64,000 nucleotides of DNA from Bolinopsis microptera (Eukaryota > Ctenophora > Tentaculata > Lobata > Bolinopsidae). Where the stretch lies: the NCBI RefSeq assembly GCF_026151205.1, contig NC_087076.1, positions 1,435,692 to 1,499,691 of the forward strand, read 5' to 3'. The notes under the pieces were generated by a model that was given only the letters and a program-made list of their open reading frames with translations, did not search any database and was not told the DNA's origin. Made by a program: the position numbers and the translations under genes. Shown here in pieces: positions 1 to 64,000 of the stretch (the first letter of the stretch is position 1; every line of letters starts with the position of its first letter).

Positions 1-590
1 CTTGCAACTTGTTAAGACCACATTAAAATGCTTTGATATAGACTTTACATCATGCCGGATGTACCTTATAGAAATCATATATCTAAAAGACAGGGTGAGA
101 ATCCTTGTCAGGTTTTACTGGTTCTTCCAGGGCTCATGTCTGTCCGCATTGCACTTTGTGGCGAGGCAGCATTAGTGTCTATAAAAGAATCTTGTGCCTA
201 GCGAGGGGACTCGCAATGCCATGGTGGGCCTTGAATACGCCAGCTTCTCTGGTTACTATAGAGCCGACAGCGCTAGTGGGCCCCCTTATGTACCAGGACT
301 CTACCGGCAACGATCGACTAACGCCCTAGATATAAGCAAAGATTGGCGCGCAGTCATAAACAAATAAACAGCGGGTGCGCGCACAGAACTGCTTCCCGCT
401 AGCACCAATAACACTCACCTGACTCCCATGTGACACTAACCTCACGCCGCGGTGCGGTAATTCGATCATGACAAGCCAAACCGGATTAAGTTAGTTAGTT
501 AATATAGCCGTTCTGCTTGCCAGTCTCTACATTAATTAGCCCGCTGGGTTTTGCTGTCCCCCTGTTTGCAAATTTGCCGCCCCCTCGGAG
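1..590. other. No recognised feature
   Basis: The short open frames here lack an ATG start or any recognisable motif, and I see no repeat structure. The stretch ends at the 30-bp minisatellite. Confidence 0.5.
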
Positions 591-815
591 AGTGTAATGG
601 GAGTATCGCTACAATGTGGGAGTGTAATGGGAGTATCGCTACAATGTGGGAGTGTAATGGGAGTATCGCTACAATATGGGAGTGTAATGGGAGTATCGCT
701 ACAATGTGGGAGTGTAATGGGAGTATCGCTACAATATGGGAGTGTAATGGGAGTATCGCTACATTGTGGGAGTGTAATGGGAGTATCGCTACATTGTGGG
801 AGTGTTATGGGAGTA
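591..815. repeat. 30-bp minisatellite, about 7.5 copies
   Basis: The unit starts AGTGTAATGGGAGTATCGCT and is followed by ACAATGTGGG or a close variant (ACAATATGGG, ACATTGTGGG). The unit length is a multiple of three, so two frames stay open as decapeptide repeats. These reflect the period and are not good evidence of a protein. Confidence 0.95.
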
Positions 816-1705
816 ATGTATAGTATAAGTTACCACACCAAACGTGTGTAATGTGTGTAATGGCATAAATGGACCCTGGATCAGAACCTGTATTTCCTGT
901 GTCGTACATTATGATCCCTGCTCCTGTTATTTCTGGACTGAGTGAGAGTCCACCTCACGTGACGTCACAAACCCTCACGTTTTAGCTCAGCCACCAAAAG
1001 GCAGATAGTATCAATACAGTTCCACCTAACACACTATCCAAACGTTAGCACACCCGCAACCGTCATTAGCAACCTACGTCTCACCAAGTCTCAAGAGCCA
1101 GCATTACTCAGCACGGGCGTCATCCTTTCATGGTATGGTGTTGAGCGGCCAGGGTAACCACCCAGAACTTCCCTAGGGACCAAGTTAGTAAATCTTCGGA
1201 GGTGCAACCCCGATTCGGCTGATACCTTAGCAGGTATTATCATCCAGTGGCCCTCAGGGAAGGGCTTAATGCAGATGGATGGACTCCAGTAGGACGCTCC
1301 CCAAGTGGAGGGTCGCCACCTCTATATGACGGTGGTCAGTGGGTGTCGCGACAAAAAAAAAAAAAAAAAAAAAAAATATATCTAAAAGAGAATGATGTAG
1401 AGGGGGATGATTAGTAGTTAGAAATCGGATCGATGTAGCAGAAAAAAAGCAAACCCTAGAAAGAGTGCAAGTGTTTTTATAACCAAATTCAGACAATTGT
1501 CTCGCCCATCGCCTGACATTTTAGGGTTTTTAACCCCTATCACCCATGAACCGGGTGCTTCCGGATTTATACCGAAACCCATATTGGAAGAAAACACCCG
1601 ATCTACAACATCAAAGCACATTTTAATAACTTGAGCACAAAACTGGTCAAAAAAAGACCAAAGTTGTTGCCCAATTTGGTATTTTTCCTCACGCGTGTAT
1701 TGTAG
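816..1705. other. Unassigned DNA with a 24-base poly-A run
   Basis: No gene is supported here. An uninterrupted A-run lies at 1353-1376 and could be the tail of an old retroposed sequence on the plus strand, but no target duplication was identified. Confidence 0.4.
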
Positions 1706-2012
1706 CCAAAATGACCGATTTTTGTCAATATCTTAACAAATAAGCATTAAAGGGCTTATATTGCTTTATAAGTTGTATATAAATGTGATGTTTGCGCTCA
1801 TTTTAAGCTAAAATTCAAGTCTCTACGATCTTCCTAGTTCAAGTTACCAAAATTCAGTCCCATTTTTGGTACGCTGAGCCAAAAAACAGTTTTTTGTCAA
1901 TATCTATAAAACAAAGCACTGGAGACCTTATGTTGCTTCATAACTTGTATATAAATATGTCCATTGCGGTAATTTTAAGCTAAAATTGAAGTCTCTATGA
2001 CCTTCAGGAGCT
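1706..2012. repeat. Diverged direct duplication (about 130 bp x 2)
   Basis: The segments 1706-1833 and 1877-2012 are imperfect direct copies. Shared landmarks are TTTTTTGTCAATATCT-like starts, a central GTATATAAAT and ends reading TTTTAAGCTAAAATT followed by AAGTCTCTA. The pair lies just upstream of the LINE and may belong to its 5' untranslated region. Confidence 0.7.
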
Positions 2013-2194
2013 GAAATACAAAAATCTCGTATACGCGACTGAGAGTAATTTAGAAAATTTGCCCTGTAGGGTTATGTCTAGCGACACAAATTGCGTACCT
2101 AAACGATTTTGGTTAAGAATGATCTAACAAACAAACCTGTGTTGTCAGAAATCGTATACATCGAAGTGCACACTCAACTATTCCCTGCTACTAG

Positions 2195-2812
2195 AGTAAG
2201 TGGCTCCCCGGAAAACAGTATTTTGCTCCGGTAGTGGGGGATATAAATCCTACAGTTTCATGTGGATACAGGAATGTTCTCTTGATGTGTGGTATAAATG
2301 ATATCAGGAAACCTGAGATCAAAAATACCGCTGATATAAAGAACAATGTTTTTAAACCATTTGTTCAGAAAGTAGAAATGATCCAAGCGCTTAACCCCAA
2401 AGCAAATATATTTGTGTGTCCGCTGCTGCCAACCAAACTCGTTGAGCTAAATCGTAAAGTTGCACATTATAATGAATTAATTTTTAAGGAGCTGCTCCAT
2501 TCCAACTTTGGTGTGACTTTGGTACCTGGTTTTGACATGTTCTGTGATGAGGCTGGGCTCCTAAGCCAGCAATTCTCTAGGAACATTGGACGAAACCAGA
2601 GACCGGACTATTTACACCTCAATTGGAGTGGTACAGCAAAACTGGGGGTTCTTATACGTAATACAATACTTTTAAGGATGAATGGAGGGACTGATAGAAG
2701 GAAGAAGAGATCGGATAAAGTTGACAATCGCTTATACTCCCAGACGATGGGTGGTTCCTCTCCTGCTGCTGCTGCGACTCAACATGGGGAAGGTTACGTA
2801 CCGTACCCATGA
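2195..2812 (+). CDS. LINE ORF1, SGNH-hydrolase-like (5'-incomplete)
   Basis: The open frame runs from after the TAG at 2192-2194 to the TGA at 2810-2812. No ATG occurs at its beginning, so the N-terminus is missing or lies in another frame. The motifs LLMCGINDIRK (matching SGNH block III, G-x-N-D) and DYLHLNWSG (block V, D-x2-H) support an SGNH/GDSL-type esterase fold, which is known in ORF1 of CR1-like LINEs. The usual block I GDS serine motif is not visible, so activity is doubtful. The stop overlaps the next ATG as ATGA at 2809-2812. Confidence 0.7.
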   Translation, partial: SKWLPGKQYFAPVVGDINPTVSCGYRNVLLMCGINDIRKPEIKNTADIKNNVFKPFVQKVEMIQALNPKANIFVCPLLPTKLVELNRKVAHYNELIFKELLHSNFGVTLVPGFDMFCDEAGLLSQQFSRNIGRNQRPDYLHLNWSGTAKLGVLIRNTILLRMNGGTDRRKKRSDKVDNRLYSQTMGGSSPAAAATQHGEGYVPYP

Positions 2813-2979
2813 ATAAATTGACCAAAGAGGTATGCCCTGTCTGTACAAAATTCATTTCCATTGGCCAATTCATTGCTGAATGTTGTAGGTGTGACTGTGC
2901 TATGCACCATAAATGCTATACTAAATCCAGTACAAACAAAATATATGAAGATTTTTACTGTCCTAACTGTGTACACTGA
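2809..2979 (+). CDS. PHD/RING-like zinc finger at the head of LINE ORF2
   Basis: This is a 56-residue open segment with the spacing CPVC - CCRCDC - HHKCY - CPNC, the Cys/His pattern of a PHD or treble-clef finger. It lies in the same frame as ORF2 (both frame 1). A single TGA at 2977-2979 separates it from 51 further open codons leading to the ATG at 3133. The simplest reading is that finger and endonuclease were one protein and the TGA is a later nonsense change. Translation reinitiation or readthrough are alternatives. Confidence 0.7.
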   Translation: MNKLTKEVCPVCTKFISIGQFIAECCRCDCAMHHKCYTKSSTNKIYEDFYCPNCVH

Positions 2980-3132
2980 GCAAGTACTCGTTACAATCCG
3001 TTTATATATGAAGATACTGACTCTGAAAATATTAGTACTGACATTGATGAAACACTTGTAAACATCAACCGATTACTCAATAACTGTAACCCATATAGTG
3101 TTAAAGAATTTAATAAAACATTTTGCAACCAA

Positions 3133-6100
3133 ATGAACGAGTACTCATCATTATTATTTCAAAATATCGATGGTAATAAATCTAACTTTGATACTCTGGC
3201 AATAGAACTACAGAGATATATGAAATTTTCGATCATTGCTTTAGCAGAAACAAATGAAGGCCCCGAATTAAGTGACCTTTACCAACTGACTGGATACAAT
3301 AGTTTCTACCAAAACACTTTGCAAGATAAAAGAAAAGGCACTGGAGTCGCTCTTTATGTATGTGATACCCTCAGTGCTACAGTAAATGGCAATTTGTCCC
3401 ATATATCTGAAAACCTAGAAACTCTATTTGTTACGATAAGCAGCAAGAATACTCCGGTCACTGTTGGTGTAGTGTATCGCCCTCCAAGTGGTGATGTAAA
3501 TGTTGCATTATTAGAACTCTCAGCAATTCTCGATAATTTGCCGAAATGCAGTTACCTGGCAGGTGATTTCAACATTGATCTACATAATAAGGATAATGCG
3601 ATTGTAAAACGTTATGAGGAAGTCCTGTTCAGTAGAGGATTTTTTCCCCTAATATCTCTGCCAACTCATGAGAAGCCAGGTTGTAAAGTATCGTGTATTG
3701 ACAATATTATAACTAACGATGTAGAGAGTATAATAGCCTCAGGCACACTTACTGATCGTATATCCCACCACTCACCAGTCTTTCAAATATTTGAAAAGAG
3801 TATGGGATCCACTAAGAGTAACCTAAAATATAAACAATATTACGACTACTGTAAGTCTAATGTTACCTCTTTTGTAAAGGACTTGGAACATGAATTAGAG
3901 AATAAAGTAATTGACAACTTCACGGTATTTCATGATGTTTTCAAAAGTAGTATCGATAAAACGTGTAAGTTGGCAACCCCTAAGTCTTCCAAAAGAACTA
4001 CACAAAATAACCCATGGATCACACCTGGGCTTATAGCCAAAATCAAGCATCAGCACCAACTCTATGACAATTGGGCTAAAGTTAGAAAGAAAAAATGTAA
4101 ACTCGGTGAAACTGATTATAAAGGTGGAACATGTCAATGCTTGAAATGTTGTGAAAAACGTTCTAGATACAAAACTTATAAGGATTATAGAAGGATGGTT
4201 AAAAAAGATCGCAAAGATGTTCAAACTAAGTATTTCATGGGAAAATTTGCAGACACAAACGGTAATAGTAAGAAGACATGGGAACTGATTAATCAAATAC
4301 GGGGCAAACAGAAACGGCAAATAAAACCACTGTTTACTATAAACAATGAGAAGATAACCAATCGTAGAGTAATAGCCAATGAATTTAATAAGTATTTTGT
4401 TTCTCTAGCGTCTAATTTAAACGGGGCATATAATGAAATTGGAGAACTAACTATTAACAATCTTCCTAGTTTTTATGACTACCTGCCTAGAGCAAACACG
4501 TCCAGTATTTTCATTAATGACTGTACAGCTGACGAGGTTAGAATGATTATATCTGAACTGAAGAATGGGAAGTCATCCGACATCCCAATACATTTAGTTA
4601 AAGAATCGTCTAAAGTGATCTGTCCTATACTATCTTTATTATACAGTGAATGCATGAGGAATGGAGTATTCCCAGATGATTTAAAGACTGGGAGAATCAG
4701 TCCGATCTATAAGAAGGATAATGAGGAATTGCTGGAAAACTATAGGCCAGTATCAACTTTAGCTGTTTTTGGTAAGATATTTGAAAAAATTATTTACAAC
4801 AGACTATATAGCTTCTTTCAGTCCCAGAAAATGATTTACGAGAACCAGTACGGATTTAGAAAAAATCACTCCACAAGCCATGCCCTCAACTCCTCAGTGA
4901 ATTACATAGAATCCTGTCTTAGCAAAAAACTGCATGTACTTGGAATATTTATTGATCTATCTAAAGCGTTTGACACGATCTCACATGAAAAACTACTTAA
5001 TAAACTAGACAACTATGGAATACGTGGAAACGCCAATAGACTCATCGCTAGTTATCTCTCTAATAGATATCAATATGTCTCTGTACTGGGCGAAGAGTCT
5101 GACAAGCTGCCTGTTCTCTTTGGAGTTCCCCAAGGCTCTTGTCTCGGACCCTTGCTATTTATAATATATGTTAACGACTTATTTAGAACAACTGATCTGG
5201 GCAAGTTCATACTATTTGCAGATGACACAAACATATTCGTAGTAGATGAATGTAGAAAAAAACTGTATGCAAGAGCAAACGAAATTCTCCGTTTGTTACA
5301 CCAGTACATGAAATGCAATCTATTACATATAAATATAAAGAAATGCTGCTACATTCACTTCAATCCGTCACGTACAGCTACTGATAATGAGGCAGATAAC
5401 GAATCAGAATATATACTAACTCTAAATAATACGGTAATAAAGCAAGTTAAAGAGACCAAGTTTTTAGGTGTGATTATTGACGAAAAGCTAAAATGGGATG
5501 TTCAAATAAGAGCCCTCAACTCGAAACTTAGGTGTGAGATCGGAAGACTCAGTAGAATACGACACGTTATCCCGAAAAAACACCATAAAGAATTGTACCA
5601 CACGTTATTTGAGTCACACCTAAGATTTGGAATATCGGTATGGGGTGGGTCGAGTAATAATATGCTTCAACCTATCTTCATCACTCAGAAAAAATGTATC
5701 AGAATACTATTTGGTGACCTTGAAGCATATCTAGATAAATTTAGAACATGTGCCAGAACACGTTGTATAGATGAACAAATCCTAGGAAGAGAATTCTTTG
5801 AAAAAGAGCATACAAAGCCGTTGTTTAACAAGAACGGCCTTCTTACCGTCCACAACCTGTACAAATACACATGTCTATTAGAACTGTTCAAAATTGTCAG
5901 ATTAGAATCTCCAATCTCACTCCTATCTTTACTCCACAGATCACCATCACAAAGACGTTCAGACCAGTTCATCACCCCGAACCCATCCTCCTCTTTCATT
6001 TATCAATCAACAAAAATGTGGAACGACTGTCGAAAAATTGACAGTTTGATAAGCTTTACTAAGTCAACGAACTTAGTTAAAGTAACACTGAAAAGTGAGC

Positions 6101-6177
6101 TACTCAAGATACAGTCCAGGTACGAAGAATTAGAATGGACAGAATTAAACTTTGATAAGAATGAGCTTGTATTTTAA
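3133..6177 (+). CDS. LINE ORF2: APE-type endonuclease plus reverse transcriptase
   Basis: The 1014-residue frame has no internal stops. The N-terminal 220 residues carry endonuclease motifs: LAET near residue 37 (catalytic Glu), LAGDFNIDL near 143 and IDNIITND, with SHHSPVF in place of the usual SDH block. The reverse transcriptase follows, with FIDLSKAFDTISHEKLL near 604 (motif A), GVPQGSCLGPLLFIIYVNDL (motif B), FADDTNIFV near 694 (motif C) and KFLGVIID. The product nicks target DNA and copies its own RNA at the nick. The intact frame suggests recent activity. The clade assignment (CR1/L2/Jockey group) rests on motif flavour only. Confidence 0.93.
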   Translation: MNEYSSLLFQNIDGNKSNFDTLAIELQRYMKFSIIALAETNEGPELSDLYQLTGYNSFYQNTLQDKRKGTGVALYVCDTLSATVNGNLSHISENLETLFVTISSKNTPVTVGVVYRPPSGDVNVALLELSAILDNLPKCSYLAGDFNIDLHNKDNAIVKRYEEVLFSRGFFPLISLPTHEKPGCKVSCIDNIITNDVESIIASGTLTDRISHHSPVFQIFEKSMGSTKSNLKYKQYYDYCKSNVTSFVKDLEHELENKVIDNFTVFHDVFKSSIDKTCKLATPKSSKRTTQNNPWITPGLIAKIKHQHQLYDNWAKVRKKKCKLGETDYKGGTCQCLKCCEKRSRYKTYKDYRRMVKKDRKDVQTKYFMGKFADTNGNSKKTWELINQIRGKQKRQIKPLFTINNEKITNRRVIANEFNKYFVSLASNLNGAYNEIGELTINNLPSFYDYLPRANTSSIFINDCTADEVRMIISELKNGKSSDIPIHLVKESSKVICPILSLLYSECMRNGVFPDDLKTGRISPIYKKDNEELLENYRPVSTLAVFGKIFEKIIYNRLYSFFQSQKMIYENQYGFRKNHSTSHALNSSVNYIESCLSKKLHVLGIFIDLSKAFDTISHEKLLNKLDNYGIRGNANRLIASYLSNRYQYVSVLGEESDKLPVLFGVPQGSCLGPLLFIIYVNDLFRTTDLGKFILFADDTNIFVVDECRKKLYARANEILRLLHQYMKCNLLHINIKKCCYIHFNPSRTATDNEADNESEYILTLNNTVIKQVKETKFLGVIIDEKLKWDVQIRALNSKLRCEIGRLSRIRHVIPKKHHKELYHTLFESHLRFGISVWGGSSNNMLQPIFITQKKCIRILFGDLEAYLDKFRTCARTRCIDEQILGREFFEKEHTKPLFNKNGLLTVHNLYKYTCLLELFKIVRLESPISLLSLLHRSPSQRRSDQFITPNPSSSFIYQSTKMWNDCRKIDSLISFTKSTNLVKVTLKSELLKIQSRYEELEWTELNFDKNELVF

Positions 6178-9100
6178 AACAGAGTCCTTTGACTTTATTA
6201 TTTTGAAATTGAAGAATCGTCTGGCCATAACTCATTTCGTTCGCATTACAGATTCACATTCACTTTCATTTTCACTATCACGCACAGTACAGGGTCATAC
6301 CTCAATACCAAATTATTATAGGGCACAAGAACAAATTTGTTTACAATTATCAAAATTTGTTGAGCCCAGCAGCTTACTTCCTATCCTCTCTTCCCCCGTC
6401 GTCTGGAGCGTGTGATTTTTGTTGATATCCGAGCTCTTGTTTTTATCTTTTGGTTAACTTTCTGTGATTGGACTCGGTATTTTCGTCCCCGCCGAGTGGG
6501 ACGATGCTTGCTCGCCAGTTAAGCTATACTTTAGATGACACTAATTTCTACAAACCACAAAATATTAAATATAAAATGTGTCCAGTATGGCGCAAATGCA
6601 TAATTTGATAATTTCTCGACGCTGTCGTCGGGGTGAGAGTTATCTGAACCAACTGCATGCCCCTACGATTGCGTCACCACTGGTGAGCAAGCATTTGTTT
6701 GTTGTTTAGTTGTGTTGGAAGGGAACATTACTTGATTAATTCATCCATTAGGATTTTAATAACGATGAGCTAAGATATACCGTTCATCTTAGACTATTGG
6801 ATCAATCTTATTATATGATTAGATTTTATAAACGAACCTGGCATACAAAAGATTGTAATGCGGAGGTTGGCTGGCTCTTCTATAATAAATACGACACTCC
6901 AACTTATAGAATGCTTGCTAGAGATAAAACAAAATATTATCAGACTATACATGCAGCATGAGTAACTGGTGGATAAGCCTTCGGTAAAAACGGATCCGGA
7001 AAAGTCAATGCGGCACTCGGGTCCTTGGTATTGTCGTCGGTATATTGTCCATTATTTACGTTCTGCTTTCATAGTTCAAACAATAGTGAGCTCTAAATAT
7101 ACAGCTTTAAACCGATTAAGTATGAATGAATGAAATACCTGACAATCCGCACTCCTATAATTCAAAAGCATGAGTAACTCGTAGTGATGTACGATTTCTA
7201 GAAAGTTTAAATTAAATTTGGCGCTCACAGGTCCTCGTGATCATGTGATCGCCGCATAATGTTCTGTAAATGCGCAGGGCACCTTCAAGCTTAAATTATT
7301 CACCATACTGAGGCAGTCAACCAACGCGCGGCTTTATTTTTATGATATGATATGTTTTGATTGTTATTAATAAATACCAACATTTAAATTTGTTTTACTA
7401 ACCAGAGCTCTTTCGCTTGCAGTAGCGTGCGACCGCCGAAGGCGGCAAAGAGTATATTCTACTTGTGAATTGTGAAACAAGCGCGTCACGCAGTACGCGT
7501 ATACATATGGATATGCTATGCTATGTGAAGTCAAACGGTTAAATTAAAATCATGTCATAGCTTGAGGCGCGCAATATCTCTCGCGAAAACACATTAAATT
7601 TAATTATTGATACGTACAAGGACGTTTACAAGGAAAGAAAAAATTTTTTAAGGAAAGAAAAATTTTATTTACCACAAAACAATCAATACATAATGTTATA
7701 TTCATAAATAAATTCAAATTTCAATTTCAAACACATATACAGTACGCCGCGCACACAGCCACAATTTTCAATTGTTCAGAAATTTGTAGGTCAGCTGTAG
7801 GCGCCGCGCACAGGATCTATTTAATTGTTATCTTACAATTACATGTCGCATTTCTTAATTACTAGAGCCAAAATTTCAGAAGCAAAATAATTTAAAACAT
7901 ATTTCTGTCGTTCACGCAGTACAGGCCGTGAGCACTGTGATCTAATTAATAGATCGAATAATAATAATGGAGAAATTCCAAAAACCGCGCGCTCGTTATT
8001 TGTGATTAAATTGAGTGCGCGCCTCTGTGAGCAGCAGTACCGCTCAAGCATGAAGTACTAAGCGGTACGCAGTTCTGCGTGAGGCGTAGACATTTGTAGC
8101 ACACGTTTCATTCAACTAATCAATTATGTGACATGTAATTATATTAAAGCAAAAAGAATATTAATTTTAGTAATAATTGACGTAAACATATGTGCTTAAA
8201 TAACATTTATAATCTAGCGAGTTACCAATAATATAATACTATTTGTTTGTATTATTGATTATATATGTTTACACTAGCCTATATTATGATGGAGATATAC
8301 ATTATATAATTGCTCCAATATTCAACACTGCTAAACAACAAATACCTACTCGCCCATCGATGAAGCAGTCGCCAAAACAAAGCTCAAAGTTAATATACCT
8401 TCGTACTTCGTTTTGGAAACTGTAGAATGCCAGTAAATAATTAGTGTTTCAATCGTGTATTCGATGGGCAAGCACTCGGCACTCGAGGCCGAGACAAACG
8501 GCACCGGCCCCGCCCTGCAACCATGAAGTAATGTAAGCAGTAAGGCGAGGCGGTGGTGTGCGCCGTTTATACGGCCCACAGCACGAGACATTTTGAGCTC
8601 CAAGACTTAAGACTATGAAAGTCCCGAGTTAAACGTAGCGACTTACCATCGTCAGCCGTCAAAAATTTAGAATTTGTATGTTATAAACTCTACATCTGAT
8701 ATCAGTATAACATGTAATTTAGTTTGTTATTGGCTAAATTTTTAACTCGATTAAGCGATGCAGACGGATGAACTAGGCTCCTCCTCCGTCAAAAACACAA
8801 TGAGAGGGGATGAGAGAAGGTTTACAAAAATAAATTTATATTACAGTGAAATAATGTCAGATCAGCGTTTAGTTGCTAAAAAGTCACAGTTCTAAATCCA
8901 AGTAGAAAATCCCTCACCATGAATATATTATGATTAAAATATTTAAACTAAAAAAGTCATGGTGTCGTTCTAAAGGTGAATGCATAACGTTCAAGCTAAT
9001 AGCTAACACATAAATAAAAAGGCAGGGAAACCCTTACAGAAAAACTAAGTGAAATGTAAAAGAATGAAGATGCTTGAGATATGTCCGTGTGGTATAAGGG

Positions 9101-9196
9101 AGTCGACAATGTGATTGTGGTGGAGTGGAGTGCAAATGTAGAGTGCAAATGAAGTAAAGGGGCTGCGGAGGAATGGTGTTGTCTCGTACTGTGACA
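6178..9196. other. 3 kb without a recognisable gene
   Basis: The first few hundred bases are probably the LINE 3' untranslated region. Beyond that the sequence is AT-rich, with short frames that lack motifs. I found no tandem repeat or clear inverted repeat. Confidence 0.45.
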
Positions 9197-9595
9197 CTAA
9201 TGTTCGTGTTTCTTAATAGGAAATCGTGTTCTGCATAGCTGAGCGACGAATTTGGTAAATTTCACTATGTGCTCCGGTAGAATGCGGCTCTTCATGTCAT
9301 GAAATAGCAACGACTTTGTGGGCTCCTTTATGTTAGTCCTACTGGACTGGTACCTGGGACATGTTCTAAGGAAGTGTTCTTCATGTTCTATTATCGGGTC
9401 AACACATGGAAGATTAAGGAAAAGCTCCATCATGGACTTTTCGCTTTTTCGGATCCTTTTTCGGATCCTAGCCACTAAGTTGCTTCCAGTTGTCGACGGT
9501 AGAGTGAGGTACGGCTCCGCTTCGAAAGCCACTTTAACTTTATTGTAGAAAGTAAGTTTTTTATTGCTCTTTGAGTGTGCTTCTTTGCAGGTCAA
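9197..9595 (-). pseudogene. LINE C-terminal zinc-finger relic
   Basis: The minus-strand frame contains EHEEHFLRTCPRYQSSR. This resembles the Cys/His-rich tail that follows the reverse transcriptase in many LINE ORF2 proteins (E-x-E-H-F-L-x2-C-P-x-Y-x3-R). No reverse transcriptase motifs are attached, so it is a 5'-truncated or decayed copy. It is in the opposite orientation to the next relic. Confidence 0.5.
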
Positions 9596-9739
9596 TCCTA
9601 AATCGTCTTATGATGTGATTTTTGACCTGACTCTTAGCTTCTTTTTTGTGGTCAGCTATCCTCTAAATTTGACTCAACAAATATTCCAGCCTCTCTACAG
9701 ATTGTTAAGGATCAAGAGCCACATGTTGTTAGTGGAACT

Positions 9740-10282
9740 GTGAAGAGTCTTGGGCTGTATTTGGACAGTTATCTTTCAATGAGTGATCAGATTACGTCAG
9801 TTTCTAAGATTCAGCTTGTTCATGCTCTAGTACTCTCTAGAATTGATTATTGCAATAGCGTATATTTTGAACTGAGCTCTTATGATTTAAGTCGTTTACA
9901 GAAGGTGCAAAATTCTGCTGTAAGATTTATTTTCGGGAGAGGAAGAAAGGCACACACTACTCCACTACTTAAGAAAGTTCATTTTCTACCAGTTAGATTA
10001 AGAATAGATTTTAAGATTGCCCTACTTGCCTACAAGTGTTTAAATAATATAGCTCCTCCTTACTTAAAAGAGTTGATATCTCCTAGGCAGCAAAGTTTTA
10101 AAAATGTACGTCTTGATAATGATTATTTTTACCTTAGTTTTCCGCCCTCTCCTAACTATGTAAACACAGAGAAAGCTTTTAGTCACTGTGCAGTTAAAGT
10201 ATTTAATTCCTTGCCATACGACATAAGATCAGCTGAGTCAGTTACATTTTTCAAAAATTCAAACTTTTTGTTCAGAATATAA
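9740..10282 (+). pseudogene. LINE reverse transcriptase C-terminal relic (CR1/L2-like)
   Basis: The frame encodes the thumb and C-terminal region of a LINE ORF2. Diagnostic segments are LVLSRIDYCNSVYFEL, LQKVQNSAVRFIF and FLPVRLRIDFKIALLAYKCL. The catalytic FADD region is absent. It begins at KSLGLYLDSYLSM, which corresponds to the region just after motif D, so this is the 3' piece of a 5'-truncated insertion. Confidence 0.8.
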
Positions 10283-10367
10283 CAACTATGAGAACTTTAT
10301 CGTGCCGTAAGTTAACGACGGAAAGATTCTCCTTGGTCTGCCGGAGGCATAGAAAACTTTACTAGTA

Positions 10368-10800
10368 TATGATGTTTTCAAGGGGCACTTGGCGGAAAAA
10401 GTCAACGAAATTATGGCACTCAACAACATGGTTCATGAACTAGTCCCTGCCAACAAGACAAACTTGTTCCAGCCTCTAGAAATTACGGTAAATCATATTG
10501 TTGCCAATGACATTGTCCGACGTTGTTATAGTTCATATTACTCAGGGGAGGTAATGAAACAGTGCTAGGAAAGCACTACGTGATGTTAAGGACTAAGGTT
10601 AACCTAAAATTATCTAAGATAAAACCACTTCACGCCCAATGGCTTGTAAAGGTTAACACTGAAATGCAGGACCACTGACCAGGGTAGTTTGATAAAAAAG
10701 GTTTCCATAAAGCTAGAAATCACTGATGCTTTAAGCATGGACTATTTCATGCACAAAAACCCATTTGATGAAGATGATATATGTGATATTAGACACTGAT
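10368..10800 (+). pseudogene. pogo-like DDE transposase C-terminal relic
   Basis: In-frame text reads YDVFKGHLAEKV, then VPANKTNLFQPLEITVNH, the end of the DDE core typical of pogo/Tigger/jerky-like transposases (VPANxTxxxQPLDxxVN). A stop follows at 10566-10568. Further family-like text (LSKIKPLHAQWL) resumes in a shifted frame, so the gene is broken. The 3' flank (10,745-10,834) continues after a 1.6-kb insertion at 12,425 and matches part of the TA-flanked element at 50.27-51.11 kb, which links that element to this family. Confidence 0.7.
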
Positions 10801-10861
10801 CATGTACACATATTTTAACATTTTTACTGTTTAAAGGGGGGGGGGGGGGGGGGGGGGGGGG

Positions 10862-11034
10862 TGTCACGTCCGTCTATGTCCGCTTGTCTCATAGAATCCA
10901 AAAAGGACAGGACATAGGCGGACATAGGCGGACATAGGCGGACATAAACGGACATAGGCGGACATAGGCGGACATAGGCGGACATAGACGGACATAGGCG
11001 GACATAGGCGGACATTAATGGACACCTAAATTGC
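10862..11034. repeat. GGACATAGGC decamer array
   Basis: Near-perfect 10-bp units (GGACATAGGC, with GGACATAAAC and GGACATAGAC variants) run from about 10,908 to 11,015, just inside the left terminus. A related GGACAAAAAC/GGACAAAAAT array follows at 11,110-11,168. The same GGACATA words recur at the right terminus (12,355-12,380). Confidence 0.9.
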
Positions 11035-11179
11035 TAAATAAAATGTTCAATTTTTGCTGTTATAGGGGGATCATGTTTTTTGTCCGTTCGGTACCCTATA
11101 TTTTCAAAACGGACAAAAAATAGAGCGGACAAAAACGGACAAAAATGGACAAAAACGGACAAAAATGGAAATAACATTT

Positions 11180-12290
11180 AGATGCTTCCTCCTCCTACTC
11201 TTACTCCTCCTCCCCCTGGGTCTTCCTGATCTTCCTCAGTCCTCTTCCTCCTCCCCTCCTCAGTCCTCCTCCTACTCCTCCTCCTCGTCCTCAGTCCTCC
11301 TCATCAGTCCTCGACAGTCCTCCTCCTCCCCAGTCCTCCTCCTCCTCCTGAGTCCTCCTCCTGGGTCCTCCTCCTGGGTCCTCCTCCTCCTCTTCATCCT
11401 CCTCCGATCCTCTTCCTCCTCAGTCCTCAGTCCTCCTCAGTCCTCCTCCTCATCCTTCTCCTCAGTCCTCCATCCTCCTCCTCAGTCCTCCCTCAGTCCC
11501 CCTCCTCCTCCTCCTATTCAGTCCTCCTCCTCATCCTCCTCCTTCTCAGTCCTCCTCAGTCCTCCTCCTCCTCCTCCTCCTCCTCCTCCTCCTCCTCCTC
11601 CTCCTCTTCCCTCCCAGTCATCCTCCTCAGCCATCCTCCTCAGTCCTCCTCAGTCCTCCTCAGTCCTCCTCCTCAGTCCTCCTCCTCCTGGGTCCTCCTC
11701 CTCCTCTTCATCCTCCTCCTCTTCCTCCTCGGTCCTCAGTCCTCCTCCTCCTGGGTCCTCCTCCTCATCCTTCTCATCAGTCCTCCTCCTCCCCAGTCCT
11801 CTCCCAGTCCCCCTCCTTTTCCTCCTCCTATTCAGTCCTCCTCCTCCTCCTCCTCCTCAGTTCTCCTCAGTCCTCCTTCTCATTTCTCCTAAGTCCTCCT
11901 CCTGAGTCCTCCTCCTGAGTCCTCCTCCTGAGTCCTCCTCCTCTTCCTTCTGAGTCCTCTTCCTGAGTCCTCCTCCTCCTCCCTCTCAGTCATCCTCCTT
12001 AGTCATCCTCCTCAGCCATCCTCCCCAGCCATCCTCCTCAGCCATCCTCCTCAGTACTCCTCAGTCCTCCTCCTTCTCAGTCATCGTCAGTCCTCCTCCT
12101 CAGTCCTCCTCAGTCCTCCTCCTCCTCCTCCTCCTGGGTCCTCCTGGGTCTTCCTGATCCTCCCAAGTCCTCTTCCTCCTCCCCTCCTCAGTCCTCCTCC
12201 TACTCTTCCTCCTCGTCCTCAGTCCTCCTCATCAGTCCACAACAGTTCTCCTCCTCCCCAGTCCTCCTCCTCCTCCTGGGTCCTCCTCCT
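11180..12290. repeat. CCTCCTCAGT polypyrimidine minisatellite, about 1.1 kb
   Basis: Irregular repeats of CCTCCTCAGTCCTCCTC-type units, with CCTGGGTCCTCCTC variants. The complementary strand is (GGA)n-rich and could form G-quadruplex or triplex structures. The long plus-strand frame of Ser, Pro and Leu is an artefact of the composition. Confidence 0.93.
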
Positions 12291-12383
12291 CCTGTCTGTG
12301 TCCGCCAATGTCCCAAAAAACACGTCCGTTGTCTCATAGAATCCAAAAAGGACAGGACATAGGCGGACATAGACGGACATAAC

Positions 12384-12419
<36 letters not shown>

Positions 12420-12424
12420 TTTAA

Positions 12425-13386
12425 ACGACTACTTTTCTTACTTACTGTATAAAAATGGATTTAAAAATCATTTGCTGAAATAAAAAAACGGTCATTCGAG
12501 CGGAGAGGGGGGGTACCAATGGCATAAATGGCATAATGGAGAATTGGCCAAACAAAATTTCCATTTATGCCATGAAATTTCTATGCCATTTGATGAATTT
12601 TATGCCATTTGTCTCCATTCTATGCCATTCGAAATATGAAATTTTAAAACTTTGAACTGAGAATTTAATTTAACGAATTGTCTGCACCCCACTAGTACTG
12701 TCCACCTTTATCTCTATTTATTGTACTACAACATCTATTTTCACCCATTAAATTCCTCAAAATATCCCTAGCAATGGGCATTATTGATTATAATTACGTT
12801 CAATGTATATCAATATGATATGATGATTTGGTTGATTGTGGACAAGTGACCGGGCAGTATGGCATAGTACACGCTACACACCGTATAACAGAGAGGACAG
12901 TCGACTGAATGCTCCCAGTCAATCGGATATCCAAATTAACAGTGGAAAACTGTAACATTACCAACTCGATTAAAATATTATTTGTTAATGGTGTGTACAG
13001 AATACAGATGTATCGTGTCGGGACCGTGTTCATGTAGAATGTTTTGAAATTTAAACATTTTCACAAGATTGATAATGATCTGTGTTTCGAATGGGTAGCC
13101 TCTTAAAAGTAATATTCATTGATATCTCGACGAACCTGTATATTAGTATTACATAACAGTTCACCAAATGACCTGAAATACTTGCTTCCTATTATACAAA
13201 ATTATGATGACATAATATATTGCTTAAATATCTTCATATTCACTGCTGCATGGCAACATAGCACTCCTTAATTATTTTTCTATAATAACGTTAATCTAGT
13301 ATAATCATTGTAGGATTTTGAACATCTCACAATTTGGGCTGTAGGACTGTAGAGCGGGGGACTGTATGGCGTACTTGGTCAAAATT
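12425..13386. other. pogo-like flank, ATGGCAT inverted repeats, then unassigned DNA
   Basis: 12,425-12,490 continues the pogo-like flank. At 12,518-12,630 the word ATGGCATAA and its complement TTATGCCAT recur, giving a local fold-back structure. The remainder to 13,386 shows nothing I recognise. Confidence 0.55.
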
Positions 13387-13560
13387 AGGACCCTAGAGCG
13401 GAGTCAAATCGCCAGGGTAGGAATCTAGAGCGGAACCCCCTTACCGGAACCATACTATAAGGACCCTAGAGTGGAGTCAAATCGCCAGGATAGGACTCTA
13501 GAGCGGAACTCCCTTACCGAAACCATACTATGAGGACTCTAGAGCGGTACCCACATGTAA
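13387..13560. repeat. Two to 2.3 tandem copies of a roughly 75-bp unit
   Basis: The unit contains CTAGAGCGGAGTCAAATCGC, then CTAGAGCGGAAC and CCTTACCG, and is repeated with a few substitutions. CTAGAGCGG also recurs inside each unit, suggesting an older, shorter period. Confidence 0.85.
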
Positions 13561-13880
13561 ATTTTGGAGCGGTTAGAAATTTGAGATCGGACTGTAGAGT
13601 GGACTTGGTCGGAAGATTGAAATCAGATTAGATACAACTCGTGATTGATTATTATAATTGTGAGATTAGAATAATTCATGGAGTTGTTGAAGCAGAAAAT
13701 TGTCCTAGATTATTTATATTATACATCATATCATATTGTAATTTTTAGATACGTTAGACAATTGTTCGGTATAAACTTCTTCCATTTGACTGAAATATCC
13801 TGATGCTACTCTAAAATGCAAAAAGATTCTTTGATAAAGAGGTGTAATTATGAAAACTGGGCATGTGACCAACAAAAGAT

Positions 13881-14016
13881 GATAGTCGATATAATATATA
13901 CTAATTGTGTTCTATTTCAGAGAATGTACCACCAAACATGTTGTCTGTGGGGTTTGATACTTACTTGTAACAATGGTGTGTTTCCATTGCTTAGTGAATC
14001 AATTAAAGTTAACAAG
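13881..14016 (+). repeat. Left copy of a direct repeat flanking the 14-20.6 kb retroelement cluster
   Basis: This about 135-bp sequence recurs in the same orientation at 20,634-20,756 with indels and substitutions. Both copies start GATAGTCGATATA and end AAAGTTAACAAG. They bracket the Copia-like relic and the REL-type ORF, so they could be remnants of long terminal repeats or of a sequence split by insertions. Confidence 0.75.
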
Positions 14017-16883
14017 TCGGTAGAGAGAAGAACGCAATGCCCCCCAGAGACAGTTAGAGTAACTAGTAATTACAAAGCCCACCGGCATTATACAGTGAGG
14101 ATCAGGACTACTGCAATTGCAGTTAGACTGCCGTGTGGCAAAGAGTTCACGGGTTTAGCGAAAAAGAGACAAGGAACTGCGTTGCTCTTAGACTTGAAAC
14201 AAGGGAAAGATCCAAAAGGGATACCGTAGATCATTGGGGAAAGATGTCCTATGGCAGAGGATGCAATAGCGAAGATTTTAAGTCATCTGACAACATCTAT
14301 TTCGAGGACTCAGTAAAAAACTTGTTACCGAGTTTAGGTAAAGTTTGAAACATAAGTGGACCAGACAGGGTTGTCTCTACAGAGATTACATATCTGAGTT
14401 TGGAGAGTTGCTCGCGGATCTCAGGAGACACAAAATCACTCTTCCTGAAGCAGTCCTGGCCTACAGATTCCTTAACAGCGCTACCTTCCGTCAGAAAAAA
14501 TACGATCTCGCTTTGGCAACGTAAAGGATCTTACTTATAAAGCTATGTGTGAACGACTCGGGAAAATCTTCTCCGTCAATCGAACCTTTCCACACCGCCT
14601 GCGTCAATATCAGTGAAGGTGAAACATGCGGAATGAACCTATACATAAACTCAACCCAAGGGTGGACGAGGAAACTACAGAAGGATGTCAGAGGACGTGG
14701 GAATCATCATCACCGTATAATCGACAAAAGAGTGCGTTATACTGGATGCTATGCTTGTGGCGATAAAAACCATATGCTAGATGGTGAACATGCAAGAACA
14801 GAGCTTCTTCAAGTTCAACGCTAAGATAATGCACCGTAATTCGCCAAGATTGGTGTTGAGATGTTACGGCCATGGAAGCAGGAGGGTGCCATTCTTACAT
14901 TCATGGTGGTGTCTGATCTGAAGATGTTGTGAGATTTGAAGAGTGCCTGAGAGTGATAACGAAACCTTTGTTCTCTAGTATATGAGTCATTAGCATGTGC
15001 AGTTATTGGGATTCCGGATGTACAAAGACAGTTGTTGGGTAGGAACTGGGTGAATCACTTTACAGAGCAAACTCTGGAAGAAAAACAACTGCAAAATGAT
15101 GGTTAGTGAACCTTGCTCGACGCCTTTAGATTTGGGGATGGCGACTCGAAGTCATTACCACAGAAAAGACTATTATCCCTGGGCGAATGCGAAAGCCAGA
15201 TGTTCGGATAGAAGCACCATTGTTGAGAAAGAACTGCCGTTGCTTCTCAGTAAAGCCCGCATCGTTAAAGAGAGCTGGGCTGTGTTGGATTTCACAAATG
15301 ATACAATGAGATTCATTGGAGATTGTGTTGATTTGTTTTGAAACTCAAATCAAAGCATATTGCGTTCCTCTTTGTAAAAAGACGCATGGACCATTGGGCC
15401 GCCAGAACGAAAGCCCCACATCTGGTGATGACACTCAGCGAAGAAGGTTTGTTTGGTACTGACGAAAAAAGGAGCTTAGGAGGAAAGTGGAAAAAATCCA
15501 CCAAACAATTCTCACACCCCTCTAGTGTAAACTTGAAAACATTGCTGAAAAACTGCAGGATTAGAGACCAGAAACGAATACCATGAAAGCACTTGAGAGG
15601 TATCCAGCAGTTGTAAAATATGTCGATGTACCAGAAACCCAAGTCAAGACCAGTGGAAGGGTCTCAAGAGGAAAGGTGTTCAACGCATGTGATGCAATGG
15701 CCTTAAGCATGTTCCTGGCTCTCCTAATGTGTTTATCATGCATATGATTGATTTCGGTGTCAAGATATTCAGCAGCTAGAATAATTACAATAAGAAGAAA
15801 GAGGGACAATCTCCAAGGATTTGCTCTGGATGGATATCCATCTTTGGACATCCCAGAAATTTATGGTGATACTGGTGGAGAGTTCGCCAATGAGCGTTTA
15901 CTGAGATGTTCAAGATTCAATGTGGATGTGCAAAATTCATCTGCGCCGCGAGAGCCTTGGAGCATGGGATTGTAGAGAAAGTCATCATAAGATGTGACAG
16001 AGATGATGGTAAAAACGAAGGAAGATTCAAAATGAAACTGGGAAGTTGCATTGTGTTGGGCAAAGTGCGAAAAACTTCCATGCGATGTTTTGGTGGAGTT
16101 TTCAGCCAAATCAGTTGACAATGAGGCCGTAACCCTTTTCCTTCCGATGTATCGAAGATAGACTGCCCGCTTTATAAGAAAACAACGGTGAGTTAAAACG
16201 TGGCTGATAATTATAATGCAATGCACAGTGCAAGGCAGCATTTTGAAAGTGTGAAAGTAGCAACAAGATACGTAGAGCTCTGGCAAACGCCAGTTCGGAC
16301 AAGCAATGATGCGTATTATAGCAACGGTGTGAAAAGGTGATGTACAAGAGAAAGGATTGCACAATGGAGTGGGCCAGGTGTTATACTGGGGAAGGGACCT
16401 TACTCATTTTATATTTTAGCATGGAACTCAGTTATTATCAAAGTGCAGTGAATGTCATCTAACCAGGGATACAACAAACAGGATATCCCCTAACCTCAGA
16501 GTCAGTAGTTGGGCAACCCTAAACCGAGTAGTATAGTATTCAAGTTCACAAAATCCCATTAGGTGACGCAGAGAAATTTCTAGAGGATCAACCATCTTGC
16601 TCTATGGAAACAGCAGTTCTGTTACGGAACCAGAAACATTGCCTCAAAGTGAGACACCAGCAAACAATAGACCTCAAGCACAAATATCAGGACTTCCTAA
16701 AGCAAGAAGTCACGTGGAGTTTAAAATTGGCTGATTTGTAATATTTCCAATGGAATGAGGTTTTAACGATAAAATTTAAAAAATTGAATATAAAAGACTA
16801 AATCAAAATTGTATCCGAATAAAGCAAAAATGCGTGATGAGTACCTCAAAAAAAAATAAAAACAAAAATAATAGAGAAATACA

Positions 16884-17384
16884 CTACCCGAAGTCAGGAG
16901 AAAAAGAATTGTCAGGATCTGAACTAGGGTCAATATCTACAGATGCAGTACAAACATGTTCCTTCCAGATGTGTTTAATAAGTTCTGTTTTAAACACACC
17001 TGGTCTGATAATCTCTCGAAGGGAAAGAGGAAGTCGGTTCCAAGTGAGATGAGCTCGATAAAAGTAAGATTTAGATATAGCTGAGCCAGGTGGAATTGAA
17101 GATATTACTGATAAATGATCAAGATGTGAGCTTCTCAGTCGGCTTGACCCGGAGAAGAAAGTAAGGTACTGAGGCAGAGTGGTGCATGGGTGGTATTGAT
17201 GCACTAGGGAATGAAAGAACTTGAGATCATGGTAATCAAACCTGTACTTTAGGGGCAGAATATTTAACTGTTTACAATGGGCATTATAGATTTCCTCTAC
17301 ACTGTAGCTTATATATAATATAGTAATACCACAAGCAATGCTAAAAACAGTAAACAATAACATGATGGAATAAAAACCTAACAT
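16884..17384 (-). pseudogene. LINE ORF2 C-terminal relic inserted in the Copia remnant
   Basis: The minus-strand frame of 166 residues carries LPLKYRFDYHDLKFFHSLV and SYFYRAHLTWNRLPLSLRE, the C-terminal signature of CR1/RTE-like ORF2 proteins (x-W-N-x-L-P-x2-R). No reverse transcriptase core is present, consistent with 5' truncation. It is in the opposite orientation to the surrounding Copia-like fragments and occupies the region where their reverse transcriptase should be. Confidence 0.7.
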
Positions 17385-17749
17385 TATAGTATCGATTGAT
17401 CATTCAAGTGGGCGTGATAATACGAAGTAGATAAACTGTTGATCGATGCCAAAATGCAAAAGCTCGACAACATCTGAGAGAAATACAATTCTAGGAGGAA
17501 TGGAACAGATGTGAACAGCAAATAAGATTGCTCAGTTATATGGCACATATTTCAGCTCAGTTATGTTACGGCATGTAGCATTGGCAAAGATACAAGCAAG
17601 CGACATCTATCAAAATCGAGTATTGAACTAATGAGTAATGCCAATGAGAAATGGCTGCGAATTCACCAAAGTTTGCTAGAATCTATTCAGCGCGTTAATA
17701 GATATACCATGTGACATATGGGTCATCTCAGATGATGCAATTCTGACGT

Positions 17750-18008
17750 CGTAATTGGCTGAACAATATATCACGCAGCGCATCACGTGGCGCAGTTTTG
17801 GCCAATCGTAATCGCGTGTCTTGGAGTACAGCGCTCACTTTGAGCGTGATCAATTTCTGGCCTTGTAATTGGTTGCGCGCGTACGTCACGTGACATAGGT
17901 CGTAGCCAATGTCTGATTTACTCCATAAATGTGGAGTAAAACTCTACGTTTTTCTATGGTCTGGCCCGACGGCAAGTGCTACGAAGTAGCGCGCGCCGGG
18001 CCAGATCA
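17750..18008. promoter_or_regulatory. CCAAT-box cluster with E-boxes and a GC-rich hairpin
   Basis: Four CCAAT/ATTGG pentamers occur in about 160 bp (near 17,753, 17,801, 17,868 and 17,908), with CACGTG words at 17,785 and 17,890. Local CpG density is higher than in neighbouring DNA. At 17,959-18,006 TCTGGCCCG pairs with CGGGCCAGA and encloses a smaller GCTAC/GTAGC stem. This is the composition of a promoter or long terminal repeat, but no transcript evidence is available. Confidence 0.35.
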
Positions 18009-18571
18009 TTAACAATGGTCAACAACTAAGTGCAGACCAGTATATAGTGTATTGCCCTTAGAAAAATCCGGAGAGTATGTAAAATTACTTTAGCAGCGGA
18101 GAGTTGGGCAATGATCGAAGCAGTGGAAACATGTGAGTTGATCCAAGCTCAGCTGAGTGAGATCATGTTATCTGGAAAACTTGATGTCATTGTAATGACT
18201 GATTGCAAATCTCTACATGATGCTATCCAAACCTCGAAAAATGTTGATGACAAGGGATATATTGAGGATACCAATAGCTTGCCTGAGACAGCAAGTGAAC
18301 AATAGTGAAATGACAGTTCGTTGGATTTCAACAAAGAAACAGCTTGCAGATTGTTTGACTAAAGCTGGAGCTCCAACTTCACTGCTACGGGAGGTATTGT
18401 CGTCAGGAGAATTTGACAATGAACTGTTTAGAATTGCATTCCAATAATAAACATTGTATTCAAAGTTTTTAATATTGTGTGTGAAGGATTTTAATAATCT
18501 TAATAATTTGAAACTTAAAGAAGTTAAAAGAGTGAATATACATCGTTTGTCCAGAAGTTGCTACTTACATT

Positions 18572-20266
18572 ATGAACACCTACAGAATGCCTGCTAGACT
18601 GTTCATTGCAGGAGGAGATGAGCATCTTTTTAGTGAAGAAGGGACCACACAAGGTGATCCACCTGCCATGGGATTTTATGCCTGTGGTACAATACCATTG
18701 ATTGATGCAGGAAACATTGAGAGAAAGGTGACTCAGATCTGGTATGCTGATGACTCTGCTGCTGGGGGAAAACTGGAGGAAATAAGGAAGTGGTGGGATA
18801 ACCTCTGTATTAAAGGACCACTCTTTGGATACAACCCTAAATCTTCTAAAACATGGGTGATAGTCAAGCCTGAGCACGAAGAGAAGGCAAGAACCCTATT
18901 CCCAGATGTCAATGTGACAAGCATTGGTCGACGATATCTGGGCAGCTTCATCGGAACAGACCAAGGAAAAGAGGCTTTCATTGAGGAAAAAGTTCAAGAA
19001 TGGTGTCGTGATCTTAAACAGTTAAGTGATATAGCATCAAGAGAACCTCAAATAGCATACAGTGCATACATGTATGGGCTTAGTAAAAGATGGAACTATG
19101 TGTGCAGAACTACCCCAGGAGTTGCAGATAGGCTCACTCCTCTAGAACAAGTAACACGTGATGAGTTTATCCCAGCTATCATTAACAGGCTGTTTAGCTG
19201 CACTGATGAACTAAGGAACATAATGGCTCTACCACCAAGATATGGAGGATTGGGTATACCAGTTATGATGGAAATGGCAGACCGAGAGTACAATTTCTCA
19301 TGTAGAGCCACAAAACCCCTTAAAGAAGCTATTCTCAAGCAGATAGACAACTACACAGAGGACTGGAGACATAGTAAAGGAGTGAAAACTGAGATAACGA
19401 CTGAACGAAATCTCTTTTATCGACAAAAACAAGCAGAAATACGCCAGGAGCTCGAGTCAACACCACTGGCAAAGTTGATGTTCCAACTAGCGGCTGAGAA
19501 AGGGGCAAGTGCTTGGTTAACAGCACTACCTTTAAAAGAGTATGGATATCTGATGAATAAACAACAGTTCTCAGATGCAATAGCTCTCAGATACAACCTG
19601 AACTTAAAGGACTGCCCTAAAACATGTACGTGTGGCCAGAAATACTCAGCAAACCATGCGCTCATCTGCAAACTTGGTGGATATGTGTCACTGCGGCACA
19701 ACTCGCTGAGAGACACCTTTGCAGAACTAATGAGAACTGTGAAATGCAAGGATGTGCAGACTGAGCCAGTTCTTCTTCCAGTTGATGGTCTACAGTTACC
19801 AAAGGGAACAGTCCTAGGAGACCAAGCCAGGCTGGACATTTCTGCAAGATCGATTTGGAATGCTTCAGAGAGGGCATTTTTTGATGTAAGGGTATTTCAT
19901 GCCCCAGCCCCCTCCAATGCAAGCAAACCGATACCAGCAATGTACCTGTCCCATGAAAATGAGAAAAAGCGATGTTACAATGCAAGGGTTCTTGAAGTGG
20001 AGAAAGGAAGCTTCACACCTTTAGTGTTCTCGACTTCTGGTGGAATGGGTGGTGAAGCTGAGAGACTGGTCAAGAAGCTGGCCAGTAAGATGGAGTACCA
20101 CACTGGCCAGAGGTACTCAGACGCTGTAGGATACATAAGAAAGCGCCTTCGCTTTGAAATCCTCAGAACAACAGTGATTTCTCTCCGTGGAGACAGAGGT
20201 GCGAGAAAAAACATTGTTGATATAAACAGTCTAGATCTTAACTTGGAGCCACAAGGCCAAGGGTAA
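18572..20266 (+). CDS. REL-endonuclease-type reverse transcriptase, 5'-truncated
   Basis: The intact 564-residue frame begins after the start of the reverse transcriptase core. Recognisable are EGTTQGDPPAMGFYACGTIP (motif B region) and QIWYADDSAAGG (motif C, YADD). A thumb region follows, then a Cys-His finger (CTCGQKYSANHALICK). The C-terminal endonuclease-like domain has RHNSLRDTF, LDISARSIW and AFFDVRVFHAPAP. Finger plus PD-(D/E)xK-like nuclease at the C-terminus is the REL architecture of R2, NeSL, HERO and related site-selective LINEs. Motif A and the N-terminal DNA-binding region are absent, so this is a truncated but unmutated copy. It follows the Copia-like RNase H by 125 bp, probably by chance. 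Confidence 0.8.
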   Translation: MNTYRMPARLFIAGGDEHLFSEEGTTQGDPPAMGFYACGTIPLIDAGNIERKVTQIWYADDSAAGGKLEEIRKWWDNLCIKGPLFGYNPKSSKTWVIVKPEHEEKARTLFPDVNVTSIGRRYLGSFIGTDQGKEAFIEEKVQEWCRDLKQLSDIASREPQIAYSAYMYGLSKRWNYVCRTTPGVADRLTPLEQVTRDEFIPAIINRLFSCTDELRNIMALPPRYGGLGIPVMMEMADREYNFSCRATKPLKEAILKQIDNYTEDWRHSKGVKTEITTERNLFYRQKQAEIRQELESTPLAKLMFQLAAEKGASAWLTALPLKEYGYLMNKQQFSDAIALRYNLNLKDCPKTCTCGQKYSANHALICKLGGYVSLRHNSLRDTFAELMRTVKCKDVQTEPVLLPVDGLQLPKGTVLGDQARLDISARSIWNASERAFFDVRVFHAPAPSNASKPIPAMYLSHENEKKRCYNARVLEVEKGSFTPLVFSTSGGMGGEAERLVKKLASKMEYHTGQRYSDAVGYIRKRLRFEILRTTVISLRGDRGARKNIVDINSLDLNLEPQGQG

Positions 20267-20784
20267 AAATTTTTTGATTGTTAAGGGAATTTTTTGAATT
20301 CTTAAAGGGTTGATTTTATATAGGGTCATTGCTATATTATGTGTATATTGTTTGAATATTTTATTTAAAAATTTTATACGTATGAACAATTGAAAAAAAA
20401 AATATATATATATTGGTATTTGTGATTTATATAATGTGTTCGTTTAAAACGATTTTCTATTACATGTTGTGCATGTATCCACAAAGAGGGAAGTTATTTT
20501 TAGAAAGATTATAGTCTTTCTTGTGACACCTTTATTTTATATTTAATATTTTAAATCTTTCAAAGCCTTTTTAAGAAAGAACGGGAGATTGTGAATTGCT
20601 ATATATTTGGTTTATATATTTATGATAGTCGATATACTATATACTAATTGTGTTCTATTTCAGAATGTACCACAAACATGTTGTCTGTGGGGTTTGATAA
20701 TTACTTGTAACAACTGGTGTGTTTCATTGCATAGTGATCCATTTAAAGTTAACAAGCATATGCAATATGATACGGGATACCTAT
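20267..20784. other. Downstream region with right copy of the 135-bp direct repeat
   Basis: The DNA after the REL-type ORF is AT-rich (probable 3' untranslated sequence). Positions 20,634-20,756 are the right copy of the direct repeat described at 13,881. Confidence 0.6.
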
Positions 20785-20867
20785 TGTAGGTTTATAACCT
20801 ACCAGGACACGCGCCGACGGTAATATTTGAAACAAATATAATTTTACGAGTATCACCCGTTAATGCA
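20785..20867 (+). repeat. Short interspersed element of about 95 bp (copy 1)
   Basis: The element starts GTAGGTTTATAACCTACC (a 7-bp palindrome with a 3-bp loop) and ends ACGAGTATCACCCGTT. Other copies are at 23,087-23,175 (+), 47,397-47,550 (-), 52,504-52,581 (-), 54,419-54,508 (+) and 54,627-54,718 (-). The 54.42-kb copy has a 13-bp flanking duplication. The class is unknown. Confidence 0.8.
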
Positions 20868-20876
20868 CTTCACACT

Positions 20877-21226
20877 CAGTGGCGTAACTTAGGGCCCCGC
20901 AGACCCCGCTGTGCGGGGGGGGGGGGGGGCGCCGTATAAGGGGTGCGCAATTTTCCTGAATTTTAGGCCCTTTCACTGAAAAAACGCCTTGTTTGTGTAT
21001 TTCCCTGCCCAATTTAGCGTTCGGTCGACGCGAAAAAATATTTGGGGTACCCTTTTTTGCTTCAGGGGGCGCAAAAAGCTGTAGGGGGGGGGGGGGGGGG
21101 GCGAGAAAAAAAGTACCCGACCTTTTTTTTTTAAATTTTTTTTTATTTTTAAGGGACACAAAAAATTTAAGGGGGGCGCTTTTCGTCACTGAGCGGGGGG
21201 TGCCAAAGGGCAAAGTTACGCCACTG
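20877..21226. mobile_element. hAT-type MITE, 350 bp, perfect 8-bp target duplication
   Basis: The terminal inverted repeats are CAGTGGCGTAAC at the left and GTTACGCCACTG at the right. They are flanked by an exact duplication of TTCACACT (20869-20876 and 21227-21234). An 8-bp duplication plus CAG...CTG termini identifies the hAT superfamily. The interior has G-runs (20915-20929 and 21084-21101) and no transposase, so the element is non-autonomous. It cut into the LINE RNase H relic on the minus strand. Confidence 0.95.
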
Positions 21227-21234
21227 TTCACACT

Positions 21235-21620
21235 GCAAGGAGATGCAGGGATGTTTCTGCTTCTCCTCGAAAGTGCAGTGTTCACAATCTTGCATTTCGA
21301 AGTTGAAGTTGTTCGCCACGTTCTGAAAGTAAACTAGTGGCATGGGTTTTGAAGTGTGAACTATCCTGACAGCGGCCTTGTTAGCCATCTGATGTGAGTT
21401 CCAGAAAAATGAAGTTCCTGTATTCATATTTGTGGAGGAACATCTCAAGTGGGAGTTTCCTTTGTCACTGAGTGTGGCCTAATTGGGAGGAACGGTTCTG
21501 GTCCTATGGGGATGTTATTGGATTCGTTCCTTGCGAGTTCGTCTGCTAGTTTATTATCTTGGCACTTGAAATAACAAAGGATGCAGAAGAATTCCTTTGA
21601 ATAGAGATAAAACTATAAAA
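21235..21620 (-). pseudogene. LINE RNase H / C-terminal finger relic
   Basis: Minus-strand text includes QDNKLADELARNESNNIP, the end of a LINE-associated RNase H domain (the final catalytic Asp in ADELA). Frame-shifted Cys-rich text (CEHCTFEEK, then LQCEQ) resembles the finger that follows. The hAT MITE is inserted at the downstream end. The coding remnant is too decayed to assign to a clade. Confidence 0.5.
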
Positions 21621-22170
21621 AGTTGATCATATTCCAATTACTATACTACACCACCCCTATGATTAGTGAGCTGGATTCTATGTTAGACCGGACGAAGTAT
21701 ATATTTCATGAGTTGGGTTCAATGTTAGACCGGATGAAAATATGGCTACATCTCAATTTGTTTCACTAAAAAATTTGTTTCACTTGGATAACACAGCAGA
21801 GGTGCTATTACAGTTAAATTCTGTTACCTGAACTCAACTAAACAGTTTTAATATTATAGCATATACTATAATATTATGAAAGATATTTTGTGTCAAAATA
21901 AGGTTGTTTAATCATTCTTACACACCAAAGGTTGGTGTGTTTTTTAATTAATTTATTATTGTTAAAAAGTTTAAATTGAGAATTTTATACAGTAGTCTAT
22001 AGACCAATTAACTTATTTACTGATCACGTATACGTGGTTTTAAGAATTTTATGACATTGAACGAATTTATTTATTGCTAATTTAAGGATTGCTAGTATTT
22101 TATGTATTTGTTTTCACTTCTGCACGTTTTGGCATTTGCTCTTGTGACCAGAGTTTTAGAGTTATATATA

Positions 22171-22930
22171 CAGGGTGGGCCAAAAGTCAGTACCCATACG
22201 TTGGCCTTAATAGCTCCGCCGTGTGTTATATTTGAGAGCTGTTGCTTTGCAGATGGCATACTGTACTTACTGGTTCGAGGATTCCGTCGTCAAAATTTGA
22301 AAATTTGAATATTTTAGACCACGCCCATTCAATATTAAAACACCTATATATTGTTTTCATGCTGAACGCCTAATTTTTTCAGAGACGGTAGATTATCAAA
22401 TGTTGCATATGATCTGAAAACATGAGGCAAAACGGATTAGAAATGACGAAGTTATGAAGCATTTTCTGATCTCGTTAACAAAATTGACTGGGTGATTATG
22501 TGACACCGTGACACAACACCTTAATTGGGCACCCTTAACAATTCCCATAATGTTTAACGGGGTAGTTAACGGGGTCACCTTATCACGTGATTAGGTAAAC
22601 CAATCACCTGATCACACGTAATGAATAAACTCGTTATGCTTCATATCTCGGTCATCTGAGAAGCTACAGTTCTAATTCTTTCAGGACAAACGTAATTCGA
22701 ATGGCCAAACACAATTCAATAACATTAAGCTTGATCCGACTATCCAAACTATCAAATAAATGTGAAAATGAACCTCCATTTGAAAAAATGAACACGAATA
22801 TTTTTCGAGTTGACAAATTCCTCGAACCAGTGGTGGTACTAAGTCATACCAGAAGGAAGTATTTAAATTGGGCACTCAGTGACTGAGCTATAAAGGCCAA
22901 CGTATGGGTACTGACTTTTGGCCCACCCTG
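22171..22930. mobile_element. Tc1/mariner-type MITE, 760 bp
   Basis: Inverted termini of about 46 bp with one mismatch span 22171-22216 and 22885-22930 and start CAGGGTGGGCCAAAAGTCAG. TA lies on both sides (22169-22170 and 22931-22932). TA target duplication and the CAGGGTGG-type end fit Tc1/mariner elements. There is no transposase frame inside, so mobility would depend on an autonomous relative. Confidence 0.92.
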
Positions 22931-22932
22931 TA

Positions 22933-24254
22933 TATTATAACCTTGTATTGTACTCCTTCATGTCCTGGAACATTTAAGTTCTACTCGATGTGAATACCTA
23001 GTGAGTTTAGTTGGTCTGAGATGTTCAGAAGGAACCTGGAGTTAAAACTGGTGCTGTAAAGCGCTTTAAATGCAGCCTGGGAATTTGTAGGTTTATAACC
23101 TACCAGGACGTGCCCTGAGTTGGACTCGTCGACGGTCCTGAAACAAATATTTTACGAGTATTACCCGTTAACCTGGAAATCTGAGAGGAATTAATGATTG
23201 ATGGTGATCCTAAGTTATCATTTCCTCGATGAACCTGAGGGAGGATTGTCTGTCCAGTGTCCTGTATTGTTACCATGTAACGTTGAGCTAAAAAGTTGAA
23301 TCCAAATTTTGCGTAATGCATTCTCCAAAGGTTAATGTATGTCCTATTTGCATCCCAAAGAGTTCCCATTGCATTGTTGTACTTGTTTATTCCTGGTCCA
23401 GTTAGCTTTGCATCTCAGAACTAAAGAGGTCTGCTATGCTTTAGTGAGTTGTGCTGTCCACCAGGGTACTGTAAATGTAAGGGTTCCCTGTATAATGGGA
23501 CAGGCTGTGATTAAACTTTTCTGCAGGATGTCTGTGATAAAATGTTTTCGAGCGTTGAGATCTTCCGCTGTAGAAACTGATTAGAACCAGTAAAGTTGTC
23601 AGTCAAACTCTGCTGCTACTAGATGATTGTAGAGCGTCCAGTCACACTTCGATGAAGAGTGTGGCAAAGCTAACCCGGTACCCTAATTCTAGGTTAAATG
23701 TGATGGCCTCAAGATGAGCCCTTAAGCGTTAGCTGTCTAGCTGAAAAGACCTGAAAAGTGGTTACTGTCGAGGAACAAGTGCCAAGAATTCTTGCTATCA
23801 GTGCAGTGTGTCCTCGTAGTTAAAGTGAGAGAGTTGAAATCCCTGACCCTGTTTTATCACAATTCACAAGCCCAGTGACATAAAGTGAGGAATCTAAGAA
23901 TCTAATTCCTAGCCATATTAATTTCCATAGCCACGCCGACTAATTTTTGTCAACAAAATTATTAAATCAACTTTAAAATAGTCGCTCTCGGTTGTTACAC
24001 ACTGTAACGCCGCGCACTGTACTTTAATTCTATATTTATCCGAGAAGATGTTCGAATCAAGCGCAAATGCCAGATTCCCAGCAGATTCCTAGTTCTTGCG
24101 CTTAACTTGCGCGTTACCAAATAATCCAAGATATTCCTGTCAGGATCCAAGATTTTCCTACTACCAGTATGGTAGTATGGACTGTTTGGTAGTATGGTAG
24201 TATGGTAGTTGCAGGAACGCGCGAAGATCTATATGTAAATATTACAAAAGCGTA
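22933..24254. other. Unassigned DNA with one short-element copy
   Basis: Positions 23,087-23,175 are a copy of the about 95-bp element, flanked by similar words (CCTGGGAAT and CCTGGAAAT) that may be a decayed target duplication. A minus-strand frame at 23,100-23,369 has no motif I can name. A TGGTAGTA microsatellite lies at 24,160-24,210. Confidence 0.5.
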
Positions 24255-24330
24255 CATGGAATCGTAGCCTAGTCGGTTAAACCGTCGGTACTACATTAGC
24301 AGATCGCGAGTTCGAGACCCGGAAAGGAAT
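24255..24330 (+). repeat. tRNA-derived SINE head (plus strand)
   Basis: An A-box-like TAGCCTAGTCGG begins at 24265 and a B-box GTTCGAGAC lies at 24310-24318, with tRNA-like spacing of about 45 bp. Such internal RNA polymerase III promoters mark tRNA-derived SINEs. A second head in the opposite orientation lies at 24,835. Confidence 0.7.
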
Positions 24331-24345
24331 TTTTTCACAATCTTT

Positions 24346-24803
24346 TGGCAATTATGAATAACTATACTAATGAATTAATAACTATACTAATGAATAACTA
24401 AACCTCTGTAATATAACTAGCAAAGTAAAATGAAATCGTTATCCGGCCGCGGAGCGGCCGAAAAATTTATGGTAGTCGTTTTAAAAATATATGGTAGCCG
24501 TTTTTTCTTTCCAGACTGGATTCCTAGTCCCTTTTTAAATTTATGTCACTGGGTTCACAAGTCTGTGTCTAGCTTGTGTCAGCCCTTGTGCATTAGCTGT
24601 CTTAACCCCAGTGGCATAAATTTAAAAAGTGGCTATGAATCCAGTCTGGAAAGAAAAAAACGGCTATTTATTTTTAAAACAGCTATAAACGGCCGGATGA
24701 CGATTTCATTATGTTTTACCCTCAATTCCATACCACACTGTATCGTACTTTGTTAGTTATATTACCGAGGTATTATTAGTTGTTCATTAGTTATTCATAA
24801 TTG
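24346..24803. repeat. Inverted repeat (fold-back) between two opposed SINE heads
   Basis: The left arm (24,346-24,540) and right arm (24,595-24,803) are imperfect complements. Landmarks are TATGAATAACTA at the outside, GGTAATATAACTA-like sequence, GCCGTTTTTTCTTTCCAGAC and TTTTTAAATTTATG towards the centre. The arms read outward into SINE promoter boxes pointing towards each other, so the unit looks like two SINE copies joined tail to tail. Confidence 0.75.
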
Positions 24804-24804
24804 A

Positions 24805-24890
24805 TAAACAAATAAGAAAAATTACCCTCAACGAGTCTCGAACTTTGAGTTGGCAAGTCCCAACGGCAACTTGGTCGTTTAGCTCCGGAC
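24805..24890 (-). repeat. tRNA-derived SINE head (minus strand)
   Basis: Read on the minus strand, this contains the B-box GTTCGAGAC (complement at 24835-24843) and an upstream A-box-like segment near 24,875 (GGAGCTAAACGACCAAG). It is the partner of the plus-strand head at 24,265. It directly abuts the 813-bp palindrome, whose ends include its A-box side. Confidence 0.6.
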
Positions 24891-25680
24891 AGTCTATGCA
24901 ACGTCTATGCAACGTCCATGCAACAACAAAAGAACCGTCTATGCAACGTCTATGCAACGTCCCTGCACAATGAACACTCTATGCACACTCCCTGCACGGT
25001 CAGTCTATGCAACGTCTATGCAACGTCTATGCAACGTCTATGCAACGTCCCTGCACAGTACCATATGAACACCGGCTACTAGCCGGCTACTAGCCGGCTA
25101 GTAGCCACTTTTGTAATAACAGCTCCTCAACTTCACATTACCAACCGGCTACTAACCGGCACTTGAAAAGTGGTCACTAGCCGGCTACTAGCCGGCTACT
25201 AGCCGGCTAGTGACCACAAAGTGGCTACTAACCGGCTACTAAGCGGTCACTAGCCGGCTATTAGCCGAGCTAGTAGCCGGTTTAGAACCGGCTACTAATA
25301 GGTCTGCTTTAGAGCCGGCTAGTGACCGGTTAGTAGCCGGTTAGTAGCTACTTGGTGGTTACTAGCCGGTTAGTAGCCGGTTAGTAGCCGGCTAGTGACC
25401 GCTTTTCAAGTGCCGGTTAGTAGCCGGTTGTTAATGTGAAGTTGAGGAGCTGTTATTACAAAAGTGGCTACTAGCCGGCTAGTAGCCGGCTAGTAGCCGG
25501 TGTTCATATGGTACTGTGCAGGGACGTTGCATAGACGTTGCATAGACTGACCGTGCAGGGAGTGTGCATAGAGTGTTCATTGTGCAGGGACGTTGCATAG
25601 ACGTTGCATAGACGGTTCTTTTGTTGTTGCACGGACGTTGCATAGACGTTGCATAGACTGTCCGGAGCTAAACGACCAAC
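24868..25680. repeat. 813-bp palindrome built from tandem repeats
   Basis: The arms meet near 25,274. The outermost sequence TTGGTCGTTTAGCTCCGGAC at 24,870 is complemented at 25,660-25,680. Each arm then carries, in mirror order, CTATGCAACGT repeats, GTGCAGGGA/TCCCTGCAC words, ACCATATGAACACCGG, CCGGCTACTAG repeats, and a unique block starting TAATAACAGCTCCTCAACTT. The innermost portion is degenerate CCGGYTASTAG repeats. No coding potential is convincing. Confidence 0.92.
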
Positions 25681-26828
25681 TTCCCGTCCCAACTTTTTTA
25701 CTCACTACTCAACAAGAGAGCACAACATCCGTTAGTGCCAATCATCAAATCATGAGAACAGTAGCGAATGGCTAGATACGTACAATAACCGATGTTTCAA
25801 AGCATCCATTTTTTTAAAGGACCTTTACTAGCTCTAACAGACACCAACAAGAACATCACGTCCCTACCTAGCTTATTTTCAATAAATATTTACAAATCGA
25901 ACGCAAAACGCGTGCTTCTTGAGCAACAGTCAACACTAACTCAGAGGACAGCTGGCCAGCATTTCTGCTACACAACGTACCTGGTTTGAGGAAGTCCAAT
26001 AGATGAGGGATGATTGAGTAATACAGCGACCAATAATCGCTAAATCATGACATCATATCATAACATAACATAACATAGGACGACAGCAAACACACAATAA
26101 ACGAGCAGTAATAAACAACGTTCGCTTAATGGACTGACATATTTCAGCATATTTTTCACTGCCAAAGCGCTGATAACAGCAAGCCTTACCCCACTCCGCG
26201 TGGCTTTTTAATGCACAAAATCTTAAAGATAATTCTCGCGATAAAATTTTCATCGTCACGCTTGAAAATTTCTAGAAATTAGAATAGCCGTATATTATAA
26301 CAAACTATAGCAAGCAGAATTAAGAAATAAAAAGTTCTGGGACTTAAGTGGTACAAATAAAATGAAAGGCATGCTAATCATGCTCACGTACTGTAATGTG
26401 TCGAGAGTTTTTTTAAAATTTTTACTATTTGACAAAATAATTGAACTTTTTAGTGTGAGTGTGATTTCAACTTTGAGTTTGAAAATATTTTGAAACGACT
26501 TTCGATATTATTGATTATTATATTTAATAAACTGTCTCAAAGCCCTTAGAGGTGGCTCTATACGGGTCTTTACAACAACAACAATCAGGCCACACCACGT
26601 GGAGGATTTCGTGACCCTAAAAATGAACTTAGTCTCACTTGTTCAATGAGGCATTTGACTTAAGATCGCATGATTATTGGCATTTATCACAAACATTGCT
26701 ATGGATGGCTACTGCTGAAATAGTAAAATCTTGTTCTTATCATATAATAGGCTATTATATAATAGGCTATTATGTAAATGTTCGCTTATTATCATAATTA
26801 TCGTTAGAATATTATTTAGGTACTCAAG
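25681..26828. other. Intergenic DNA upstream of the IF1 pair
   Basis: No gene or clear repeat apart from a short repeated TATAATAGGCTAT at 26,743-26,772. It presumably contains the IF1 promoter and any 5' untranslated exon. A pyrimidine-poor AG at about 26,819 (TTTAGGTACTCAAG before the ATG) could be a splice acceptor. Confidence 0.5.
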
Positions 26829-27053
26829 ATGCTCTCTATATGGAGAAGAGCACCTGCTCTTGCAAACCGATGTGGTCGCATGATGAGCAATGATGGTCAT
26901 ATTGTAGATGACAAGAAAAGTGCATTTGCAGGACGTGAAAAATCTCTGGAGGAACAGTACATCCGCAGAAAGGAAGCTGAAGAAATAGCAACATTCAGAG
27001 AGGAGCTAGCAAGACTCAAGCAGGAAGTTGAAGAATTAAAGAAGGACAAATAA
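26829..27053 (+). CDS. ATP5IF1: Mitochondrial ATP synthase inhibitor IF1, copy A
   Basis: The 74-residue protein starts with a basic, Ser/Asp-poor presequence (MLSIWRRAPALANRCGRMM), as expected for mitochondrial import. It then has the IF1 inhibitory helix (SLEEQYIRRKEAEEIATFRE) and a charged coiled-coil tail (LARLKQEVEELKKDK). IF1 inserts this helix into the F1 catalytic interface and blocks ATP hydrolysis when the matrix acidifies. The histidines that tune pH response in mammalian IF1 are not evident in the helix. The ATG was chosen because the 5' flank is conserved with copy B up to GGTACTCAAG just before it. Confidence 0.9.
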   Translation: MLSIWRRAPALANRCGRMMSNDGHIVDDKKSAFAGREKSLEEQYIRRKEAEEIATFREELARLKQEVEELKKDK

Positions 27054-28458
27054 GCTGTTCGCTATATTTTGAACAAAAAACTATGGGCTATATGTTAGTT
27101 TTCCCTGAGTAGGGATCGTTCAGGGATCTCTTTTACAGACTTTTTTACAAGGACATAATTGACAGATGATACTCACATTAGGCATTCATTATTGCATCTA
27201 AATTATTTCACTTGCATTAGGTTTAGAAATTTATTCTCTGGTTAACAGATTTCAAATGTTTAATTAATTTGAAGTATGACAGTAAGGTATATAAGAAGTT
27301 ATTTAATTTTGCTTGGGCTATTATATTGACTATTGAGGTTTAATGATGATATGGAATTTGAATTCTATATAAATTTACACTATGTGGTTGGGGCATTTTG
27401 CATAGTAAATATGGTTACTACTCCTATATATCATATTATTTGATTGGTATTCGATTTCTGATTATTTCTCTAGGAATATGATTATTATATCTCAATTTGG
27501 CTTTAGGTAGGGTGCCCCGCTAAAAGAACTGGATTCTTCCAGGAAGCATCCCGTGCACAGACCTTGGTCTACATATATATATTAAATTATTAACCATTCA
27601 TTCTGTATGTGCACGAAAATTTATTTCAATCAATTCACATATTTAGTAAAACAGCCCAGGGGAAGGGGTTTGGAAAAGCTGACCGTAATTTCTTCAAAAT
27701 AGCTGTTTGAAAAGTATCTTACTCAATGAAACGAAAAGTTTTCAATGAAACGAAAAGTTTTATTTTACATTCCTTTAATCATAAATAAAATAAGAGCTTA
27801 AACCACGAATTAGTTAGCTAGAAGTAAACTTAAGGAAATATTTTTGGTGATTGTATATAATTATTTAAAAAACTTTATTTGGTTGTTAGTATTTTTATTA
27901 TGGTAAGTGGTTGAATTTAGTGAGACAAGGTCAGTTTCTCTATTATCTTAGAAAAATTTCTACTTTACAGTAGGCAATGCTGAGTGGCAGGAATGAGGGA
28001 CCAAAACGCTTGGGGCTAACAATGGCCCATTTACAAACCACTTCAGACATGGCAATGATGTCATTTTAAATGCTTAATTCGTCTGAAACTGACCCTACTG
28101 CACTTCTAACTGATGAAAGTAAAGTTGAAATCCAGCTTAGGTATTATTTGAACGTTCCCTCCATCCCTTATGCTAAAAAGAGTATTTAATTCAGATGTAT
28201 ATAAATCAGTAATGCATGCATCGTTGTTGATTTTCATATTTTCATATTTGAGTTTGAGTTTCTATTTTTGTATACCAAAAATTTCCAAACCATTCTTGAG
28301 TTATAATTAACACTAATTACTTGGTTGCATTTTTTGGGACATCCTGAACTGTTTTGTGTTTGTTTATTATCATGAGCGGAAAATAAATAGTTCATTTCAT
28401 TTCATAATTATTATTAGAATATTATTATTGTACTCAAGATATTATTAAGGTACTCAAG
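27054..28458. other. Spacer between the two IF1 copies
   Basis: The first part resembles the region after copy B (ACTATGGGCTATATGTTA against GTATGGGCTATGTGTTA), so the 3' untranslated region was duplicated too. The last part repeats the 5' flank of copy A. The rest is AT-rich without a gene. Confidence 0.6.
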
Positions 28459-28695
28459 ATGCTCTCTATATGGAGGGGAGCACCCGCTCTTGCAAACCGA
28501 TGTGCTCGCATGATGAGCGATGATGGTCATATAGTAGATGACAAGAAAAGTGCATTTGTAGGACGAAAAATGAAAAATGAATATTCTCTGGAGGAACAGT
28601 ACATCCGCAGAAAGGAAGCTGAAGAAATAGCAGCATTCAGAGAGGAGCTAGCAAGACTCAAGCAGGAAGTTGAAGGATTAAAGAAGGACAAATAA
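28459..28695 (+). CDS. ATP5IF1: Mitochondrial ATP synthase inhibitor IF1, copy B
   Basis: The 78-residue paralogue of copy A has the same presequence, the helix SLEEQYIRRKEAEEIAAFRE and tail. A four-residue insertion (MKNE region, near residue 38) precedes the helix, and Gly replaces Glu in the tail (EVEGLKKDK). The frame is intact and the changes are mostly conservative, so both copies look functional. Flanking homology on both sides indicates tandem duplication of genomic DNA, not retroposition. Confidence 0.9.
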   Translation: MLSIWRGAPALANRCARMMSDDGHIVDDKKSAFVGRKMKNEYSLEEQYIRRKEAEEIAAFREELARLKQEVEGLKKDK

Positions 28696-29303
28696 ACTGT
28701 TGACTATAATATTTTGAAAAAAATGTATGGGCTATGTGTTATTTTCCCCCAATTAAGTGGGTACCATCCACACATTAATTAAGCTAGCCCAGGGGAAAGG
28801 GGTTTGGATAAGCTCACAGTAATTTCTACAAAATGGTTGCGTGAAAAATGGTTTACGGATGGAGGTATTATTATTATTTGAACTTTCCCTTGTGAAAGAA
28901 ATTTGATGATCACATTCTTAATAAGACTATTTAACTCAGATGTATATAAATCGTTGTTGATTTTAATGTTTTCATTTTGATTTTTCTACTTGTGTATATC
29001 AAAAATGTTCAAATGTTGAACTTTGATTATTTTGTTTCTTAACTGACTGTTTAGGTTGGGTGCTTCTCTGAATCCTTTAATAATTTTTAATCATCTAATA
29101 ACATTATACTGGCAAGCATTCTGTACTGTTTATAATCTATATTAGCTTTTGTTTATACATTGGAAATTCGCCAATAACTTAAGTAAACATGCCATGCACA
29201 TTGCACAGTCTATATACAAATTGATTTTTCTAAGATTTGCCATGGGAATACCATTTCAAATTATATATCGGTATTTAAACCCTGTCATATCTAATAGGAA
29301 TTT

Positions 29304-32300
29304 ATGGAGGATAAAGAATACCAATGCCTTGAGAAGAAGTTCCATTTGCTGCAGGAGAAGCATCTTCGTGAACTTTGCTCAGAAAATGATGTACCATACG
29401 GTAGTGCAGCAGTGATTTGCAAAGCTATCGTAGACAAGGTTAGTGGAATTTTTTGTTATTATAGAACTAAAACTAATTGTTCAATTAAAAAAATTAAAAC
29501 TAAGCTGTTCAGCTTATTATTTTCGATTAATATTAAACTTTAAAAAGTTTTCAAAACAACTATTATTCAGATGGGAAGTATTGAAGAAACAGAGAAGATT
29601 TTACAGACATTCCAGAGCACAAACGAAATAGAGTTAATAACATCAGCTTATTTTGACGCTGAAGATCGTGAGTATTTTATTGCAATTTGCAAATATTTTA
29701 GGAAGTTATGACAATGTTTATTTTTCATTGTTCGCAACTCTTGTAAACTGCACTTAGTAACGAACCTTTGTTTCAGTGGAGAAGACAGGTCTGCCCATTC
29801 CAACAAATTTCTTGAACATTCCAGAATTCTATGTGCCAGGCCAAAGTATTGAGTGTAATATTCAGATTGAAGAGGAGTTTGCGACCAATGTGACTAGACG
29901 AGACTGGATCGGCTTGTTTGAAGTTGGGTGGAAGTATTTGCACAGTTACATTACTTTCGAGTGGGTTGCTGTTCCTGAGGTTGTGGAAGCAAAGAATGTC
30001 ATGGTCGTTAAATTCAACTCTCGAACCCTACCTACAAAGCCAAAGGTGATTATTTTGCATGTATCATTTATTCTTTATATAATATAATGCCCATTTATTA
30101 CCCAATTATTGGTCAAATGGGCATCGGCTTAATAAAAACAGCTAAAACTTGAGTTACGATAAAAATAAACATCGCTAATCACCATCGTGAAGAAAATGAT
30201 GCCCCCTTTGCCCATTTATTTCTCGGAAAAAAATTATATTTATAACAAATAATACTTTGGCTTAGTTGTCGTGCCGGGCTAGCCCTCCGCTTAAACGGCT
30301 GTTTGCATCATTCTGTTTTTCTCTTGTCAAGCAATGTTATTAACTTCAGATCAAATCATGAACATTCCACCGATTAAGATATGACTTTCTGAAAACTACT
30401 CTTTCTAATTTTAATGTTAGAAACGTTATGAATTGTTCCTCCCATAACAAATATAACACACATACCTCACAATAATCACATACCAAATATAACCAATTGT
30501 TGTCCAGGATGAGGCTCACGTGTTCTGCTACGTGACCCGTACTGGAGATGTGTTGGGAGTCAGTCCTCCTTTTCACTTTAAGAACCCTGGAATCTCCTTC
30601 ACCGACCCAGACACATTCCTGATCGAGGATGACATGCTGACGAGCATAAACCAGATTTCAATTGACATGCCGTAAGTTATTAAACATGCCGTAAGCTATT
30701 AAACATACCGTAAATATGCCGTAAGTTATTAAACGTGCCGTAAACATCCCGTAAGTTATTAAACTTGCCGTAAACATGCCGTAAGTTAGTAAACATAGCG
30801 TAAACATGCCGTAAGTTATTAAACATGCCGTAAGTTAGTAAATATGCCATAAGTTATTAAACTAGAGAGTATGACAGCAGTAAATAGTTATCAGGATCAG
30901 AGATTTGACCTTGAGCGTTACTAAAAACTTAGTTAAAGTGGTCACTTCAACTACATACATCCTAAACACTCTAACTTTTGTCGTTGAATTTTCAGTTAGT
31001 TTTGGAAGTGTATTTGAGTAACTTATAACTTCTTATCGTGGTGATTTTAGTTTTAAGATGATATTTGACACTCAGTGTCAAATATCATCAGAACTAAAAA
31101 GAAAAATGCAATATTCAGCTGTCAAATTTTGACAGCCAAATATAGCATTTTTCAAAATAACAAAATGAATTAACAAAATTTCAATAGGTCATTATGAGAA
31201 CCAGACTAAATACGTTAATTATTGTCGCATTGAAATTATGGTTGACTGATGAGTGTCCTCGCACCATGATCCTGCCTTTTATTGATGTGACACAAAGACT
31301 GTTTCTTAGAGCAATATTATACTAAAAAACTAGTGTATAATCACGCAGATGCTCCTTGCATAGCAGCAAGCTATCGTTCCTGATTTTTTGTTATTGAAAT
31401 TAGCTTGATTCTCAGTCTTTCTCAAATAGTGATCTCATCCAATGTCAACAGCCCATCAAACTTTTACATTCATGGTAGGTCTTTCCGGGCAGTATATCTT
31501 AAGTTAGGCTATCGCATTGCTTGTGGTAAGTACCTTGCCTCTGCTAATCTCAAAATGCCTTCAATATTCTACCAAATCATAGAGGCAGCCCAGTTTCTGT
31601 TAAAATCATTTCTCATGGAAAACCATGAAGATTATGCAAACTAAGACGCCCCAAGTCTGCAGCCCTCCCCCCTCCTATGCTTATCAAGGGTTGTATCCTC
31701 CCGACGCTCATTTGGTTAAAAAGACGAATAATCATATGAATTTCCCAGATCGATGAGTGCCCCAAGTTTACGCCCTGAAGAGTGTCTAAACTCTAAACTA
31801 GAAGATTCTCTAAACTCACCCGTCATCTGTCCTACTTTTCAAGACATTGACTCTGCTCAGGAGTCTCTGATTAAAGAAAAGGAGCAGCTCTCAATTCAGA
31901 TACAAAGTCTGGAATCAACTCTTGAGGATTCTAGGTTTAAAAAAATTGTTATCTATAAATATTTTGAATGGAACCTTACTGAAGATTTGTTATTGTGAAT
32001 TTAAAATTGAATTGTTTTGTTGAATGAAGAAGTAAAACGTTACCTTAACACTTAACAGAATCGAATAAGCGAAATTTGCTTTTCAGCGAATTGAATAAAA
32101 GCTATCAGTAGCTATACATTATATGTATTTGCTTATTTCAAGTGTGGCATCACATTGTTATTGAATAATTGTGTATTTTTCAGGAAAACACTCGATGAAA
32201 AAGATAGTACAATAGCAAGTCTCAAAGCCGAAGTAGAAGCTAAACTACAGGTTTTTAATAAGATTTTTCCAGAACAGTGATCCGAGCAAACTGCTAACTA

Positions 32301-35300
32301 TTTACATATAAGATAAGTATTGTTAAAATACTAATGGTGGTGATAACATGCATACTCGCGTCACTTACAGATAACACTTGGTGCAATACACACAAGATAC
32401 AATAAATTATTCATTTACCTTGACTATGTGTGTATTGTGTAGAATTCGTAAGAACTTCCTTTTTACTTTTTAGTTGCCGTAAATGAAAAATAAGTAGATA
32501 TCACATTATATCAAAACAATAGTAATGGTAGTATTTTCTAGCAACAGGAGACAGTAGAGAACGAGAATTTCGAGAATTTGCGGGAATTGGAACGAAAACT
32601 AACGGCCGAGCAGATCAAAAGTCAGAATTTGAGGTCGTTGAACGCAAATCTGGAGGAAAAGATAGCAGAATATGCTGATCAAATCTCAAAGCATGAGCTG
32701 GTTATCCAGCAAAATAGGTACTGACCTCAACAGCTGTTGTTGATGACTTTTTTTTTCTTTAGTTTTTAGATTTCGGGTGGCGATTTACTTCGGTTTTCGC
32801 CGATTAAAAGCTGTAAAAGCTTTCTTTATCTCTTTCCATCTGAAAATGATGATTCCTTGCTTTCTGAATCTCTGTAATTTTATTTCAGGCAACAGCTGAG
32901 TGATTCAGAAAACGTGGTACTTAATCTTCAACAAGAAATCTTCCAAAAATCGGAGGTAGTTGTTATTCCCATCTTATACATGTAATGGGCCAGTCACTGA
33001 GTCACTATGTTTTGGTAGCTTTTAGTAACGCGCGCTCACATATATCACAGACTTCTTCGCGCAAGCTAAGCTAATATTTTGATCGATTCATCTAGTCTGT
33101 CATGCATGTACAGCTATCTGTTCATGTGACATTAGATCACCAAGCGGCTGATGATAAAACAGTGACGCGGCATAGAATGGGTATAGAACGGCAGCGTCGC
33201 TAATATGTGGTAATCCATTTTATCCCTTACATCATCCAAAGAAGAAAGGTATTCTAGGGTGTCACAACAAATTCATCTGCTAACTGCATTCTTTTTCGAG
33301 TGATCGCGATTCGCGTGTCTACCTATGATCCAAATCTATCTTTTATCCGCCAGAATCCCGATGATCAGCTTTTGGCGAGGTACCAAAATCTAAACACTGA
33401 GAAATGTGGCCTTGAGACGGCATTGGATGAAATGAGTAAACAAAAATCACAGATCGAAACATTGAAGAACAACTGCGAAGAAGAAATTAATAAACTTAAG
33501 GTACAAATGATAAAATTGATGGGTTATTGAATGATTCAATGTATCATTGCGATTGTTGAAATTGCTATCAATTTGATGGATGGGAAATGAATAAATAATA
33601 TGCAGGTTCTCGTTAAAAGTAAGGATGACGTCATAAATAAGCTGGTGCTCAACAAGAGGGAGACTGATGGAAATGTTGTAGTTCTGCAGTCCGAGGCAAA
33701 CAAACAGAAAGATGAAGCGAAACGTCTGTTAAACGAGCTGAACGCTTGTATTAAACAGCTCAAGGAAAGTGAAGCTGAGGTTAGAGAGTACAAAACTCGC
33801 ACATTCTTTAACTTTCCTCGTAGTTGCATATATTCAAGAAAATTACCAAATACCACTCCTTCTTTAGTTTAATAAACCTATCTTCAGTTGTATTCCAGTC
33901 AAAAGAAACAAAGGCAGCTTGAATCTGATATCACGGAGCTGTCTATTGTCAGAAACGAGACTAAAACTCTTCACGAAAAGGTTTATAACTCGTCATACGT
34001 AAACTTTATGGAATTTGTCATTGTGAAATGACTAAATAAATTACAAGTAACGGAAGTCGACCAACTATGTTATCTTTACATTTGCATCACAGGTGGTTCG
34101 ATTAGAAGAGAAGAACAAGGAATTAGAATCAGTGAGAATCAGTCTGAATGACAGCGAGATTGCTACGGGAACTGTGCTGAGTTTGAGGGCTAGAATAGCT
34201 CATCTTGAACATCTGAGTAGTCAGTACGAGGTAAGACAGGTATCTGCTGGGATGAATTATTCTATTATACCCTCATTCTATTATCATACCCTCATTCTAT
34301 CCGGTAACAATTGGTATTGGGGGAATCTCCCTTCATTGCATGCTAACTTCCTTAAACCCAACATTAATGAATTAAAATGTAATGCTTTGTAAAAAGTGGT
34401 CCGCGGACAGTGGTCGGGCTATCTCGATACTGCCAAAGATGGCACTCATTATAAGCCTTTTGAAAATTGTAGTGTCGTCTAAAGGTCAACAAGGGTTAAT
34501 TAACAAGATTTGAAAGCATCTAGCAAAGAGATGTTAAGTGGATCACCACTAATGATATTGAGTAGTTGGTGTGTGTTTTTAGATTTACTTGGTATTAGTG
34601 AATCTGGGGTATTAAACCTGTAATAGTTCTTTATTTTACATTATTGCTGTATTGTATATATATAATATACTGTACTTGAAAGTTTCGAATCAAATCATAA
34701 TGCATGATTCAAAAGGAGAGAAACAAGACAAGAACAACTTTAAATGTGACCAAATTTGTTTTTCTGAGAGCCAAATCAAATATTTCCCATCCGCAGTCTC
34801 AGTTGATAGATGCACAAATATCCATGACCGAGAGTGTCGGTAATGTAGTTTCCGCCGAGATTGCAGAAGATATACATCGTCTCAAAGCAGAGTTGGAGAC
34901 TAGAGACAAACAAATGGAAGAAGTGCGAAGACGAGCTGAGGAAATTGAAATAAATTTCAGAGAGGTACACAGATTAAAAATTGACATTTTCCGTTCTTTT
35001 ACGTTCCGCTTTCAATTTTGATTGTGTCAAAATGTCAATTAAATTGGTTCCCAGTTGTATCGCCAAGTTATCGCGCTGAAAACATAATAAAAAATGGCAG
35101 GGAATAAAAGATCTTCGAGGACAGCTAGTGAAGAAAACTTTGGAGCTGGAGCAAAAGAATGAGTTGTTAGCTGATAAAGGAGAGATCATTGACGGAATGA
35201 GGGCAGAGTGCCAGGAGAGGCGGGAGAACGAACGGTACACCAAACACAGGATCGGTTAGTTTATGTCACGTGGTACAACCATTTGGTAATCATTGTTCCT

Positions 35301-38300
35301 ATCCCGGCTTGAGGTTATCGTATCTTGTTGTTTTGACCCCAGTGACATGGTATTTTGTAAAACATGATTGTTCAGCTCAGCTAGACAAGAAGCTTGCGGA
35401 GGAAGCAGAGAGCTACCACCAGATTATAGCAGATCTTCAGAGTCAGTTATCTGGTTACACAAACGCTCACATTCAGTAAGTTTCTTTATAATTTACACAA
35501 ACGCTCACATTCAGTAAGTTTCTTTATAATTTACACAAACGCTCACATTCAGTAAGTTTCTTTATAATTTACACAAACGCTCACATTCAGTAAGTTTCTT
35601 TATAATTTACACAAACGCTCACATTCAGTAAGTTTCTTTATAATTTACACAAACGCTCACATTCAGTAAGTTTCTTTATAATTTACACAAACGCTCACAT
35701 TCAGTAAGTTTCTTTATAATTTACACAAACGCTCACATTCAGTAAGTTTCTTTATAATTTACACAAACGCTCACATTCAGTAAGTTTCTTTATAATTTAC
35801 ACAAACGCTCACATTCAGTAAGTTTCTTTATAATTTACACAAACGCTCACATTCAGTAAGTTTCTTTATAATTTACACAAACGCTCACATTCAGTAAGTT
35901 TCTTTATAATTTACACAAACGCTCACATTCAGTAAGTTTCTTTATAATTTACACAAACGCTCACATTCAGTAAGTTTCTTTATAATTTACACAAACGCTC
36001 ACATTCAGCCCCAAGGCATCTGGTTGGTGATGGTTCCCAGGGCTTTTTCAGTTGGAGTCGGCTGTTAAGTTTGTCCTGTAAATTCTTGACTTAAGAAAGG
36101 AAATAAAATATATAACATCACATCCAACACTTGGATTCATCCCAACAGTATTATTTCCCCTGATATAACACCGTGTAATAAGTCAAGATGTCTCACCTGT
36201 AAACCATTCAGGTCAAGTAATATTTTCACCAGTTACGTTACTAATAATTCTTTCATGTTAACTCACTCTGAATCCTTTTCTTGTAAATCTTCTTCTATTA
36301 TCTATCTCCTCACTTGTTCTTGTGGTATTCAATATGTTGGGCTCACAGAACAGCGCCTTAATGAACGCATGAATGGACACCGTGCTTCGGTTAAAGCCGG
36401 CAAATCCTCCTTTGTCCATGACCACTTTAATACTCCCGGTCATAATTTTCATGACGCCTCCATTCAAATTATTGATTTTATTGACCCTTCCTCTACTGAA
36501 GACCCTCGTCTGGCCTTAGCTGACAGGGAACTTCTTTGGATTAATCTCCTGAGCACTGCTCACCCTCTAGGTCTCAATGACAACATAAAAGGTTCTGGTA
36601 ATATTTCTAAAAGCAACTTTAACGATATTTATTTTAAAAGTAAAATAAAAAGATATAAAAGAGGACATGGCAGAAAAAAGAAAAACAAAAGCCATGAAGA
36701 TAGAATATACAAAAGGACTCTCACTTTAAGAGAGATTGACAATAAATATGAAAGTTTAAAAAGAAAAATGTCTGAAAGCAAATACAGATTCTATAAAGAT
36801 ATAAGTAGCCTTCAAAAAGGCGAGCTCAAGCAACTTAGCTCTCATTCCCTCTGCAAATCTGGAGCCATTTTCCTTGTTATACAATCTTTTGCTGGCCAAG
36901 ACAGCACTTCTTCTCCTAATATCACCTCTGTTAATAGCGAGTTTATCACTTTTCACTATTGTTCTAAAATATTTGATAAACTCCGAATAGAATCAGTCAT
37001 TCGTGACTCTAGGATCTTGACTCTTCTCCCTCCAAACCTTACGCCTTTCCTTCCCTTAAAAGTTTACTATAAGTACGATATTCCTGTCGGGCGTAAGCTT
37101 TTTAATTATAATAGATTCCTTAAATCACTTGATAATACTACTATTTCCTCCATCCTGGAAGGTGATTGCTCCTGTTCCAGTAACCCTTATTGCTATCAGC
37201 CTCGAGGCCACATTATCACCGGTGACCTTGCTTTCATTGAGCACGAGGATTTAAGAGGCATCATGAGTTACGGTACCAAATTTAGGGAACCTGTGTCTGT
37301 TCCTCCTGAGCAAATCTTGGAGAGCCTCAACGAGTGTTCAGCCAACTTCGCCACCCGTATGGCTAGGAAACATGGACTTTCATGTTTGGAATTCCAGGAT
37401 TGGAAAGATGAGGTCTCCCGGATCTTCACCAATCGCCTTAACTTCCTCTCCTCCTCCCCTAATAACTTCACTCCCTACAATTCCATTCTACAAAGGGATG
37501 ATGTTAAATCTTATCTCGACAGTCTTTCTTCTTCTTTTATTATTTGCTCCGTAGATAAAGCTTCAAATAATTATGTTTTTGTCTGCAAGAAGTTTTATCT
37601 TTTAACCCTTCTCAACGAACTTGGCTACGATCTCACTTCTCTAGAGTGTCGTGGCAATTCTACTTATCATCCGGTTAACTCTGTAGAGGATGATATTATT
37701 CAGGAACATGTGAACTTCATTAAAGATAACTTTAATATTCGTGTTTCTGAGGACAACCTTTGTCTACCGAGAATCTTTTGGATTCCTAAACTTCACAAGA
37801 ATCCTTATAAGTCTAGATTTATAGCTGGGGCCAGTAAATGTACCACTAAGCAGATATCAGTTGTAGTCAACAAAGCTTTAAAAGTTTTAAAAGAATACTT
37901 TTCCAAATACTGCAACTCTATCTACAACAATACTGGAATTAACTGCGACTGGAGCATTAACAGCTCTAAACAGTTCCTGGAAAGGCTGCCTAGACTAGAG
38001 ATTTTTAATATGCAGGTATACGACTTTACCACTCTGTATACCAATCTAGACCTTCAGGTTGTACAGTCACTGCTTTTCGAGCTAATAGATCTCCTCTTTA
38101 GTAATACGAATAAATTTATTTGTGTTTCTCTGTATAAGAACAACAATTTTTTCTCTAAAAAGGAATATAACGGATACTTATGTTTTTCTGCTGATAAACT
38201 CAAAACAGCTATTACATTTATTCTGTTTAACACTTTTGTTTGTTTTGGGGATCAGATTTTAAGACAAACGAAAGGCATTCCCATGGGAGGGAATTCTAGT

Positions 38301-39751
38301 AGCCAGTTCGCTGATCTTTCGCTAGGGAAGTGTGAATTCAACTACATGACACGCCTAATCAAAGAAAAGAAGTTCGGTCTCGCTAAGCTCCTCTCAAGAA
38401 ACTGCAGATATGTCGACGACCTCAACACCATGAACTATTTGCATTTCTCTAACCTAATCAGGTCCATTTATCCACCTGACCTGCTTATGGAGAGGAGTGG
38501 TGACGACAATAAGTCCGTAAACTATCTCGACATCAACATCTCGATGAATAACTCCGGACACGTCGCCACCAAGCTTTACAACAAACTTGATGACTTCAAC
38601 TTTCCTGTGGTCATGTACACCTTTCCTAACAGTAATATTTCCTCTTCTGTTGGTTATAATGTTTTTTACGGTCAGGTCCTTCGTTACTCTTCCATTATCT
38701 CTGACCTTGATTCTTTTCTGTGTTCTACCAACACCCTTTATAGGACACTTCTTTCAAGATGTTATAATGACAGACTCCTGAAGAGTAAATTCAGAAAGCT
38801 TCTGAAAGACCGACCTAGTATTCTGTACAAATACAGTATACTTGATGTCAGCGACATCCTTGACATCACATTTAACGTGAACAGGTGATCACTGACGAGT
38901 GATTGCTAGGGGGTCTTGGCACATTAAACCGGTACAGGTATTAAACCCCCGAAACCGGTGTGCCAAGTCATCTGCTGATGATGTTCACATAACATTATTT
39001 CCTCTCTCCTTTATTCCTTCCGTCTTTTCTTAAACTTACAGTTCAGTTACTTTATTTCACCAGGTCTACCTAAGGATCAATTATTCTTTGGTGGGGTTTC
39101 ACTTCTGGTATTGGCTTCATTCCCGTTCCTTTTCCTTATTCTTTATACTTATTTTTTATATAGTTTAATGAGATTCAGTAAGTTTCTTTATAATTTACAC
39201 AAACGCTCACATTCAGTAAGTTTCTTTATAATTTACACAAACGCTCACATTCAGTAAGTTTCTTTATAATTTACACAAACGCTCACATTCAGTAAGTTTC
39301 TTTATAATTTACACAAACGCTCACATTCAGTAAGTTTCTTTATAATTTACACAAACGCTCACATTCAGTAAGTTTCTTTATAGTTTACACAAACGCTCAC
39401 ATTCAGTAAGTTTCTTTATAAGTTACACAAACGCTCACATTCAGTAAGTTTCTTTATAATTTACACAAACGCTCACATTCAGTAAGTTTCTTTATAATTT
39501 ACACAAACGCTCACATTCAGTAAGTTTCTTTATAATTTACACAAACGCTCACATTCAGTAAGTTTCTTTATAATTTCCAATCTGCTTGCTTTTAGTATCT
39601 TCCATATATTATTCCACGTTATTTTAAACCTACGAAAATTTCCAGGTTCGACAGACACGGTCTGGTTAAGTGTCCGTTTTGTCCTGCTGCGTACGAGAGA
39701 TCAATGCAGCAGCAAATGGAGCAGCATATCATTGCCAAGCACCCTTTCTAA
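29304..39751 (+). CDS. SKICH-domain autophagy receptor, CALCOCO/TAX1BP1 family (16 exons)
   Basis: Exons by GT-AG rule: 29304-29438, 29571-29667, 29777-30045, 30508-30671, 31749-31934, 32184-32250, 32542-32717, 32889-32955, 33354-33500, 33606-33787, 33899-33980, 34093-34230, 34797-34964, 35101-35254, 35376-35475, 39646-39751. They total 2,238 nt and join in frame to 745 codons plus TAA. Residues about 90-195 form a SKICH domain (RDWIGLFEVGWKYLHSYITF, VMVVKFNSRTLP, HVFCYVTRTGDVLGVSPPF). Residues about 225-710 are coiled coil. The C-terminus is a finger with spacing C-x2-C-x14-H-x4-H (CPFCPAAYERSM...). Family members link cargo or ubiquitin to the autophagy machinery. FQDI after the SKICH is a possible LC3-binding motif. 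The first 80 residues are additional to the family core. An upstream 5' untranslated exon is possible (AG just before 29,298). Confidence 0.9.
30667..30862. repeat. Splice-donor-seeded minisatellite, intron 4
   Basis: The array begins at the exon 4/intron 4 junction. Units of 19 bp (ATGCCGTAAGTTATTAAAC) and 11-bp half units (GTGCCGTAAAC type) repeat about ten times. Seven GTAAG words occur in it, the authentic donor being the first (30672). Read-through from exon 4 meets TAA in the first donor copy (CCG TAA). Confidence 0.9.
35454..36008. repeat. 38-bp splice-donor minisatellite, intron 15, left block
   Basis: The unit runs from one donor to the next, beginning GTAAGTTTCTTTATAATTTA and ending ACGCTCACATTCA, with 14 essentially identical copies from 35476 to 36007. 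Each carries the last bases of exon 15 plus a GTAAGT donor. The array stops exactly where the Penelope-like element begins (ATTCAG then CCCCAAGG). Confidence 0.97.
36009..39172 (+). mobile_element. Penelope-like element with N-terminal GIY-YIG (Naiad-like)
   Basis: A 3.16-kb insertion splits the 38-bp array. ATTCAG occurs at both edges (36003-36008 and 39173-39178) and may be the target duplication. It encodes one large ORF. Downstream of the ORF, 38,885-38,970 is strongly structured: ATCACT/AGTGAT, CTTGGCAC/GTGCCAAG and ACCGGT/ACCGGT pairings. The permuted domain order (nuclease before reverse transcriptase) matches the Naiad/Chlamys group of Penelope-like elements. It lies in the sense orientation inside the host intron. 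Confidence 0.85.
36255..38888 (+). CDS. Penelope-like reverse transcriptase with N-terminal GIY-YIG nuclease
   Basis: The 877-residue frame is intact. GIY-YIG occupies residues about 14-112: IIYLLTCSCGIQYVGL, then R34 in LNERMNGH, E92 in RELLWI and N108/N110. Reverse transcriptase motifs follow: KASNNYVFVCKKFYL near 433, FWIPKLHKNP near 507, YDFTTLYTNLDL near 588 (motif A), GIPMGGNSSSQF near 674 (motif B), RYVDDLN near 717 (motif C, VDD) and VNYLDINIS near 755. The open frame extends upstream without an ATG to the TGA at 36087-36089 and includes PCNKSRCLTCKPF, a Cys cluster like that preceding GIY-YIG in relatives. The real start may therefore be upstream, non-ATG or lost. Confidence 0.93.
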   Translation: MLTHSESFSCKSSSIIYLLTCSCGIQYVGLTEQRLNERMNGHRASVKAGKSSFVHDHFNTPGHNFHDASIQIIDFIDPSSTEDPRLALADRELLWINLLSTAHPLGLNDNIKGSGNISKSNFNDIYFKSKIKRYKRGHGRKKKNKSHEDRIYKRTLTLREIDNKYESLKRKMSESKYRFYKDISSLQKGELKQLSSHSLCKSGAIFLVIQSFAGQDSTSSPNITSVNSEFITFHYCSKIFDKLRIESVIRDSRILTLLPPNLTPFLPLKVYYKYDIPVGRKLFNYNRFLKSLDNTTISSILEGDCSCSSNPYCYQPRGHIITGDLAFIEHEDLRGIMSYGTKFREPVSVPPEQILESLNECSANFATRMARKHGLSCLEFQDWKDEVSRIFTNRLNFLSSSPNNFTPYNSILQRDDVKSYLDSLSSSFIICSVDKASNNYVFVCKKFYLLTLLNELGYDLTSLECRGNSTYHPVNSVEDDIIQEHVNFIKDNFNIRVSEDNLCLPRIFWIPKLHKNPYKSRFIAGASKCTTKQISVVVNKALKVLKEYFSKYCNSIYNNTGINCDWSINSSKQFLERLPRLEIFNMQVYDFTTLYTNLDLQVVQSLLFELIDLLFSNTNKFICVSLYKNNNFFSKKEYNGYLCFSADKLKTAITFILFNTFVCFGDQILRQTKGIPMGGNSSSQFADLSLGKCEFNYMTRLIKEKKFGLAKLLSRNCRYVDDLNTMNYLHFSNLIRSIYPPDLLMERSGDDNKSVNYLDINISMNNSGHVATKLYNKLDDFNFPVVMYTFPNSNISSSVGYNVFYGQVLRYSSIISDLDSFLCSTNTLYRTLLSRCYNDRLLKSKFRKLLKDRPSILYKYSILDVSDILDITFNVNR
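39173..39577. repeat. 38-bp splice-donor minisatellite, intron 15, right block
   Basis: Eleven donor copies (39178 to 39558, every 38 bp) continue the left block after the Penelope-like insertion. Two units carry single substitutions (TTTATAGTTTAC, TTTATAAGTTAC). The last unit is cut off at GTAAGTTTCTTTATAATTTCC, shortly before the exon 16 acceptor at 39,645. Confidence 0.95.
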
Positions 39752-40686
39752 ATCAACACGGAAAACCGCGCAGCTCCAATTCCAGATTCACCGAGCAACA
39801 TAGCATCATATTGTAGCAGTAAAACTCTTATTCCTAAAACACGGCAAATGTTTATTATAATTGCGTTGTTCCACACGAAATGTGATTTTGAGGCGGTTAA
39901 AGTTCATTTTCTGAAGTTGAAGGTGGGAAAGATTCAAAAGCGATGTCTTAATTTTGTGTGGTTCATTTTTAATTGTGTTGTTCCTTTTGTGCCGCAACGT
40001 TTGTAAACTCTCCAAACTGACAAGCTGATAAGCGTTAAATTTAGTTTACGGTTTTTTGAAGATGAGAAAATGATTGCACAAGTTTTTAGTTTTTGTTTTT
40101 AATAAGTTATAATCAATTGTTTTTGTTTTCCTTAAGAAACTGCATGCTGTCACTTTCACATTGCTACAATTATCATAGTGCTTTTATTAAGTTTTATCAA
40201 TAAAGCGAAATGCGATGGCGCTTAAAATGTAGATACTGTGATATCGTTGAATAACTTTAATGTCCTAAAGAAATTTCTTCTTGAAGTTTGAGATTAAGTG
40301 ACAATTGACTCTTTGCGACATTAATTACGAGTTAATTGTCGCATCGAAAAATGAACATTTTTAATCTTGTTTTAAAGACACAAGCAGAAGTAACCTCACA
40401 TAGAATCTGTTTTGTGATCAATGAGGATTAGGTTTAAATACCCAACACAATTTGTAACTTTTGCGGGTGTCCCAAAATTCAATTCCAAATCAGATTGTTT
40501 TTAGCGAAAATGTTTTGATTTTTGTCATATAAATGGGTTTAATTTGTCTACAGTACTCAGTTCCTCACGAGGAAGTTTAAAAGATCCCTCGTGTCCATGT
40601 CCGTGAGTTTCATGAAATTGAAATCCGCCCTAGTATCCACTGTCCACGCTTTTAGTTTTACTTTTAGTTTTAGGAAAGTATTACTA
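39752..40686. other. 3' flank of the SKICH gene
   Basis: Probable 3' untranslated region, with AATAAA-like CAATAAAGCG near 40,199 as a candidate poly-A signal. From about 40,560 the sequence belongs to the duplicated block also seen near 42,550 and (inverted) 49,380. Confidence 0.55.
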
Positions 40687-40690
40687 TTAA

Positions 40691-41517
40691 GGCCACAGGG
40701 GGGGGGGGGGGGGGGGGGTCCGAGGTCAATTTTGAGATTTTGAGATGTGTTGTAGAGCTCGATCTAAATTTTCAAATGCTTTTGTCCTTACCGAAAACAA
40801 AGTTTCCTATTTGAAGATATCGCGCGTTGAATTTTGAGGTTTACCTGTAATTCTATTGTAAATGAAAACTTTAAATGAAATTGTTTTCAAAATCTATCTT
40901 CTTTTTCAGTTTATGACTTAGAACCTTGTAACTTGGCAACAATGTTCTTCAAAGTATTTTGAGTTTTTGTTATGTAACGATTTATGATATCTTGCTCCAA
41001 AGCTGAGATATGAGGTTAACCATGAGTGCGGGTTACAAAATTTAAAATGGTTAACCTCATAAAAAGAGTTTGGAGCAAAATTACAACAATCGTTTCCAAA
41101 AAGAATTATCAAATTTTTGTCAGGAACATAAGTTCCAAATTTGAGGTGAAAGGGATAAAAGCTCTAGGAGGAGATAGGTTTTTGAGGTGGTAAATAAATT
41201 GTTCAGGAGAGTCAAAAGACTGATTCTGAGAAAATATGTTAACCTCAATTTTCCAACAAATAAAGGACATATAATAGTTCTGTTCACATTGGATATCCAA
41301 TTGATACCCATTGATAAGTTTAACTTGTGATGAGAGCAACAAAATGTTAAGAACTGGTTATTTGTGAGGTTAACTGATTAAAAAGGCAATAGTTAACCTC
41401 AATTTTACAACAAACTAGGCGCTCTGTGGGGCTCAGTGTGGTGTGCAAGCGCCAGATGGTACGTGGTCTGCCAACTGGCAAAAAACGTTTTTTCGGCCTC
41501 GGACCCCCCCTGTGGCC
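40691..41517. mobile_element. 827-bp TTAA-flanked element with G-tract inverted termini
   Basis: The termini are GGCCACAGG + G-run (40698-40718) + TCCGAGG at the left and CCTCGGACCCCCCCTGTGGCC at the right, with TTAA duplicated at 40687-40690 and 41518-41521. Two related loci (TTAA at 42594-42597, and on the other strand at 49343-49346) have the same flanks without the insert. No convincing ORF is inside. It belongs to the same TTAA class as the 10.8-kb element but has different termini. Confidence 0.9.
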
Positions 41518-41524
41518 TTAACTA

Positions 41525-41631
41525 AGAACCTCCGATTGAAGATGCGGTGGAATCACAGGCTGAGCTTCACCTAGTAAGGAAAGTAGCAGTACCACTACCA
41601 CCACCCCTGTCCCCTTCACCGTCATGTCCAT
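41525..41631 (-). pseudogene. Signal-peptide exon of an unknown secreted protein, copy 1
   Basis: From an ATG at 41631 (minus) the frame reads MDMTVKGTGVVVVVLLLSLL then GEAQPVIPPHLQS, a typical signal peptide with cleavage likely near GEA. The frame diverges after the TTAA element boundary, so the exon is cut short. A fuller copy lies at 42,594-42,734 (minus), and a frameshifted copy starts at 49,211 (plus). It is head-to-head with ARMC7-like exons, 340 bp away. Confidence 0.5.
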
Positions 41632-41972
41632 TTTTATAACCCCGTTATAGAGGAGGGATATTGTATTTATCAAATTAGGGAAATCTCCCCGTTTTTTTTG
41701 CTATACAAATAATCTCGGGCTATAATTCTAATAACCAAGTTTGATGGAGTACATTCTAAGAATGTTACAGTAACATTCTTACATTTCTTGTACATTGTGC
41801 TATATCCAATGCGGATTGTGGTACAACTACCGGGATAAAATATAACGTACTCTAGAATCCAAATCTATAAAGTGCAGTACGCAGTGAGTAACTGGGGCGC
41901 CATGGGTAGTTAGCAGTAGCAAATGAGCGAATTCAGAATTTAAAATGAAGAATGTGACCCCTATCATCTCAG

Positions 41973-42492
41973 GCCCTTTTGACAGAGTATTGTGAAAGTG
42001 AGGTTGCACATGCTAAGCAGGAAATCGTTGCGAATCTAGCTAACTTCGCCTACAACCCAGTAAACCATGAACACCTGCAGAAACTAAATGTTGTAGACCC
42101 TTTCTTGGACCTGACGGATGATGAAGACCTTATTTTACGTAGGTAAATAATTCATCTGGTTTTGTGTGGCACGTTTAATAATTACACTGTCTTAATTACG
42201 TGTGATTAATGTTAATTTTTATTAGCTTAACGCTAGAACATAAATAAAAGAAACGACAAAAATAAAACGGATAGATTTTTATTGAAGGGGATTTTAAACT
42301 GTAAACTGTAAACTGTAGCGAAGAATATTCTGCAGGATGGGTGTGATGGGACTGGTTAACCTCGCAGTTAACACACAACACAGAGACCACATCTCTGAGA
42401 AGCTGGACCTTATCTTACCGCTACTGCAGTCACGTGATACCGAGACTCTTATCTCCACTCTTACTCTTCTCTACTATTTACAGTTAGTCTAA
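41973..42492 (+). pseudogene. ARMC7-like armadillo-repeat gene fragment, two exons
   Basis: Exon A (41973-42142) and exon B (42336-42492, stop TAA at 42490-42492) join in frame with AG and GT at the expected ends. The text ALLTEYCESEVAHAKQEIVA, NLANFAYNPVNHEHLQKLNV and GLVNLAVNTQHRDHISEKL resembles armadillo repeat-containing protein 7. No N-terminal exon was found upstream. Several copies of these exons in the window, some broken, suggest duplicated fragments. This one is the best preserved and could be part of a real gene. Confidence 0.6.
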
Positions 42493-42593
42493 AACATATA
42501 TTTTAGTTTACTGTCTTTTGAACCACCGATGAAAATAATCAGAGAACGAGAGTATCCACTGTCCACGCTTTTAGTTTTAGGAAAGTATTACTA

Positions 42594-42734
42594 TTAACAA
42601 TAACTGAGGACCTCAGGCTTTTTATGTTCATAAACCGATTGAAGATGCGGTGGAATGACAGGCTGAGCTTCACCTAGTAAGGAAAGTAGCAGTACCACTA
42701 CCACCACCCCTGTCCCCTTCACCGTCATGTCCAT
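42594..42734 (-). CDS. Signal-peptide exon of an unknown secreted protein, copy 2
   Basis: The minus-strand frame from the ATG at 42734 encodes MDMTVKGTGVVVVVLLLSLL followed by GEAQPVIPPHLQSVYEHKK and a stop soon after. The hydrophobic core and small residues at GEA fit a secretion signal. No downstream exon could be linked, so the mature protein is unknown. The 3' side holds the empty TTAA site. Confidence 0.45.
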   Translation of the reverse strand: MDMTVKGTGVVVVVLLLSLLGEAQPVIPPHLQSVYEHKKPEVLSYC

Positions 42735-42839
42735 TTTTATAACCGCGTTATAGAGGAGGAATATTGTATTTATTAAATTAGGGACATCTCCCCGTTTTTT
42801 TTTGCTAGACAAATGATTTTGGACACGTTCCATTAAAAA

Positions 42840-43159
42840 TAAGCAAGCTCTGTCACTACTTTATTACATTTAAATTGCAGCCACGGCGGTGAAATTTCGT
42901 GATCGTAAGATTACGAACACTGTCGCGGTCTCCTATAGCCTCTGGAGGATTGTAAGTTTAGTTGAGGCTATTAACTTTCAAAGGCTCCGACCGAGAAATT
43001 GTTTAATACAAGATGGAACATGACATTGACAGCTGATCAGAGAAGATTTTTGTATTTAATTTTCTCAAATATTGGGTTTAATTTTTGTAAAATAACAAAA
43101 AAGGAAATGAAAAAAATCGGTATTCGGTAAAAATTGTCATATTTTCGTTCCCAAATCAT
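42840..43159. other. No recognised feature
   Basis: Short AT-rich spacer between the ARMC7/secreted-exon block and the 1.1-kb direct repeat. Confidence 0.4.
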
Positions 43160-44280
43160 TTAGGTCACCGGAATTATGTTGAACATAAATATGTCTCGTT
43201 AGGTAGCTGGTTACTCCTTCATGAATTAATCCGTTTCTATGTATCGTGAACACCCTGTACATTCTGAAGCTATGTACGTATAACTATAACTAACATTATA
43301 AGCTATTTTATCCAGGTAGATGCGAATCGATAAAACGGGGTACGACGGAGACTTGAAGTCGTCTATTCTCGATCAGCGTGCCTTAAGGAATATCTAATAC
43401 AAAGCCGAACCGTATGGAGAACGGCACTATACACAAGAGAACAGCACCTTGTCTTTATGTTTAGCTTGTACTACTACTAGCTATTAGTATTGTATAAGTT
43501 GCTGGGGTGGAATCGAAATCCCAAAACACAGGCTGAATAAAATTGGTGCAATTGCAGGCTTAGTCTAATACATTAAAGAGACTAGTAGTCATTTAATGAG
43601 GCCGGGAGAGGGAATCAATTCGAGCATCACTGAAATAAGTCAGTTTAGAGACAATTACGCTCGGAGTATTACCTCTGGGACATCATTCATATGATATTAC
43701 ATTCTCAATCAAGCCTTCTCGGCTTCTTATCTCAGTGGTTCTCGTGTAACTGTATAATCCGGATTGGAATATTATTTATGAGTCGCATAGTCGAAATGTT
43801 TTCTTTATGCTCCCTCTGAATGAAGCAAATATTTCTTTCGCGTCGACCGAACGTTATTAAGTTGATTGACGATGTCAATCCTTTGTGCTTCGATATCGTT
43901 GCTCTACTTCTGACTTCGTTGCTCTGCTTCTTGCATTAACCAATTTGATCTTGCATTCTTCGATCTTGCATTCTACGATTTTGCATTCTAAAGCACAATC
44001 TTGCGTGCTAAATCACTTTACCTTTGATCTTCGAGATTTTTATAAAATATAGCCCCGACAGTTGCGAAACGAACTTAAATCGATGTATTTTCGGACGCTG
44101 ATTCCGAATCACCCCCTGAGGCCCTTACATAAAATGCTCCCCTGGCGGGATATCACGCGTGATATTAGATATGACCGTATAAAGAAGGTGGTATAATTTC
44201 TCGCATCTCGTTAGGGTTACTGTTAGGGTTTCTGCAGCATATATGCTTTTGTTATGCATTAAATTAAACCATCTCTAGTA
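43160..44280 (+). repeat. 1.1-kb direct repeat, copy 1 (second copy 52,858-53,980)
   Basis: Both copies begin GGTCACC(G/A)GAATTA(T/C)GTTGAACA and end around GTTAGGGTTTC(T/A)GCAGCATATATG. They are highly similar, with small indels such as TACGTATAACTATAACTAAC against TACGTATAACTAAC. Internal frames are not conserved as coding sequence. The pair is part of a larger duplicated block that also includes the 47.3/54.5-kb repeats. Confidence 0.92.
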
Positions 44281-44449
44281 ACACCTCCAACCAGTAACTT
44301 TTGCTGGGAAGAGCAAGTTAACTTATCACAGTGCTGGCAAGCACGACCGTTGCATTTATTGTGGGTATACTATGTACCCCATTTACTATTATACCCCCTT
44401 TACTATTATACCCCCTTTACTATTATACCTTCTTTGGTACACGTTACAA

Positions 44450-44522
44450 GCCTCTTTCGTGCACGCGAAGCGTTGCACTTCGGGCCGGAGGCGGCGGCCG
44501 AAGGCCGCCGCCTCCGGCAGGA
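44450..44522. repeat. Double GC-rich hairpin
   Basis: CCGGAGGCGGCGGCC and GGCCGCCGCCTCCGG form a perfect 15-bp stem with a 3-base GAA loop (44,485-44,517). It is preceded by a smaller GTGCACGC/GCGTTGCAC hairpin. The structure is conserved in the inverted copy (59,432-59,484) and absent from the shorter copies at 48.0 and 51.25 kb. Confidence 0.9.
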
Positions 44523-45721
44523 GTTTTTCAGACATTAAGACTCATCGGAAGTCGTTCAGCAGATTTATTTTAGTTCAAAACATTCTAATTTGATGTCAAA
44601 GATGACAGGAATAAAAAATAGTTATGTTGAGATTTTTAAGAAATTTGCATAAAATACTCGCCAGCACTGTTATACGAAATTCGGTAAAAAAACCCAAAAT
44701 CGCCATATTCAGGTGCTTTAAAAAACCATGTTAAAATTGAGTTCGAGATCTGAAATTTTTCAGGGCGTCTAGACGTTGACCAAATCGACTGCAAAAAAAG
44801 TTTCAGGTTTCAGGAACATCGGGAAGTGGGTTTTCTAGAACCCCCTGTTTTACGACAGATTGTCGTGATACATACATACATACATATACATATACATATA
44901 TTCAGGGATAGACGCTTTGCCAGTCAATTGTAGCCTGTATTTAATTGTCCATAGATTGAAAAGTATAAAAGATACAGCCATTTCCGACCACAGGTCTTGA
45001 AAATAATTGTTTACACTTTAGTTTACATTGTATAAACAAATTATTTGACGTCATGAACACCCTTTGATGACGTCATCAAGTTAACCGTTTTTAAAACTTG
45101 ATTTTTGACAAAGTAATAACTTTTAAAAATGATTTTACACCATTAAAAAGTAATTGTATTCAAAATCTGAGGAAATTTTTATCTTAGATAATTGTTCAAG
45201 CATTCTGAAAAGCTACCGGAAAGTTTTTCTAGCTTGCTCCTTCATAAAGATATTCGTCATTGAAGTTTGTGCTTTTTTGAAGAATTATTTTATAAAAACG
45301 TCAATTTTGCGATTTAGTATTCTCTGGTGTTGGGCCATGCCTTGAGTTGTGGAGCTCAGTTCTGCTTCCTATAGGTATAAATTGTGCATTAGGCTAGTTT
45401 TAAAGTTGAAAATCGAAAAGTTGCACACGTGGGGACACGCCCAAATTGATAGAAAATCGATAAATCACTGAAAATTGCTGTTTTCGTCATTTTCTGTCAA
45501 CTTTAGAGTGCCGTTGTGATTACAATTCTTCTTGAAATACTTTGAAACTTTGCATGCTTATCAAACTATATATAAAACAATTACATGCAAAAATTTACGG
45601 CGATTCAATATTGGATGCGCACGCAACGTCCGCTCAAAGTTTGCACGCGCGAAAGGTGAGAATTTTGCTCATTCGTGATTTCCAACAAATTCTGCTTTGC
45701 CACGACAGTTTAATATCATTA

Positions 45722-46596
45722 CCTTACTCGGGAATATTATAGCGGGTTAATTTATGACTGGGAAAATTAATAACCGGGAAAAATATGGCGGACTTTCCCA
45801 AAACCCGCCAAATTATCCGGTCATGTATTTACCGGTGGCCGACCTTTTAAGTTTTTTTTCAGAGGTCAACAAATTTTCAACCGAAATTTCTGTTTTTGAT
45901 ACATGTTAAAGAAGTTATTTCAATTTACAGTTACTGATATTACTCAGAAATAGAAAAAAAGACACGTCTAGTATTTAAAGGAAAATAAATCTATAGCAAT
46001 AATAAGTCAAATCTTCATTAAAGCGTATTCTCATTCTCATTATCGCTAATATCCCCTCCATTATCATTATTGATATCCCCCTCCTGCTGACCATCAAATT
46101 CGAAGTTGTATTGTTGTCTTAACAAGACTTTCATTTTGTCCGCTAATGGGGCTACTGCTCTGAAGGTCAGCCGGAGCTTAATTTCCTGCCCACCGCTTGG
46201 TATTGGGGAACGTCTTGGCTTTGCATCTTCAACTGCTCCAGTAATCAATCCACCGTGGACCATGAAATAGTGGCACAGTTTACACACTTCATGGGCAAGA
46301 AAAGTGAGAATCACGGTCCACCCTGAAATCTGATTTCTATAACCAAATTGTGATTTTTATAACGAAATTATGGTAGCAACCGCCAATAAAGTTACAGCCC
46401 TCCATCCACTGCTTCAAAAGTCTTCTCTAGCACATATGAGACTTCAGGTAAAATATGATGATCACCACCCCCTTGGAACCCCATAATCTGAGTCGGCGGG
46501 TTTTTTTATGACTGGTAAAATTTTTGACCGGGAAAAATATGGCGGAATCTTCCAAAACCCACCACTTTATCCCGGTTATATTAATCCCGAGTAAGG
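45722..46596. mobile_element. 875-bp TA-flanked element carrying a coding exon
   Basis: The termini are CCTTACTCGGGA...TCCCGAGTAAGG, with TA at 45720-45721 and 46597-46598. The inverted partner region near 58,246 has a single TA in the sequence CATTATATATGAA, which confirms the insertion. Sub-terminal direct repeats contain GACCGGGAAAAATATGGCGG-type words. TA duplication fits Tc1/mariner/pogo-like mechanisms. Inside on the minus strand lies an exon-like ORF. Confidence 0.88.
46018..46345 (-). CDS. Unknown protein exon with PRRSPIPSG motif, inside a TA-flanked element
   Basis: The minus frame contains TVILTFLAHEVCKLCHYFMV, AVEDAKPRRSPIPSGGQEIK and LRLTFRAVAPLADKM, ending in an acidic Asn/Asp/Glu tail. 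A candidate acceptor (GGTTATAG then AAATCAG) and an upstream exon-like piece (ILPEVSYVLEKTFEAVDGGL, near 46,410-46,470) join in frame, so it looks like a spliced gene. A diverged paralogue lies in another TA-flanked element at 50,545-50,796. I do not recognise the family. Confidence 0.5.
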
Positions 46597-46802
46597 TATA
46601 TATGAATTTAATGCCAACTTGAATGAGTATTAAGTGGCATATTCAGGCAGTGATCGACCGATATGCTTACCTAAACACAAGGAAATGTTTTTAAAGGAAA
46701 AATTCGAAATCGTTGAAACTTCCTCCTTATTAATGAAGATATCAGTTTATATTTCGACTTTATAAAGTACCCTGACATTATAATCAAAATAGATGATATT
46801 TG

Positions 46803-47291
46803 ACCAAAACCCATAATCATGGGTAGAGTGGACCGCTGCCAGTGTCTCTCTTTCCTAAACAAAAGGAAATGATATTAATTTGATTGACCGTTCTCAAATG
46901 CAAAATGATACCGAGAATGAAATCGGTCGCTCGCTTTTCCCATTCATTTACAATTGTAATAGACTAAGAAAAACTACCCAAAGGCAGCTGTACTCGGCAA
47001 TAAAGATTTAATAAACTTCAGCAGTAGTAACTACCACCCTTACCCCGAAATACTAGGTATCGACCCGAACGCAACCCAAAGACATTTTTACAGCATCTCA
47101 TGATTGATGGAATCAATCGAAACTTATTACAATTCGAAAGCCGTGAATGAATGGGAAAAGCGAGCGACCGATTTCATTCTCGGTATCATTTTGCATTTGA
47201 GAACGGTCAATCAAATTAATAACATTTCCTTTTGTTTAGGAAAGAGAGACACTGGCAGCGGTCCACTCTACCCATGATTATGGGTTTTGGT
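46803..47291. mobile_element. Long-TIR MITE, copy 1 (about 147-bp arms)
   Basis: The arms start ACCAAAACCCATAATCATGG and are nearly identical inverted copies, separated by about 190 bp. A second copy is at 57,535-58,030 and a partial arm at 51,408-51,590. No transposase is encoded and no clear target duplication can be read because the flanks are themselves repetitive. Confidence 0.85.
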
Positions 47292-47299
47292 CAAATTAT

Positions 47300-47925
47300 G
47301 TAAACCGGGATATAGTATATTTTACTGCAAAATCAGACAATTTTTTTCGTAAAAAAGTCGTACAATTCGGGAAAAGCTCATCACTCATGCCCCCTTAACG
47401 GGTGATACTCGTAAAATATTTGTTTCAAATATTACTATTACTATTGGGACGAGTCCAACTCGGCGCGCGTTCTTTGACATACGTTGCATGCCACTTTTCG
47501 CGCGCGTTCTCACGTTCTGGTACTGGTAGGTTATACTTATAAACCTACAAATGCCCCCTCTTAATTGTACTAATGCCGATGGCACCCCCTTCGCTCGCAT
47601 AACTGATAACAGGATCCATGTGCGAGGCTTTTAAAATTAATTGTGTACGTTACAATTACATTGTTTATGTTATGTGTTACACGACTAAATTTTATTGTCC
47701 TTCTGTCATCATTCATAATCATACATGAGCTAATATAATATTGAATTAAAAATTTTGCAGAGCTTTTAGTTTTAGAACTTGGCCAAATTGGTTATGGTAA
47801 AAACAAATTCAACATTTAAGTTTTAGTGCAAACCGTACGAAGAAATTTAGACGAGAAACACTAACAGTAACATCCGTTAACTTAAAGATAATTTGAACGA
47901 TTAGTTCAGGTTTAATTTTATCACA
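47300..47925 (+). repeat. About 600-bp direct repeat (second copy 54,528-55,075)
   Basis: The shared sequence runs from TATGTAAACCGG(G/T)ATATAGTA to TAGTTCAGGTTTAATTTTAT. Both contain the minus-strand short element (47,397-47,550 and 54,627-54,718), so that insertion predates the duplication. The first copy has extra sequence inside the short element. Confidence 0.9.
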
Positions 47926-48345
47926 ATGCTGGCAAGCATTACCGTCGCCCTTATATTCACAATACTATTTACCCCCTATACTATTATATCCCCTTTATTG
48001 TTTTCCAGGCATTAAGACTCATCGAAAGTAGTTCAGCAGGTATATTTAAGTTCAAAACATTCTAATTCAATGTTTAAGATGACAGGAATAAGAAATAGTT
48101 ATGTGGAGGTTTTTAAGAAATTTGCGCAAAATACGCGCCAGCATGTTATACGAAATTAGGTAAAAAACCCAAAATCGCCATATTCAGGTGCCTTAAAAAT
48201 CATGTTAAAATTGAGTTAGAGATCTGAAACTTTGCAGGGCGTCTAGACCTTGTCCAAATCGACTGTAAACAAAATTTCATGTTTCAGGAGTATCGGGAAG
48301 TGGGTTTTCTGGAACCCCTGTTTTACAACAGATTGTCGTGAACAG
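47926..48345 (+). repeat. Short copy of the ACAGTGCTGGC element
   Basis: This matches 44,320-44,880 but lacks the GC hairpin segment: CCCTTTATTG joins TTTTCCAGGCATTAAGACTC directly. Ends read CAATGCTGGCAAGC and GCGCCAGCATG, decayed versions of the same inverted words. Confidence 0.8.
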
Positions 48346-48470
48346 GCTTGTCCGCCGCCGAACGCCGCCGCCGCCGGGTGATTTTGTCACGCCGAACGCC
48401 GCCGATACACCCCGGCGTACATCGGCGTACGGCGTGCATTTTCTGACTTCAAACTAATTCTGTCTTCATT
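48346..48470. repeat. CGCCGAACGCCGCCG repeat patch
   Basis: A short GC-rich, CpG-rich patch repeats CCGCCGAACGCCGCCG and CGGCGTAC words. It stands out against AT-rich surroundings and sits at the junction between two duplicated blocks. Function unknown. Confidence 0.6.
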
Positions 48471-48489
48471 TGAAGATATCAGTGTTACT

Positions 48490-49380
48490 TATAGCGATTA
48501 GCGGCTATAAGAGTCTCGGTATCACGTGACTACATTTTACACTTTACAGTTTAAAATCCCCTTCAATAAAAATTCTATCCTTTTTATTTTTTGTCGTTTC
48601 TTTTATTTATGTTCTAACGTTAAGCTAATAAAAATTAACATTAATCACACGTAATTAAGACAGTGTAATTATTAAACGTGCCACACAAAACCAGATAACA
48701 AAATTTACCTATGTAAAATAAGGTCTTCATCATCCGTCAGGTCCAAGAAAAGGTCTACAACATTTAGTTTCTGCGGGTGTTCATGGTTTACTGGGTTGTA
48801 GGCGAAGTTAGCTAGACTCGCAACGATTTCCTGCTTAGCATGTGCAACCTCACTTTCACAATACTCTGTCAAAAGGGCCTGAGATAATAGGGTCACATTC
48901 TTTATTTTTATTTCTGAATTCGCTCATTTGCTACTGCTAACTACCCATGGCGCCCCAGTTACTTACTGCGTACTGCACTTTATAGATTTGGATTCTAGAG
49001 TACGTTATATTTTATCCCGGTAGTTGTACCACAATCCGCATTGGATATAGCACAATGTACAAGAAATGTAAGAATGTTACTGTAACATTCTTAGAATGTA
49101 CTCCATCAAACTTGGTTATTAGAATTATAGCCCGAGATTATTTGTATAGCAAAAAAAACGGGGAGATTTCCATAATTTAATAAATCCTCCTCTATAACGC
49201 GGTTATAAAAATGGACTTGACGGTGAATGGCACAGGGGTGGTGGATAGTGGTACTGCTACTTTCCTTACTGGGTGAAGCTCATCCTGTCATTCCGCCGCA
49301 TCTTCAATCGGTTTATGAACAGAAAAAGCCGGAGGTCCTCAGTTAATATAGTAATACTTTTCGAAAACTAAAATCCGCCC
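48490..49380 (-). pseudogene. Inverted copy of the ARMC7-like / signal-peptide exon block
   Basis: Exon A is preserved on the minus strand (48878-48709, 170 nt, same splice boundaries; QALLTEYCESEVAHAKQEIV). Exon B survives only as a fragment near 48,500-48,530. The signal-peptide exon, now on the plus strand from 49,211, is frameshifted and stops at TGA after about 21 codons. The block also carries an empty TTAA site at 49343-49346. Confidence 0.75.
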
Positions 49381-50268
49381 AGTGAATACTAGGGCGGATT
49401 TCAATTTCATGATACTCACGAATATGGACACGAGGGATGATGATTAATCTACACTCGACTATCACGTGACTTAGTTAAACAAGTTCTCTAGATCAAGATG
49501 GCCTTGAGTGACTGTAAGTGTACAGATTACACCTACAGATCCCTAAACGTTTACTCTGACCTGCCCCTAACGTAATTTCTAATCCCAGGCCTAATATGCT
49601 ATAGCTAAAGCCCTAACAATAGCGAGAAATTAGACTAACTTCCAAATCAGATTGTTTTTAGCGAAATGTGTTGACTTTTGTCATGAATGGGTAATGGGTT
49701 TAATTTGTCTACAGTACATTATTCAGCGTTTTTAAATACACCACAAGTTTAAAAGATAAGATAAAACAGTACGTGTTTAATTCGCTCATTTGGTACTCCT
49801 AACTACCCATGGCGCCCCAGTTACTCACTGCGTACTGCACTTTATAGATTTGGATTCTAGAGTACGTTATATTTTATCCCGGTAGTTGTACCACAATCCG
49901 CAATGCACAAGAAATGTAAGAATGTTACTGTAACATTTTTACAATGTACTCCATCAAACTTGGCCATTAAAATTATATTACAGCCTTATAGCCCGAGATC
50001 GTTAATTTTTCCCAAATTACCCTATATTCAAACGACGATTTGGTGCCCCCCTAAGATGGCGCCTCGGTACTTTTATAAAGGCAAAGGCGCAGGTTATATC
50101 TCCACAGAAAGCACACTCCCCAACTTGCGTTTATTGCAGTGACTTCTTTCAAACTTCATGAATCGAGATCAAATCTTTTGCAATGTGTTCAAAATCATGA
50201 TATATGCACTTATCACAGTGCTTGCAAGCACGAACGCCGCCATTGTATTTTTACTCGCTATATATATA
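49381..50268. other. Duplicated flank fragments, no gene
   Basis: 49,620-49,720 resembles 40,480-40,560. 49,770-49,995 repeats the spacer between the signal-peptide and ARMC7-like exons (TTTGGATTCTAGAGTACGTT). 50,205-50,260 is the start of another ACAGTGCTGGC-type copy that is interrupted by the TA-flanked element. Confidence 0.6.
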
Positions 50269-50270
50269 TA

Positions 50271-51105
50271 CCTTATCGGACCTTATTTGGACGGACATAA
50301 CTTGGACGCTGGAGGCCCTAGCCTTCACCTTAATGTCCGTTCAAATAAAGTCCGTTCAATTAATGTCCGTCCAAGTTAAAGTCCGTTGAAGTTTTTCAAA
50401 AATTTTTCCATTTCGAACTTTTTGTTCAGAATATGACAACTTTTTAATTTCAGTCAATTTCAATAGCTATCATTAAAATAAACTATATCGTTGAATCAAG
50501 AAAAACAAGGTATTATAAAATTTTAACAATCTGAATTGTAAATATCACATTATTGCATGATCACTATCTTGAAGTTGATCTTCGGCTTCTTCTACCTTCA
50601 CATTTTGTCTTACAACTGGTTGTCTGTCCAACTCGTAGTCGTACCGGGCAATGAACGATCCCAACTGCTCTACTAGAGAGATACTTGAATGTCTAAAGTT
50701 CAGCTTAAGCTTTATCAGTATCTCTAGCTCCCCACTTGGTATAGGTGACCTTCGGTGGCTTATGTCAGCTACGATACCTTCTACCATACCACCCAACTCG
50801 ATAAAGTAGAAGACAAACCGGGATATCTCCCTGCACGAAAACCCATTTGATGAAGATGATATGTGATATTAGATAATGATCATGTACACATATTTTAACA
50901 ATTTTACTGATTAAAGACTGCTTTTTTTGCTTACTGTATGAAAAATGGATTTAAAAATCATTTGCTAAAATTTAAAAAACGTAAAAAAAAAGATGAAAAA
51001 AATTCGGATTTTTGATGGTTTTGATTGCCTTCTAGCGTTCATATTAATGTCCGTTCATAATTGTGTCCGTTCAAGTAATGTCCGTCCAAATAAGGTCCGA
51101 TAAGG
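50271..51105. mobile_element. 835-bp TA-flanked element (pogo-like termini) carrying a coding exon
   Basis: Inverted termini of about 37 bp begin CCTTATCGGACCTTATTTGG, with TA at 50269-50270 and 51106-51107. Internal GTCCGTTCAA-type repeats lie near both ends. The right half (50,830-50,990) matches the 3' flank of the pogo-like transposase relic at 10.75-12.49 kb, so this is a non-autonomous derivative of that family. It contains the minus-strand exon at 50,545-50,822. Confidence 0.85.
50545..50822 (-). CDS. Paralogue of the PRRSPIPSG exon, inside a TA-flanked element
   Basis: Read on the minus strand after a candidate acceptor (TTTTCGTGCAG), the exon encodes ISRFVFYFIELGGMVEGIVA and DISHRRSPIPSGELEILIKL, then an acidic, Gln-rich end. 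It aligns with the exon at 46,018-46,314 over about 60 residues, with RRSPIPSG identical. Conservation of protein features between two differently ended elements argues for a translated sequence, but no function is evident. Confidence 0.45.
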
Positions 51106-51107
51106 TA

Positions 51108-51870
51108 ATACTATTTACCCCCTATGGCCTATACTATTATACCTCACATAGCCATGTGTATACGCGTACTGCGGCGGTCGCGCAAGTGATAGAGCTCTGG
51201 TTAGAGCAACTATTATAGTTATACCCCCTAACCCCTTTACTGTTTTTCCAGGCATTAAGACTCATCGGAGGTCGTTTAGCAGGCATATTTTAAGTTTTAA
51301 TTTAATGTCAAATATGACAGGAATAAGAAATAGTTTATACTTATGTATCAGGAAGTGGGTTTTCTGGAACCATTTTTTTACAAGAGATTGTCGTGAAGTA
51401 TATTTGACCAAAACCTTAAACCATAACCATGGGTAGAGTGGAGTTTGGACCGCTGTCAGTGACAGTGTCTCTCTTTCCCAAACAAAAGGAAATGATATTA
51501 ATTTGAATAAACGTCCGCAAATGCAAAATGATACCGAAAATTGATCAATGAAATCGGTCGCTCGCTTTTCCCATTCATTCACGGCTTACGATTAATTTCA
51601 CGTGCAAACTTGGAGCGGACGTTGTATTGAGTGCACATACAATCACAATATTGAATCACCGTAAATTTTTGCTTATTGGTATTTTATATATTTTTTGATA
51701 AGCATGCTAAGTTTCAAAAGATTTTAAAAAGAACTTGGATCACAACAGGACTCCAAAGTTGACAGAAAATGGTGAAAATAGCAATTTTCAATGTTTTAGC
51801 AATTTTATATCAATTTGGGCCAAGGACAAAAGAAAATCGCGATTATTTAGGCCCAAATTAATTTAATCGC

Positions 51871-51907
<37 letters not shown>

Positions 51908-52735
51908 GGGGTTTCAGTCGTTGATTACGTAATCAAAATTTTCTTTTTTACCCTCTAGAATAATAACAATAATTTGACAATATTTTAATATCCGGCTATC
52001 TTACTATATATAAAGCGAGACGATATATAATTATATGGATGCAGGGTTCCGTGCCATTTTACTGACACCACGGCATCAACTTTAACGTGACTTTCCGCAA
52101 AAACCGTAAAAGATATACAGCTGAAAAATTTTTTACTGGGTCAAATGCTTTAATGGCCTCCAAATCAGTATGAAAAAATAAAAAATAGGCCAAGAAATAG
52201 GAGTTTTAGAGCCCAAAATTTGGATCCCCAAGTGGGGTCAAAAACACAATTTAAATAGGTAATAATGATTTCAGTTTCTAACTCTTGACACCATTCGTTA
52301 TTAAGACAATAATAATAGACAATTTAAATTATTTACTATTTATATCGTATTGCTGTGTAAATTTGATTCTAATGCTAATTCTAATATTTGAAAATGCTGT
52401 CTTTAAATTCGACACAGTAAATTTAAAAAGCGAAAACGTGGTGTCAATAAAAGTAAAGAATTATTGCCGTCCGGAGGACGGGTACCCTACTAGTAATACT
52501 AACTAACGGGTGATACTCGTAAAATATCTGTTCCGTATATTACCGTCGCGCGTTCTGGTAGGTTGTAAACCTACAAGTATAATAATATATAATAGTAAAT
52601 AGTTTAGAAGGTGCTTGGCCGGATATCATAACAATGATTTCGGCTCATCATGATTAGGGTAGAATCTACCGTAGATAGCATGATCAGGGTAGCATGAAAC
52701 GTAGAGAAAAGTGTTTTCTAGGAAAAAAAGTCAAA

Positions 52736-52773
<38 letters not shown>

Positions 52774-52857
52774 GGGTCTTGATTACGGTTGATTACGGAA
52801 GGGGGGAGGGGGTAAAAATTGCTAAAATATTGATTACGTAATATGTGAACGACCCCT
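51108..52857. other. Fragments of duplicated elements and two long G-tracts
   Basis: 51,108-51,390 continues a short ACAGTGCTGGC-type copy. 51,408-51,590 is a partial MITE arm and 51,590-51,830 a piece of the composite insertion. G-runs lie at 51873-51905 and 52736-52771, each followed by TTGGG and TTGATTAC words. A third relative, inverted and without a long run, is at 62,764-62,870. 52,504-52,581 is a minus-strand short element. No gene is supported. Confidence 0.65.
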
Positions 52858-53980
52858 TAGGTCACCAGAATTACGTTGAACATAAATATGTCTCGTTCGA
52901 TAGCTGGTTACTCCTTCATGAATTAATCCGTTCCGATTTATCGTAAACACCCTGTACATTCTGAAGCTATGTACGTATAACTAACATTATAAGCTATTTT
53001 ATCCAGGTAGATGCGAATCGATAAAACGGGGTACGACGGAGACTTGAAGTCATCTATTCTCGATCAGCGTGCCTTAAGGAATATCTAATACAAAGCCGAA
53101 CCGTATGGAGAACGGCACTATACACAAGAGAACAGCACCTTGTCTTTATGTTTAGCTTGTACTACTACTAGCTATTAGTATTGTATAAGTTGCTGGGGTG
53201 GAATCGAAATCCCAAAACACAGGCTGAATAAAATTGGTGCAATTGCAGGCTTAGTCTAATACATTAAAGAGACTAGTAGTCATTTAATGAGGCCGGGAGA
53301 GGGAATCAATTCGAGCATCACTGAAATAAGTCAGTTTAGAGACAACGCTCGGAGTATTACTATTACCTCGATCTGGGACATCATTCATATGATGTTACAT
53401 TCTCAATCAAGCCTTCTCGGCTTCTTATCTCGGTGGTTCTCGTGTAACTGTAAAATCCGGATTGGAATATTATTTATGAGTCGCATAGTTGAAATGTTTT
53501 CTTTATGCTCCCTCTGAATGAAGCAAATATTTCTTTCGCGTCGACCGAACGTTATTAAGTTGATTGACGATGTCAACCCTTTGTGCTTCGATATCGTTGC
53601 TCTACTTTTGACTTCGTTGCTCTGCTTCTTGCATTAACTAATTCGATCTTGCATTCTTCGATCTTGCATTCTATGATTTTGCTTTCTAAAGCACAATCCT
53701 GCGTGCTGAATCAATTTACCTTCCATCTTCGAGATTTTTATCAAATATAGCCCCCGATCGACAGTTGCGAAACCAGAAACGAACTTAAAATGTTAAATCG
53801 ATGTATTTTCGGACGCTGATTCCGAATCACCCCCTGAGGCTTTAACATAAAATGCTCCCCTGGCGGGATATCACGCGTGATATCAGATATGACCGTATAA
53901 AGAAGGTGGTATAATTTCTCGCATCTCGTTAGGGGTTACTGTTAGGGTTTCAGCAGCATATATGATATATGCTTTTGTTT
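52858..53980 (+). repeat. 1.1-kb direct repeat, copy 2
   Basis: Second copy of the block at 43,160-44,280. It differs by small indels, for example an added TATTACC near 53,360 and a duplicated ATATGAT near 53,963. Confidence 0.92.
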
Positions 53981-54418
53981 ATGTTATACATTATGGATTG
54001 GGTTGGGATCAGATTAGAGGGCTACGGTTTCGATTAGGCCAGGATCGTTCAGACTTCAGGGCCAACTAGAGAACCTTGGATGAAGATTTAACTCAGTGTA
54101 GAGTTATCTAAAAAAATAAATTTAAAACGACGTACAACGTAGATTTTGAGTTATCTTAAAATCTCCAGAAAAGTGTCATTTTGGGCCGATCAAAAGTTTG
54201 CAACTTTGACTTTGCAGATTTCTGTCGTCTGATTTAGATTGGCTGAATTGTGCATCACGTGCTAGCTGCATTTGGAAAGTGGAATGCGCCACGCCATACG
54301 CGTGCAAATCTTAAACTTTATGTCGCGCTCGAGATCAAGCCGTCTGTTTAAATTAAACCACGTTTAGTAACACTGCCAACCAGTAACTTTTGCTAGGAAG
54401 AGCAAGTTAACTTATTGT
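53981..54418. other. Unassigned DNA
   Basis: No gene. The last 70 bases match 44,262-44,328, the left flank of the composite insertion, ending GCAAGTTAACTTATT. Confidence 0.5.
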
Positions 54419-54508
54419 AGGTTTATAACCTACCAGGACGCGCGCCGAGTTGGACTCGTCGACGGTCCAATATATGGAACAGATATTTTACGAGTATCAC
54501 CCGTTAAG
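54419..54508 (+). repeat. Short element, copy with 13-bp target duplication
   Basis: GTAGGTTTATAACC...TATCACCCGTT is flanked on both sides by AAGTTAACTTATT. The homologous site at 44,317 has a single AAGTTAACTTAT. A duplication of this length suggests staggered-nick (retroposon-like) insertion. Confidence 0.8.
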
Positions 54509-54527
54509 TTAACTTATTATGTAAACC

Positions 54528-55075
54528 GGTATATAGTATATTTTACTGCAAAATCAGACAATTTTTTTCGTAAAAAAGATGTACAATTCGGGAAAAGCTC
54601 ATCACTCCACACTCATGCCCCCTTAATGGGTGATACTCGTAAAATATTTGTTTCGAATATTAGGACGAGTCCAACTCGGCGCGCGTTCTGGTACGTACTG
54701 TTAGGTTATAAACCTACAAATGCCCAATCTTATCTGTACTAAATCTAATGCCGATGGCACCCCTTTCGCTCGCATAACTGATAACATGATCTGCGCGAGG
54801 CTTTTAAAATTAATTGTGTACGTTACATTCTTTATGTTATGTGTTACACGACTAAATTTTATTGTCCTTCTGTCATCATTCATAATTATACATTAGCTAA
54901 TATTCAATTACAAATTTTGCAGAGCTTTGAGAACTTGACCAAATTGGTTATGGTAAAAATAAATTCAAAATTTAAGTTTTAGTGAACCGTACGAAGAAAT
55001 TTAAACGAGTAACATCCGTTAACTTTAACTTTAAGATACTTTGAACAATTAGTTCAGGTTTAATTTTATTACTCA
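54528..55075 (+). repeat. About 600-bp direct repeat, copy 2
   Basis: Second copy of 47,300-47,925. It lacks the extra sequence within the short element and has small deletions. Confidence 0.88.
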
Positions 55076-55439
55076 ATCTCATTTTGTAGAAATCTTATTT
55101 GTTGTTGGATTGCATTGCTTTCGGGCCGATACCTAGTACTGGTAGTAGTACTAGTAGCGTACTTCGCGATAAAGGCAGTAGTTAGTGACAGTGTGACTTA
55201 ATGAGCTGACATCAGACATGAGGTTTTATTCGCTCCTATTAAATCGCTCGCCCAAATTTTAAGAAAATTCTTGTGAAAAGGCCCTTTAGGCATGAAAGTG
55301 ATCTAGATCGGTGTATTTTTGGACGCTGATTCCGAATCACCCCCCATGACGTAGGGTTAAAATGCTTCCCTGGAGAGTTATGCGCAAAAAACCGTTTTGG
55401 TCACGTGACAGGCTAGTAAAACGTGAATTCGATTATTTA

Positions 55440-56300
55440 GGGCTCGGGTTAGGGTTAGGGTTGTGGTTAAGATTATGGATAGCTTCGGGGTTATGGTTAG
55501 GGTTAGGGTTGGGATTAGGGTTTATGTAAAACCGTTTTGTACGGCTGCAAAACCAAAAAAACCAAAGTCACGTGAAATTTTTGGGCGAGCGATTTAGTAA
55601 GAGCCATTTGGCACTGATGATTGGTATTGTTTTTTATACATATCATGAAACGGATCGTTTGCCCACCAATTTGATTTGTTTCAATTGTTCGAATTATATA
55701 TATAATTATATATATATATACATTAATAATAATATATATAAGGATGCGATAAACCTCTTATTAACCTTATGTTTGCCTCACGTAATTTAAAATTAACGTT
55801 GTTGGCCCGCCGCACACGAGTGTGCGGCTGTTAGCTGTACATGTATCGTGGCTTTCGCCCCGATACACTAAATTAAATAGCAATGAGGGTCACGACGTGA
55901 TACAATTAATTTTTTTTTTTTTTTTATTGAAATCTTTCAATTATTATCATCAGAATTTATTACAATATCAATGTTGTATAGAATTTCTAAAAATGGACTA
56001 GAGAAACCAAAAAATGCCTTGACAAGTGTACAGCGATGATAACAATCAGGGGACACCAATACACCCAAATAACCAAACTAAAGGCCTCGAGAGACCTGAT
56101 AAAAAGTCGAGCAATTACATTGGGCCCCAAGTGCAGATAAAATAAAACCGGCTCTTACTAAATCGCTCGCCCAAAAATTTCACGTGACTTTGGTTTTTTT
56201 GGTTTTGCAGCCGTACAAAACGGTTTTACATAAACCGTAATCCCAACCCTAACCCTAACCATAACCCCGAAGCTATCCATAATCTTAGCCACAACCCAAT
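55440..56300. repeat. Inverted repeat with telomere-like TTAGGG tracts
   Basis: The left arm (55,445-55,605) and right arm (56,152-56,300) are about 150-bp inverted copies. Each has degenerate GGTTAGGGTTAGGGTTG repeats on the outer side and GGGCGAGCGATTTAGTAAGA on the inner side. The 545-bp centre has an AT microsatellite and a T-run but no gene. The TTAGGG words match the common metazoan telomere repeat. Confidence 0.8.
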
Positions 56301-56829
56301 TCATAAATAGAATAATGAATTGTAGCGCTATTTTTATCGATCATGAAACATTTACAAAATTATCAAAATTTACAAAATTTCCAAAAAATCTTTCAAAAAA
56401 AACACAGTTTATTGTGTCCGCCCAGACCAGAATCAACAATTAACTCTCAAATTGAAATACGGATCCTAATTCTACCAGCATCACGGAACTCAGTAAAGAA
56501 TTTTCCTCTACCACTACACTCGAAGGCCAACGCAGTTTACAACTTTAAAAGCCAAAGATATCTTACTACCTTACTTCATAGACAATTTTAAAATTTGGAC
56601 GGACACAATAAACTGTGTTTTTTTGGAAGATTTTTTGGAAATTTTGAACATGTCATAGCGCTACAATTCATTATTCTATTTGGCACTGATGATTGGTATT
56701 GTTTTTTATACATATCATGAAACGGATCGTTTGCCCGCCAATTTGATTTGTATCAATTGTTCGAATCGTAATGCTCCTGCTTAACTGCAGTCGAGCACTC
56801 TCTTTGGGAAACCAAACAACAACTATTTA

Positions 56830-56867
<38 letters not shown>

Positions 56868-57248
56868 CGTTGCTGTACTCCTACACATTAAAAGTCGGTA
56901 TATATATATTAGTACCGAGTAATTCCTTTTATTTCCAAAATTAGTTGCCATGAAATAATTTGGAGAAATGGTTATTAATATTGGTCATAATTCGTAAAAA
57001 GTCAAGTTACTAGTAGGTTCAATATTCAATATTTAATTTTGATTTATGCAGTTCACCTGTTCACAGTAATATGATCATAATATCGACGAACAAAGAATTT
57101 TCCTTTCATGTTTCATACTATTACTAGCTGTGTACAGCTGTACGCAGTCCGACTCTCAGACTGTTAATTTAATTGTATAACTTTTTATATATCTTTATCA
57201 TTACAGTTACACAAAGGTATCATAACAATATTATTTCCAAGCCATACA
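56301..57248. other. Repetitive upstream region of the VWC-like gene, copy 1
   Basis: 56,340-56,640 contains a fold-back with ACAAAATT words. 56,680-56,765 and 56,766-56,835 are copies of the two repeat segments later seen A-to-G changed at 59.6-59.95 kb. An AT microsatellite is at 56,838-56,865. 56,850-57,248 is the duplicated promoter-proximal region of the gene (related to 61,365-61,630). Confidence 0.6.
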
Positions 57249-59681
57249 ATGTTCCAGTTCATTCTGCTTGGAGCTGTCCTGATAAGTGCAAGTTTTGCCG
57301 AATCGCCCACGACCAGTACAAGTTCCTCCTCCAGCTCGCCCCCAGCGAAAGAAAAAGTTGAAATAACCTTTTGTCGACACGAAAATAAGAAGATCGAAAT
57401 CGGAGCAAAGGTCTACAAGGGATGCGAGGAATGCACATGCACGACCAAGCCCTATATCAGCTTCATGGGACCCGCGGATCAAGGTAAACATTATGTAGTT
57501 AATTTTATGTTAATGAATTATATATATATATTTTACCAAAACCCATAATCATGGGTAGAGTGGACCGCTGCCAGTGTCTCTCTTTCCCAAACAAAAGGAA
57601 ATGATATTAATTTAATTGACCGTTCTCAAATGCAAAATGATACCGAGAATGAAATCGGTCGCTCGCTTTTCCCATTCATTCACGGCTTACGAATTGTAAT
57701 AAGTTTCGATTGATTACATCAATCAGATGCTGTAAAAATCTCTTTGGGTTGCGTTCGGGTCGATACCTAGTATTTCGGGGTAAGGGTGGTAGTTATTACT
57801 TATTGAATTAGCTGAAGTTTATTGAATCTTTATTGCCGAGTACAGCTGCCTTTGGGTAGTTCTTCTTAATCTGTTACAATTGTAAATGAATGGGAAAAGC
57901 GAGCGACCGATTTCATTCTCGGTATCATTTTGCATTTGAGAACGGTCAATTAAATTAATATCATTTCCTTTTGTTTGGGAAAGAGAGACACTGGCAGCGG
58001 TCCACTCTACCCATGATTATGGGTTTTGGTAAAATATCATCTCTTTTTGATTATAATGTCAGGGTACTTTATAAAGTCGAAATATAAACTGATATCTTCA
58101 TTAATAAGGAGGAAGTTTCAACGATTTCGAAATTTGTCCTTTAAAAACATTTCCTTGTGTTTAGGTAAGCATATCGGTCGATCACTGACTGAATATGCCA
58201 CTTAATACTCATTCAAGTTGGCATTAAATTCATATATAATGACATTAAACTGTCGTGGCAAAGCAGAATTTGTTGGAAATTACGAATGAGCAAAATTCTT
58301 ACCTTTCGCACGTGCAAACTTTGAGCGGACGTTGCGTGCGCATCCAATATTGAATCGCCCTAAATTTTTGCATGTAATTGTTTTATATATAGTTTAATAA
58401 GCATGCAAAGTTTCAAAGTATTTCAAGAAGAACTGTAATCACAACGGCACTCTAAAGTTGACAGAAAATGACGAAAACAGCAATTTTCAGTGATTTTAGC
58501 AATTTTCTATCAATTTGGGCGTGTCCCCACGTGTGCAACTTTTCGATTTTAAACTTTAAAACTAGCCTAATGCACAATTTATACCTATAAGAAGCAGAAC
58601 TGAGCTCCACAACCCAAGGCATGGCCCAACACCAGAGAATACTAAATCGCAAAATTGACGTTTTTATAAAATAATTCTTCAAAAAAGCACAAACTTCAAT
58701 GACGAATATCTTTATGAAGGAGCAAGCTAGAAAAACTTTCCGGTAGATTTTCAGAATGCTTGAACAATTATCTAAGGTGAAAATTTCCTCAGATTTTGAA
58801 TACAATACTTTTTAATGGTGTAAAATCATTTTTTAAAGTTATTACTTTGTCAAAAATCAAGTTTTAAAAACGGTTAACTTGATGACGTCATCAAGGGGTG
58901 TTCATGACGTCAAATAATTTGTTTATACAATGTAAACTAAAGTGTAAACAATTATTTTCAAGACCTGTGGTCGGAAATGGCTGTATCTTTTATACTTTTG
59001 AATCTATGGACAATTAAATACAGGCTACAATTGACTGGCAAAGCGTCTATCCCTGAATATATATGTATGTATATCTGTATGTATCACGACAATCTATCGT
59101 AAAACAGGGGTTCTAGAAAACCCATTTCCCGATAATCCTGAAACCTGAAACTTTTTTTGCAGTCGATTTGGTCAATGTCTAGACGCCCTGAAAAATTTCA
59201 GATCTCTAACTCAATTTTAGCATGGTTTTTAAGGCACCTGAATATGGCGATTTTGGGTTTTTTACCGAATTTCGTATAACAGTGCTGGCGAGTATTTTAT
59301 GCAAATTTCTTAAAAATCTCAACATAACTATTTTTTATTCCTGTCATCTTTGACATCAAATTAGAATGTTTTGAACTAAAAATAAATCTGCTGAACGACT
59401 TCCGATGAGTCTTAATGCCTGAAAAACTCCTGCCGGAGGCGGCGGCCTTCGGCCGCCGCCTCCGGCCGGAGTGCACGCTTCGCGTGCACGAAAGAGGCTT
59501 GTAATGTGTACCAAAGGGGGTATAATAGTAAAGGGGGTATAATAGTAAAGGGGGTATAATAGTAAATTGGGTACATAGTATACCCACAATAAATGCAACG
59601 GTCGTGCTTGCCAGCACTGTGATAATGCTCCTGCTTGGCTGCAGTCGAGCGCTCTCTTTGGGAGGCCGGGCAACAACTATT

Positions 59682-59716
<35 letters not shown>

Positions 59717-60841
59717 ATGAATGGTTGTTGTTTGGTTTCCCGGGGGGAGTGCTCGACTGCAGTTGAGCGGGAGCATTGTGATTCGAGCAATTGGGACGGG
59801 TCGGGTTGGCGGGCGGGCGATCCGTTTCATGATATGTATGGGGACGATACCATTACCGGTCATCGGTGCCAAATGGAGTGGTGAATTGTGGCGCTGTAAC
59901 ATGTTGCTCCTTTGTAAGATGGTTTTTGTCGGTCATGGGGCATTTTCGGGGTTATCAAAATTTACAAAATTTCCAAAAAAACGTTTGATAACCAGAATCA
60001 ACAATTAACTCTCAAATACGGATCCTAATTCTACCAGCATCACGGAACTCAGTAAAGAATTTTCCTCTACCACTACACGAAGGCCAACGCAGTTTACAAC
60101 TTTAAAAGCCAAAGATATCTTACTACCTTACGCTCATAGACAATTTTAAAATTTGGACGGACACAATAAACTGTTTTTTTGGAAATTTTGTAAATTTTGA
60201 TAATTTTGAAAATGTTTCATGATCGATAAAAATTATCTTATAAAGGAGCAACATGTCATAGCGCTACAATTCATTATTCTATTTGGCACTGATGATTGGT
60301 ATTGTTTTTATACATATCATGAAACGGATCGTTTGCCCGCCAATTTGATTTGTTTCAATTGTTCGAATTATATATATATATGTATATAATTATATATATT
60401 AGCTCTGGGCGGGCCACCCTCTGTATAATTTGTCGGTCTTAGTTTCAACATATTCATTATCTTTTTTTTTAAATTTGACAAGTTCTAATTTTCCTCAGGA
60501 CAAGTGGTATGCAGCGAGGGTACTTTCTGTTGTCTGTTCATTGACAACGAAGGTAAAACTCAGCGAGCTTACACCGGTGACAAATACAGTGATGGTTGTA
60601 ACACATGTACATGTAAAAAGGACATGAGTGTTGAAGATTGCACTCAGCAATGGTGTAAGAACATGTGTCCGTATTATACTGTGGATAATATCGTGAATCA
60701 TACCAAACTGGAAAAGTTATTGCGATTGACGACGCAGTCGGCAAAAAGAAATGTCCCAGAAAGTGCAAATGCACGCGATCAGGAAGAATTAAGTGCACAG
60801 GACGCTGCATTAACGAGAGTCCCATGGGCATTTTTGGTTAG
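57249..60841 (+). CDS. Secreted VWC-like cysteine-rich protein, copy 1 (two exons, frameshift near the end)
   Basis: Exon 1 (57249-57483) encodes a signal peptide (MFQFILLGAVLISASFA), a Ser/Thr-rich linker and FCRHENKKIEIGAKVYKGCE then CTC. Exon 2 starts at 60499 and joins in phase: QVVCSEGTFCC, then YTGDKYSDGCNTCTCKKD. The pattern G-x2-Y-x2-GC-x2-CTC with later C-x4-C pairs fits von Willebrand factor C or pacifastin-type small disulfide domains. Near 60,715 the frame shifts. The third Cys cluster (KCPRKCKCTRSGRIKCTGRC) lies in another frame, with its stop at 60839-60841, and copy 2 has an extra G there. The intron holds a 2.8-kb insertion. Confidence 0.7.
57535..58030. mobile_element. Long-TIR MITE, copy 2, in the VWC-like gene intron
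   Basis: Same element as 46803-47291, with arms of about 145 bp beginning ACCAAAACCCATAATCATGG. Its arms share diagnostic bases that differ from both arms of copy 1. It adjoins the inverted composite insertion. Confidence 0.88.
58031..59634 (-). mobile_element. Composite insertion, inverted copy
   Basis: This is the reverse complement of 44,328-46,800 without the TA-flanked element. It includes the GC double hairpin (59,432-59,484) and the repeated TATAATAGTAAAGGGGG units (59,518-59,566). It ends with CTTGCCAGCACTGTGATAAT next to the A-to-G changed segment. The frames inside are mirrored in the other copy and show no protein motif. Confidence 0.85.
59630..59955 (+). repeat. A-to-G changed inverted repeat
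   Basis: Arm 1 (59,630-59,690), a (TA)n loop (59,685-59,713) and arm 2 (59,714-59,955) are copies of repeat segments also present at 55.6, 56.7, 60.2-60.4 and 61.2-61.35 kb. Relative to those copies, arm 1 has 8 and arm 2 about 47 A-to-G changes on the plus strand. Only one G-to-A, one C-to-T and one small duplication were seen in my hand alignment. Change stops abruptly near 59,955, where A-rich sequence is intact. Confidence 0.85.
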
Positions 60842-61640
60842 GTTAATAATTTTAAGGCGGGCGAATTAGTAATAGCCCTGTGTTAAAGTTTAAACAAAAA
60901 TGGAAATACAGATCCTAATTCTACCAGCATCATCACGAACTCAGTAAAGAATTTTCCTCTACCACTAACACTCGAAGGCCATCGCAGTTTACAACTTTAA
61001 AAAGCCAAAGAGAATCTTACTAACCTTACTTCATAAGACAATTTTTAAAATTTGGACGACACAATAAACTGTGTTTTTTTTTGGAAGATTTTGGAAATTT
61101 TGAAATGTTTCATAATTATGAAACTTTTTTTTTTTTTTTGTTTTTAATCGATAAAATTATTTTATAAAGGAGCAACATGTCATAGCGCTATAACTATCAT
61201 TATTCTATTTGGCACTGAGGTGGTATTTTTTTTATACAATCATAAACGGAAATCGTTTGCCCGCCAATTTGAGTTGTATCAATTGTTTCGAATCATAATG
61301 CTCCTGCTTAACTGCAGTCGAGCACTCTCTTTGGAAACCAAACAGCAACTATTTCATTACTATATATATATATAGTATTCGTTGTCTGTACTCCTACACA
61401 GTAAAAGTCGGTATATATATAATAGTACCCGAGTAATTCCTTCTATTCCAAAATTAGTTGCCATGAAATCATTTGGAGAAATGGTTATTAATATTGGTCC
61501 TTAATTCGTAAAAAGTCAAGTTTACAGTAGGATCAATATTCAATATTTATTGAATAAATTGTATAACTTTTTAATATCTTATCATTACAGTTTACCAAAG
61601 GTATTCATAATAACAATATATTTCCAAGCATACAAGTGTT
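60842..61640. other. Start of the noisy duplicate block
   Basis: From about 60,895 the sequence repeats 56,440-57,248 (for example GATCCTAATTCTACCAGCAT and CTGCAGTCGAGCACTCTC) with frequent one-base insertions and deletions. It includes a T-run at 61,127-61,139. Confidence 0.7.
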
Positions 61641-62410
61641 CCCAGTTCATTCTCTTGGAGCTGTCCTGATAAGTGCAAGTTGTGCCCGAATCGCCCACGA
61701 CCAGTACAATTCCCTCTTCCAGCTCGCCCCTACGAGAGAAAAAGTTGAAATATCCTTTTTCGACACGTAAACTAAGACGACAAATCGGAGCAAAGTCTAC
61801 AAGGATGCGAGGAATGCACATGCACGACCAGCCCTATACAGCGTCATGGACACCGGATCAAGGTACATATATGTAGTTAATGTTATGTTAATGAATTATA
61901 GAATAATATATATGTATATAATTATATATATTAGCTCTGGCGGGCCACCCTCTGTATAATTTGTCCGGTCTTAGTTTCAACATATTCATTATCGCCTTTT
62001 TTTTTAAAATTTGACAAGTTCTAATTTCCTCAGGACAAGTGTATGCAGCGAGGGTACTTTCGTTGTCTGTTCATTGACAACGAAGGTAAAACTCAGCGAG
62101 CTTACACCGTGTGACAATACTGTGAGGGTTTGTAACACATGTACGTAAAAAGGACATGATTGTTAAGATTGCACTCAGCAATGGGTAGACATGTGTCCGT
62201 AGTATACTGTGGAGAATATCGTAAATTATACCAAACTGGGAAAGGGATGCGATTGACGACGCAGTCGGCAAAAAGAAATGTCCCAGAAAGGTGCAAATGC
62301 ACGCGATCAAAGAATTAATGCACAGGAACGCGCCTTAACGAGAGTCCATGGCCATATTTGGTTATTAATAATTTTAAGGCCGGGGCGAAATTATAATCGC
62401 CCTGTGTTAA
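61641..62410 (+). pseudogene. VWC-like gene, copy 2, frame broken by many small indels
   Basis: It corresponds to exon 1 (about 61,628-61,861), a short intron and exon 2 (from 62,034) of copy 1. The 170-bp intron lacks the 2.8-kb insertion and so represents the empty state. Many one-base losses in runs (AAGG to AAG, GGG to GG, CCAAG to CCAG) destroy the frame. This may be real decay or uncorrected sequencing error. Confidence 0.7.
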
Positions 62411-63164
62411 GTTTTAAACCAAGTTTTGAGTAGTTATAATAAAACAAAACAATCCTCTTATAATATAAAGCATGAATTAATTTTCCTTAAATGGTAAAAA
62501 GAATGAAACAATTTAAAAAATGTCATACGAATAAGTTAATACAGTCACTAATATGTTAACATCTTATTTCAGCATGGAATATGAAATGTATGTAAAAAGT
62601 ATTATTGATTGACACAACCAATGATGGCAGTTTTAAATTGACTTTATACACTCAAAAGAAACAGATAGACTCTATACGCGGTATAGAGTTACACAATTTA
62701 CAAATACGTTTTGGAAATTTCAGTGCCAGTTTGACAGGCATAGTCAGTCTTTGAAATTTGACTAAATGATTACTAATCGTGTTCACATATTAACCCTAAT
62801 CATTATTTTTAGCAATTTTTACTTCCCTCCCCCCTCCCGTAATCAACCGGAATCAAGACCCAACCCCACCCCTCGTGTATGTGTGTGGGGGTGTGTTGTG
62901 TGTGGTGTGTGTGTGTGTGTGCTTGAACGGCTCGAAGCATCCAAAACCATTTAAAATCCAAAATTATAACTAACAGGTATTAATATTCCTGGACAAAACT
63001 TCATAGGGAAATTATTTTGGAAAACATTTGAAACGGACTTGACCCTTGACGACCCGTAAACACAGACCTACCTTCTAACGCTTGCGTCCCAATTACTTTT
63101 CCGTTCAAATTAAAGTTCCGGAGGTAGCAACAAAATCTAAGCTTCAAAATGATAGTCGAAGGAG
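62411..63164. other. Unassigned DNA with a TG microsatellite
   Basis: 62,764-62,870 is an inverted relative of the G-tract family at 52.74 kb (CCGTAATCAACCGGAATCAA). A TG-rich microsatellite follows at 62,875-62,922. No gene is supported. Confidence 0.5.
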
Positions 63165-63829
63165 TTGCTTTTCATTGGATTATTACCAAATCTACGACGT
63201 GATATCGACTTCTGGTTTGTATCCTCAAATAAACATTTCAGAGGGCGTCCACATTCCACGTTTAGTTTCATCGGTCAACACAATCGTCAGATATTTGGTA
63301 ATACGAATAGTTTTGAACTTACACGCATAGGAAATGTCTATCTTAGCTTTGGCCTACCCCTTCGGTCCTTCCAGCGAACTCAAATAGTTTATTGGTTCGC
63401 AATTACTGAACACAGTATTAATTTTGTCTGAAGATGCAAACCTTCCAGCTGCGGCTTTTGCTGCATGTGCCTCCTAAAATCAGTTTATTTTGAAAACCCT
63501 GAACATACTGCCTATTATACTACAGATAGTGGATCATGATACAGAATGTTTTGGAACTGTAAGTTGTTGAATTTCTCAGGAGAAGGATAGCAGGTTACTT
63601 GTTTCGCTACACTCACTCTCCGAGTGAAGTTGTTGATGCCGGTTTTTTTCGCAAGTCATTGTTGGCACCCCTTCGTTACGGAATACATGATTTATATGTA
63701 AATGACAGATATCAGCAAAAAGGCAATAGTAAATACTACATTGCAACTATTGTCTATCATTCAAATTTGTCGGTGTCCATCTCTCGTTCTCTGTTATTTG
63801 CATCGGGTGTTCAAAAGACAGTATTCTAA
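63165..63829 (+). CDS. Possible exons of an unidentified gene
   Basis: Two open stretches read like protein. The segment 63,165-63,431 includes FIGQHNRQIFGNTNSFELT and GLPLRSFQRTQIVYWFAI. The segment 63,580-63,829, after an AG at 63,578, encodes RRIAGYLFRYTHSPSEVVDA and GIHDLYVNDRYQQKGNSKYY to a TAA. I recognise no family and cannot join them confidently. They may be chance frames. Confidence 0.25.
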
Positions 63830-63874
63830 AATATAGGTTTAGACTAACTGCAAATAGTAGAGAAGAGTAAAGTG

Positions 63875-64000
63875 GTGATAAGAGTCGCGGTATCACGTGA
63901 CTGCCAGTACGTAAGATTAGGGCCAGCGTCTCAGAGATGTGGTCTCTGTTGTTGTGGCGTTAACTGCGAGTTTAACCAGTCCATCACACCCATACTGGAA
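63875..64000 (-). pseudogene. ARMC7-like exon B fragment, decayed
   Basis: On the minus strand this matches exon B at 42,336 (ATGGGTGTGATGG, ACAGAGACCACATCTCTGAG, CAGTCACGTGATACC) with indels that break the frame. It is truncated by the window edge. Confidence 0.75.

What the first reader, a model, noticed from the sequence alone, without database searches (positions are those of the whole stretch)
59630..59955. Dense A-to-G changes on one strand across both arms of an inverted repeat: a fossil of an ADAR-edited hairpin RNA?
Seen by hand alignment: arm 2 compared with the reverse complement of 60,181-60,368 and of 56,762-56,840 differs almost only by A-to-G (about 47 sites in about 240 bp). 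Examples are CAAATCAAATT to CGGGTCGGGTT and CATGAAACATTTTCAAAA to CATGGGGCATTTTCGGGG. Arm 1 compared with 56,766-56,835 also differs by A-to-G on the same plus strand (8 sites). Ordinary decay would give C-to-T and G-to-A. ADAR deaminates A in double-stranded RNA, on both strands of a hairpin, and I is copied as G. Finding that signature in genomic DNA implies that an edited RNA was reverse-transcribed and integrated, with an active Penelope or LINE enzyme as possible source. The boundary is sharp. Direction is inferred because at least two other copies of each segment share A.
Basis: partly seen in the sequence, partly recalled or inferred. Interest (0 to 1): 0.92.

Follow-up and report, generated by a model that had tools for sequence, protein, structure and literature searches.

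The report
Edited hairpin RNA copied into DNA
In one copy of a repeated element in an animal chromosome, about half of the A letters on one strand over some 330 bases have become G, the mark of an RNA-editing enzyme, which suggests that an edited RNA was once copied back into the genome.

Summary
Between 59,622 and 59,951, leaving out a (TA)n tract and one 6-nt insertion, 57 of 58 substitutions are A>G on the plus strand: 49 in arm 2, 8 in arm 1. Other genomic copies carry A at these sites, so G is derived. No T>C or C>T occurs.

The changed tract covers two inverted segments that are complementary as plus-strand RNA. The three stems have 8 of 14, 7 of 13 and 40 of 68 As changed. By 5' neighbour T and A are high, C middle and G low (4 of 15), the published ADAR order. 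The AU-rich hairpin tip is nearly spared. The tract ends abruptly: the next 17 As, and 65 As in the stretch that holds its pairing partner, are unchanged.

Best reading: plus-strand hairpin RNA was hyper-edited by an ADAR and about 330 nt of it were copied into DNA. No second such copy was found in the capped searches. The copying step is inferred; reads and transcripts were not available. ADAR-type A>G clusters are published for retroviral proviruses; ten literature searches listed none for a genomic repeat.

The parts
59622..59686 (+). Arm 1: short sense fragment of the repeat unit with 8 A>G
59687..59713 (.). (TA)n tract, tip of the first predicted hairpin; 0 of 13 As changed
59714..59951 (-). 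Arm 2: antisense segment of the unit with 49 A>G on the plus strand, 1 G>A and a 6-nt insertion at 59,852-59,857
59952..59986 (-). Rest of the antisense segment, 17 As, none changed: sharp right end of the tract
59987..60369 (+). Sense block of the same element, about 98% identical to other copies, no A>G; from 60,174 it is the predicted pairing partner of arm 2
57528..59622 (.). Adjoining high-copy repeat (called HC here), unedited, right end exactly at the left end of arm 1
56426..56837 (+).
60904..61359 (+). Neighbouring older, more diverged unedited copy of the unit (sense)

Best explanation
The tract 59,637-59,951 is a DNA copy of an RNA that had been hyper-edited by an ADAR. Step 1 (inferred, from predicted folding): plus-strand RNA of this locus, or of an identical copy, folds into two adjoining hairpins, 59,622-59,779 with a (UA)n tip, and 59,780-60,369. 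Step 2 (inferred, from the substitution pattern): an ADAR deaminates rather more than half of the stem adenosines on both arms, avoiding adenosines after G and the AU-rich tip. Step 3 (inferred): a DNA 3' end at about 59,952, at a nick, break or insertion site, primes reverse transcription of the edited RNA leftward as far as arm 1; inosine is read as G and the copy is sealed in. Sequence to the right of the primer, including the pairing partner, therefore keeps its As. Shown: the DNA state, its direction, strand, neighbour bias and ends. Not shown: the RNA, the enzyme, the copying.
For: 57 of 58 substitutions are A>G, other copies have A. Both arms changed at similar rates, 8/14, 7/13 and 40/68. 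The arms differ from each other by 8 A>G and 8 C>T, so each arm changed on its own, starting from a perfect duplex. 5' neighbour order T 12/18, A 28/41, C 11/21, G 4/15 (p = 0.010 for G without the tip; 4 of 15 and p = 0.028 with the tip), which matches the published ADAR preference (passages of PMC8586724). Tip 2 of 13 against 55 of 95 elsewhere (p = 0.006), (TA)n 0 of 13. The pre-edit RNA is predicted to form near-perfect hairpins; 55 of 57 changed As are paired. Sharp right end inside one predicted duplex. Six nearly full-length ADAR deaminase domains in the genome; two checked proteins also have dsRNA-binding domains.
Against: No RNA or read data. The pairing partner 60,174-60,369 is unchanged, so an extra assumption (partial copying) is needed. 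Pairing does not separate changed from unchanged As: nearly all As of the tract are paired. The 3'-G preference that I recall for ADARs is not seen (6 of 12). Neighbour and tip tests rest on about 100 As, and the tip limits were set after seeing the data. No tail or target-site duplication of a retro-insertion was identified. It is a single case: searches with converted queries found no second one.
Confidence: 0.66

Rival explanations
1. An ADAR deaminated deoxyadenosines directly in the plus DNA strand while it lay in an RNA:DNA hybrid (R-loop, or cDNA:RNA hybrid during an insertion). No edited RNA was copied.
For: Explains a continuous tract on one strand with sharp ends, the 5' neighbour bias and the unchanged partner without partial copying. 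ADAR2 acts on RNA:DNA hybrids at breaks and DNA-strand editing is discussed there (passages of PMC8448848).
Against: Arm 1 and arm 2 are opposite unit strands, so a hybrid would need one RNA spanning both. Sparing of the hairpin tip and of (TA)n is not expected in a hybrid. The authors of PMC8448848 favour editing of the RNA part.
Confidence: 0.12
2. A low-fidelity DNA polymerase of the iota or eta type synthesised about 330 nt of the plus strand and put G opposite template T.
For: Gives A>G on the strand made, in one continuous tract, in both arms (polymerase properties recalled).
Against: No other error type but one G>A among 189 non-A positions outside (TA)n (composition; substitutions). 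Such enzymes make short patches (recalled). 5' neighbour order and tip sparing are not predicted. A snap-back copy of arm 1 into arm 2 is excluded, because arm 1 itself carries 8 changes that arm 2 does not mirror.
Confidence: 0.08
3. Sequencing or assembly error.
For: Raw reads could not be inspected; base-calling errors of the type AA to GG are known for some repeats on one platform (recalled).
Against: The same sequence context is read as A in the other copies, the boundary lies inside one element, and flanks differ normally (8 differences in 1,009 columns).
Confidence: 0.07
4. Gene conversion from, or descent of, a diverged G-rich subfamily of the repeat.
For: A conversion tract would also have sharp ends.
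Against: No donor among the 144 matches or the listed part of the 166 matches; fully A>G-converted queries return the window tract first and otherwise ordinary copies or ordinary copies; only 40 candidates were scored per search. Old divergence would bring mixed substitutions.
Confidence: 0.05

Closest known systems
ADAR hyper-editing of dsRNA formed by young inverted repeats in animals (passages of PMC9989829)
   Same: Clustered A-to-I changes in double-stranded RNA of young repeats.
   Different: There seen in RNA only; here the changes are in the genomic sequence.
ADAR-type A-to-G clusters in retroviral proviruses: BLV (passages of PMC8025556); RAV-1, avian leucosis virus, HTLV-2, STLV-3 (passages of PMC8586724)
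   Same: A-to-G clusters laid down in DNA after reverse transcription of edited RNA.
   Different: Infectious or cell-culture retroviruses with their own reverse transcriptase; BLV clusters are seven or more changes in about 70 bp. Here a noncoding repeat in a genome assembly, 57 changes in about 330 bp, copying enzyme unknown.
Reverse-transcriptase model of antibody gene hypermutation (passages of PMC5704389)
   Same: Proposes that ADAR-edited RNA is copied back into chromosomal DNA from a nick.
   Different: A proposed model for immunoglobulin genes with mixed substitutions; here one nearly pure tract in an unrelated repeat.
APOBEC DNA editing of retrotransposons (passages of PMC2873906)
   Same: A deaminase signature in genomic copies of repeats.
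   Different: G-to-A from cytidine deamination of cDNA; here A-to-G. That survey reports its A-to-G signal in RNA traces.
Foldback or inverted-array mobile elements (recalled)
   Same: Tandem units in two inverted blocks, antisense then sense, in 24 of 32 loci.
   Different: No fixed terminal repeat or target duplication established; ends lie in (TA)n.

Membership tests
ADAR hyper-editing signature | Changes are A>G on one strand only | tested here: met
   57 of 58; 53 of 57 with the aligner's gap placement
ADAR hyper-editing signature | 5' neighbour preference U and A over C over G | tested here: met
   12/18, 28/41, 11/21, 4/15; p = 0.010 without the tip, 0.028 with it
ADAR hyper-editing signature | 3' G preference (recalled) | tested here: not met
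   3' neighbour A 30/41, C 7/12, G 6/12, T 12/30; 3' T is low, G is not high
ADAR hyper-editing signature | Sites lie in double-stranded RNA | tested here: met
   predicted fold only: 55 of 57 changed As paired, but nearly all unchanged As too
ADAR hyper-editing signature | Both strands of the duplex edited | tested here: inconclusive
   met for hairpin 1 (8/14 and 7/13); not met for hairpin 2, whose 3' arm is unchanged
ADAR hyper-editing signature | Edited transcripts exist | not testable with these tools
   no RNA data
Retro-copied insertion | 3' tail or target-site duplication | tested here: inconclusive
   none seen by eye around the tract; ends lie at (TA)n and at the HC repeat
Retrozyme (hammerhead circular-RNA retroelement) | Hammerhead ribozyme in the unit | tested here: not met
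   no hammerhead match up to E = 1 in the window stretch or in five array loci
Foldback-type element | Long inverted repeats made of tandem units | tested here: met
   24 of 32 fetched loci have an antisense block followed by a sense block
Foldback-type element | Fixed terminal ends with target-site duplication | tested here: inconclusive
   ends lie at two AT-rich points of the unit next to (TA)n; a further flanking motif occurs in some loci only

The most novel reading that the evidence does not exclude
The locus was overwritten by its own edited transcript: a break or nick at about 59,952 was extended on the ADAR-edited hairpin RNA of this same locus, so that an enzymatic change of RNA became chromosomal DNA. 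A private variant of this locus (C at 60,237, 1 of 74 copies) lies opposite A59,918, the only changed A of its AAAA run. That would fit a preference of ADARs for A opposite C (recalled) in the duplex of this very locus, although exchange between the two arms would give the same base.
Probability: 0.33. Interest if true: 0.9.

Novelty: new variant of a known kind. Interest (0 to 1): 0.78.

Why it matters
Flow of sequence from edited RNA into chromosomal DNA has been proposed for antibody genes and reported for retroviral proviruses, but my searches listed no clean case in a chromosomal repeat of an animal. This tract is dense, almost free of other changes and has many unedited sister copies as reference, so the route can be tested. 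It also suggests a simple genome-wide screen: single repeat copies with pure A>G tracts inside inverted repeats.

Tried and rejected
Retrozyme: a CTGATGA...GAAA string in the unit first looked to me like a hammerhead ribozyme; Rfam scans gave no hammerhead. The microRNA-precursor matches in those scans lie below their gathering scores and I take them as reflecting the palindrome. G as ancestral base: rejected by the other copies. A second edited copy: the unit with every A changed to G, in both orientations, and the HC palindrome treated the same way gave no other outlier; only 40 of 58, 84 and 709 first-look candidates were scored. Other strand-skewed palindromes: window 25,315-25,500 and a palindrome in L019 are shared by their family members; L019 1-919 has many mixed mismatches and its pieces match the unit at 100%; the HC-type palindromes in L026, L027, L031 and L062-L064 and the stretch 56,368-56,651 were not examined one by one. 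HC as a 5'-truncated retroelement whose enzyme jumped from the edited RNA: in 8 copies the right end is constant (59,622-59,632 in window terms) and the left end varies, but candidate numbers for its inner and right parts are similar (1,631 and 1,803), so undecided. Snap-back copying of arm 1 into arm 2: rejected, since arm 1 carries 8 changes that arm 2 does not mirror. Species: contig sizes made me think of a comb jelly (recalled); an ionotropic glutamate receptor of this genome matched kainate receptors best, so I name no group. Literature: ten searches ran; none listed an ADAR tract in a genomic repeat, but the library holds open-licence papers only and apart from the six papers cited I saw listings only.

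Full report
What is there. The window lies in G000, contig C5 (264.65 Mb in 232 contigs). The region belongs to a repeat with a unit of about 488 bp. I fetched 32 other loci of it (20, 12 of the 20 regions). In 24 of 32 an antisense block is followed directly by a sense block; the other 8 hold one orientation in the piece fetched. A sense-to-antisense order was found only in the diverged L040 and in the window (blocks under 25 nt were ignored, and L003 has a 16-nt sense piece of this kind). Block ends tend to lie at two AT-rich points of the unit next to (TA)n tracts. In the window the order is sense fragment (arm 1, 59,622-59,686), (TA)n, antisense (59,714-59,986), sense (59,987-60,369). To the left is a separate high-copy repeat, HC (57,528-59,622).

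The substitutions. Against the other copies arm 1 differs by 8 A>G, and arm 2 by 49 A>G and one G>A. This uses my own placement of a 6-nt insertion. The aligner's placement gives 45 A>G, three A-to-T/C, one G>A and six insertion columns for arm 2. I left the (TA)n tract out of the substitution counts because it has no fixed alignment. At the 49 sites tabulated the other copies carry A with few exceptions (worst: 60 of 75 beside the insertion, 64 of 69 at 59,780). Elsewhere in the family transitions are balanced: A>G 63, T>C 62, C>T 68, G>A 64 over 130 alignments, after taking out this tract and its duplicate locus L025.

Where it stops. An alignment of 59,986-60,395 with another copy shows no A>G; 65 As remain in 60,160-60,369, and the 17 As of 59,952-59,986 are unchanged. 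The HC flank 58,600-59,622 shows 8 differences in 1,009 columns, one of them A>G, against the majority of 13 pieces, two of which come from one locus. The changed tract is therefore 59,637-59,951, with a sharp right end inside the antisense block; its left end cannot be placed more closely than the end of arm 1.

ADAR marks. Outside (TA)n there are 108 As, 57 of them changed. With the hairpin tip left out too (13 As in 59,672-59,723), 55 of 95 are changed. By 5' neighbour: T 12/18, A 28/41, C 11/21, G 4/15 (Fisher p = 0.010 for G); by 3' neighbour: A 30/41, C 7/12, G 6/12, T 12/30 (p = 0.025 for T). With the tip included G is 4 of 15 with p = 0.028. The 5' order agrees with passages of PMC8586724; the 3'-G preference that I recall for ADARs is not seen. 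The tip has 2 of 13 changed (p = 0.006) and the (TA)n tract 0 of 13. The tip limits were chosen after seeing the data, so these p-values are descriptive.

Structure. With the changed bases set back to A, plus-strand RNA of 59,600-60,400 is predicted to fold into two adjoining hairpins, 59,622-59,779 and 59,780-60,369 (-457 kcal/mol); 55 of 57 changed As are paired, and so are the unchanged As of the tract. The fold shows that a substrate was available; it does not by itself tell changed from unchanged sites. Between the two arms there are 8 A>G and 8 C>T differences, so each arm changed on its own from a perfect duplex.

Enzymes. The genome has 13 matches to the ADAR deaminase domain, six of them nearly full length. 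Two checked proteins have two and one dsRNA-binding domains and a full deaminase domain. The window holds a 1,014-aa ORF with a reverse transcriptase domain (RVT_1), and an 877-aa ORF that by eye has GIY-YIG-like and reverse-transcriptase-like motifs but no Pfam match at E 0.001. Copying enzymes are thus plausible; none is linked to this tract.

Is it unique? The unit with every A changed to G found the window tract first (80%) and otherwise ordinary copies; the other orientation found ordinary copies. The HC palindrome treated the same way gave no long match above 73%. Only 40 candidates were scored in each, so absence is not proven. Among 12,287 alignments of the DNA fetched by then, the 367 with seven or more consecutive mismatches of one transition type involve this tract. 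Among 155 inverted pairs this locus is the strongest outlier; the two other candidates that I followed are family-wide, several weaker ones were not followed.

Mechanism. I judge most likely that plus-strand hairpin RNA was edited by an ADAR and that a DNA 3' end at about 59,952 was extended on it to the left, so that the part to the right kept its As. The editing is well supported by the pattern; the copying step is inferred from the DNA state and the boundary. Direct editing of the DNA strand in a hybrid, an error-prone polymerase, gene conversion and artefact are less likely, for the reasons given under the rivals.

Known relatives. ADAR editing of young repeats is general in animals (passages of PMC9989829). 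ADAR-type A-to-G clusters occur in proviruses of BLV (passages of PMC8025556) and in other retroviruses (passages of PMC8586724; [quoted passage not shown] A model in which edited RNA is copied back into antibody genes exists (passages of PMC5704389). ADAR2 acts on RNA:DNA hybrids at breaks (abstract and passages of PMC8448848). A survey of genomic traces reports G-to-A DNA editing and A-to-G in RNA traces (passages of PMC2873906). Ten searches of an open-licence library listed no report of an ADAR tract in a genomic repeat.

Noticed in passing
L003-L022 and L039-L050: The repeat forms inverted arrays, antisense block then sense block, in 24 of 32 loci, next to (TA)n tracts and with a different central junction from locus to locus; how such arrays arise is open (two-sided priming on a circular template, or a foldback-type transposon).
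   Followed up: partly
window 57528-59622: HC: a repeat of about 2.1 kb with a 156-bp palindrome at its left end and three 17-bp tandem copies near its right end; 1,631-1,803 first-look candidates in the genome.
   Followed up: partly
L019 2500-2700: A palindrome with strongly one-sided wobble mismatches, present in 40 of 40 scored copies at 94-100% identity; perhaps an old edited hairpin that spread, or a structure kept by selection.
   Followed up: partly
G000 contigs C1, C4, C6, C8: An enlarged set of ADAR deaminase genes: 13 domain matches, six nearly full length.
   Followed up: partly
window 36255-38888: 877-aa ORF with, by eye, an N-terminal GIY-YIG-like stretch before reverse-transcriptase-like motifs, as recalled for Penelope-like elements with permuted domains; no Pfam match.
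   Followed up: no
window 25000-25700: Dense inverted minisatellite-like array of CCGGCTACTAG-type units, with many copies genome-wide.
   Followed up: partly
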